Source of the DNA: a virus
DNA: 34,671 nucleotides
Strand: one strand, 5' to 3'
Virus record (IMG/VR): IMGVR_UViG_3300042992_000859
Coordinates: 1-34,671 of that record
The stretch's first letter is position 1, and every line of letters starts with the position of its first letter. The position numbers and the translations under genes are program-made. Under the pieces are notes generated by a model. The model did not search any database. It worked only from the letters and a program-made list of their open reading frames with translations, and was not told where the DNA came from. Positions 1 through 34,671 of this stretch are shown here, piece by piece.

Positions 1-731
1 TCGGCCCTATTGACCTCCAGATTCCCTGCCTGTTCAACGGAACGACCCTTTGCAATCAAGACGACCTGACGGAGACGAACGACCCTTACAATATCAACAA
101 GGACTCAACGCCGAAGTGGGCGAACATGGCTAACTCTAGCACCTTGAGCGGGATGGATAGCTTGGTCAATGCGAACGATGATTGGTATGAAGAGTTCGTT
201 GGCCCGGCGGATTGGACTTCCGCAAACTACGACTACAAGCTTCCCGGAAGCTGTGCGGCTCAGGACGACGGCAAGACTTGCGAGCATCCGTTCCAGTTCC
301 ATCCGTTCACGGTTGTGGTTGACCCACAGAATCCTTCGATGACGCTTTACCGGGCGAATGTCTGCTCCGGCATGGTCAACAACCTGGTTCCCTACGACGA
401 GCCATCTTCTGGTCAGAAGCTCCCGGCGACCATCGACTTCCTCATCAACGCGGACACCTACATCTATCTGCGACTTGGAACAGAGGCTTACGCCTCCAAC
501 AATCCTGTCTTCCCGGTGACGGACGAAACGAATGTCTACTACCCGACCATCGTCCAGTCCCAGACGGAGCTGACGGACACCGACGAGTACTGCTACATCC
601 TCATGGGCGTGGCGCGGAACATCGGCGACCCCGACACCTTCACGATTGACCAGACCATCTCCGGCTCTGTCTGGGCCGAGCGCCTGAAGATTGGCACGGA
701 TACTGCCCGTTATTACTGGGCGGGAGTCTAA
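1..731 (+). CDS. tail protein, 3' part (5' end outside window)
   Basis: The frame is open from base 3 to the TAA at 729-731, so the start lies upstream of the window. The visible 242 residues are rich in Asp, Thr, Asn and aromatic residues with no membrane segment, as in beta-rich phage tail or baseplate proteins. No family was recognised. The first in-frame ATG (126) is internal because the coding pattern continues upstream of it. The gene probably continues the one cut at the right end (33863-34671): both read Ile-Asp through a shared 9-bp word in the same frame, which would give a protein of about 507 residues. The stop overlaps the next ATG (TAATG). Confidence 0.75.
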   Translation, partial: GPIDLQIPCLFNGTTLCNQDDLTETNDPYNINKDSTPKWANMANSSTLSGMDSLVNANDDWYEEFVGPADWTSANYDYKLPGSCAAQDDGKTCEHPFQFHPFTVVVDPQNPSMTLYRANVCSGMVNNLVPYDEPSSGQKLPATIDFLINADTYIYLRLGTEAYASNNPVFPVTDETNVYYPTIVQSQTELTDTDEYCYILMGVARNIGDPDTFTIDQTISGSVWAERLKIGTDTARYYWAGV

Positions 732-1213
732 TGGCTACCCGCATCGGCGGGCCGAAGGTAGGTGGGTTCAACCCATCAGGGCCGACTTGGGGTTCGATGC
801 GTTCGCCGCTTGTGCTTAACGCATTCACTTGGAACGCATCATATACAGAATTCTCAAGGCAATGGCCTTTGAGCGTAGCAAGTCCTCCTAAGTTCTTCAA
901 ATGGGATAGCGGCTCCCTATTCCGTCAAGATACATACGGCCCACCTCCATACTATACCATTTCCAATAACAGTCAGGAAGTCCCAGAACCCCCTATCATT
1001 TATACCGGGTGGAGCATCGGAATACAGTACCCAAACAAGACAGTCGACAACCATGACTTCCTTCAGCTCGTAGGCGAGGCATTGGATACGGACATCGGGA
1101 CGTTCATCATTACGGCAGACGCTCACGACCCCAACCAAGGAGGTCAGACCCTTTCTGACCAGCCTCCAGGCGGGACTGAGATTTATGACATCGGGAAGCT
1201 GACAGGGTTCTGA
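731..1213 (+). CDS. hypothetical tail-associated protein
   Basis: A 160-aa protein starting one base inside the previous stop (TAATG), which indicates translational coupling. It is rich in Pro, Gly, Tyr and Trp, with no signal peptide, membrane segment or recognised motif. Its position between a tail gene and the collagen-like fibre makes a tail-tip or fibre-attachment role plausible, but that rests on context alone. The DNA here is a little more A+T-rich than its neighbours. The stop is two bases before the TTGACTCCCGCGTAG element at 1216. Confidence 0.7.
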   Translation: MATRIGGPKVGGFNPSGPTWGSMRSPLVLNAFTWNASYTEFSRQWPLSVASPPKFFKWDSGSLFRQDTYGPPPYYTISNNSQEVPEPPIIYTGWSIGIQYPNKTVDNHDFLQLVGEALDTDIGTFIITADAHDPNQGGQTLSDQPPGGTEIYDIGKLTGF

Positions 1214-1215
1214 CT

Positions 1216-1230
1216 TTGACTCCCGCGTAG
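1216..1230 (+). promoter_or_regulatory. late element TTGACTCCCGCGTAG, copy 1
   Basis: An exact 15-nt copy of a motif present five times, always in front of structural genes (also at 24263, 27552, 29088, 30787). Four nucleotides (GGTC) separate it from the ATG at 1235. The TTGAC part resembles a -35 box, but 17 nt downstream is inside the coding sequence with no -10 box. An activator site, unusual promoter, RNA-processing site or translational enhancer are all possible. Confidence 0.6.
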
Positions 1231-1234
1231 GGTC

Positions 1235-1561
1235 ATGGCGGCACCGACAATCATTTGGAAGCGCGGGCAGACTTTCGTGGCATCCGGCCCTTACGTCCCA
1301 GGCGCGGGCGACCCGGTCAACCTAGCCGGGGTCACCATCGAAAGCGAGGTCATGGACTTCTCCAGGGTTCGCCGACCCCTCGCCGTCACCATCGGCCAAG
1401 ACAATCTGACTGTGACGCTCAGGGCGGAAGCTTCTGATACGGCGGAATGGACGGTCGGGACTGCCGCCATCGACCTCCGTTGCGTAAAGGACGGAATCGT
1501 TTTCGCCACTACGACTGTCCGCTTCGTCGTCGACCAAGAAATCACTCTCCCGAATGGCTAA
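1235..1561 (+). CDS. small tail/fibre-associated protein, beta-sandwich-like
   Basis: A 108-aa protein with alternating hydrophobic and polar strands and conserved-looking Trp residues (Trp8, Trp73). It resembles in style the short Ig-like or baseplate-upper-like proteins often encoded just before phage fibres, but no family is assigned. Its end overlaps the fibre start by 8 nt, so it is probably made at a level matched to the fibre. The late 15-nt element lies immediately upstream. Function is inferred from position only. Confidence 0.7.
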   Translation: MAAPTIIWKRGQTFVASGPYVPGAGDPVNLAGVTIESEVMDFSRVRRPLAVTIGQDNLTVTLRAEASDTAEWTVGTAAIDLRCVKDGIVFATTTVRFVVDQEITLPNG

Positions 1562-3560
1562 CATCGAACTTACCCTGACCCCGGCTTCTCCTACCGGGTC
1601 AATGGTCTTCACCCTGGGCGCACCTGGCGCTCAAGGCCCGGCCGGAACCATCGCCGTCGGGACTGTCACGGCGAGCGCACCTGGCGCACCCGCGGTCATC
1701 GTCAATGTCGGAACGCCTACCGCGGCTATCCTTGACTTCACCATCCCGCGCGGGGAGCAGGGTACCCAGGGAATCCAAGGCATCCAGGGCATCCAGGGAA
1801 TCCAAGGAATCCAAGGAATCCCCGGCGACAAGGGAGACAAGGGCGACCAAGGCATCCCGGGAACTTCCGGTGTCGCCTTCGCTACGGCTCCGCTGTCCTA
1901 CGACTCTGGCACCCAGACTGTCAGCATCAGCGGCAACCCGACGTTCGACAGCGTACTAGTCGGCGGAGGACTCGGTGGCCTGAACCAGACTCAGGTCTTT
2001 GTCGGCGACATCGCTGGAAGCAACTACCTCGATTTGGCTGACGGATTGGTTATGCAAGTTGGAGCTGGAATCACTTTCCCTAACTCCACAGTTCAGACAA
2101 CCGCGTTCCCCGGCTTCGCTGGCTACGCGCTAGAGTCTTGGGTGACTGCCGGGTTCGCCGTCAAGTCCGCAGGACAGCCAGTCTCTGGGACTGTCGGCCA
2201 GGTTCTAACCAAGAACAGCGGAACGAACTACGACTCGTCGTGGGCTACGCTCATCCCGGGCGACCGCTACCTGACGACATCGACGACGAGCCTTCAAATC
2301 AATAACCAGCCCAAGACGCTAACGATTGGGACAGGGTTGTCGTATACTTCTCAGCAGGACGTTGTCATCGCCTACGATGCTAACCACCACATGCATGCCA
2401 GGGTGCTGACCTACAACTCCGCCACCGGAGTGATGACTGTTGATGTCCTGAGCCACTCTGGAACAGGAACATTCGCCCTCTGGACTGTCAATGTTGGAGG
2501 AGCTGTTCCGGCTCAGTCCGTTGCCTGGGGTTCTATCACCGGGACGCTCGGCAATCAGACTGACCTGGCTACGGCACTCAACGCGAAGCTTTCGACTGTT
2601 GATGCGGCCGCAACTTACTATCCGCTGACCAACCCGACCGGGTTCATCACTAGCGCGGCGCTGACTCCGTATCTGACGACGGCGACCGCGGCCTCGACTT
2701 ACTTCACCATCGCCTCTGCCGCCGGGAAAGCGAACCTATCCGGGGCGACGTTCACGGGCAAGGTCAACTTGGCAACGATTTCGGCATCAAGCCCGAGCGT
2801 GAACCTCGGAGGGCAATGCGACTCTGCACCGACTTCGGCAACGAACGGAGACCTGTGGATTTCAAATGCGGCCTCGCCTAAACTGACCTATCGGACTAAC
2901 GGGATTAACTACAACTTGGCCGTCCTGAATCAGTTCAACACCTTTACCGGGCAGATGGTGATTAATACCACTTCTTCTGGTACCTCCGCCCTGCGCGTCA
3001 CTCAGCTCGGAACCGCCAACGCCATCGAGGTCGAGGACAGCACCAGCCCTGACTCGACTCGCTTCGTCGTCGATGCGAACGGCAAGGTCGGCATCGGCGT
3101 TGCCCCGGATGCTTCCGCCGCGCTCAAGGTCGATACGAACGGCATCATGTTCGGCGATGGGACGACGCAGACGACAGCCGCAGTTCCGCCGACTCCTCCG
3201 ACTCCTCCAAGCCCAATCATCGCTTTTGCGAACACGATTGCGTCTCAGATTACATCTCTGACTTGGAATCTTAACAGCGACGGAATGACGGCAAACATTC
3301 AATTTGTTTTCAACCTGAACAACGCATCCGTAATCGAACGGATGAGGACAAGTAGTGGTCAAAATGCTTACATCAGTTGCACCTTTAATAATGGATTTGG
3401 TTACACGCAAACTGTCTGGTGTCTAATCTCCTCCCCTTTGACTTCTGTCACGACGACCGATTTTAGTGAATCATTCCAATACTCAGTCGGACTGAACGGA
3501 ACTGTAAGGGTCAAACTTGGAAACGAACAGGGCTACGACTTTTACGACATCACTCTATGA
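1554..3560 (+). CDS. collagen-like tail fibre protein
   Basis: A 668-aa likely trimeric fibre. After a short beta-rich head (about residues 1-60), a Gly-X-Y tract runs from about residue 67 to 108 (GEQGTQGIQ, repeated GIQ, then GIPGDKGDKGDQGIPG). Collagen-like triplets of this kind form triple-helical shafts in phage fibres. The remainder is Ser/Thr/Gly-rich beta structure with fibre-type segments: an ITFPNSTVQTTAFPG stretch near 179, GATFTGKVNL near 396, and GTTQTTAAVP near 536, followed by a Pro-rich hinge (PPTPPTPPSP). The last 110 residues are probably a globular receptor-binding tip. No lyase or glycosidase signature was seen. ATGA overlap with the next gene. Confidence 0.88.
   Translation: MANIELTLTPASPTGSMVFTLGAPGAQGPAGTIAVGTVTASAPGAPAVIVNVGTPTAAILDFTIPRGEQGTQGIQGIQGIQGIQGIQGIPGDKGDKGDQGIPGTSGVAFATAPLSYDSGTQTVSISGNPTFDSVLVGGGLGGLNQTQVFVGDIAGSNYLDLADGLVMQVGAGITFPNSTVQTTAFPGFAGYALESWVTAGFAVKSAGQPVSGTVGQVLTKNSGTNYDSSWATLIPGDRYLTTSTTSLQINNQPKTLTIGTGLSYTSQQDVVIAYDANHHMHARVLTYNSATGVMTVDVLSHSGTGTFALWTVNVGGAVPAQSVAWGSITGTLGNQTDLATALNAKLSTVDAAATYYPLTNPTGFITSAALTPYLTTATAASTYFTIASAAGKANLSGATFTGKVNLATISASSPSVNLGGQCDSAPTSATNGDLWISNAASPKLTYRTNGINYNLAVLNQFNTFTGQMVINTTSSGTSALRVTQLGTANAIEVEDSTSPDSTRFVVDANGKVGIGVAPDASAALKVDTNGIMFGDGTTQTTAAVPPTPPTPPSPIIAFANTIASQITSLTWNLNSDGMTANIQFVFNLNNASVIERMRTSSGQNAYISCTFNNGFGYTQTVWCLISSPLTSVTTTDFSESFQYSVGLNGTVRVKLGNEQGYDFYDITL
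1761..1823 (+). repeat. 9-bp tandem repeats encoding Gly-Ile-Gln triplets
   Basis: Seven consecutive 9-bp units of the form GGNATCCAR (first unit GGTACCCAG, last GGAATCCCC) encode GTQ, five GIQ and GIP. Near-identical units without a frame break invite slippage in multiples of 9 bp, changing shaft length without losing frame. Confidence 0.9.
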
Positions 3561-3661
3561 CCTACCTCATCGCCATCGCTCTTGGTTTCGCCGCCGGAGT
3601 CTACCGAAACACCATCATCGAAAAGGCCCGCGAGCTTTACATCAAGTACTGCTCCAAGTGA
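3557..3661 (+). CDS. 34-aa single-pass membrane protein
   Basis: A very small gene with ATGA overlaps at both ends (start inside the fibre stop, stop inside the next start). The product begins MTYLIAIALGFAAGVYR and continues into a basic amphipathic tail ending KYCSK. One hydrophobic segment of about 16 residues followed by Arg/Lys suggests an N-out/C-in membrane peptide. Sitting directly before a lipoprotein gene and a holin-like gene, it may be a pinholin-like or antiholin-like lysis component. That role is inferred; no family was recognised. Confidence 0.6.
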   Translation: MTYLIAIALGFAAGVYRNTIIEKARELYIKYCSK

Positions 3662-4383
3662 TGCGTCTCGCCGCGGTCATCGCCCTCCTTGCTTTGACCG
3701 GGTGCAAGTCCACGCCGAAGGTCGAGCCTATTCCTGTCCAACCTCCCGCGCCGACCAAGGAGTCCGTCGTGAATAACCTGGGCAAAGACTTGGACAAGAC
3801 AGACCACCGGGTCGCCTCGGCGCTGGTCGCCATCGAGAAGAACGCGGACAAGCCGAAGGTCGTCGTCGCGGAGTCTCGCCTGGCGCAGTCGTACCTTCCT
3901 GAACCTCCGGCCGGGGATGTCTCCTTCGCGATGGCCCGCGCAACCAAGTCTGACCCTCTGGATTACAAGAAGCAGATGGAGTTCGGGCGGCAACTGGCGA
4001 CCGCGGTCAACAAGGCATGGGAGAAGTTGGAAGCCGACCAGAAGGAAGCCGCCAGGGTTTCCGGCCTGAAGGATGCCCGCATCAAGGAGCTGACCGAAGA
4101 GGTCGCCCGGGTGAAGCAGGAAGCTTCCCAGAACATCTGGACACTGACTGGTGCGGCATTGTTCGTCGCTGGCGCTCTTGCCACAGCCTTTGTCGGCCCG
4201 CGTATCGGCATCCCCCTCATCGCGTGTGCGGCCCTCGCTGGCGCTGTCCCCTTCATCTACGACTCCCCCTACTTCCTCTTGGTCGCCATTGGAACATTCG
4301 CCATCGCTTCAGGCTTCGGCCTTTGGTGGGTCTGGGACAAGGTTCGTGACTCCGTGAACTCCTCCAATGGCAAAAGGGATTAA
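3661..4383 (+). CDS. lipoprotein with C-terminal membrane domain, u-spanin-like
   Basis: A 240-aa protein with a lipoprotein signal: MRLAAVIALLALTGC, lipobox LTGC, lipidation predicted at Cys15. Residues about 20-155 are charged and helical, with coiled-coil character toward the end. The C-terminus has three hydrophobic stretches (about 158-177, 181-200, 205-228) ending WWVWDKV. Joining an outer-membrane lipid anchor to an inner-membrane anchor is the defining plan of unimolecular spanins such as T1 gp11, which fuse the two membranes of Gram-negative hosts at lysis; known u-spanins have one C-terminal membrane helix, so the polytopic end is unusual. The start at 3661 is fixed by the signal peptide and the TGATG junction; upstream in-frame ATGs would destroy the signal. 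Confidence 0.65.
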   Translation: MRLAAVIALLALTGCKSTPKVEPIPVQPPAPTKESVVNNLGKDLDKTDHRVASALVAIEKNADKPKVVVAESRLAQSYLPEPPAGDVSFAMARATKSDPLDYKKQMEFGRQLATAVNKAWEKLEADQKEAARVSGLKDARIKELTEEVARVKQEASQNIWTLTGAALFVAGALATAFVGPRIGIPLIACAALAGAVPFIYDSPYFLLVAIGTFAIASGFGLWWVWDKVRDSVNSSNGKRD

Positions 4384-4663
4384 GGTCACTTGGCGCAAGC
4401 TTGGTCGCGAGGTCGCGTGGGGACAGGCGCACTTCGACGCGGCGCGTCCGCTCATCGAGATTGACCCTCGCCTGGGCGCGAAGCGACAGTTGGAAGTCCT
4501 GTGCCACGAGGTTCTTCACATCACGATGTTCCCTGGCGACGCGTCCCCCGAAACTGAAAAGGTCGTAGACGCGGCCGGAAAGAAACTCTGCGAGACCCTC
4601 TGGAAGCAGAACTACCGCCGGGTGCTGATGGACAAGAACACGAACCCTCCGCGCATCTCATGA
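4367..4663 (+). CDS. small HExxH zinc metallopeptidase-like protein
   Basis: A 98-aa protein with the zinc-binding motif HEVLH at residues 47-51, in a helix after a strand (LIEIDPRLGAKRQLEVLC). This matches the minimal core of SprT-like or ImmA-type metallopeptidases found in many phages. The third metal ligand is not obvious; Glu62 in ASPETEK or an acidic residue nearby is a candidate. It overlaps the lipoprotein gene by 17 nt and the holin-like gene by 4 nt, so it belongs to the lysis block, yet it has no export signal. Substrate unknown; a role in peptidoglycan cleavage is not shown. Confidence 0.7.
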   Translation: MAKGIKVTWRKLGREVAWGQAHFDAARPLIEIDPRLGAKRQLEVLCHEVLHITMFPGDASPETEKVVDAAGKKLCETLWKQNYRRVLMDKNTNPPRIS

Positions 4664-5037
4664 GCGCCGCGCCGTTCACCCCGGAAGACATCCCCAAGGA
4701 GGTCAAGGACGGCCTCGTCGCCTCTGTCCTTGGAGGCCTGGCGATGACCGCTCGCCTCCTTCTATCGACTGAGCCTGTTTCAATTGGATGGGTCGCTCGC
4801 CGGGTGTGTGCGGCCGCAATCACCGCGGCTATCGTAGGCTACGCCATCCAAGAACACATCACTTCGCCAGGTCTTCGGATGGGAGTCGTGGGTGCGGCCG
4901 GGTATGCCGCTCCAGAGTGCTTGGACTACTTGCTCAAGTACGTCAAGGCCCGCGGGGAAAAGGAAGTCAGCGCCATCGCCGGGAAACTTCCCAAGCCTAA
5001 TGTCAAAAGGAAGCCCACATCCAAGCGGAGGAAGTGA
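4660..5037 (+). CDS. holin-like membrane protein
   Basis: A 125-aa protein with a polar N-terminus (TPEDIPKEVKDGLVASVLGG), two or three moderately hydrophobic helices (about 19-38, 48-66 and 72-90) and a strongly basic C-terminal tail (KLPKPNVKRKPTSKRRK). Length, helix number and basic tail fit LydA-like or class I/II phage holins, which form inner-membrane holes that time lysis. ATGA overlap with the upstream peptidase gene. It could instead be another membrane protein of the lysis block. Confidence 0.6.
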   Translation: MSAAPFTPEDIPKEVKDGLVASVLGGLAMTARLLLSTEPVSIGWVARRVCAAAITAAIVGYAIQEHITSPGLRMGVVGAAGYAAPECLDYLLKYVKARGEKEVSAIAGKLPKPNVKRKPTSKRRK

Positions 5038-5050
5038 GGGGAACCTCATC

Positions 5051-5368
5051 GTGGCGGTCTTCCTTCTGACTGCCTTCGCCGGGGCATCGGCGCTTGGCTC
5101 GGCGTACATTTCAGGCTTCGTCCTTGACCAGCTTCAATCAACAGAGGCGATGGCGCTCATCATCACGGACGGCGGAATCAAGTCTGACTCCAAGGAGCTG
5201 GAACGAAACCTGTCCACGGCAACCCTGGCGCTCAATGCTTGCCGGGACTTGGGATGGGCGCTCTCCGTGGGGTGCATAGGGGTCGGGGTAGCCCTTGGTA
5301 TCAGGTGGAGGGGGAAAACGCCTCCAGAGCCAAGCCAGAGGGGTAAAACAGGCATCCGGCGGCGATAG
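5051..5368 (+). CDS. hypothetical membrane protein of the lysis block
   Basis: Start proposed at GTG 5051, with AGGGG about ten bases upstream; ATG 5000, overlapping the holin-like gene, is an alternative. The product of about 105 aa has an N-terminal hydrophobic segment (VAVFLLTAFAGASALGSAYI), a polar central helix (STEAMALIITDG...SKELERNLSTATLAL) and a second hydrophobic segment (ALSVGCIGVGVALGI) followed by a basic tail. Two membrane segments flanking a possible coiled coil would suit a second holin/antiholin or an i-spanin-like partner. Function is not established. Confidence 0.5.
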   Translation: MAVFLLTAFAGASALGSAYISGFVLDQLQSTEAMALIITDGGIKSDSKELERNLSTATLALNACRDLGWALSVGCIGVGVALGIRWRGKTPPEPSQRGKTGIRRR

Positions 5369-5385
5369 GTTTACCGGAGACAGGC

Positions 5386-5400
5386 TCGGGGAAGCCCCGA
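5386..5400 (+). terminator. short GC hairpin after lysis block
   Basis: TCGGGG-AAG-CCCCGA forms a perfect 6-bp stem with a 3-nt loop, followed by AATCTAGATTTAT. The trailing U-run is weak, so this may be only a partial terminator separating the lysis block from the promoter cassette just downstream. Confidence 0.4.
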
Positions 5401-5407
5401 AATCTAG

Positions 5408-5466
5408 ATTTATGATAGAAAAGTCATTGTCGCCAGGCGGATGGTGACCCAAGGTTGTGTTCGTTC
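5408..5466 (+). promoter_or_regulatory. early promoter-like cassette P1
   Basis: ATTTAT (5408-5413), 13 nt, TTGTC (5427-5431), then 29 nt to TCGTTC (5461-5466) and the CCAAACCA leader before ATG 5486. The same ordered elements occur at 6826, 9112 and 17611. TTGTC resembles a -35 hexamer; a candidate -10 at 17-18 nt is CAAGGT, which is far from TATAAT, so host sigma preference or an activator must be unusual. The A+T-rich ATTTAT could act as an UP element. Confidence 0.55.
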
Positions 5467-5485
5467 AACCAAACCACCAATACAA

Positions 5486-5770
5486 ATGACCGCCATCAAA
5501 ACCATCACCTCCAAAGAACTCAAGGCCGAGGGCCGAAAGCTCCGCCGGAAGGCTCACATCATCAAGTCCCACCCCTGCGTCCGCGACATCTCCGACGAGC
5601 GCGCCACGGAGAACGGCTTCTGGATTTACCTTCACGACGGATGGGTCTGCCCGAACTCCGAGGGCAACGCCATCAGCGAGGACACCATCAAGGAAGCCGT
5701 CAAGTGCCTCAAGGGTATCACCTACGACCCCTCCACGCTCGACGGCGAGCCTGTCATCGCCCTGGTCTAA
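5486..5770 (+). CDS. hypothetical early protein
   Basis: A 94-aa protein, first gene of the early block driven from P1. It starts with a basic helix (KELKAEGRKLRRKAHIIK) followed by an alpha/beta part containing GFWIYLHDGWVCPNSEGNAI. No family recognised. The basic N-terminus could contact nucleic acid; this is a guess. The start is the ATG after the leader ACCAAACCACC..ACAAATGACC; an in-frame ATG at 5441 lies inside the promoter cassette and is rejected. Confidence 0.75.
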   Translation: MTAIKTITSKELKAEGRKLRRKAHIIKSHPCVRDISDERATENGFWIYLHDGWVCPNSEGNAISEDTIKEAVKCLKGITYDPSTLDGEPVIALV

Positions 5771-5794
5771 TCAACCTCCAGCCGACAAACGAAC

Positions 5795-6106
5795 ATGACT
5801 CGCATCCTCCAAGAAACCGCGCTCGACAACTCCGAGGCAGTCCTCATCAGCACCTTCCGCGACGCAGGGTTGACCGTCCCGCGCGGACTCCCGGTGAGCT
5901 GGGATGAGGCCGATGCCAAGGAGCGCTCCGTGTGCCTCTGGTACACTCACAACATCCTGTCCTACTTCGATAAAGCCCAGGTCGCCAATCACATCGTCGG
6001 GTGCGAGTTGCTCGCCAACGAAAGAGCCGGGCGAAAGCCTGTCATGTCCAAGGCCCGCGCCGACCAGATTCGCGCGATGGTCTTCTCCACTCCCACCAAG
6101 GAATAA
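5795..6106 (+). CDS. hypothetical early protein
   Basis: A 103-aa mostly helical, soluble protein (for example FRDAGLTVPRGLPVSWDEADAK and a C-terminal MSKARADQIRAMV). No recognised motif. The ATG follows the leader ACAAACGAACATGACTC, a sequence pattern repeated before several other early genes and lacking any Shine-Dalgarno. It lies 24 nt after the preceding gene and is probably co-transcribed from P1. Confidence 0.72.
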   Translation: MTRILQETALDNSEAVLISTFRDAGLTVPRGLPVSWDEADAKERSVCLWYTHNILSYFDKAQVANHIVGCELLANERAGRKPVMSKARADQIRAMVFSTPTKE

Positions 6107-6128
6107 CAACCAACCGAACCAAACAACA

Positions 6129-6398
6129 ATGTATAACCTAGAAACCCTCGGCCGACCCGGTATCTCCATGCTCGGCGGCAACGACCCGGAGTGCGTCCGG
6201 GTGCTGGAAGCCTTCCACAAGTCCCTCGGGCGACCTGAGTGTGAATTGAGCAATGGCGACAGCTTCACCCTGCACATCGCCAAGGGACAGTCTCTCAAGG
6301 AAGCCCTGACCCTGGCCAATGAAGAGTGCCAGCACCCCGACAGCGACGCGCCGCCCGAGGCCCGCGGCCATGTCCAAGCGCTCCTTGCCAATCTCTGA
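6129..6398 (+). CDS. hypothetical early protein
   Basis: An 89-aa acidic, soluble protein (MYNLETLGRPGISMLGGND...). No family recognised. The start is chosen at the ATG after the CCAACCGAACCAAACAACA leader; longer in-frame versions would overlap the previous gene deeply. Four bases separate its TGA from the next ATG. Confidence 0.68.
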   Translation: MYNLETLGRPGISMLGGNDPECVRVLEAFHKSLGRPECELSNGDSFTLHIAKGQSLKEALTLANEECQHPDSDAPPEARGHVQALLANL

Positions 6399-6402
6399 TA
6401 CC

Positions 6403-6609
6403 ATGCACCCTCCCAAGACCGCGCAAACCTTCACGCTCACCCGCGACCAGCTCGTCGGACTGTCCCAGCTTCAGGCCCGAGGCTGGACGCTCGACTTCAA
6501 CGACTTCATGCACCTCCCCGGGGAACGCGCCATCGCCATCCGCGTCGTCGGTCAGTCCGGCATGGTCATGTACATGGTCATCGAGCCGGACGGCTACACT
6601 CACTCCTGA
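6403..6609 (+). CDS. hypothetical early protein
   Basis: A 68-aa soluble alpha/beta protein (LTRDQLVGLSQLQARGWTLDF...AIAIRVVGQSGMVMYMVIEP). No family recognised. ATG 6403 is four bases after the preceding stop; an in-frame ATG at 6370 would overlap the upstream gene by 29 nt and is less likely. Its stop overlaps the next start (TGATG). Confidence 0.65.
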   Translation: MHPPKTAQTFTLTRDQLVGLSQLQARGWTLDFNDFMHLPGERAIAIRVVGQSGMVMYMVIEPDGYTHS

Positions 6610-6788
6610 TGAGTCCTAACTACATCATGTCTGTCCTGCATGGCATGGCGGAGATTCCGCAGGACGCGGACAAGCTCGCCGAGCTGATTGAAGCTGTCGA
6701 GCGCGAGCCGGGTCTGTACCTGACCAACGGAGCTGGATGCCGCGGCTACGAGCAACTGAAAGCCATCGCCGAAGGGGGTATTCTGTGA
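6609..6788 (+). CDS. 59-aa hypothetical protein
   Basis: A short gene starting in the TGATG junction. The product (MSPNYIMSVLHGMAEIPQD...ending IAEGGIL) is helical with an acidic middle (DKLAELIEAVERE). Reading-frame overlap with its neighbour and matching composition support it as real. Unknown function; last gene before the 6795 hairpin and cassette P2. Confidence 0.6.
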   Translation: MSPNYIMSVLHGMAEIPQDADKLAELIEAVEREPGLYLTNGAGCRGYEQLKAIAEGGIL

Positions 6789-6794
6789 GCCTGG

Positions 6795-6810
6795 CCGGAG
6801 TGAACTCCGG
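6795..6810 (+). terminator. hairpin preceding cassette P2
   Basis: CCGGAG-TGAA-CTCCGG is a perfect 6-bp stem with a 4-nt loop seven bases after the stop of the upstream gene. The following AATCCAGAAATCTTCATT has no solid T-run, so termination would be weak. P1 has a comparable hairpin in the equivalent position, suggesting that hairpin plus promoter is a module boundary. Confidence 0.4.
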
Positions 6811-6825
6811 AATCCAGAAATCTTC

Positions 6826-6875
6826 ATTTATCCTCTTGTCACCGGGTCGGCGGGCCGTTTTGAATGACCTCGTTC
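6826..6875 (+). promoter_or_regulatory. early promoter-like cassette P2
   Basis: ATTTAT (6826-6831), 4 nt, TTGTC (6836-6840), 29 nt, TCGTTC (6870-6875), then CACCAAACCAAACTACAAATG. The candidate -10 region here is TTTTGAAT, the most A+T-rich of the four cassettes. Confidence 0.55.
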
Positions 6876-6893
6876 CACCAAACCAAACTACAA

Positions 6894-7112
6894 ATGAACT
6901 CCATCAGCATCACCACCATCATCATCGGCTCCACGCTCGCGAAGCTCTACGGCGCGCCTGGTTTCGACAACAACACGCTCGTCTCGGTCATCTCGGCGTT
7001 CCGCGCCGCGCTCAAGGCCGACCACAAGCGCGTTCCCGCTTGCGACCTGAAGCTCATCGAGATGGCCCGCGCCATCCGAAACGACTTCGGCTACCTGGTC
7101 GAGGTCGCTTAA
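6894..7112 (+). CDS. hypothetical early protein
   Basis: A 72-aa helical protein first in line after P2 (MNSISITTIIIGSTLAKLYGAPGFDN...). The N-terminal ISITTIIIGSTLAKL is hydrophobic enough to be a buried helix or weak membrane anchor. No family recognised. The start is the leader-associated ATG; ATG 6864 lies inside the promoter cassette. Confidence 0.68.
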   Translation: MNSISITTIIIGSTLAKLYGAPGFDNNTLVSVISAFRAALKADHKRVPACDLKLIEMARAIRNDFGYLVEVA

Positions 7113-7131
7113 TCCAACGAAGCTTCGCGCC

Positions 7132-7269
7132 ATGAAGACCCTAGTCACACTCTCTCTCATCGTCATCTTCGGATGGCTCGCGGTCGTCACCTTCTTCGGC
7201 CCGGAACTCTACCGGGCCATCAATGGCCCTGACCCGGTGAAAGCCAAGGTCATCCGCCGCCATCGCTAA
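7132..7269 (+). CDS. 45-aa single-pass membrane protein
   Basis: A short gene whose product starts MKTLVTLSLIVIFGWLAVV, a clear membrane helix, followed by a short periplasmic or cytoplasmic tail ending in a basic cluster (KVIRRHR). Probably an inner-membrane peptide expressed early; a superinfection-exclusion or host-takeover role is possible but unsupported. It fits exactly between its neighbours (20 nt and 8 nt gaps) with no SD. Confidence 0.6.
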   Translation: MKTLVTLSLIVIFGWLAVVTFFGPELYRAINGPDPVKAKVIRRHR

Positions 7270-7277
7270 TCATTACC

Positions 7278-7625
7278 ATGCCCAAGAAGAAATCCAAAGA
7301 CCTGGCGGCGCTCGTTGCCGACCTCTATCCCCACAAGGAAATCAACCTCCCGCAAGAGGCGATGGTCGCCTACTGCGAACACCTGGGAATCACCGAGCCG
7401 GGATTGAGCGACCTGGAGGACGCGTCCGACTGCTACTACGGAAGCCATCGTAGCGACAAGGACTTCGCTTATGAGCTTTCGGATGCTATCGACCTGTTCG
7501 GCGACTTGCCCAAGGGAGGTCGGCACACTCACCACCTGGAGCTTTACTTCGACTGGGACAAGTACGCTCGCGACCTGATGTTCGACCACTTTGAGTCCTC
7601 CGGATACTACTTCCGCAACCAATGA
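7278..7625 (+). CDS. ArdA-like antirestriction protein, short form
   Basis: A 115-aa acidic protein. The segment with DLEDASDCYYGSHRSDKDFA, then ELSDAIDLFGDLP, and HLELYFDWDKYARDLMFD corresponds to the pattern of the ArdA C-terminal domain (an aromatic/acidic loop with 'edfA', then Y-[FI]-D-[WY]-x-x-[FY]-A-R-D-L). ArdA proteins are DNA mimics that dimerise and block type I restriction enzymes. Full ArdA is about 165 aa, so this is a shorter version lacking much of the N-terminal domain. Early location suits defence against restriction. Assignment is by motif recall and is moderately sure. Confidence 0.6.
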   Translation: MPKKKSKDLAALVADLYPHKEINLPQEAMVAYCEHLGITEPGLSDLEDASDCYYGSHRSDKDFAYELSDAIDLFGDLPKGGRHTHHLELYFDWDKYARDLMFDHFESSGYYFRNQ

Positions 7626-7897
7626 GTCACCAGGCGATTATCAACCGGGCGATGAAGGAGCTGTTTTACATCAACGAGCGCATCATGTGCGGCGACATCT
7701 GTTCCAACAAGACCGCGCTCCCCCGGTGCAGAAAGATGTGTGACGGATGGGCCGAGGAGCTGTCGTGGGCCGGGTGCGCTGGAATCCGCCTAGAGCCTTA
7801 CATGGCCGCGGGCGGATGGGTCGGCCTGAGCTACTCCTACTCCCCGCCAGGCGCTGAAGAAGTGTCCAGCTCCAATGTCCCGCGCCGACTCCCTTGA
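7622..7897 (+). CDS. Cys-rich hypothetical protein
   Basis: A 91-aa protein overlapping the ArdA-like gene by 4 nt (ATGA). It has five Cys within residues 22-55 (MCGDICSNK, PRCRKMCDGW, AGCAGI), spaced in a way that could bind zinc, followed by a Gly/Tyr-rich beta segment. No family recognised. It is translationally coupled to the antirestriction-like gene and to the next small gene. Confidence 0.65.
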   Translation: MSHQAIINRAMKELFYINERIMCGDICSNKTALPRCRKMCDGWAEELSWAGCAGIRLEPYMAAGGWVGLSYSYSPPGAEEVSSSNVPRRLP

Positions 7898-7899
7898 AA

Positions 7900-8163
7900 A
7901 TGAAAGACCCCACGATTGAACAGGTTTACGAAGCGCTCATAGACAACGGATACGGAGGGGACGAACTTGTCACAGACCGGAGCATAGCCATCTACTACTT
8001 CGCCGAAGCCTGGTACGACGGACAATTCTCGAACCTGTACCGGGTGATGTGCCAGGTCGGGTACAATGGAAAAGGGATGGTACTTGAAAGTGAGAGCTAC
8101 ATGACTCAAGAAATCTATGACTTCTTGGAGACTCACTTTTACCCTGACCATCGAAACCAATGA
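7900..8163 (+). CDS. hypothetical early protein
   Basis: An 87-aa acidic, Tyr-rich protein (MKDPTIEQVYEALIDNGYGGDE...FLETHFYPDHRNQ). No family recognised. ATG 7900 lies two bases after the previous stop; a TTG at 7894 overlapping that stop is an alternative. Its acidity and position next to the ArdA-like gene might suggest another DNA mimic, but that is conjecture. ATGA overlap with the kinase gene. Confidence 0.65.
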   Translation: MKDPTIEQVYEALIDNGYGGDELVTDRSIAIYYFAEAWYDGQFSNLYRVMCQVGYNGKGMVLESESYMTQEIYDFLETHFYPDHRNQ

Positions 8164-8690
8164 CCACGACCCCGACCATCGTCGCCCTCGGCGGCGAGCC
8201 AGCTTCAGGCAAGACGACCATCTTCAAACTCCTTCGGGCTAGGTTTGAGCGCGCCATCTATCCATTCCAGTACGGACTCGTCCGCGGGATGTCAGACCGG
8301 GACATGAAGGTTCTATTCATCGGCGTGTATGATAACTCGACCTGGGAGGGGTGCGACAAGTTATCGATGTCTGTCCAGCCTGACTTTGAAAAGATGGTCA
8401 AGTCGCTCACAGGAAAAGACTGCGTCATCTACATCGAGGGTGACCGACTGTTCAATCCTTCCTTGTTCCGGCGCTTTCAAATCCAGTCGGTGGTCATCCA
8501 CGCGTCGCCGGGTACATTGTCCCATCGACACAAGCTCCGAGCTGACAGCCAGGGTGAGTCGTTCCTCAAAGCCAAGCGAACGAAGCTTCGACGCATGGTG
8601 GATGAGTTCAAGATTACAACCATGCCCAACGAGACACCCGAAGACCAGAAACTCATAGTGGACTGGCTTCACTCCAAGGCGAAGCGATGA
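8160..8690 (+). CDS. P-loop kinase, possible DNA-base (5-hydroxymethyluracil) kinase
   Basis: A 176-aa protein with a Walker A loop GEPASGKT at residues 12-19, and IYIEGDRLFNPSLF near residue 90 carrying an acidic strand end. A central VYDNSTWEGCDKLSMSVQP segment (about 57-75) and an R/K-rich lid (SHRHKLRADSQGESFLKAKRTKLRR) follow. From memory, the GEPAxGKT, (V)YDxSxFxGxDxLSMxVxP and EGDRLF combination resembles phage kinases linked with thymine hypermodification, which phosphorylate 5-hydroxymethyluracil in DNA. A nucleotide or small-molecule kinase remains possible. The TET/JBP oxygenase at 20906 could supply the hydroxymethyl base. Four-base overlaps on both sides. Confidence 0.6.
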   Translation: MTTTPTIVALGGEPASGKTTIFKLLRARFERAIYPFQYGLVRGMSDRDMKVLFIGVYDNSTWEGCDKLSMSVQPDFEKMVKSLTGKDCVIYIEGDRLFNPSLFRRFQIQSVVIHASPGTLSHRHKLRADSQGESFLKAKRTKLRRMVDEFKITTMPNETPEDQKLIVDWLHSKAKR

Positions 8691-9175
8691 AACTCCCAAT
8701 CCTTTTGATGTTCGCATGCGCTTCGGCGCTGGGATACACCGACGCTCAAATCCTCAAAGCGATTGGGATGGTCGAGTCCAGAATGAACCGGGGAGCGATT
8801 GGTGACGCGGGCCTGGCGCTCGGCGCGTATCAGATGCACCGGGCCGCGTGGATTGACGCTAACGCGCAACTTGTCAGCGAGGGTCGCCGCGCTCACCCCC
8901 GAAGCTTATGGCGCGTCGCCAGGGTTCAGGACGAGGTCGCGCTGGCATACCTCCGGGTCATCAGGGGTCGCTTCCACCGGGCCGGACTTGGCGAACCGAC
9001 CCCGGCCATGCTTGCGGCCTGTTGGAACAAAGGATTCTCCGGGGCGATGAAAGCGCCTTCATCCGCCAATCGGTACGTTTCATTGGTCGAAACCGAACTC
9101 CAGAAACTTTCATTTATTTCCTTGTCCCTGGCCCGAACCCGGCCCAAGGTTGTGTTCGTTCCACCAAACCAATAA
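8687..9175 (+). CDS. secreted lysozyme / lytic transglycosylase-like endolysin candidate
   Basis: A 162-aa protein. MKLPILLMFACASALG is a probable signal peptide. The mature part begins like an SLT-type lysozyme domain: AIGMVESRMNRGAIGDAG (catalytic Glu30) then GLALGAYQMHRAAW, and later LAACWNKGFSGAM in place of the usual YNAG block. It would cleave peptidoglycan in the periplasm after Sec export. Unusually it lies in the early region, about 3.3 kb from the lysis genes, and its last 20 or so codons coincide with cassette P3, so its C-terminal tail is probably non-domain sequence. The start is set by the ATGA overlap with the kinase. Confidence 0.7.
   Translation: MKLPILLMFACASALGYTDAQILKAIGMVESRMNRGAIGDAGLALGAYQMHRAAWIDANAQLVSEGRRAHPRSLWRVARVQDEVALAYLRVIRGRFHRAGLGEPTPAMLAACWNKGFSGAMKAPSSANRYVSLVETELQKLSFISLSLARTRPKVVFVPPNQ
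9112..9161 (+). promoter_or_regulatory. early promoter-like cassette P3 (inside a CDS end)
   Basis: ATTTAT (9112-9117), 4 nt, TTGTC (9122-9126), 29 nt, TCGTTC (9156-9161), then CCACCAAACCAATAAACAAATG. The CAAGGTTGTGTTCGTTC part is identical to P1. The whole cassette is translated as the tail of the upstream lysozyme-like protein, whose TAA lies in the leader. Confidence 0.55.
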
Positions 9176-9179
9176 ACAA

Positions 9180-9353
9180 ATGACCACCAACAAAATCACC
9201 TCCCTAAAATACACCGACGCTCAGCTCGCTGAAGCTTTCAAGAAAAGCGCGAACAAAGTGTTCGACAGCATGGAATCCAAATCCAAGGTTTCCGAGTCCG
9301 AGCGAAACTTCAAAATCGCTTGCGCCCTCCGAGGAGTTCGCGCCGCCAAGTAA
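9180..9353 (+). CDS. 57-aa hypothetical early protein
   Basis: A small basic helical protein (MTTNKITSLKYTDAQLAEAFKKSANK...ACALRGVRAAK) directly downstream of cassette P3, with only four bases between the upstream stop and its ATG. No family recognised; the helical, lysine-rich character would suit a small regulatory or DNA-associated protein. Confidence 0.62.
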   Translation: MTTNKITSLKYTDAQLAEAFKKSANKVFDSMESKSKVSESERNFKIACALRGVRAAK

Positions 9354-9376
9354 TTTCCCCAAATCCACAAACGACC

Positions 9377-9625
9377 ATGACCACCGAAGACCGAATCAAT
9401 CAAATCCTCAACAGCCAGGAGTTCCCCATGCTTCACCGCGAGGGGACCCTGGCGAAGACCAAGCGCGAGTACGCGTTCTGGTTTGTCCAGCTCCTCGACG
9501 CGCCGAAGGGTTCCGTCGAATACAAACTCGCCAAGCGCAAGCTTCGCCGGGTGAGCGACGCGCTCATGAACGAGCATCTCGCCGTCATCACTCGCATCGG
9601 CATCAACAATCGCCCTCAGGGTTGA
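9377..9625 (+). CDS. hypothetical early protein
   Basis: An 82-aa helical, basic protein (MTTEDRINQILNSQEFPML...KLAKRKLRRVSDALMNEHL). Its ATG follows the recurring leader CACAAACGACCATGACCAC. Two charged helices could form a helical hairpin. No family recognised. Confidence 0.65.
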   Translation: MTTEDRINQILNSQEFPMLHREGTLAKTKREYAFWFVQLLDAPKGSVEYKLAKRKLRRVSDALMNEHLAVITRIGINNRPQG

Positions 9626-9644
9626 GCCTCAATCACAAACGACT

Positions 9645-10106
9645 ATGACTCCCATCTACAAATACTACACCGAGTCCGAATCTGGACACGGCAAGAACCG
9701 TCCAGGCGCTCCCCGGTGCGAAGCCATCTTGACTGACTGGTTTGAAACTCCGGCGACCCTCCAAGACCTGGCGGTCAAGTATAACTCCAAGACCCTCCAG
9801 TCCATCTCCCGCGTCATCTTCCGCGCCATCAAACGCAAGCCGGAACTCGCCGGGCGCAAGCCGTTCCAGTCCAAGATGGTTCTCTGCGAAAGTAACTTCA
9901 ACGGCGGAATCACTAACGGCGGATTCAGGCTGAAGCAAGAGGTTCGGGGCAAGATTAACGACCTCCGCGCCCAGGGTTTCACCCACAGGGAAATCGCCAA
10001 GGAGCTGAACGTCAGCGTCGCGACTGCCTTCAATTACGCCAAGAGCATCGACTACCGGGCCGACCGCGCTGACCCGGCTGAAGCCTTCGGCCTCCCTCAC
10101 GCCTAA
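9645..10106 (+). CDS. helix-turn-helix DNA-binding protein
   Basis: A 153-aa protein with a clear C-terminal helix-turn-helix, about residues 100-133: VRGKINDLRAQGFTHREIAK then ELNVSVATAFNYAK, the resolvase/homeodomain-like HTH pattern. A second possible HTH is at 38-60 (TLQDLAVKYNSKTLQSISRV). The N-terminus is basic. It probably regulates phage transcription from one of the cassettes, or acts as a replication accessory; targets are unknown. The leader is the recurrent CACAAACGACTATGACTCC. Confidence 0.7.
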   Translation: MTPIYKYYTESESGHGKNRPGAPRCEAILTDWFETPATLQDLAVKYNSKTLQSISRVIFRAIKRKPELAGRKPFQSKMVLCESNFNGGITNGGFRLKQEVRGKINDLRAQGFTHREIAKELNVSVATAFNYAKSIDYRADRADPAEAFGLPHA

Positions 10107-10111
10107 TTCCA

Positions 10112-10384
10112 ATGGAAACCAAACATCGCATCGCCAACCTAAAAGCCATCCTCCGGGTCACCCGGAAGGACTTGGCTGTCCTTCGCCTCAGGGCGCGTGA
10201 GGCCGGGAGTCGCGTCAACGCGGCCCTCGCCAAGTCCAAGGACGACCCGGCTCACTCCCATCTCTACATCTCCGAAGTCGGCCTGGCGATGATGGACATG
10301 GAGCGGGCGAAACATGCGGCCACGGAGACGAGGCGCTCCATCAGTCAGCTTCGCTTGGAACTCCGCGACCTCCAGTCCCGATGA
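10112..10384 (+). CDS. coiled-coil hypothetical protein
   Basis: A 90-aa highly helical, Arg/Lys-rich protein (RIANLKAILRVTRKDLAVLRLRAREAG ... RRSISQLRLELRDLQSR is the pattern, with a short break at DDPAHSHLY), consistent with an antiparallel coiled coil. It overlaps the resolvase gene by 4 nt (ATGA). No family recognised; possibly a partner of the neighbouring recombination proteins. Confidence 0.65.
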   Translation: METKHRIANLKAILRVTRKDLAVLRLRAREAGSRVNAALAKSKDDPAHSHLYISEVGLAMMDMERAKHAATETRRSISQLRLELRDLQSR

Positions 10385-10845
10385 GCGAATTCCTTACCAT
10401 CGCCATCGACCCCGGAGTGAACGGAGGAGTCGCCTGGCATTACAGCGGAAAGACAACCGCGCTCCGTATGCCTCCCACCGACTTCGACACTTGCCAGCTT
10501 CTGGCGAACCTTTCCAAGGGTCAAGACCTGGTGGAGCTGTTCATCGAGCTACCTCCCCTGTTCGCCGGGCGAAACATCCCAGGCTCGGCCATCGGCAAGA
10601 TGATGCTCAACTACGGAATCTGTTATGGTGCGGCCGTCGCGCTCGGCTTCAAGATTCACCCGGTGCGGCCTCCCATCTGGCAGAAGGCGCATCCGGTCGG
10701 AACGAAGGGTGAGCTGTCCACTACCGAATGGAAGAACAAGCTCAAAGCGCGAGCCGCGGAGCTTTACCCAGACAATCATGTCACGCTCGCCACGGCGGAC
10801 GCGCTCTTAATCCTTGACGCGGGCCTACGACGAGCCATCAACTGA
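10381..10845 (+). CDS. RuvC-like Holliday-junction resolvase
   Basis: A 154-aa RNase H-fold nuclease. AIDPGVNGGVAW carries Asp10 at the end of the first strand; ELFIELPP supplies Glu56; TLATADALLILDAG supplies Asp140 and Asp146. This D-E-D-D order and the overall length match RuvC-type resolvases, which cut four-way junctions in a metal-dependent way. In phages they resolve branched replication intermediates before packaging. It sits just upstream of the ERF, exonuclease and SSB-like genes and overlaps the coiled-coil gene by 4 nt. The stop lies within the 10842 hairpin. Confidence 0.78.
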   Translation: MSEFLTIAIDPGVNGGVAWHYSGKTTALRMPPTDFDTCQLLANLSKGQDLVELFIELPPLFAGRNIPGSAIGKMMLNYGICYGAAVALGFKIHPVRPPIWQKAHPVGTKGELSTTEWKNKLKARAAELYPDNHVTLATADALLILDAGLRRAIN

Positions 10846-10884
10846 GTTTACATAACTCAGACAAACCCTCCCTTTTGTAAACTC
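10842..10884 (+). promoter_or_regulatory. two mutually exclusive hairpins before the ERF gene
   Basis: Structure A pairs CTGAGTT (10842-10848) with AACTCAG (10854-10860), 7 bp and a 5-nt loop. Structure B pairs GAGTTTACA (10844-10852) with TGTAAACTC (10876-10884), 9 bp and a 23-nt loop. They share one arm and cannot form together. The stop of the resolvase gene lies in the shared arm, so terminating ribosomes would disturb both. This could switch expression of the downstream recombination operon. Confidence 0.5.
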
Positions 10885-10897
10885 CCCCCACACAAAC

Positions 10898-11509
10898 ATG
10901 CCCAACGAAAAGAAACAGACCACCGACGCGCAAAACCTTGTCGCGTTCCTGAACAGAGTCAGCAATGTCATCGCCGACAAAGTAAACCCGGCCTTCAAGA
11001 GCAAGTATGCCTCGCTCTCTGAAATCTTGGATACGGTGAAAGCGGAGGCCGAGAAGCACGACATCGCCGTCCACCAGACCCTGTCCTCCGCGGAGGGCCA
11101 GGTGCGCGTCACCACGACATTCATCCACGCCTCCGGCGCTGTCGTTGACTGTGGTACGCTCGCCTTCCTCGCTCCGGGCGATGCCCAGAAGCTGGGAAGC
11201 GCCATCACCTACCTCCGTCGGCAGTCCCTCCAGACCGCATGCGGCATCTCCACTGATGTCGACGATGACGGCGCAAAGGCCTCTGGGCCGAACATCGGAA
11301 AAGGGAACTACCAGCGCGAGGATGACCGTCGTTCCGTGACGACCCCTTGGCATCACTTCATCCCGGCGGACAAGCTCCCCAAGGCGAAAGAGTACCTCGT
11401 TGCCAAGGGATGGCTCCCCGCCGAAGCTTCCATCGACACCCTGGGCAATCAGCACCAGATGGTCATCGCTGAAAACCAAGCCGCGTTCCTCAAGGCTATT
11501 TCCAAATGA
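10898..11509 (+). CDS. ERF-family single-strand annealing protein
   Basis: A 203-aa protein with the ERF signature: NPAFKSKYASLSEILDTVK near residue 28, then QKLGSAITYLRRQSLQTACG, then DVDDDG near residue 123. ERF proteins form rings on ssDNA and anneal complementary strands, working with a 5'-3' exonuclease in homologous recombination and genome circularisation or concatemer formation. The C-terminal part (from about 145) is variable, as usual. A PDDEXK exonuclease at 12675 and an SSB-like protein at 13535 complete the set. The leader is CCCCCCACACAAACATG, with no SD. Confidence 0.85.
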   Translation: MPNEKKQTTDAQNLVAFLNRVSNVIADKVNPAFKSKYASLSEILDTVKAEAEKHDIAVHQTLSSAEGQVRVTTTFIHASGAVVDCGTLAFLAPGDAQKLGSAITYLRRQSLQTACGISTDVDDDGAKASGPNIGKGNYQREDDRRSVTTPWHHFIPADKLPKAKEYLVAKGWLPAEASIDTLGNQHQMVIAENQAAFLKAISK

Positions 11510-11793
11510 GCCGCGAAGAAGAAAACGAACTCCGGCGCGAGGTGACGAGCCTCCGCCTCCAGCTTCATCACTCCCAGATGCAAGTCGAGCGCCTCAACGG
11601 AACGACCAGGTACTTCCAGATTGAGGCGAGAGACTTTGAGTCCAAATGGCTTCGCGTCATGGAGGAAAACGAACTCCTCCGGCGCGATGGCGTAATCCTC
11701 CGCCGAGAGATGGCTGGCGAACTGGAAGCGACCAGGGCCGACTTGGACCGGGCAAACGAAATCCTTGCCAAGCTCTTTAAGAAGGATGCCTGA
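11506..11793 (+). CDS. coiled-coil hypothetical protein
   Basis: A 95-aa almost entirely helical protein with heptad-like spacing (ENELRREVTSLRLQLHHSQM, and ELEATRADLDRANEILAKLF at the end). It overlaps the ERF gene by 4 nt, so the two are coupled. No family recognised; it may be an oligomerisation partner within the recombination operon. Confidence 0.65.
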   Translation: MSREEENELRREVTSLRLQLHHSQMQVERLNGTTRYFQIEARDFESKWLRVMEENELLRRDGVILRREMAGELEATRADLDRANEILAKLFKKDA

Positions 11794-12040
11794 ACGACGC
11801 GCCAATCCACCGACAGCTATGTCCGACATGGCTTCCAAGATGCCTCGCGAGAGCCATGCCTTGTTCCTCATCATCGATGGCCGGGTCGAGAACCCGGAGT
11901 TCGTGGTCTGGGACAGGGACTCCTTCACCGAGGAGCTTTGGAAGTGGAAGCGCCGGGAGGTGCGCGTCTCCGGTCGCCATGTCGAGTTCTGGGCCAAGCG
12001 CGGCCAAGAGTTCTACCGAATCAATCCTAACGCAGTATGA
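11786..12040 (+). CDS. hypothetical protein, tandem paralogue A
   Basis: An 84-aa protein. The conserved part reads ALFLIIDGRVENPEFVVW then DRDSFTEELWKWKRREVRV and VEFWAKRGQEFYRI. The next gene encodes the same pattern (ALFIYLD, then W, F.EFV..L..WKR and V.FFAR), so the two look like diverged duplicates. ATG 11786 overlaps the previous gene by 8 nt; ATG 11819 is an alternative. Function unknown. Confidence 0.6.
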   Translation: MPERRANPPTAMSDMASKMPRESHALFLIIDGRVENPEFVVWDRDSFTEELWKWKRREVRVSGRHVEFWAKRGQEFYRINPNAV

Positions 12041-12294
12041 AAGTCTTATCGAAACCAAAGCCTACCCCTTTGGGAATCTTCAAGCTATCCGTCTCTACGC
12101 CGGAATACTACGCTCTCTTTATCTATCTGGACAACTACCCTTACTGCGAGGTCAAGGCCTGGCGCTTCGATGAGTTCGTTCACAAGCTTGCCGTCTGGAA
12201 GCGAGACAACCTGGCTTCCCTCCGCTTCCCGGTGTCCGTCCGTTTCTTTGCCCGGTCAAAAGAAAACCCCTCCATCCAAGAAATCCGCTTCTAA
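12037..12294 (+). CDS. hypothetical protein, tandem paralogue B
   Basis: An 85-aa basic protein overlapping paralogue A by 4 nt. It shares with it the order ALF-[LI]-x-x-D, a Trp followed by an acidic loop, a helix ending WKR, and a beta strand ending F-x-A-[RK]. Sequence identity is low, so duplication would be old. Function unknown. Confidence 0.62.
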   Translation: MKVLSKPKPTPLGIFKLSVSTPEYYALFIYLDNYPYCEVKAWRFDEFVHKLAVWKRDNLASLRFPVSVRFFARSKENPSIQEIRF

Positions 12295-12302
12295 AACCAA
12301 CC

Positions 12303-12644
12303 ATGCCAAACAAAGACCACATCCAGCGCCAGCTCGCCATGATTAGTGATGAGCTATCCAGCCTTGAATACTACTGTGACACGGAGATTGTCGGCGACGA
12401 TGCCAGACACCTCCTTGATGATATCAAGGCCGCGGCCCGGGAACACCTCCGCGCTCGTAATACACCCCTGACGGACATCTCCGAGCTGAAGCCTTTGTAT
12501 GACAGGCTCAAGCGCGTATACACTTCCATCCGCGTGATGAAAAACACCCTGGCTCAATGCGAGAAAGCTATCGACAAGGCAATTGACTCTTGTCGCTCCA
12601 TCTCTTCTAGCATTGAAGATGTGCCCGGCGACGAGAGCATTTAA
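12303..12644 (+). CDS. helical hypothetical protein
   Basis: A 113-aa protein, predicted almost all helix with a coiled-coil end (LKRVYTSIRVMKNTLAQCEK). No family recognised. It lies between the paralogue pair and the exonuclease gene; the next gene is preceded by a CCACCAAACCAAACACAAAC leader resembling that of the promoter cassettes but without a TTGTC element. Confidence 0.62.
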   Translation: MPNKDHIQRQLAMISDELSSLEYYCDTEIVGDDARHLLDDIKAAAREHLRARNTPLTDISELKPLYDRLKRVYTSIRVMKNTLAQCEKAIDKAIDSCRSISSSIEDVPGDESI

Positions 12645-12674
12645 TTTCCCCCACCAAACCAAACACAAACAACC

Positions 12675-13481
12675 ATGCCCGACATCATCAATAACAGACA
12701 AGAATACAACGCGACCATCGCCCTGAACTACTCCGGGTCGAAGGAACTGCTCAAGTCACCGCGCCACTACAAGGCCTACCTCACGGCTGACCGCCAGGAA
12801 ACCAAAGCGCTCCGCTTCGGTTCGTTCGTTCACCACCTCGTTCTGGAGTCCACTCCGGTCGAGGAAAAGTTCGCCGCCATCCCCGAGGGCATCGACCGCC
12901 GAACCAAGGATGGCAAGGCCGCGTATGAAGCTTTCGTGGCTACATCCACCGGGAAGACGCTCATGACCGCCGAGGAGTGGGAATACGGCTTCTGGATTTC
13001 CGCCGCGGCTGACCAGGCGCTTAAATCCTTGGGAGTGAAGTTCACCAAGACGGAGTTCATGTTCAGCGTGGATTACTGCGGCGCGAAGCTCAAGTGCGCC
13101 ATCGACGCGCTCGGCGACGACGGATACCTCTACGACATCAAGACGACGGAGGACGCGTCCCCTCGCGGCTTCCTCCAGTCCGTTCGCAACTACCGCTACA
13201 ACCTCCAAGCGCACATCTACCGCACTTGCTACGAGGCCGCATTCAATACCAGGGTCAAGGGGTTCCGGTTCATCGCCATCGAGAAGGAGGCTCCTTTCGA
13301 TTCCGCCGTCTACGAACTCGGCCCGGAGCTGATGACGCAAGCTTCCTTTGACTTTGAGAAAGCCGTCACCACCTACAAGTCCTGCGTCGCTCTTGACGAA
13401 TGGCCCGGCTACGGCTCTGATGTCAAGGTCATCGACCTGGGCGCGAAGGCCTCCAGCGCCGAACCCATCAAATTCGCTTGA
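12675..13481 (+). CDS. PDDEXK exonuclease, RecE/exonuclease VIII-like
   Basis: A 268-aa protein of the phage exodeoxyribonuclease 8-like type. Landmarks: SGSKELLKSPRHYKAYL (20-37), GSFVHHLVLE (49-58, the conserved His region), CAIDALGDDGYLYDIKT giving Asp144 and the D-x-K pair Asp154/Lys156, and QAHIYRTCYEAAF (the QxxxY motif typical of PDDEXK recombination exonucleases). It would degrade one strand of dsDNA ends 5' to 3' to give ssDNA for the ERF protein. Length matches the family. Confidence 0.82.
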   Translation: MPDIINNRQEYNATIALNYSGSKELLKSPRHYKAYLTADRQETKALRFGSFVHHLVLESTPVEEKFAAIPEGIDRRTKDGKAAYEAFVATSTGKTLMTAEEWEYGFWISAAADQALKSLGVKFTKTEFMFSVDYCGAKLKCAIDALGDDGYLYDIKTTEDASPRGFLQSVRNYRYNLQAHIYRTCYEAAFNTRVKGFRFIAIEKEAPFDSAVYELGPELMTQASFDFEKAVTTYKSCVALDEWPGYGSDVKVIDLGAKASSAEPIKFA

Positions 13482-13534
13482 TGGCAACCATCGGCCCATT
13501 CATCATCCCAATCTCCCACCAACCAGAACCACAT

Positions 13535-14008
13535 ATGAACCCTCCCAACAACGAACTCCCGCCCCTCAAGAACATCGAGCAGTCCGGCACCTTCCTCCTG
13601 AAGCTCACCAAGCCGAAGGACGACAAGATGCAGGAGCGCTTCAAGGTCAACAAGAAGGGGTTCGCCTCCTGCCGCCTCTTCTTCGTGGACGGCGACGGAA
13701 ACTGCATGACCAAGAACTACTCCGTCGAGTTCGGCAAAGGCCTGGCGATGCTCGTCGGAAAGATGACCGGGACTTTCACCCCCGAAGCGCCGACCTCCAT
13801 CACGGTAGAGAACCTCATCCGCTATGTCTCCCCGGCCTTCGGCAAGAAGGCTACCATCGAAGTGGAGGTCACCCCGGACAAAGAGTGGAACGGAAAAATG
13901 CAATACAACTACAAGCTCAAGAAGATTACGCCTCACTCCGCGCCGACCTCCGCGTCTGACATCCCGGAGTCGTTCTCTTCCTCGACCGACCAAGAAGTTC
14001 CGTTCTAA
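13535..14008 (+). CDS. SSB-like ssDNA-binding protein
   Basis: A 157-aa protein: a beta-rich core (GTFLLKLTKPK...FASCRLFFVDGDGN... VGKMTGTFT...ATIEVEVTPD) followed by a Ser/Pro linker and the acidic-aromatic tail DQEVPF. A C-terminal D/E-rich stretch ending PF is the hallmark of SSB and gp2.5-type proteins, which use it to recruit partners. With ERF and exonuclease upstream, a ssDNA-binding role is likely. The ATG at 13535 follows the CCACCAACCAGAACCACAT leader. Confidence 0.65.
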   Translation: MNPPNNELPPLKNIEQSGTFLLKLTKPKDDKMQERFKVNKKGFASCRLFFVDGDGNCMTKNYSVEFGKGLAMLVGKMTGTFTPEAPTSITVENLIRYVSPAFGKKATIEVEVTPDKEWNGKMQYNYKLKKITPHSAPTSASDIPESFSSSTDQEVPF

Positions 14009-14029
14009 ACCTGGCGCGTCCTTTCCGGC

Positions 14030-14620
14030 ATGAACAATGTAATCCTCATCACAGGATACGCTCGCGCCGGGAAGGACTCCCTCGCGGAGGGCATCTCCCT
14101 CGCGTCGAGCGGCCCGGTCGCTCACCTGAACTTCGCCGACGTCCTCAAGCAAGCTTGCGACTCATACATGCAGTCGCTCGGCATCGGTGGTTCGGGTGCG
14201 ACCAATACTTTCCGAAACGAATCCTTCAAGGTTCGCCATCGCGACTTCCTTGTCCACGCAGGGAAGTTCGCCAGGGCGCTGGATGAAGATGTCTTCGCCC
14301 TAGCGTTCACGCGCCAATGCCAGCTCATCGCCCGGTGCAACAATAGCATCGGACTCGGCACGACCATCGTTTGCTCTGACTGGCGCTACTTCAATGAGGT
14401 AGAGGCCATCAGCAGAACCTTGGGATGGCTTGATGATTGGTTCATTCACCATGTCATGGTTAGGACTACTGGAGTGGAAGCCGCAAACGAAGAGGAAGGT
14501 AAGTCCATAGGGCAACTGATTCGCCAAGTCTCCTTCGACCATGAATTCACTTTCCTGCCGGACTCCCGACAGCGAATCCTAAACGAAGGCAAAGACCTGG
14601 CCCGCAAGCTTGGCCTCTGA
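14030..14620 (+). CDS. deoxynucleoside monophosphate kinase-like protein
   Basis: A 196-aa P-loop kinase. Walker A ITGYARAGKDSLAEG (Gly9 to Ser17) has the GxxxxGKDS form typical of phage dNMP kinases related to T4 gp1, which convert dNMPs (including modified hydroxymethyl dNMPs in some phages) to dNDPs. TTIVCSDWRYFNEVEAI near residue 115 is the usual VISDxRFxNE-type substrate loop. It may boost nucleotide pools for replication; a role for modified nucleotides cannot be read from the sequence. Confidence 0.75.
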   Translation: MNNVILITGYARAGKDSLAEGISLASSGPVAHLNFADVLKQACDSYMQSLGIGGSGATNTFRNESFKVRHRDFLVHAGKFARALDEDVFALAFTRQCQLIARCNNSIGLGTTIVCSDWRYFNEVEAISRTLGWLDDWFIHHVMVRTTGVEAANEEEGKSIGQLIRQVSFDHEFTFLPDSRQRILNEGKDLARKLGL

Positions 14621-14627
14621 CGATGAC

Positions 14628-14966
14628 ATGGTCTGCGACAATAACGGAAAGCTACCTCTGTCTTTCGAGGAGCGATGCGAGATTCTGGGAATCGGCCCGG
14701 CCCGCGCAAAGTTCCTCATGGCATGTGAGTTTCACAAGAAGGACAAAGTCCAACCATACGACGAGTCTGTCCTTGTGCGCGAAGCCTTCCGGCTCGGCAT
14801 TGGATTCCGCGACACGGCTGACATGATGGGCTTCACGGACGAGAAGCTTGCGTCCTTTGGCGTTCCCTTCCCAAGGCACTCTGCGTACCCTCCGCCCCCT
14901 GGCCCGCAGAAAACCTACAACCTATTTGCGCCCGAACCAACAGACCCGGTTCGATGCAGAAATTGA
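14628..14966 (+). CDS. hypothetical protein with possible HhH segment
   Basis: A 112-aa protein with FEERCEILGIGPARAKFLMA, whose GIGPARA resembles the hairpin of a helix-hairpin-helix DNA-binding motif, and a Pro-rich C-terminus (AYPPPPGPQKTYNLF). ATG 14628 is seven bases after the previous stop; TTG 14610, overlapping it, is an alternative. It overlaps the phosphoesterase start by 13 nt. Function unknown. Confidence 0.6.
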   Translation: MVCDNNGKLPLSFEERCEILGIGPARAKFLMACEFHKKDKVQPYDESVLVREAFRLGIGFRDTADMMGFTDEKLASFGVPFPRHSAYPPPPGPQKTYNLFAPEPTDPVRCRN

Positions 14967-15736
14967 ACATGAAAGAAAAGCCCATCAAGTTTGTCTTCGC
15001 CTCTGATACGCATGGTGACATGGCTTGCCCTGAAAGCCTGGCGGCGCTCTACGCGTACTGCAAAGACTTCAAGCCGGACATCCGCATTGCCGGAGGTGAC
15101 CACTTCGATATGCGCTCGCTTCGCAAAGGCGCGATGAACGACACCGAGGGCGCGGAAAGCCTGAAAGAAGATGTCGAGTCCGGCATCGAGTTCCTGCGAA
15201 AGTTCCGGCCGACTTATTACCTTAAAGGGAATCACGAATACAGACTGTCTTCAATGGCGCGTTCCCATCCATCCGCAGTCGTGCGAGATTACTGCGCCGA
15301 CTTGGAGGCCAAGATTGACCGCGAGGCCCGCAAAGCCGGGGTCAAACGAATCCTGCCCTACCATGGAAAGCGCGGCCTACTCCGGCTCGGCCCGGTGTCC
15401 GCCCATCATGGCATCGGCTCTAACCTGACGAAGCTGGGAATGCACTACGCGGAGGAGGGAGGCCTGTTCATGTGCGGCCATGGCCACACAGGTCACCAGG
15501 TGAACTTGCCAAAGCATGGTGGAGGCGCGGCCTACATGTCGCCTTGCCTGTGCCGCATCGACGACATGGAGTACGCGGCGAACTACCTCGGGACTGCCCG
15601 ATGGAACAATGGCTTCATCGCCGGATGGTATTCAGGCCGCGATTGGAAGGCATGGATAATCCACCGCATCGGCGACCGATGGCTCTGGCAGTCCGACCTG
15701 ACTGTCTGGACTCCTCCGAAAGGATTACGCCGATGA
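14954..15736 (+). CDS. calcineurin-like metallophosphoesterase
   Basis: A 260-aa protein with the full set of dinuclear-metal motifs: SDTHGD (Asp18, His20), GGDHFD (Asp49), GNHE (Asn93, His94), SAHHG and CGHGHTGH toward the C-terminus. Such enzymes hydrolyse phosphomono- or diesters; phage members include nucleases and 2',3'-phosphodiesterases, including NAD/repair-related ones. Substrate cannot be decided here. It sits in the replication/recombination block, so a nucleic-acid or nucleotide substrate is likely. ATG 14969, three codons after the upstream TGA region, is an alternative start. Confidence 0.8.
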   Translation: MQKLNMKEKPIKFVFASDTHGDMACPESLAALYAYCKDFKPDIRIAGGDHFDMRSLRKGAMNDTEGAESLKEDVESGIEFLRKFRPTYYLKGNHEYRLSSMARSHPSAVVRDYCADLEAKIDREARKAGVKRILPYHGKRGLLRLGPVSAHHGIGSNLTKLGMHYAEEGGLFMCGHGHTGHQVNLPKHGGGAAYMSPCLCRIDDMEYAANYLGTARWNNGFIAGWYSGRDWKAWIIHRIGDRWLWQSDLTVWTPPKGLRR

Positions 15737-16041
15737 AAGCTAAACGCATGGCATACAACCGAAAGACCGACCCGGTGCTTTCCGCCGTCATCGCCGAAAT
15801 CAACAAGTCCGCCGTCAAGCCTGACCCTGGCTTCCTCAAGCGAGACGACTGGGCAGAGCGATGGCAGATGGCAAATGCCCAGGCTAGTATCTATCTTCGC
15901 CGGGCAGTCGCCTCCGGTATCCTTGTCGTCCGGCGCTTCCGCGTCATCACCAATGGGAGGCTCCGCCTCCTCGACCATTTCGGCCTTCCCGACCAAGCGA
16001 AAATGAAAAAGCCTTGTCGCGCCAGAAAAAGGCGACATTGA
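15733..16041 (+). CDS. winged-helix-like hypothetical protein
   Basis: A 102-aa basic protein. KRDDWAERWQMANAQASIYL followed by RRAVASGILVVRRFRVITNG has the order helix, recognition-like helix, two-stranded wing expected of a small winged-helix DNA-binding domain (residues about 35-85); the tail MKKPCRARKRRH is strongly basic. It lies directly before the helicase and overlaps the phosphoesterase by 4 nt, so an origin-binding or helicase-loading role is plausible. Not matched to a named family. Confidence 0.6.
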   Translation: MKAKRMAYNRKTDPVLSAVIAEINKSAVKPDPGFLKRDDWAERWQMANAQASIYLRRAVASGILVVRRFRVITNGRLRLLDHFGLPDQAKMKKPCRARKRRH

Positions 16042-16070
16042 GTTCCAGCTCCCAACTTTCCCATCAACCC

Positions 16071-17393
16071 ATGCCCAACAATAACCACGCAGACATCGAG
16101 AGATTCCTCCTCGGTGGACTGCTCAGGGACTCGCTCCCATTTCCACCGGGACTCCTCCCCTCGGACTTCCACGAACCAAACCATCAGGACATCGCCGCGG
16201 CTATCGTGACGCTCGCGGAGGAGGGAATCTCTGCCGACGAACTCACTGTGACCATGCGCCTACGAGAGCGCAAATCTCAGGTCGAAGCTTTCTATGTTTC
16301 AGGGCTGACCAGCGCGATAGCGGGTTCTATATTGAACCCGGCCTGGGCCGACGAGGTGAAGCGACAGTCAGTCCTGCGTCACATTCACGCGGTGACCAAG
16401 AAGACCGCGGAACTCGCGGCTGACCCGGCGGCTGACCCGGACGCGCTCCTTGCCTACACGGAAGGTTCACTGAAGGCAGTCCAAGGACGCGCACAAGGCT
16501 CTGCAACCCCGGTCAAGATGGACGCGGAGAGCCTCCTCGCCTTCGACCGGGCCAACGACCCCAATACGGTACTGGGCAATCGCTGGCTATGCAAGGGAGG
16601 GTCGGCGCTCATCGTTTCCCAGGCCGGGGTCGGCAAGTCATCCCTGATGATGCAAGCCGCGGTCAACTGGGCCGTCGGCGGGCGAAAGGACTTCTTTGGA
16701 ATCAAAGCCAAGCGACCCCTCCGTATCGTGATTGTCCAAGCGGAGAACGACTTCGGGGACGTCGCCGAAGCCTATCAGGATGTCGTGGCCGGAGCTGACC
16801 TCTGGCCGGACGAGAAGTTCACGCTCAATGAGAACCTAGCCATCTTCCGCGACTCCCAGTCCGTCGGCGACGCGTTCCCTGGCATGCTCCGACAGCTCAT
16901 CACGACCCATCGGGCCGACCTGGTCTTCGTTGACCCTTTGCTTTCCTTCGCCGGGATTGACATCGCCGACCAAGCGCAAGCTTCCCAGTTCCTTCGGCAC
17001 GACCTGAACCGGGTCTTGGTGGACACTCAAGCCGTCCTCATCGCCATGCACCACACGACCAAACCGCGAGCCGCCAAAGACAAGGAGGGCCAGACGGTCG
17101 CCGACCTGGCCTACTCCGGCGCGGGAAGCTCCGAGTTCGTCAACTACTTCCGCGAGGTCGCCGTCCTAGTTCGCCAACAGGGTGAAGAGCCAATCTTCAA
17201 GTTCGGCCTGACCAAGCGCCGCGGGCGAGCGGGCCTAAAGGACTACGCCGGGGACTTCGCCGGGGAAATCTCCATCCGTCACTCCCGAAAGAAGGGCGAA
17301 ATTCGCTGGGAGTACGCTTTCCCAGGGGAGGGTCAGCCTGTTGAACAATCTAAAGAGCCATCAAAAACGACTCAAAAGCCGAGGTCTTGGTAA
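16071..17393 (+). CDS. replicative helicase, RepA/DnaB-like
   Basis: A 440-aa protein in two parts. Residues about 5-115 resemble the helical DnaB N-terminal domain (ADIERFLLGGLLRD, then DFHEPNHQDIAAAIVTLAEEG). Residues about 150-400 form a RecA-like ATPase: Walker A QAGVGKSS (184-191), Walker B DLVFVDPLLSF, and MHHTTKP followed by YSGAGSSEFVNYFRE, which is characteristic of RepA-type hexameric helicases (AAA_25). The C-terminus is a polar Ser/Lys tail. It would unwind the phage origin and recruit host polymerase, as no polymerase is encoded in the window. A 60-bp repeat array starts immediately after its stop. Confidence 0.8.
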   Translation: MPNNNHADIERFLLGGLLRDSLPFPPGLLPSDFHEPNHQDIAAAIVTLAEEGISADELTVTMRLRERKSQVEAFYVSGLTSAIAGSILNPAWADEVKRQSVLRHIHAVTKKTAELAADPAADPDALLAYTEGSLKAVQGRAQGSATPVKMDAESLLAFDRANDPNTVLGNRWLCKGGSALIVSQAGVGKSSLMMQAAVNWAVGGRKDFFGIKAKRPLRIVIVQAENDFGDVAEAYQDVVAGADLWPDEKFTLNENLAIFRDSQSVGDAFPGMLRQLITTHRADLVFVDPLLSFAGIDIADQAQASQFLRHDLNRVLVDTQAVLIAMHHTTKPRAAKDKEGQTVADLAYSGAGSSEFVNYFREVAVLVRQQGEEPIFKFGLTKRRGRAGLKDYAGDFAGEISIRHSRKKGEIRWEYAFPGEGQPVEQSKEPSKTTQKPRSW

Positions 17394-17590
17394 ATGGAAG
17401 CCAGGTTCAGCCGACTGACTCAAATGGAAGGCCCGGTTCAATGGATTCAACATGGGGAAGCCGCGTTCAGCCGACTGACTCAAACGGAAGCCGAAGCTTC
17501 AATGGATTCAACATGGGGAAGCCAGGTTCAGCCGACTGACACGAACGGAAGGCCCGGTTCAATGGATTCAGTTTACGGAATCCAGGTTTA
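17394..17590. repeat. 60-bp tandem repeats, candidate replication origin
   Basis: Three near-identical units of 60-61 bp plus a fragment. The word CCAGGTTCAG or CCGCGTTCAG recurs at 17401, 17461, 17522 and (CCAGGTTTA) 17582. Each unit contains TTCAGCCGACTGAC, GGAAG and TTCAATGGATTCA, so GGTTCA-type half-sites occur twice per unit. The 61-bp second period would shift a reading frame, so the array is not conserved as protein. Position after the helicase and before a promoter cassette suits iterons; binding protein unknown. Confidence 0.7.
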
Positions 17591-17610
17591 CCCGAAAAGC
17601 GCCGCCAAAG

Positions 17611-17667
17611 ATTTATTCAGAAAACTTCTTGTCGCGTCCCGAATCGTGACCCAGGGTTCAGTCGTTC
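17611..17667 (+). promoter_or_regulatory. early promoter-like cassette P4
   Basis: ATTTAT (17611-17616), 12 nt, TTGTC (17629-17633), 28 nt, TCGTTC (17662-17667), then CACCAAACCAAACTCCACAAATG. The GTGACCCA word before the candidate -10 is shared with P1. It lies directly after the tandem repeats, so origin firing and transcription may be linked. Confidence 0.55.
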
Positions 17668-17687
17668 CACCAAACCAAACTCCACAA

Positions 17688-18161
17688 ATGACCTCCAACG
17701 AAATCCCCTCCAGCCTCTACGAACGCGTCGCCTCCGCTTACGCTTCCTGCGGCGAGTTCAACCTCAAGTCCAACGACTACTCCGGAAACCGCGTCTCCGG
17801 CTACAAGGTCGAGCGCTCCTACGACCTGGGCCGCGAGCCTGTCGAAATCGTCCGCCTGTCCGAAAACGAATACCTCGTCATCGACCAGCCTCGCAACTTC
17901 AAGGACTACTTCGCCTGTGGCGGCTCCAACGCCTGGGGTCGTGATGGCGCGGCTACCGCCGAAAAGCTCCGCAAGTTCTACGCCTCCCATCACCTCCACG
18001 TCAAGGCCGACGGAACTATGACCCTTGAGCTTCAAACCTGGACTGGCGGTCGATTCCACCGGGATGCCGAGAAGTCCCAGAAACAGCTCGCCAAGTACGT
18101 CAAGGCTCACCTCGCCCGAAAGACTCCCCTGCCTCACCTAAACGCCATCATCCTGGCCTAA
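17688..18161 (+). CDS. hypothetical protein after the repeat array
   Basis: A 157-aa soluble protein with a basic C-terminal helix (RDAEKSQKQLAKYVKAHLAR). The middle has strands such as VEIVRLSENEYLVID and a Gly/Asn loop. No family recognised. The reading frame stays open upstream to ATG 17394 through the repeats, but the leader-associated ATG 17688 matches the other cassette-driven genes and is preferred. Confidence 0.7.
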   Translation: MTSNEIPSSLYERVASAYASCGEFNLKSNDYSGNRVSGYKVERSYDLGREPVEIVRLSENEYLVIDQPRNFKDYFACGGSNAWGRDGAATAEKLRKFYASHHLHVKADGTMTLELQTWTGGRFHRDAEKSQKQLAKYVKAHLARKTPLPHLNAIILA

Positions 18162-18183
18162 TCACCCCTCGCCACAAACGACC

Positions 18184-18420
18184 ATGACTCCCCAAGAAAC
18201 TCAAATCATCACCATCCTTCGCTCCTACATCACGGAGTGGGGTACCAAGCCTACCGCGGTCGAGCTTGCCGGGTACGAGACACCCGATGGCGTATCTCAC
18301 CCGGCGCTACGGACTGTCATGTCCACGGCCCAGACCATGCGAAGCCTCCATCGCCGCGGCCTCGTCTCAAGGTGGGAAACTACTTTCGGCTTTATCTACG
18401 CTCCAAGCGAAATCGCCTAA
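18184..18420 (+). CDS. small winged-helix-like protein
   Basis: A 78-aa protein whose order (ETQIITILRSYITEWG, PTAVELAG, HPALRTVMSTAQTMRSLHRR, GLVSRWETTFGFIYAP) reads as helix, helix, recognition helix and beta wing, like a stand-alone winged HTH. It may be a small transcription regulator. The leader is the recurrent CACAAACGACCATGACTCC. Confidence 0.62.
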   Translation: MTPQETQIITILRSYITEWGTKPTAVELAGYETPDGVSHPALRTVMSTAQTMRSLHRRGLVSRWETTFGFIYAPSEIA

Positions 18421-18432
18421 TCACCCAAACCC

Positions 18433-18660
18433 ATGCTCACCAAACATCCCATCACCGTCCACTACGGATGGCTTCGAAAGGCGCTCGTCCTCCCCGCCGG
18501 GACGCGCCTTGACCGGGCCACGAACATCCCCGAGCCTGGTTGCTACTGGGTTCGCTCCATCCCGCGCTCCGTACAAATGGACAAAGGACACCGGGCCGAA
18601 GCCGTAGGATGGATGATGGTCTACGGCTTCCTTATCCGCCCCGACCAGCTTGCCTCCTGA
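18433..18660 (+). CDS. hypothetical protein
   Basis: A 75-aa protein rich in Trp, Tyr and Arg (VHYGWLRKALVLPAGTRL...GCYWVRSIPRSVQ...WMMVYGFLI). Predicted small beta-barrel-like fold; no family recognised. It overlaps the next gene by one base. Confidence 0.6.
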   Translation: MLTKHPITVHYGWLRKALVLPAGTRLDRATNIPEPGCYWVRSIPRSVQMDKGHRAEAVGWMMVYGFLIRPDQLAS

Positions 18661-19124
18661 TGAATGTCTTCTTCCTCGACCGCGACCCGGCCCGCGCCGC
18701 TCAAATGATGTGCGACAAGCATGTCGTAAAGATGACGCTCGAAACCGCTCAAATCCTGTCCACCATCGTGGGCGGGCCGTACAAGCCTACCCATCAGCAC
18801 CATCCCTCCGTCCTCTGGGCCAAAGACAATACGGCCTGGGTCTGGGAGCATTTCATGGCCCTCCTTGACGAGTACACCCTCCGGTACGGCCGGACTCACA
18901 AGTGCGCGGAGGTCGCCAGCTTCATCTCTCAAAGGCTTCCAGCAGACTCCCTGCGGCCTTTCACTCCCCCTCCCCAGGTGATGCCCGAGGAGTACCACTC
19001 CAACGACCCTGTGGAGGCTTACAGGGAATATTACCGACAGGACAAGTCCCGGTTCGCTCGCTGGGAGCGCGGTCGCCCTTCCCCGGCCTGGTTTGCCCCC
19101 TCCATGTCCGCCGCCAGACCGTAA
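18660..19124 (+). CDS. conserved phage protein (DKHVVKM family)
   Basis: A 154-aa helical protein starting at ATG 18660, whose first base is the last base of the previous stop. The ordered motifs FLDRDPARAAQMMCDKHVVK, YKPTHQHHPSVLW, YTLRYGRTHK, TPPPQVMPEEYHSNDPVEAY and FARWERGRPSPAWF are those of a family I recall as widespread in cyanophages and other large phages, usually annotated hypothetical or pyrimidine-dimer-glycosylase-like. A catalytic role on DNA bases is possible, including a part in base modification, but this is not established. Conserved His, Asp, Lys and Arg suggest an enzyme. Confidence 0.65.
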   Translation: MNVFFLDRDPARAAQMMCDKHVVKMTLETAQILSTIVGGPYKPTHQHHPSVLWAKDNTAWVWEHFMALLDEYTLRYGRTHKCAEVASFISQRLPADSLRPFTPPPQVMPEEYHSNDPVEAYREYYRQDKSRFARWERGRPSPAWFAPSMSAARP

Positions 19125-19154
19125 TTACCTAAAGGTAATTGTAATGCTTACCTT
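19123..19154. promoter_or_regulatory. operator-like overlapping inverted repeats
   Basis: AATTACCTAAAGGTAATT (19123-19140) is a near-continuous palindrome with 8-bp arms and an AA centre. The AAGGTAA within it also pairs with TTACCTT (19148-19154), giving a second 7-bp inverted repeat with a 9-nt spacer. Three TTACCT half-sites in 32 bp look like a repressor operator; as RNA, alternative hairpins are also possible. It lies in the only gap (68 bp) before the regulator genes at 19193 and 19545. Confidence 0.5.
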
Positions 19155-19192
19155 CGCCTGACGGCTAGGTCGCATTACCCAAACCGAAAACC

Positions 19193-19534
19193 ATGCCCAG
19201 GCCTCCCAACCCGAAACTCCGCCTCCTGCGCTTTTGGAAGCGGATGTGGAAGGACAACCCTACCCTCATGGAGGAAGCCCGCCAGCGAGCCGTCCAGTCC
19301 GCCCAGAATGCCTACCGGGAACGCAACCGAAGGGTCGCCAGCGCCGTATCAGCCTGGCCCGGGGAAATGACCAACGAACAGCTCAAGCTCCGGTGCTTGT
19401 CATGGGCGGCAGAATGGGACTTCAAGCCGAGGTCGTTCAAGACCAAGGTCGTCCGCCTGGGACTCATCACCTACGACCCGGCCCGCAAGCTTTGGATTAA
19501 TCGGTGCTTGCCAAGCGAAACCGACACCCCTTGA
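19193..19534 (+). CDS. basic hypothetical protein, possible DNA-binding regulator
   Basis: A 113-aa strongly basic protein (MPRPPNPKLRLLRFWKRMWK... RERNRRVASAV). The C-terminal half, EQLKLRCLSWAAEWDFKPRSF then KTKVVRLGLITYDPARKLW, has helix-helix-wing character. Located between the 19123 operator-like site and the sigma-like gene, so a regulatory role is plausible. No family recognised. Confidence 0.62.
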   Translation: MPRPPNPKLRLLRFWKRMWKDNPTLMEEARQRAVQSAQNAYRERNRRVASAVSAWPGEMTNEQLKLRCLSWAAEWDFKPRSFKTKVVRLGLITYDPARKLWINRCLPSETDTP

Positions 19535-19544
19535 ATGCGTCCGC

Positions 19545-20180
19545 TTGACTGACACGCGGACTTTATCTGCCGAGTATTCCAGATGGTGGCGAAAGCTCAC
19601 TCCTGAGGAGCGCCGCGGCCTGATTGATTCCGGCGCGTTCCGCGCTGATGACCCGATGAACAATACGGCCGAAGACAGTCGCTCCACCATCAATGGAAAT
19701 CACTTTGACTTCCAGCGTAACGAGGAGGAGTCGTTCAACCGGGTCGTGGAACGCATTGGCTCGTTCAGCATGAACAGGGACGCGCACAACCCGACCATCA
19801 GCCAGGTCGTGACCAATGAGGATGCCCAGGCTCCAGCCGACCCTCGCCTGGAACAGTTGGACCTAGCCTCCCTTCGCCTCCGGGCCACGCTCCACTTCCT
19901 TTTGGATGGTCTGGATGAGTCCACCGACCCGGACATGCGCCTACACGCGGACATCATCCGTATCGTCGTCGGTGAAGGCAAACCTCCAAAGATGACAGTC
20001 CTCGCCCGGCGGCATAAGCTATCACGAGCGGCTATCTCCCTCCGGTGTCGAAAGCTCCTGCGCCGCCTAGGACTGGAGCCATCCCGCTTTATGCGTCCGG
20101 AAGACGAGGTAAATAACATGAGAATCTCCTCAATCCTCCGGAATCTCCCGAAAAGCCAGGCCACCCCCCCACCCCGGTGA
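19545..20180 (+). CDS. sigma-region-4-like HTH regulator, candidate late activator
   Basis: A 211-aa protein. Residues about 105-180 contain a helical part (LEQLDLASLRLRATLHFLLD) and a helix-turn-helix KMTVLARRHKLSRAAISLRC followed by RKLLRRLGL, in the order seen in sigma-factor region 4 and related phage late regulators. The N-terminal half has SAEYSRWWRKLTPEERRGLI and is otherwise polar. It is the last gene before the modification and structural operon, where a late activator would be expected; the TTGACTCCCGCGTAG elements are candidate targets (inference). TTG 19545 is the proposed start; no in-frame ATG is nearby, so the exact start is uncertain. Confidence 0.6.
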   Translation: MTDTRTLSAEYSRWWRKLTPEERRGLIDSGAFRADDPMNNTAEDSRSTINGNHFDFQRNEEESFNRVVERIGSFSMNRDAHNPTISQVVTNEDAQAPADPRLEQLDLASLRLRATLHFLLDGLDESTDPDMRLHADIIRIVVGEGKPPKMTVLARRHKLSRAAISLRCRKLLRRLGLEPSRFMRPEDEVNNMRISSILRNLPKSQATPPPR

Positions 20181-20196
20181 AGGAATCTTTTGAAAA

Positions 20197-20221
20197 GGTC
20201 GGGATTGCGGAAATCCCAACC
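20197..20221. promoter_or_regulatory. imperfect inverted repeat upstream of the ParB-like gene
   Basis: GGTCGGGATT (20197-20206) pairs with AATCCCAACC (20212-20221) over 9 of 10 positions with a GCGGA loop, next to the palindrome CTTTTGAAAAG. There is no downstream T-run on the + strand, so it is not a normal terminator here; operator or minus-strand terminator are possible. The remaining sequence to the ATG (20222-20283) is A+T-rich and may hold a promoter. Confidence 0.4.
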
Positions 20222-20283
20222 GCGTCCAGGTGAAATTTGTATCATTTTAGCCAAAAATCCAAACCCTAAACTCCATCCACGTC

Positions 20284-20940
20284 ATGAGCCAGAAAATCGA
20301 AATCAAAAGCATCGCAGTCGCGGCGCTGAAACCCTATGAAAAGAACGCGCGGACGCACTCCGATGAGCAAGTCGAACAGCTCGCCAAGAGCATCCAGAAG
20401 TTTGGGTTTAATAATCCCATCCTCATCCGAGAAGATTTAACTGTCATCGCCGGGCATGGTCGCCTCGCCGCGGCCGCGAAGCTGGGACTCGTCGAGGTTC
20501 CCACCATCACGCTCTCGCACCTGACCGCTGACCAGGCGCGGGCCTATGTGCTGGCCGACAATCAACTGGCGCTCAACTCCGACTGGGACAAGGAACTGCT
20601 CAAGGAGGAACTGCTCGCCATCCAAGAAGCCGGGGAGATTGACCTGGCGCTCATCGGCTTCAACGAGAACGATTTGAAGTACCTCATCACCGATGTCGGG
20701 GACGTGGAACAGTCTTGGAACGGCAATCCGCGCATGGCGACCATCAAGGAACGCGCCGGAGCTTACGAAACTTCCATCATCCGGCAGATTGTCCTCATCT
20801 ACGGCGTGGAGGAATACAACTCCGTCATCGACGCGCTGTCTGACTACGCCGACAAGTTCGGCCTTGCCAACAACGCGGAGGTCATCAACCATCTTCTGGA
20901 ATCCAATGGCTATCAGGTCAATATCCGCGACAAATCGTAA
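20284..20940 (+). CDS. ParB/Srx-like domain protein
   Basis: A 218-aa protein with the ParB-like fold at its N-terminus: VAALKPYEKNARTHSDEQVE, LAKSIQKFGFNNPILI, and the phosphate-binding box GHGRLAAA (57-64) followed by TADQARAYVLADNQLALNSD. In phages and mobile elements this domain is usually fused or adjacent to DNA methyltransferases and other base-modifying enzymes; related CTP-binding or nuclease activity is known for the family. Here the usual C-terminal methyltransferase is absent, and the gene overlaps a TET/JBP-type dioxygenase by 35 nt. It may guide or couple modification to DNA. Confidence 0.8.
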   Translation: MSQKIEIKSIAVAALKPYEKNARTHSDEQVEQLAKSIQKFGFNNPILIREDLTVIAGHGRLAAAAKLGLVEVPTITLSHLTADQARAYVLADNQLALNSDWDKELLKEELLAIQEAGEIDLALIGFNENDLKYLITDVGDVEQSWNGNPRMATIKERAGAYETSIIRQIVLIYGVEEYNSVIDALSDYADKFGLANNAEVINHLLESNGYQVNIRDKS

Positions 20941-21727
20941 CCTCAATCCCAAGGACTTCAAGGAGCGCTCCGCCAAGCCGGAGGACTGCTCCACCTTGAT
21001 TGATGAGGATACCATCGTGACTGTCGATGGTCGAATCGTCCTTGTCTACATCGCCAAGGTAGGCGAGGACATGGGCGAGTTCGTGGAAGCCTTGAGCCGG
21101 GTGAATTACCTGAAGAGCTACCGAAGCAACGGACTCCTCAGTACCGCCCGAATCTTCGGCTACGCGCCGCGCAACGCGGTTCGTAACCATCCATGCCGCG
21201 CCGCGACCCTATCCGCTGAACAGCCTACGGAGAGCCAGGTCGTCCAGATGTTCGCCGAGGTCGCCGCGAAGTATTACCGCCAGCACAATCCAGCGATGGC
21301 GGCGGAACACGACAGGCTCACCCTTGAGAATGTCCGGCCGGAGTACCGGATGGGCAACACGATGTTCACCAGCGGAATCATCAACCACAACAATCCCCTC
21401 CGCTACCATTTCGATTCCGGCAACTACAAGAACGTCTGGTCGGCCATGTTCGCATTCAAGAAGGACATCGAGGGAGGCTACTTGGCGCTTCCGGAGCTGG
21501 ACATGTGCCTGAAATGCACCAGCGGAAGTCTTACATTGTTTGACGGACAGTCCCTCATCCACGGAGTGACTCCCATCCGCAAGCTTTCCGAGAACGCGGT
21601 TCGCTACACAGTGGTCTTCTACAGTCTTAAGCAGATGTGGAACTGTGAGTTGCCGAAGGACGAGGTGTCGCGTATCCGGCAGATGCGGGCGGAAATCGAA
21701 CTGAAGAAGCGAAACAAGAAATCCTGA
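20906..21727 (+). CDS. TET/JBP-type 2-oxoglutarate/Fe(II) DNA dioxygenase
   Basis: A 273-aa protein. The C-terminal half carries the double-stranded beta-helix signature: YHFDSGN with the HxD pair His168/Asp170, the family-typical GGYLALPELDMCLKCTSGSL (190-209), IHGVTPI with distal His219, and RYTVVFYS with Arg233 for 2-oxoglutarate. The spacing and the GG-L-LPE element match the TET/JBP family, which hydroxylates the methyl group of 5-methylcytosine or thymine in DNA. The N-terminal half (ARIFGYAPRNAVRNHPCRAA) is likely family-specific. ATG 20906 is the start that keeps the real protein; upstream ATGs in this frame are shadows of the ParB-like gene. No cytosine methyltransferase was found in the window, so thymine is a reasonable substrate guess. 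Confidence 0.8.
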   Translation: MAIRSISATNRNLNPKDFKERSAKPEDCSTLIDEDTIVTVDGRIVLVYIAKVGEDMGEFVEALSRVNYLKSYRSNGLLSTARIFGYAPRNAVRNHPCRAATLSAEQPTESQVVQMFAEVAAKYYRQHNPAMAAEHDRLTLENVRPEYRMGNTMFTSGIINHNNPLRYHFDSGNYKNVWSAMFAFKKDIEGGYLALPELDMCLKCTSGSLTLFDGQSLIHGVTPIRKLSENAVRYTVVFYSLKQMWNCELPKDEVSRIRQMRAEIELKKRNKKS

Positions 21728-22341
21728 TGGCGGTCAGTCAAAAGACGCTCGCCGAAAGGTGGGAGCTTTCGCCCGGCCGCATTTCCCAGCTAGTGTCCGA
21801 AGGGATGCCGCTGGACAGCATCGAGGAGGCAGAGAAGTGGAGGGCGCAAAGACACCTGACGACAGGCATCGCGCCGGGGGATTACAAGTTAGAACCCGGC
21901 TCACAGGAGCCAGGCGAAGGTGAGGACGCGCAGGAAGCGGAAGACAAAGCGCCGCCTACAGTCCTTGAGACATTCGACTCAATCGTTGAGCGCCAGCGCA
22001 TCCTCGTCCAGATTTCCCGCAACCAATACATCAAGGCGGTCAAGTCCGGCTCCCCTCAACAGTCCCGGCTCTACGCCTCCTACGACAAGACGGTCAACAC
22101 GCTCACGAAGTTGAAAGCGGAGTCGGACAGGCTCGCCCTGATGAACCGGGAATACATTCGCGCGTCTGATGCCAAGGAAGCGATGCGAGTCTTGGCGAGC
22201 GAGTTCGTGAACCGATTGGACAAGCTTGCGCTGGATGTCGCCGAGGCATGCAACCCTGAGAACCCTGCGAAGGCAGTCAAAGCGCTGGAAGCCTGGTCGC
22301 TCCGCGTGAGAACGGAACTCTCCAAGGATGGACAAAGTTGA
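21727..22341 (+). CDS. terminase small subunit, Nu1-like
   Basis: A 204-aa protein with an N-terminal winged HTH: VSQKTLAERWELSPGRISQL then VSEGMPLDSIEEAEKWRAQR, as in lambda Nu1-type subunits that bind the packaging site. An acidic linker (EPGEGEDAQEAEDK) leads to a long helical C-terminal region that would oligomerise and bind the large subunit. It overlaps the dioxygenase stop by one base and the large-subunit gene by 14 nt, as usual for a terminase pair. Confidence 0.82.
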   Translation: MAVSQKTLAERWELSPGRISQLVSEGMPLDSIEEAEKWRAQRHLTTGIAPGDYKLEPGSQEPGEGEDAQEAEDKAPPTVLETFDSIVERQRILVQISRNQYIKAVKSGSPQQSRLYASYDKTVNTLTKLKAESDRLALMNREYIRASDAKEAMRVLASEFVNRLDKLALDVAEACNPENPAKAVKALEAWSLRVRTELSKDGQS

Positions 22342-24151
22342 ACTCATCAAGGTCGGCCGGAATGTAATCCGCCCGGCCTACTCAGGCGACATCGTGGAAT
22401 GGCTTGAAAGCAACGTCAACGCCATCCCCGACTCCCCCATGCCTGGGCCGTTCAGGTCGGAAAGGACTCCATGGATTGCTGAAGCGCTCCGCATCGCCGC
22501 CGACCCGGAAACGCGGCTACTGACAATCCTAGCCAGCATCCAATCGGGCAAGTCCCTTCTCGCCAGGCTATTCTCCTGCTACATCATCGCGAATCAACCT
22601 GGCCCGACGATGGTTCTTCAGGCTACGGATGCCGAGGCGAAAGACTTCTCCATCCGCTACCTCCGCCCGGTCTGGAACAACTGTCCCCCGGTCAAGGACA
22701 AGTTCAAGAACGACGACATGGAGCGCTCGACGACTTCGGACTTCGACCGGATGACCATCTACTGCCGGGGCATTCACAACGAAACGAACCTCCAGCGCTT
22801 GTCGCTTCGGTATGTCATCGCGGACGAGTGCTGGATGGCTCCGCAGGGTCACTTGGCTGAAGCTTCGGCCCGCGTGACCGCGTTCGGCTGGATGGGCAAG
22901 CGAATCTTCATGTCCCAGGGAGGTCAGGACGGCCAAGAGTTCCATCAGCTCCACGAGTCCACGGACATGCGCGACTGGAACATGAGTTGCCCGGCTTGCG
23001 GCCATCTTCAGCCGTGGACCTGGGCGCAAGTGAAGTTCCCGGAGGAAGCGAAAGTGAACGACGAGTGGGACTTCTTGAAGGTCGCCCACAGAACGACCTA
23101 CGAGTGCGTTTCTTGCAAGGAACGGCTACCGGATACCAACGCGACGCGCCTGGAGGCGAACTCAAAGGGTCGGTTCGTGTCCACGAAAGCTTCAACGAAT
23201 GCCAGCTATGTCGGCCTCCACTGGAACAGCATGGCGACCATGAGCTGGGGGGAGCTGGCGGTGATGCTCATCAAAGCCAAGGAATCCATCGAGGAGTACG
23301 GCGACGAAGAGCCTTTAAGAATCTTTATCCAGAAGCGCTTGGCTGAGAAGTTCGAAGAACAGGCCGACGAAATCAAAACCGAGGCCGCGCCTGGCGACTT
23401 CGCAATGGGGTCAGATTGGGAGCAGGAGGGCGGCTTCGTCAAGGGTCGGCCGACTGTCTTCCATGCCATCACCCCGGAAATGCGGGCCGAGCCGGACTTC
23501 GTCAGGATGCGCTTCATGGGAGTGGACGTTCAGAAGCGCGGTTTCTACTGGGTCATCCGTGGATGGTCTGGGGATGGGCGCTCACGGATGGTGGACTGTG
23601 GGTACTGCTTTTCATGGTCACAGCTCATCGATACGCAAACCAAGTACCAGGTTCACCCGGCCAATGTGTTCGTGGACTCCGGCTACCAGCCCGACGAAGT
23701 CCTGCAAGCTTGCGCGGCTAACGGATGGGTAGCGACCCGCGGTGACCAGCGAAACGAGTTCGCCTGGCGCGTAAAGACCCCGGCGGGACTCAAGACAGAG
23801 CTTCGTCCGTACTCCGCGCCAGTCGTGGAGGCCGTGGGAGGGAAGCGCGTCAAGCGATTCTACTTCTCCAACCTCCGCCTGAAGGATGTGCTGGCGGCGC
23901 TCATCAAGCGCGGAAAGCACATGATTCCCCGGGATGTGTCCGAGGAGTACAAGGAGCAGATGAAGTCAGAGAAGAGAACCATCTCGACCAACGGAAAGCC
24001 ATTGTGGGAGCAGATTGCCCAGAGGGACAATCACTTCTGGGACTGCGAGGTCATCTGTATCCTCCCAGCATTGGCTTGGAGGCTGACTGGAAAAGTTGAT
24101 GATGTCATCGCCATGCCAGAGAAAGAATCCACTCCTGAGCAAGAGTCTTGA
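22328..24151 (+). CDS. terminase large subunit, GpA-like
   Basis: A 607-aa packaging motor of the lambda GpA type. Residues 1-170 hold the ATPase: adenine region RTPWIAEAL, Walker A SIQSGKS (70-76) and Walker B RYVIADE (Asp166, Glu167). A zinc knuckle follows: CPAC (221-224) and CVSC (260-263), typical for GpA. The C-terminal nuclease has MGVDVQKRGFYWVIRGW, VFVDSGYQPDEVLQ and NHFWDCEV, the expected acidic metal ligands. GpA-type terminases usually cut at a cos site and leave cohesive ends; that would predict a cos site near the small-subunit gene, but none was identified. Confidence 0.92.
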   Translation: MDKVELIKVGRNVIRPAYSGDIVEWLESNVNAIPDSPMPGPFRSERTPWIAEALRIAADPETRLLTILASIQSGKSLLARLFSCYIIANQPGPTMVLQATDAEAKDFSIRYLRPVWNNCPPVKDKFKNDDMERSTTSDFDRMTIYCRGIHNETNLQRLSLRYVIADECWMAPQGHLAEASARVTAFGWMGKRIFMSQGGQDGQEFHQLHESTDMRDWNMSCPACGHLQPWTWAQVKFPEEAKVNDEWDFLKVAHRTTYECVSCKERLPDTNATRLEANSKGRFVSTKASTNASYVGLHWNSMATMSWGELAVMLIKAKESIEEYGDEEPLRIFIQKRLAEKFEEQADEIKTEAAPGDFAMGSDWEQEGGFVKGRPTVFHAITPEMRAEPDFVRMRFMGVDVQKRGFYWVIRGWSGDGRSRMVDCGYCFSWSQLIDTQTKYQVHPANVFVDSGYQPDEVLQACAANGWVATRGDQRNEFAWRVKTPAGLKTELRPYSAPVVEAVGGKRVKRFYFSNLRLKDVLAALIKRGKHMIPRDVSEEYKEQMKSEKRTISTNGKPLWEQIAQRDNHFWDCEVICILPALAWRLTGKVDDVIAMPEKESTPEQES

Positions 24152-24201
24152 CATCCCCTGGCGGGACTAAAAGATTCAAGTCGCACCTCCTTTACTCGGG
24201 C

Positions 24202-24264
24202 ATGGGTTGGGGAGGCGGCACCCATCCCCTCTGCCAACATGGTCAAGGGATGGGCCTTTCTTTT
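24202..24264 (+). terminator. intrinsic terminator with a competing hairpin
   Basis: CCCATCCCCT (24221-24230) and AAGGGATGGG (24245-24254) form a 9/10-bp stem followed by CCTTTCTTTT: an intrinsic terminator after the terminase gene. ATGGGT (24202-24207) can instead pair with ACCCAT (24220-24225), using the same arm and preventing the terminator. This is an attenuator-like layout. Its T-run runs into the late element at 24263. Confidence 0.65.
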
Positions 24265-24277
24265 GACTCCCGCGTAG
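24263..24277 (+). promoter_or_regulatory. late element TTGACTCCCGCGTAG, copy 2
   Basis: Identical to the copies at 1216, 27552, 29088 and 30787. Four bases (GGTT) separate it from ATG 24282. It begins in the T-run of the upstream terminator, so it could restart transcription for the head genes. Confidence 0.6.
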
Positions 24278-24281
24278 GGTT

Positions 24282-24548
24282 ATGGCTCAGGCAACCGGGT
24301 GCTTTCTAATCCTATCTCAAGCTCGCGTTGAGGCTATCGCCGACCGAGCGGCTAGTATGCTCATGGAAGGAAAGACCATGATGAGCTACACGGATTCCGG
24401 GACTTCTGTTTCCAAGTCCTTCCCGATGGACATCCAGACGACCCTGATTGAGTGCCGATACGCGCTCCAAATCAAAGACCCGGCTCAGTACGGCTCTATC
24501 GACCGCGTGAGAGTTTACAATGGACTCTGGAACTTCCGAGGCCTATAA
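24282..24548 (+). CDS. gpW-like head-tail joining protein
   Basis: An 88-aa helical protein between terminase and portal. Helix EAIADRAASMLMEGKTMM, a short beta hairpin (SYTDSGTSVSKSF) and a second helix (MDIQTTLIECRYALQ) follow the topology of lambda gpW, which sits between the portal and tail. Lambda has gpW in exactly this position between A and B. Similarity is structural in pattern rather than in sequence. First gene after the late element. Confidence 0.6.
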   Translation: MAQATGCFLILSQARVEAIADRAASMLMEGKTMMSYTDSGTSVSKSFPMDIQTTLIECRYALQIKDPAQYGSIDRVRVYNGLWNFRGL

Positions 24549-24554
24549 GAGTTT

Positions 24555-26135
24555 ATGCCAAAGAAACTTACGAAGTCTCAAGTCCGCAAAGCCGTCGCCG
24601 ATGTGAAGGCGTATGCCCGCAAGAAAGGACTGAAGACGATGGCCGATGGATTCGGCGGCGGAGGTTCGGGTATATTCTCGCAGTTCGAAGGCGCAAAGTA
24701 TTCCAATAAGCGCCAATGGGTCAATACGCCCTGGCCCGCTGACCAGAAGAAGGTGATGACGGTCTTCGACCGCCAAGAGCTGACGCGCAAAATGCGTTGG
24801 CTCGCGGTCAACTCCGGACTCATCCGTCAGATGATTTCGGACAATGTGATGTACGCCATCGGCGACGGCATCCGAGGCCAGGCCGCGTCCAAGGATGAAG
24901 CTTGGAATGACTTGGCGGAACACTACTTCCTAGACTGGGCGAACAAGCCTTGCGACATCACCGGGCGATTCAACTTCTGGGAGTGCCAGCAGATTTCCTG
25001 CCGAAAGGTTGATGTGGATGGAGAGATGTTCATCCTAAAGACTTTCTCCACTGACGGAGTCGCCAAGATTCAGCTCATCGAATCCCACCGGGTCGGCACT
25101 TCCGCCGCGGCTATGGGTGCGCCGGATGGCATGTTCGATGGCATCATGTTCAACAAGTATGGCGCTGTCATCGGCTACAATGTCATTCGTAGCGATGGAA
25201 CGACCCGGCTCGTTCCGGCGAACTCCATGCTTCACTTGCATCACCCGGAGAATGTGTCCGGAGCGCGGGCCTACTCGCCGATGCAACACAGCATCAACAA
25301 CTTAATCGACATCCTTGAGATTCTGTCGATGGAGAAGCTTGCCGTCAAGACTGCCGGGGACATCACCCGAACCATCACGCGCGAGAATCCTCAGTTCGAC
25401 GGCACGACCGCTGACTTTGAAGCCTTCGGTATGCGTCCGCAGGATTACCCGCAGGGTGTCTACGACAATCCAGAACAGGTCGGTTCGTTCATCGGCGGGA
25501 AGATTCTCTCCCTCGCGCCTGGCGAGAAGCTAGATAGCTTCCAGAGCCAGCGACCGAACGCAAGCTTCACCGGATTCATTGAGCATCTCCAGAAGGACTC
25601 TACGGCCGGAGTCCTGCCCTACCAGTTCACCGCCGACCCTAATGGTATCGGCGGCGCGGCTATCCGCCTAGTCGTCAGCAAGGCGGAACGACATTTCGGC
25701 GCTCGCCAGCATATGTTCATGACTCGCTTCCTGACCCCGGTCTGGGGCTATGTTATCAGCAACGCAATTTCCCGCGGTGAGCTTCCTCCTAACGACGAAT
25801 GGCATAAGGTCAACTGGGTCACTCCGCGCCGCGTGACTGTCGATGCTGGACGCGAGTCCGCCGCTAACCAGAAGGATATCGCGATGGGACTAAAGACCCT
25901 GTCTGACCACTTCTCGGAGCTAGGCATGGACCCGAAGGAGGAAATCCGCCGTCGCGCTTCCGACGCGAAGCTTCTCAAAGATACCGCCGATGAGTTTGGA
26001 GTTCCTGTTTCCATGCTCTATCAGCCTTCCAACAACCCGGCTGACATCGACATTACCCTGGGCGACTCGCCCCCACCAAAGCAGGAAACCTTTACCCCCT
26101 TCCCAGACGAATCTAAAAACAATCCCGATGCGTAA
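24555..26135 (+). CDS. portal protein, lambda-type
   Basis: A 526-aa dodecameric portal that forms the DNA entry channel. It has the family features: MRWLAVNSGLIRQMISDNVM near 75, GDGIRGQA, an HRVGTSAAAMG motif after the wing, ARAYSPMQHSINNLIDILE, AVKTAGDITRTITRENP, and SLAPGEKLDSFQSQRPN before the helical stem and clip (PYQFTADPNGIGGAAIRLVV). Size is normal. Neighbours are gpW-like upstream and S49 protease downstream (8-nt overlap), the standard lambda order. Confidence 0.9.
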   Translation: MPKKLTKSQVRKAVADVKAYARKKGLKTMADGFGGGGSGIFSQFEGAKYSNKRQWVNTPWPADQKKVMTVFDRQELTRKMRWLAVNSGLIRQMISDNVMYAIGDGIRGQAASKDEAWNDLAEHYFLDWANKPCDITGRFNFWECQQISCRKVDVDGEMFILKTFSTDGVAKIQLIESHRVGTSAAAMGAPDGMFDGIMFNKYGAVIGYNVIRSDGTTRLVPANSMLHLHHPENVSGARAYSPMQHSINNLIDILEILSMEKLAVKTAGDITRTITRENPQFDGTTADFEAFGMRPQDYPQGVYDNPEQVGSFIGGKILSLAPGEKLDSFQSQRPNASFTGFIEHLQKDSTAGVLPYQFTADPNGIGGAAIRLVVSKAERHFGARQHMFMTRFLTPVWGYVISNAISRGELPPNDEWHKVNWVTPRRVTVDAGRESAANQKDIAMGLKTLSDHFSELGMDPKEEIRRRASDAKLLKDTADEFGVPVSMLYQPSNNPADIDITLGDSPPPKQETFTPFPDESKNNPDA

Positions 26136-27555
26136 TCTATCCAAAGACTTCAAGGGCCAGCGACCGCTCCTCATCCAGCCCGCCCAGGCTGAAGCCTACC
26201 TGAACCGGGTCGGCGACATGGAAATCCCCATGTCCGCCAAGATGTCCGACATGGGCGAAATGCTTTCCGCCATCTTCGGCGAGAAGCCGACGCTCGAAAA
26301 GTTCCCCCCCTTCGCCATCATCCCGGTCAAGGGAGTCATCGGCAAGAACCTCTCGGAGCTTGAATCCATGTGCGGATGTTGCGACATCCACGATGTCGAG
26401 GAGATGCTGGAAGAGTGCGAGCGCGACACCTCCATCAAGACCATCATCTTGGACATTGACTCGCCCGGCGGCACTTCCGTCGGAGTCCCTGAACTCGCCA
26501 ATCGAATCAAGAACTGCACCAAGGAAGTCATCTCGTTCACCGGGAATGAGTGCTGTTCCGCGGCCTATTGGCTCGGCTCCCAGGCCTCCAAGTTCTACGC
26601 TACATCTTCGGCCTCCGTTGGCTCTATCGGAGTGTATATCGCCTTCCCTGATTGCTCTGAAGCTTTCAAGATGGAAGGCGTCAGGATGGATGTCATCAAG
26701 TCTGGCGCTTACAAGGGTGCTGGAATCCCCGGCACGTCCTTGGACGAGGGCCAGCGCAAGATGCTCCAGATGGAAGTCGAAGACATTCACGCCGACTTCA
26801 AGGAGGCCGTGAAGTCTGTCCGCTCCTTCGTTGAAGACAGCTCAATGGAGGGCCAGATGTTCTCCGGCAAGCGCGGAGCGGAAGCCGGACTGGTCACCTC
26901 CCTGACCAATGGTTTCGACGAGATGCTCAAAGAGCTTGATGCCGCCGTATTCGCCCAGGTCGAGTCCGACGAGGAGAACGACAAGCGCCACGCCGACGAG
27001 ATGGGAGCTTCCTCCGAGGAAGAGTCCGAAGATGAAAAGGCTTTCGCGCTCAAGAAACTCAAGGCTACCGCGGCTTCCCGCGCCCTGGCCGGATTGAAAA
27101 TTAAGATGTCCGATGACGAAAAGGATGACGAAAAGAAGTCCAACGACGACGAGGATGAAGAGGACGAAGAAGAAAAGAAGGAGTCCAAGTCTGACGACGA
27201 AGACAAGCCCAAGGAAGAAGACGAAGAGGATGAAAAGAAGTCCGAAGGGGATGACGAGGACGAGAAGTCCGAGGACGAAGAGGAGAAGCCTGACTCCAAG
27301 TCCGACGACGACGACAAGCCCAAGGAAGAGGGCGAAGACGAAGAAAAGAAGTCTGAGGACGAGGACGACGAAAAGAAGTCCGAGGATGAAGACAAGGGTA
27401 CCGAACCCCAGCCTGACGGCGAAGATGAGCCTGAAGACGGCAAGTCCAAGGAAGACGCGGACGACGAAAACGACTCCGGGGAGAAGGCCGTAGAAACCGA
27501 CTCCAAGCACAATAAGGAGTCCGTCAAAAAGAACCGCTCCAAGGGAGTCGCTTGA
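26128..27555 (+). CDS. S49 (SppA/ClpP-fold) prohead protease with long acidic tail
   Basis: A 475-aa two-part protein. Residues about 55-285 are an S49 serine protease: PFAIIPVKGVIG, DIDSPGGTSVGVPELANRI (109-127), CSAAYWLGSQ with catalytic Ser144, and KSGAYKGAGIPG with candidate catalytic Lys191 or Lys196. Residues about 325-475 are a highly charged Asp/Glu/Lys/Ser low-complexity tail (blocks such as KKSNDDEDEEDEEEKK), about 150 aa long. In lambda gpC the protease C-terminus also supplies the scaffold; here a separate scaffold-like gene follows, so the acidic tail may be an extra scaffold or a DNA/capsid mimic. The start at 26128 overlaps the portal stop; the TGA lies in late element copy 3. 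Confidence 0.85.
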   Translation: MRNLSKDFKGQRPLLIQPAQAEAYLNRVGDMEIPMSAKMSDMGEMLSAIFGEKPTLEKFPPFAIIPVKGVIGKNLSELESMCGCCDIHDVEEMLEECERDTSIKTIILDIDSPGGTSVGVPELANRIKNCTKEVISFTGNECCSAAYWLGSQASKFYATSSASVGSIGVYIAFPDCSEAFKMEGVRMDVIKSGAYKGAGIPGTSLDEGQRKMLQMEVEDIHADFKEAVKSVRSFVEDSSMEGQMFSGKRGAEAGLVTSLTNGFDEMLKELDAAVFAQVESDEENDKRHADEMGASSEEESEDEKAFALKKLKATAASRALAGLKIKMSDDEKDDEKKSNDDEDEEDEEEKKESKSDDEDKPKEEDEEDEKKSEGDDEDEKSEDEEEKPDSKSDDDDKPKEEGEDEEKKSEDEDDEKKSEDEDKGTEPQPDGEDEPEDGKSKEDADDENDSGEKAVETDSKHNKESVKKNRSKGVA

Positions 27556-27566
27556 CTCCCGCGTAG
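27552..27566 (+). promoter_or_regulatory. late element TTGACTCCCGCGTAG, copy 3
   Basis: Exact copy. Its TGA is the stop codon of the protease gene. It is followed by GCTCAACTCAAAAGACCG before ATG 27585, an 18-nt spacing; the GACTCAAC-type follow-on is shared with copy 5. Confidence 0.6.
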
Positions 27567-27584
27567 GCTCAACTCAAAAGACCG

Positions 27585-28049
27585 ATGACCCTCGAAGAAT
27601 CCCTCAAGGCGCTGAAGTCCGCCTTCACCTCCAAGTCCGGCGAGGCCGAGGCTATGGCGAAGGAAGTCTCTGACCTGAAGGCCTCCAACAAGTCCCTCAA
27701 GGACTCTGTTGAAGCTTCGGCCAAGGCCTCCGTCAAGGCGGTCGCCGCGGTTGCCGCCGAGCGCGATGCCGCCATCGCCAAGGTCGAGGAACTGACCAAG
27801 GCGCTCGCCGCTACCGAGGAGCTGAAGAAGCAAGCTGTCTCCCAGATTGAGTCCGTCGGCAAGAAGTCCGCGGCCATCGCCGCGTCTGTCGGCGTGACCC
27901 CGGTGGAAATTTCCGCCGCTGATTCTGCCGCGACCAAGTCTCCTGAAGAAACCTGGAGCGAGTACCTCGCCATCAGCAACCCGGCCGAGAAGGTCGCGTT
28001 CTACAACAAGAACCGCGCCTCCATCGTCGCCCACCTGGGCATCAAGTAA
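27585..28049 (+). CDS. scaffold-like protein
   Basis: A 154-aa protein, Ala/Lys/Glu-rich and almost entirely coiled coil to about residue 95 (MAKEVSDLKASNKSLKDSVE and similar), then a C-terminal domain EETWSEYLAISNPAEKVAFY ending NKNRASIVAHLGIK. Position between protease and major capsid protein, helical nature and size suit a scaffold that is digested by the protease; a decoration protein is the alternative. It is preceded by the 27552 element and followed by a 31-nt gap. Confidence 0.65.
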   Translation: MTLEESLKALKSAFTSKSGEAEAMAKEVSDLKASNKSLKDSVEASAKASVKAVAAVAAERDAAIAKVEELTKALAATEELKKQAVSQIESVGKKSAAIAASVGVTPVEISAADSAATKSPEETWSEYLAISNPAEKVAFYNKNRASIVAHLGIK

Positions 28050-28080
28050 TTTTCACCAACCACTCACTCCCTAAATAATC

Positions 28081-28995
28081 ATGGCTAACAACGTCCTCAA
28101 CCAGGGCCTCGCCCCCCAGTTCGTCGCCGCGGAAACCCTCCGTACGCTCGTCCCGGTGCTTGCCCCCCTCAACAAAATCGTGACCACCGACTTCAGCGCC
28201 TATGTCGCTGAAAAGGGCCAGGTCGTCCACACTCGCTTCGCCAATAAGTTCACGGCAAGCACCTATGTGCGCGCCAACGGCTTCGTCCCCGCCGACGCTA
28301 ACGCTACCGACGTCGCAATCACGCTCGACTCCCACAAGTATGTCGCCGCGGCTTTTGACGACACCGAAGTCGCCACCATCTCGCTCGACATGCTCCGCCG
28401 CGTGTTCATCGCTCCGATGGCTAACGCTACCGTCAAGTCCCTGTTCGATGGCGTTCTCGCTCAGACGACTGTCGCCAACTACGCTGGCATTGCCTACACT
28501 GGCACGAAGGCTAACTTCAACCGCGTTGCTATCGCTGGTGCCGCGACCGCGATGACCAAGGCTAACCTCCCTCTGACCGACCGCTCTATCCTGCTCTCGC
28601 CGGATGCTTTCGGCCAGCTCCTTCAGGATGCCTCCGTCGCTCAGTACCTCTCCATCGGCGACACCTCCGTCATCCGTGACGGCAAGGTCGGCCGACTGCA
28701 TGGTATCGACATCTACGAATACAACGGCTTCGATGCCGCTCCTGCGGGTCAGAACCTGGCTGGTATCGCCTCTTGCCGCGAGGGTCATGTCCTCGTCACG
28801 CGCGTCCCGGCCGCTCCGACGACTGGCGGCGGAGAACAGATTACTGTTCAAGACCCCGACTCCGGCTTCGCCTTCTCCCTCCGTAGCTGGTACGATTGGA
28901 CCAAGGGTCTGTCGAACATCTCGGCTTCGTGGATTACTGGTGAGTCCGTGGGCAACCCGGACGCCGCCCTCCGCGTCGTCATCACCGACCTCTAA
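28081..28995 (+). CDS. major capsid protein
   Basis: A 304-aa protein. Clean, high-frequency codon use, conserved-looking Ala/Val-rich sequence and position right after protease and scaffold identify the major capsid protein. Features fit the HK97-like/P22-coat superfamily: an N-arm with TLRTLVPVLAPLNKIV, a VAAAFDDTEVATISLDMLRR spine helix region, SILLSPDAFGQLLQ and the C-terminal SGFAFSLRSWYDWTKGLSN. It would assemble the icosahedral shell. It is the only late gene followed at once by a strong perfect terminator (29015), as usual for an abundant protein. Confidence 0.85.
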   Translation: MANNVLNQGLAPQFVAAETLRTLVPVLAPLNKIVTTDFSAYVAEKGQVVHTRFANKFTASTYVRANGFVPADANATDVAITLDSHKYVAAAFDDTEVATISLDMLRRVFIAPMANATVKSLFDGVLAQTTVANYAGIAYTGTKANFNRVAIAGAATAMTKANLPLTDRSILLSPDAFGQLLQDASVAQYLSIGDTSVIRDGKVGRLHGIDIYEYNGFDAAPAGQNLAGIASCREGHVLVTRVPAAPTTGGGEQITVQDPDSGFAFSLRSWYDWTKGLSNISASWITGESVGNPDAALRVVITDL

Positions 28996-29014
28996 TCCAG
29001 AGGTTAGGTGGAAC

Positions 29015-29044
29015 AAGACCCCGGGCAACCGGGGTCTTTTGTTT
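29015..29044 (+). terminator. strong intrinsic terminator after capsid gene
   Basis: AAGACCCCGG-GCAA-CCGGGGTCTT is a perfect 10-bp stem with a GNRA-type tetraloop (29015-29038), followed by TTGTTT. This is the best terminator in the window and isolates the capsid transcript from the neck/tail genes. Confidence 0.88.
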
Positions 29045-29087
29045 GGGAGGGCCATTAGACCCCTCTGGCGAGTCCGTGGCGGCTCTT

Positions 29088-29102
29088 TTGACTCCCGCGT
29101 AG
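29088..29102 (+). promoter_or_regulatory. late element TTGACTCCCGCGTAG, copy 4
   Basis: Exact copy preceded by CTTT as at 24260, four bases (AGGC) before ATG 29107. It lies in the gap after the capsid terminator, where a new promoter for the tail genes is needed, which argues for a role in transcription. Confidence 0.65.
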
Positions 29103-29106
29103 AGGC

Positions 29107-29448
29107 ATGGGCAGTATCCAAGACGAATGGGCCGCAGATGCCGGGCAAATCCTTAACGAGATTCCCAAGGCCGTGACTGTCCAGAAAGCTTCAGGCCTCC
29201 CGGTGTCTTTTAATGTCCTCATGACCGACCCGATGGTTCAGCAGGATTTGGAGACTGGAGGCTTCTTGGACTCCGCGGCATTTGATGTGAAGTTCCTCAA
29301 GTCTGATGTCTTGGCGCACCCCGGTGTCGTCATCTTTGGAAACCTGGTTTCCTTCAATGGGAAGCAGTACCGAATCGTAGCCATCAATGACCGTCCCCCT
29401 TCCGCCTGGGTAGTCGTCAAGGTTCAGACCAAGGTCGGCCCGGCTTGA
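29107..29448 (+). CDS. head-tail connector/neck protein
   Basis: A 113-aa soluble protein, helical N-terminus (SIQDEWAADAGQILNEIPKA) then beta-rich (VVIFGNLVSFNGKQYRIVAI). First gene after the capsid terminator, in the slot where lambda encodes FI/FII-type neck proteins. No sequence family was recognised, so the assignment rests on position and size. Confidence 0.6.
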   Translation: MGSIQDEWAADAGQILNEIPKAVTVQKASGLPVSFNVLMTDPMVQQDLETGGFLDSAAFDVKFLKSDVLAHPGVVIFGNLVSFNGKQYRIVAINDRPPSAWVVVKVQTKVGPA

Positions 29449-29450
29449 AC

Positions 29451-30341
29451 ATGGCTATCAAGCCTTCAAAGCACGTTTCGCTTGATTCCAGCACATTGAT
29501 GGCGCATTTGCATGACTATGCCAAAGTCATGGGAAAGGAGCTTGGAGAGGTCGTCCGGGAACAGGCCGGGCATTTCTGCATGGACTTGGTCAAGTATACG
29601 CGACCATTCACAAGCCCAGGCAAGGGGCTGGATTCCGGCTCAAAGAAGAAGGGTGAGGACAATGTTCAAAAGGCGCTCAACGTCGTCTTCCGTCCAATCA
29701 AATTGGCGACCCTCCAGCAACTGTCTGACATGAGGAGTTTCGAGGTCTTCAAAATGTGGTCGAAAGAGAACTCCGGCTCCGGCTCCGCCAAGTCCCTCAA
29801 GGGACAATGGGACTCCATTCAAAAGAAGCACCCTCCCAAGAAGACAATGGCATACATCGGTAGCGACCAAGGTTCGATGGGAAAAATCCACTCCAAGCTT
29901 CGTAAGTATTCAGGCAAGGGGGGATTGATGGATTTCGCTAGGAAGTCCAAGGTACCCTTCGCTTTCGTGAAAAAGGAAAACGACATCAAGGCTTACGCGA
30001 AGCAGAAAGCCAAGGATGTCGGCTCGTTGAAGGCCGGGTACTGGTACGCGGCGCAGAAAATCCGGGCCAAGGAAATCCGCGCTCCAGCATGGATTAAACA
30101 CACCATCGGCCAGCAATACGCCATCGGACAAGACCTGATTAATCAATCGATGAAGCCAGAAGCGCTGATTGGCAACCTGGTCGGCTTCCGGGCCATGCCT
30201 AGGGGACTCCTCAATGCCGCTATCAGTTATCGCCAGTACGCCATGCGGACGAAGATGGCCGCGGAGCTTAACAAGCGCAAGGTTCCGCTTTGGCTTGCAA
30301 CGGCTCAAGGACTCACTACGAACACGCAACAACACTTCTGA
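29451..30341 (+). CDS. hypothetical head/tail protein, gpZ/HK97-gp10-position
   Basis: A 296-aa basic protein (many Lys in KSLKGQWDSIQKKHPPKKT and later KQKAKDVGS). The order of neck and tail genes places it where siphophages encode the minor tail/neck protein (lambda gpZ, HK97 gp10), and the residues HFCMDLVKYTRPFTSPG near 45 are reminiscent of that class. Not firmly assigned. TTG 29445 is an alternative start overlapping the previous stop; ATG 29451 is preferred. Confidence 0.6.
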   Translation: MAIKPSKHVSLDSSTLMAHLHDYAKVMGKELGEVVREQAGHFCMDLVKYTRPFTSPGKGLDSGSKKKGEDNVQKALNVVFRPIKLATLQQLSDMRSFEVFKMWSKENSGSGSAKSLKGQWDSIQKKHPPKKTMAYIGSDQGSMGKIHSKLRKYSGKGGLMDFARKSKVPFAFVKKENDIKAYAKQKAKDVGSLKAGYWYAAQKIRAKEIRAPAWIKHTIGQQYAIGQDLINQSMKPEALIGNLVGFRAMPRGLLNAAISYRQYAMRTKMAAELNKRKVPLWLATAQGLTTNTQQHF

Positions 30342-30343
30342 CC

Positions 30344-30790
30344 ATGACGACCTACGGAATTCGAACCATCGCCGAACAGTCCCTCGCGGCCTGGTTCGCC
30401 ACAAACGCGGGCATGCTCCCAGGCGTTCAAATCAATGTAGGCCAGACCGGGGAGATTCGCTCCATCCCCTCAGTCATCCTATACGCGGAAGGCGCGGACT
30501 CCCATCCCAACTTCGGCGGGCGACCCCTTGGGAACTTTGAACTTTCCATCAAGATTTACATCTACTCCTCCGCCGACGACGCGCCGACAGAAATAGAGGC
30601 GCTCAATCTGCACCGGAGCCGGGTCGAGAACGTCCAAGCTATCATGCAGGATTTGGCCGGACTGAAGGCCGCGTGGACCCAGGGCAAGCTTTACCATGCT
30701 TGGCTACGCTCGGACGAGGAGGGAGTTTCCGACAGACGATACGGAAACGTCCTGACATACACTGCGGCTTGCGTCTATCCCCCGGCTTGA
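30344..30790 (+). CDS. tail terminator-like protein
   Basis: A 148-aa protein: helix GIRTIAEQSLAAWFATNAG, strands SIPSVILYAEG and FELSIKIYIYSS, helix EALNLHRSRVENVQAIM, then GNVLTYTAACVYPPA. This alpha/beta order and size are like gpU-type tail terminators, which cap the tail tube. Position between the neck genes and the small tail protein supports this. Its TGA lies in late element copy 5. Confidence 0.58.
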   Translation: MTTYGIRTIAEQSLAAWFATNAGMLPGVQINVGQTGEIRSIPSVILYAEGADSHPNFGGRPLGNFELSIKIYIYSSADDAPTEIEALNLHRSRVENVQAIMQDLAGLKAAWTQGKLYHAWLRSDEEGVSDRRYGNVLTYTAACVYPPA

Positions 30791-30801
30791 CTCCCGCGTA
30801 G
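30787..30801 (+). promoter_or_regulatory. late element TTGACTCCCGCGTAG, copy 5
   Basis: Exact copy overlapping the stop of the preceding gene. ACTCAACAACAAGCGACCCTC follows in the 21 nt before ATG 30823, resembling the spacing and follow-on of copy 3 (two classes: 4-nt spacing and 18-21-nt spacing). Confidence 0.6.
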
Positions 30802-30822
30802 ACTCAACAACAAGCGACCCTC

Positions 30823-31164
30823 ATGTCACTCCCCAATACTTACGGCGTTGACCACGAATACGGCCCGGTCGATGTGACCTCCTCGTTCATCACCATCCAG
30901 TCGGACAACCTGAAGGAGAACACGAATCTTCATGTCGAGGTCAAGGATTCCCAGGGTCGCATCATCACCGTCCGTAAGGACGACCTCCTCCTGAGCGTCA
31001 ACTTTTCCGGTGTCCTTAAAATCGGCGGCACTATTCCTGTCCCTGGCAATGTAGTCACTTATGGCGGTATCGTCTACATCATTGACGACATCACCAACGA
31101 CGGCACCAACGAGAGCTTCCGTAAGGTAGCCATCAACGGCCGCAAGTACCAGGAAATCGCCTAA
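30823..31164 (+). CDS. small beta-rich tail protein
   Basis: A 113-aa almost all-beta protein (VDVTSSFITIQSD, HVEVKDSQGRIITVRKDDLL, VVTYGGIVYIIDDIT). The late element in front suggests high expression. It could be a tail-tube or tail-tip subunit; it is short for a tube protein. No family recognised. Confidence 0.6.
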   Translation: MSLPNTYGVDHEYGPVDVTSSFITIQSDNLKENTNLHVEVKDSQGRIITVRKDDLLLSVNFSGVLKIGGTIPVPGNVVTYGGIVYIIDDITNDGTNESFRKVAINGRKYQEIA

Positions 31165-31179
31165 TCCCTTTTCAGGGAT
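31164..31179 (+). terminator. short hairpin between tail genes
   Basis: ATCCCT-TTTC-AGGGAT, a perfect 6-bp stem with a 4-nt loop. No T-run follows, so it is a weak or non-terminating structure; it ends 9 nt before the next ATG and could affect translation or RNA stability. Confidence 0.35.
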
Positions 31180-31188
31180 AAACCACCA

Positions 31189-31764
31189 ATGGAAAAGAGG
31201 TGGATTAAGGCGGCGACAATCCTGCAACCCTCAATCGAGGTTTGCGGGACTCGTCTTTTAAAGTTCAGCCTCCGTCACCGGGTCGCTCTGGAAGCAATCG
31301 ACAGTCCAGTCCTCCGGCCTGGCGCTCCGATGACCGCGTCTCACCTTGTCGCCGCAGTCAAAATCCTGTCCAGCAAGACAATCGAAGAAATCGCTACCCC
31401 GGCCACGCTGAAGCAAAAATACTGGGTCAGTAGCATGGAGTTCAACCAGTCCAGGCTAATCAATGAAATGTCGAAGCTGATTCAGTTCCTAGACCTCCAA
31501 GCTTCTTGGCCGCGGTTCTGGCAGGACGACGACAACAAGAACTCCAAGGGCGATAATGGAATCCCCTGGGAACTAGCCGTAGTCGCATCATTGGTCAGGA
31601 ACGGATGTACCACGGAAGAGGCTTGGACTATGCCGGAAGCGGAGGCAATCTGGATGCACATGGCTAACTGTGCTTACCAAGGTTCGGAGGTGAAAATTAT
31701 CACCGACAAAGAGTGGGACGCGATGATGAAACACAAGGAAAGCCTAAAAGAACAATCCAACTAA
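31189..31764 (+). CDS. tail assembly chaperone-like protein
   Basis: A 191-aa helical protein placed directly before the tape-measure-like gene, the standard slot for a tail assembly chaperone (lambda G/GT). Its C-terminal half (GIPWELAVVASLVRNGCTTE then EAWTMPEAEAIWMHMANCAY) has the 'W-E-x-A' then 'x-E-A-W-x-M' pattern I associate with such phage proteins. No slippery sequence for a frameshifted fusion was confirmed. Chaperones coat the tape measure during tail assembly. Confidence 0.58.
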   Translation: MEKRWIKAATILQPSIEVCGTRLLKFSLRHRVALEAIDSPVLRPGAPMTASHLVAAVKILSSKTIEEIATPATLKQKYWVSSMEFNQSRLINEMSKLIQFLDLQASWPRFWQDDDNKNSKGDNGIPWELAVVASLVRNGCTTEEAWTMPEAEAIWMHMANCAYQGSEVKIITDKEWDAMMKHKESLKEQSN

Positions 31765-31770
31765 AAGAAC

Positions 31771-32982
31771 ATGGCAGATGACGTAAAAGTAAAGTTCGGC
31801 GGGGATTTCACGGAAGTCTCTAAAGGCGCGGAGTCCGCGACCTCCAAGGCCGGGGGAGCTTTGTCTGCATGGTACAAGGACTTCACCAGGTCTACGATGG
31901 CAAGCCTTACGGCCGCGGTTGCCTTGAGCGCCTTGTTTGGCAAGCTTGTCGAGAACCTCATGGCGACCACGAAGTATGCGAAGGAGGTGGATGACGCTTT
32001 CAAGCGATTCGGAAAGGGAACCGGGTCTGATGAGTTTCAGCGCGTAGCCAAGTACGGCAAGGAAGTAGGCGTGTCCATGGAGGCCGTAGGACGGACAATG
32101 AACTACTTCGCGAAGGTGACAGATGCCGCGTCCAAGGGAAGCGCCCAGCACAGGAACGCTCTTCTGGGATTGAAGTTCACGGAGGATGAAATCAGCTCCG
32201 GACGAATCTCCGCGATTGAGGTTCTTTCTAGAATGTCCGACGAGTACGACCGGACCGGGAACGAGGCCTTGTCCGCCCAGCGAGCCGTCCAACTCTTCGG
32301 CGTTCAAGGCGAGCAGTTGTCCGCTATTTACAAGAACGGAAAGCATAACCTGGTGGCATTCACCGAAGCGACCAAGACTATGGGCGACGCGCAGATTGAG
32401 GCGCTCGCTAAAACGGAACGACGAATTGAAAGGTTCAAGGAAGGGATGAAGGGAGTCGGTGCTGTGATTATGGAAAATCTCGGCGCCGCGTCCGCATGGG
32501 TTGAAGGGAAGGGAGTCGCCCAAGAGGTTTTCTCGGGGACTTACGGAGAGACAGGCGGAACTGAAGAACAGGAAGCGCGCTCTATTTCAGGTCAAATCTT
32601 CGGAGAATTAAAAGGCGACCGGGATGCAGTCACGGCCGCAATCGATAGACTTAAAGGAATTGAAACGTCATTTTTCTCAAGCGAAAAGGAGTCCCGGACT
32701 GCGAAGCTTGCTCAGGAGGGTCTTTACGCGCTCCTGAAGAAGGCCGAAGAAAAGCCGAAGGACGACAAGAAAGAAACCGGGCCTCCCTTGCTCAATAATG
32801 TCAGGGCTATGGCTGTTTCTTCGCTTCAGGAGATTGGCGGCGGAGATGTCAGCTCTGTCCTGTCTGGGACTTACCAGACTTCGATGCTTGACGCGGCAAC
32901 CAAGACTGCCGAGAATACGCGCAAGCTCGCCGAGGATGCCGGGAAAGCGCCACAGGCGAAACCAACTAACATCGCTAAATAA
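31771..32982 (+). CDS. short tape-measure-like protein
   Basis: A 403-aa protein. The N-terminus (DDVKVKFGGDFTEVSKGAES then SKAGGALSAWYKDFTRST) and a hydrophobic helix MASLTAAVALSALFGKLVEN resemble the start of tape-measure proteins; the rest is long helices (for example KTERRIERFKEGMKGVGAVI). At about 0.15 nm per residue this would set a tail near 60 nm, short for a siphovirus. The C-terminus (about 340-403) is polar and beta-poor. It could also be a tail-tip or ejection protein. Confidence 0.6.
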   Translation: MADDVKVKFGGDFTEVSKGAESATSKAGGALSAWYKDFTRSTMASLTAAVALSALFGKLVENLMATTKYAKEVDDAFKRFGKGTGSDEFQRVAKYGKEVGVSMEAVGRTMNYFAKVTDAASKGSAQHRNALLGLKFTEDEISSGRISAIEVLSRMSDEYDRTGNEALSAQRAVQLFGVQGEQLSAIYKNGKHNLVAFTEATKTMGDAQIEALAKTERRIERFKEGMKGVGAVIMENLGAASAWVEGKGVAQEVFSGTYGETGGTEEQEARSISGQIFGELKGDRDAVTAAIDRLKGIETSFFSSEKESRTAKLAQEGLYALLKKAEEKPKDDKKETGPPLLNNVRAMAVSSLQEIGGGDVSSVLSGTYQTSMLDAATKTAENTRKLAEDAGKAPQAKPTNIAK

Positions 32983-33860
32983 TGCCAACCCCATCCACGA
33001 CCAGACTTAGCTACGGAAACCCCCTCACCTGGGGAGACTATGCAGTAGCGCCTCAAGGGACTGTCACTTGTGACGCGTTCGGACTCGTCCAGTCTCAACT
33101 TGTTTTCACTGTAGACTCTGCCGACGCGGAGATTGTCAACGTCCTCAATACGGCGAAGTTCGCCAACGCTCCATATCCGTTCAACATCGGCATCGATATG
33201 AACGCATACAAGTATGCGATTAGTTTTCAACCTGGCGGTATTTCCAACGTCACCATCGACTTCGTAGGAATCAATCGAGAGAGCGGAATCACGGATTGCC
33301 AGATTAGTGGAGTTTCAACTACGACGGCGCAAGCCATTGAGACGCATCCCAACTTCACCATCGTCACCGATGACACCATCGGCGAGGGTTCGGCTACGCA
33401 GATTCTCGCCGGGCCTCCGTCTCAGCCTTCTTCCAATCCCAATAAGCCAATCTTCATTCCGTCCGGGGATATCTACGCGCCCTGGCGCTTTGACGGATTC
33501 GGATTGGCCGCTGACGGAACGAGAAACCGGAAGGCCGGGATTCGTCAGTACCTCCGCCCGATGTATTCGGTTCGCGGAGTAGTTTTCTTTAACAAGGCCC
33601 AGGGGTTCCGCGCTGGGATTATGACTCAAGGTGTCGGCAGGACTTTGAACAACGAAGAGGACATGTTCAAACTCATTACGCCCGGCGACATCCTAGGTGC
33701 GCTCGCTCCAGAGTTCTGCCTACTCACCGCGGCTAACGCGGAGTGTATCGGCACGCCTGAATTCTATGGTGCAATTAAGGTCACTTATGACATCATGATT
33801 GGCGGAGAGACAGGATGGGACTCTGACATCTACGGCCCGATGGAGCAGTCTATCTTCTAA
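32982..33860 (+). CDS. tail-tip protein (distal tail or baseplate hub-like)
   Basis: A 292-aa beta-rich protein overlapping the previous stop by one base. Strands such as QSQLVFTVDSADAEIVNV, YKYAISFQPGGISNVTID and RPMYSVRGVVFFNKAQGF dominate. It is placed where siphophages encode distal tail and tail-associated proteins. No signature recognised, so this is a positional call. Confidence 0.6.
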   Translation: MPTPSTTRLSYGNPLTWGDYAVAPQGTVTCDAFGLVQSQLVFTVDSADAEIVNVLNTAKFANAPYPFNIGIDMNAYKYAISFQPGGISNVTIDFVGINRESGITDCQISGVSTTTAQAIETHPNFTIVTDDTIGEGSATQILAGPPSQPSSNPNKPIFIPSGDIYAPWRFDGFGLAADGTRNRKAGIRQYLRPMYSVRGVVFFNKAQGFRAGIMTQGVGRTLNNEEDMFKLITPGDILGALAPEFCLLTAANAECIGTPEFYGAIKVTYDIMIGGETGWDSDIYGPMEQSIF

Positions 33861-33862
33861 AG

Positions 33863-34671
33863 ATGGACGACCTCGGGTTCAACGGCTCTGGCTCGCGCTT
33901 CAACTCTAGATTTGAAGCCGGGTCGCCCATCCAAGCCAAGCAACTAAACGAGCTGTCGGCGGCCATCCAGACCAGCTTGCCCATGCCATACTTGGGCGAA
34001 GGGCCGAGTGTTAGCTTCACCCCTGGCGGCTCTATCATTGTCGACAATCGTTACAGGTTTGAGCCTGGAGACCCTTCTGGAACAATCATCCAGCAGTATC
34101 AAATGCGTTCCATCGCGGTGGACGGTTCCGCTCGCCTTCAAATCGCGAAAGGAACTGTAAGCTTCACTCAAAGCAACATGCCTCGCGTCCGCCAGGGTGG
34201 TCACAGCGACCAGCGTCAGGGGTGGATTAGCAAGGTGGCTGTCTACGGCGATGGGGTGAACCTCACATCCGGCCAAGGCGACCCCTTGTGGATGGACGGA
34301 AACGGCTATTACAGTTTCAGCAACGTCGGCACTTACTATGTCACAATCAGCAAGTTCGACATCACGCAGTCCAATGACGACACGGATAGCGAACTCCTGA
34401 ACGCAGAAGCTCCATGGGTTTCAATCTTCCCGGCCGGAGACGACATTGAGGACATAATCTTTTCTGAGACTGGGCCTTCCCTTTATGTCAATAAGACCAA
34501 CGTCCAAAAGATGGTCGGCTACGACGCGATGTCTACTGGACTTCAAGGTGACTGGGGAAATTGCCACACGACTTGGTTCAACCCTGTAAAGTGGGGCTAC
34601 GCGCTGAAGCTGATTGGAATAGTGACGGTCACGAATCCTGCTGACCAGGGTTTCGTCATTTCTATTGACCA
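33863..34671 (+). CDS. tail protein, 5' part (3' end outside window)
   Basis: The frame is open to the last base: 269 codons are visible. It begins MDDLGFNGSGSRFNSRFEAG, includes IQAKQLNELSAAIQTSL (a helix often seen in phage tail proteins), then beta-rich sequence with many Asp and aromatic residues, and no stop. Style and composition match the partial gene at 1-731. A 9-bp word (CTATTGACC) is shared at 34662-34670 and 7-15, in the same reading frame; collapsing it yields one 507-aa protein. Confidence 0.75.
   Translation, partial: MDDLGFNGSGSRFNSRFEAGSPIQAKQLNELSAAIQTSLPMPYLGEGPSVSFTPGGSIIVDNRYRFEPGDPSGTIIQQYQMRSIAVDGSARLQIAKGTVSFTQSNMPRVRQGGHSDQRQGWISKVAVYGDGVNLTSGQGDPLWMDGNGYYSFSNVGTYYVTISKFDITQSNDDTDSELLNAEAPWVSIFPAGDDIEDIIFSETGPSLYVNKTNVQKMVGYDAMSTGLQGDWGNCHTTWFNPVKWGYALKLIGIVTVTNPADQGFVISID

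Follow-up and report, generated by a model that had tools for sequence, protein, structure and literature searches.

The question that this locus raises is which base of its DNA a phage would modify with a TET/JBP dioxygenase whose gene overlaps a ParB-like gene, lies directly before the terminase and has no C5-methyltransferase match in its company, and what would be done with that base afterwards. By the window we mean the whole 34,671-nt stretch of DNA analysed, positions 1 to 34,671 of the viral record IMGVR_UViG_3300042992_000859. On its plus strand, a ParB/Srx-type (ParB_N) protein of 218 aa is encoded at 20284..20940 (PF02195, 36.1 bits against a cut-off of 26.3; phrog_620, 1.2e-52), followed by a TET/JBP 2-oxoglutarate/Fe(II) dioxygenase of 273 aa at 20906..21727 (PF12851, 52.3 bits against a cut-off of 34.9), a terminase small subunit-like (TerS-like) gene at 21727..22341 (phrog_57, 1.8e-9, without a Pfam match), and the GpA-type terminase large subunit TerL at 22328..24151 (PF05876, 114.5 bits; PF20454, 71.4 bits). 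The TET reading frame begins with ATG at 20906, ends with TGA at 21725-21727 and shares 35 nt with that of ParB, and the start of the TerS-like gene overlaps the TET stop (TGATG, 21727). The overlap of the two reading frames, the position of TET directly before the terminase, and the two domain assignments that an earlier note had drawn from the letters and left to a profile search therefore all hold.

The identity of the enzyme is supported by motif, profile, and predicted fold. The catalytic residues H168, D170, H219, and R233 (codons from 21407, 21413, 21560, and 21602, with the HxD codons H168 F169 D170 at 21407..21415, plus strand) are invariant among 20 aligned TETs, and in the GGxLxxPE element, which had also been recognised beforehand as a GG-L-LPE type together with the HxD...H...R pattern, P196 is invariant while G190, G191, L193, and E197 are at least 90% conserved in the same alignment. 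In TET enzymes the HxD...H residues are the iron ligands, with the arginine downstream. Among solved structures, the profile of these 20 TETs finds TET2 (3.4e-6), NgTet1 (1e-5), and CMD1 (7e-4), and an AF2 model made from an 8-row alignment (pLDDT 79.3, pTM 0.79) has CcTet as its best Foldseek match (8.7e-13), in a top group of CcTet, CMD1, NgTET1, and TET2; the VIA Z values are 18.1 for TET2, 17.9 for NgTET1, 17.8 for CcTet, and 17.3 for CMD1, with the next family, ALKBH3, at 14.1. The structure prediction that had been suggested as a check thus places the model nearest these four and not in a peptide or small-molecule hydroxylase family. We consider it very improbable that 20906-21727 encodes such a hydroxylase instead of a DNA enzyme, given that the double-stranded beta-helix fold is indeed common to ALKBH3, FTO, and PHD2, yet at lower scores, whereas PF12851 is passed above its cut-off, TET2, NgTET1, CcTet, and CMD1 outrank the other listed folds, and the neighbours are DNA-modification genes. 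The product is therefore a predicted TET/JBP DNA dioxygenase, very probably hydroxylating a base of the phage DNA, and most likely thymine.

Relatives of this TET occur in 101 of 50,697 phage records, and the dN/dS values against the sister genome G005 are low (0.083 for TET and 0.161 for ParB, with 0.064 for a kinase gene at 8160-8690 discussed below), which together argue that the TET/ParB pair is more than a chance arrangement; purifying selection acts on both TET and the kinase. The sister contig, of 36,192 bp, aligns collinearly to the window, at 93-96% identity over the main stretches and 82-94% over shorter ones, and carries an exact 397-bp direct terminal repeat besides about 35.8 kb of unique sequence, so that its genome is probably complete.

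The survey took in 161 ParB-linked loci, namely the best 80 of 202 relatives, the best 80 of 257, and the window, forming 83 clusters at 90% identity. ParB lies directly 5' of TET in 154 of these 161 loci; six of the remaining seven have no ParB on the TET strand and in one it is not adjacent. A possible TET start codon lies no more than 60 nt before the end of ParB in 132 of the 154 adjacent loci from the same best-80 sets, and since such start codons are common by chance, we regard the ParB/TET overlap as weak evidence of coupling. The large terminase is found no more than 5 kb downstream of TET in 86 of the 106 loci of this survey (best 80 of 202 and best 80 of 257) that span 5 kb, a proximity that is synteny and not function. 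Within 5 kb, the 83 clusters of these best-80 sets contain ParB (83), a kinase (26), the amino acid:DNA transferase ADDT (18), the TET-associated glycosyltransferase TAGT (24), and a C5-methyltransferase (4), and a P-loop kinase, ADDT, or TAGT accompanies TET in about 60% of them; in 31 of the 83 the last four are all missing (24 of the 47 window-side clusters and 7 of the 36 actinophage-like ones). In a control comparing 785 kb within 3 kb of TET with 1,108 kb beyond, the profile matches in the same best 80 of 202 and best 80 of 257 numbered 59 against 1 for the kinase, 47 against 0 for ADDT, 32 against 1 for TAGT, and 3 against 3 for the C5-methyltransferase, and the single far kinase match is the window's own, 12 kb from its TET. 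The TAGT seeds (L007, L012, L008), one methyltransferase seed (L014), and, among the kinase seeds, the window kinase came from the surveyed contigs, and the ADDT seeds and other kinase seeds from outside them.

PF00145 matches nothing in either the window or G005, so the earlier reading of the window as having none stands, and among 18 records searched the only match is in L014, whose TET is 45% identical in the alignment and has the C5-methyltransferase downstream. The same profile exceeds its cut-off in none of 48 window-side ParB-linked records (the window and G005 included, L014 not in the list, 24 of them of at least 30 kb and the others short fragments), with a sub-threshold match of 17.5 bits in one, G050; counting L014, the enzyme is present in 1 of 49. 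Over whole records, Pfam finds it in 11 of 48 actinophage-like ParB-linked records. By our own profile, built from two seeds, the Melnitz enzyme and L014, it lies near TET in 66 of 71 Melnitz-type loci, which are close relatives gathered with one query, and Pfam confirms it in all five of the records of this type that were examined with it. This two-seed profile accounts for only the four clusters at up to 5 kb counted above, and the record-level statements rest on Pfam. Contigs of the P12024L type have a match in 1 of 19, and none was found in the genomes of P12024L, MED4-184, and Cr30; the P12024L neighbour labelled "methyltransferase" is of the N6/N4 type, and the MED4-184 neighbour labelled "DNA methylase" scores as ParB. 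The expectation that phage TET/JBP enzymes usually travel with a cytosine methyltransferase is thus branch-dependent, and its absence is the rule in the ParB-linked branch, not an anomaly.

Since the phage shows no C5-methyltransferase match, thymine is the most likely substrate, and of the two possibilities left by the earlier note, thymine or host-methylated cytosine, it is the likelier one. The other possibility, namely that TET oxidises 5mC set by a host methyltransferase to 5hmC, which would then be phosphorylated or glycosylated at host-methylated sites only, seems to us unlikely, although it keeps an appreciable weight. The nearest solved relatives include 5mC enzymes, 27 of the 71 Melnitz-type loci join TET and C5-methyltransferase with a kinase related to that of the window, and L014 belongs to the same branch as the window; however, with a phage C5-methyltransferase in a single one of 49 window-side records the pathway would depend on the host, and sparse host marks would presumably give little protection, although TET is retained together with a decorating enzyme, the latter in a slot filled in nine of nine cases, as described below.

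We also considered a residue that might have reported the substrate directly. The third residue after the D of HxD, which we take to contact the base, is N in 160 of the 161 ParB-linked TETs (best 80 of 202, best 80 of 257, and the window; one unreadable), and D in 68 of 71 Melnitz-type TETs (three unreadable) and in 19 of 19 of the P12024L type. This pattern is reminiscent of the Asn/Asp switch that thymidylate synthase shows at position 177, as given in an excerpt of PMC8670742. As a reporter of T or C it was rejected: TET2, a 5mC enzyme, has N like the window TET; the P12024L-type enzymes have D, and just 1 of their 19 contigs gives a C5-methyltransferase match; and L014 has N and nonetheless carries a C5-methyltransferase.

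The candidate for the second step of a thymine pathway is a P-loop kinase of 176 aa encoded at 8160..8690 on the plus strand (own profile, E 6e-8), a relative of the PF18751 and PF18748 kinases. A profile of eight TET-adjacent actinophage kinases, four of which were scanned singly and all passed PF18751 while the others pass at the genome level, picks 8148-8687 with E 6e-8 among 4,449 ORFs. In hhalign comparisons, the family of the window kinase aligns with the TET-linked kinases at 99.8% (1.3e-30) and with the 5-hmU-DNA kinases (HMUDK) of Ackermannviridae, Yuavirus, and Vibrio phage K469 at 96.3% (1.5e-9), against 9.1% (0.0036) for the dNMP kinases used as a control. Taken alone, it reaches 97.9% against the TET-linked set, compared with 0.4% for the window's other P-loop kinase, a dNMP kinase-like gene at 14030..14620 on the plus strand (phrog_139, 6.9e-13) that served as control and stands outside the proposed pathway. 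The gene at 8160-8690 is accordingly profile-profile related to a Tonitrus-type 5-hmU DNA kinase, yet Pfam scans gave it no PF18751 or PF18748 match. When 50,697 phage records were searched with it by tblastn, 16 came back at E values of up to 1: the six below 1e-6 (two Cr30 and four Melnitz) are all TET phages, as are Kharcho and Ottawa at E 0.1, and the other eight are Vibrio phages at E 0.04-0.07. One of these Vibrio phages, K469, has as its kinase an HMUDK of PF18748 (203 bits), with a thymidylate synthase-like gene next to it, and Cr30 unites TET, a related kinase, and ADDT. The kinase family profile matches only 8 of 48 window-side records. As proof of thymine the kinase was rejected because its relatives also accompany TET together with a C5-methyltransferase in the Melnitz type. 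The earlier note was silent on this gene.

Another explanation is that TET leaves a 5-hydroxymethylpyrimidine, bare or oxidised further, that serves as it stands, for instance to mark DNA for packaging, with 8160-8690 an unrelated nucleotide kinase, and this we judge improbable. It would agree with the terminase genes directly after TET and near it in most of the best-80 loci counted above, and with a kinase that is 12 kb away, lacks the two Pfam matches, and is missing in the related contig G017. Nevertheless, the family ties of the kinase are to TET-linked kinases and HMUDK and not to dNMP kinases, its six strong tblastn records are all TET phages, and in the contigs seen its place is exchanged only with TET-associated glycosyltransferases.

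That place is bounded in the window, on the plus strand, by a left flank gene at 7278..7625, then 7622-7897 and 7894-8163, and by a right flank gene without a Pfam match at 8687..9175. In G017, whose TET is 77% identical, the flanking genes are kept and the kinase is missing, which indicates that it is not needed for TET there. Its slot holds a cupin (PF01050, 29.6 bits against a cut-off of 23.6) and a glycosyltransferase that scores weakly with the Pfam TAGT profile (17.5 bits, cut-off 27.5) and, among the ORFs of five loci, clearly with our own TAGT profile (3.8e-10 with the seed, 7.5e-47 iterated). A scan with one flank gene gave 11 loci, and of the slots bounded on both sides, the window included, nine of nine are filled: four with the kinase, three with cupin and TAGT, and two with another TAGT type that exceeds the Pfam cut-off at 29.0 bits; G015, whose contig ends there, and L217 and L219, without the right flank, were left out. 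At about 98% identity the four kinase genes are near copies of one another, and within each of the other two types the scores are similar, which makes about three slot types and not nine independent events. Among the 11 records, TET is also present in G005, G015, and G017, and most of the others end before reaching it. The window itself has no match to our own TAGT profile among all ORFs of at least 60 aa, none to other glycosyltransferase families among its 31 Pfam-scanned ORFs, and, like G005, none to ADDT (PF18724) at E up to 1.

We therefore favour, with some reserve, a post-replicative hydroxylation of thymine by TET followed by a slot-encoded decoration of the resulting 5hmU, which in the window would be phosphorylation. 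TET would act on a pyrimidine that is already part of the DNA and hydroxylate it at the 5-methyl group, so that thymine would become 5-hydroxymethyluracil (5hmU) after replication; the ParB-type partner, from the overlapping gene, probably guides or clamps TET on the phage DNA; and the slot about 12 kb upstream of TET would encode the enzyme decorating the hydroxymethyl group. In the window the P-loop kinase is expected to phosphorylate 5hmU in DNA, and in the sister contigs TAGT would be the decorating enzyme, in three of five accompanied by a sugar-isomerase-like cupin. The synteny with the packaging genes may point to a modification made late, shortly before the DNA is packaged, and the modified DNA would resist host nucleases. 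A third step would not be required, since 5hmU phosphorylation alone has been reported to raise restriction resistance: in the available text of PMC7653180, which describes the 5-hydroxymethyluracil-DNA kinase activity, DNA of phage SP8, where 5hmdU replaces T, was phosphorylated to about 20% by a 5hmdU DNA kinase and became more resistant to some Type II restriction enzymes. More tentatively, and as a possibility on which we would not yet rely, the constant ParB-TET-terminase operon would make 5hmU without a methyltransferase, while one distant slot, exchanged between sister phages, would set the final base: phospho-5hmU where it holds the kinase, and base J-like glycosylated 5hmU where it holds TAGT, alone or with a cupin. 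If so, these phages would switch the identity of their DNA by exchanging a single cassette.

The closest described system is that of Rhodococcus phage Tonitrus, where, according to part of PMC11955845, ParB-like, tet-like, aGPT-Pplase2, and 5-hmU DNA kinase genes are predicted to form a thymidine hypermodification pathway, with syntenic regions in Mycobacterium phages Nigel, KayaCho, and Prince, Gordonia phage LittleMunchkin, Microbacterium phage Matzah, and Arthrobacter phage Kharcho. The window and these seven phages alike have ParB before TET with the terminase nearby, and PF00145 is missing from Tonitrus, Nigel, and KayaCho as from the window. In Tonitrus itself, however, one gene separates ParB and TET, whereas in the window they overlap; the seven phages all have a PF18751 kinase, whereas that of the window is a distant relative 12 kb from TET; and the window differs from the type in being without ADDT, as by Pfam are Nigel, KayaCho, Kharcho, and Matzah. 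The window TET is 25-32% identical to the Tonitrus-type TETs (Prince being outside the alignment). The gp2 of Prince is annotated as "thymidine hydroxylase", which is likewise a prediction and, like the Tonitrus proposal, agrees with the reading favoured here.

The HMUDK of Ackermannviridae and Yuavirus (PF18748) are the other kinases to which that of the window is related by profile. Their genes adjoin or lie near a thymidylate synthase-like or hydroxymethylase gene, whereas the window has TET instead and no thymidylate synthase match among its 31 Pfam-scanned ORFs, and in such systems 5hmU is made before replication. The ViI/M6 chemistry belongs to these 5-hydroxymethyluracil-DNA kinase systems, for which Lee 2018 is cited. 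The phage cytosine pathway of C5-methyltransferase, TET, and glycosyltransferase, reportedly treated in Burke 2021, resembles the one proposed here in that TET/JBP action precedes decoration and that TAGT-type glycosyltransferases occur in the sister contigs, and it differs in that the window has no C5-methyltransferase match. Excerpts of PMC12730594 present this cytosine pathway, the kinetoplastid base J pathway as JBP plus glycosylation, and Mycobacterium phage Cooper gp2 as a TET/JBP reference. If the TAGT-slot relatives hydroxylate thymine in DNA and then add a sugar to it, they would follow the logic of base J, with the differences that here it is a phage, with a ParB partner, packaging synteny, a kinase in the window's slot, and a putative product. 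For jumbo phages no TET/JBP is reported in the available part of PMC7824862, and the available parts of PMC6884629 and PMC12783734 have no bearing on the ParB-TET locus.

Phage TET/JBP enzymes and their synteny with ParB and terminase are already known, a thymidine hypermodification that involves a 5-hmU kinase has been proposed before, and Iyer 2013 and Burke 2021 reportedly described TET/JBP in phages. The exchange of kinase and glycosyltransferase in a distant slot beside a constant ParB-TET operon was not found in the literature searched, in which the slot genes were not targeted by name; nor did this limited literature yield work linking base J, bacteriophage, TET, 5-hydroxymethyluracil, and glycosyltransferase. 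The oxidising step is thus of a known kind, and the exchangeable second step is the point of interest. If the proposal is true, the window offers a compact, nearly complete genome for testing thymine oxidation without an interfering phage methyltransferase, the natural kinase/glycosyltransferase swap at one locus would read off the effect of each decoration against host nucleases, and a phage-made base J-like DNA would connect, within the TET/JBP family, the branch of the phages with that of the kinetoplastids.

Two minor observations complete the survey. Of the loci in the best-80 sets, 59 have none of the four enzymes and a readable next gene. In 23 this gene comes from an FkbM-like methyltransferase family, of which the two members tested both exceed the PF05050 cut-off; in 11 it is TerS, the group of the window itself; in 8, 7, and 3 it falls into families unmatched by Pfam, as judged from a single member each; and in the rest it is of other kinds. 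One relative, L203, came from the scan of genome contigs, and it lies in an Ignavibacteria MAG.

Among the TET/JBP loci that we surveyed (the best 80 of 202 and the best 80 of 257 relatives), a family of FkbM-like methyltransferases was found directly 3' of the TET gene in 23 loci, for example at 1546-2232 of contig L011 and 1489-2193 of L052, and both tested members of this family matched PF05050 (2/2); these enzymes might O-methylate the hydroxymethyl group. In the same survey, only one of the 47 clusters on the window's side, L014, carries a C5-methyltransferase within 5 kb of TET; its positions 706-3161 hold, in this order, ParB, TET, a second ParB-like gene and the C5-methyltransferase.

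The usual name of actinophage gp2 (phrog_6059), "queuine tRNA-ribosyltransferase", looks from sequence like a misannotation, given that gp2 of Mycobacterium phage Nigel (776-1744) matched Tet_JBP as its sole Pfam family, at 26.5 bits, under the cut-off of 34.9, and matched none of the tRNA-guanine transglycosylase families in Pfam. By its profile scores, the "DNA methylase" of MED4-184 (4575-5216), which is encoded two genes 5' of TET, is related to ParB: the ParB profile recovers it at 2e-41, and its own profile finds the window ParB at 8e-40 among 97 matches. Several genes named "terminase small subunit" (phrog_800; Nigel 1786-2382, L041 5789-6334, L043 8511-9173, L204 2483-3145 and L206 1447-2109) look like P-loop kinases, since Nigel_3 passes PF18751, the Vibrio K469 gene so labelled passes PF18748, those of Maynard and Ag3 align with the PF18748 type, and that of Cr30 aligns with the window kinase.

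The sole relative of the window TET returned by the genome-collection scan lies in an Ignavibacteria MAG contig (L203 3361-4164), with 40% identity and 62.9 bits, passing the PF12851 cut-off.

In the window itself, a pyrimidine dimer DNA glycosylase-like protein (18660-19124; PF03013, phrog_624) is encoded 5' of ParB, and internal repeats offset by ~60 bp occupy 17396-17595, where ORF 17394-18161 begins. Another repeat is dispersed, with copies at 5448-5512, 9121-9203 and 17628-17711.
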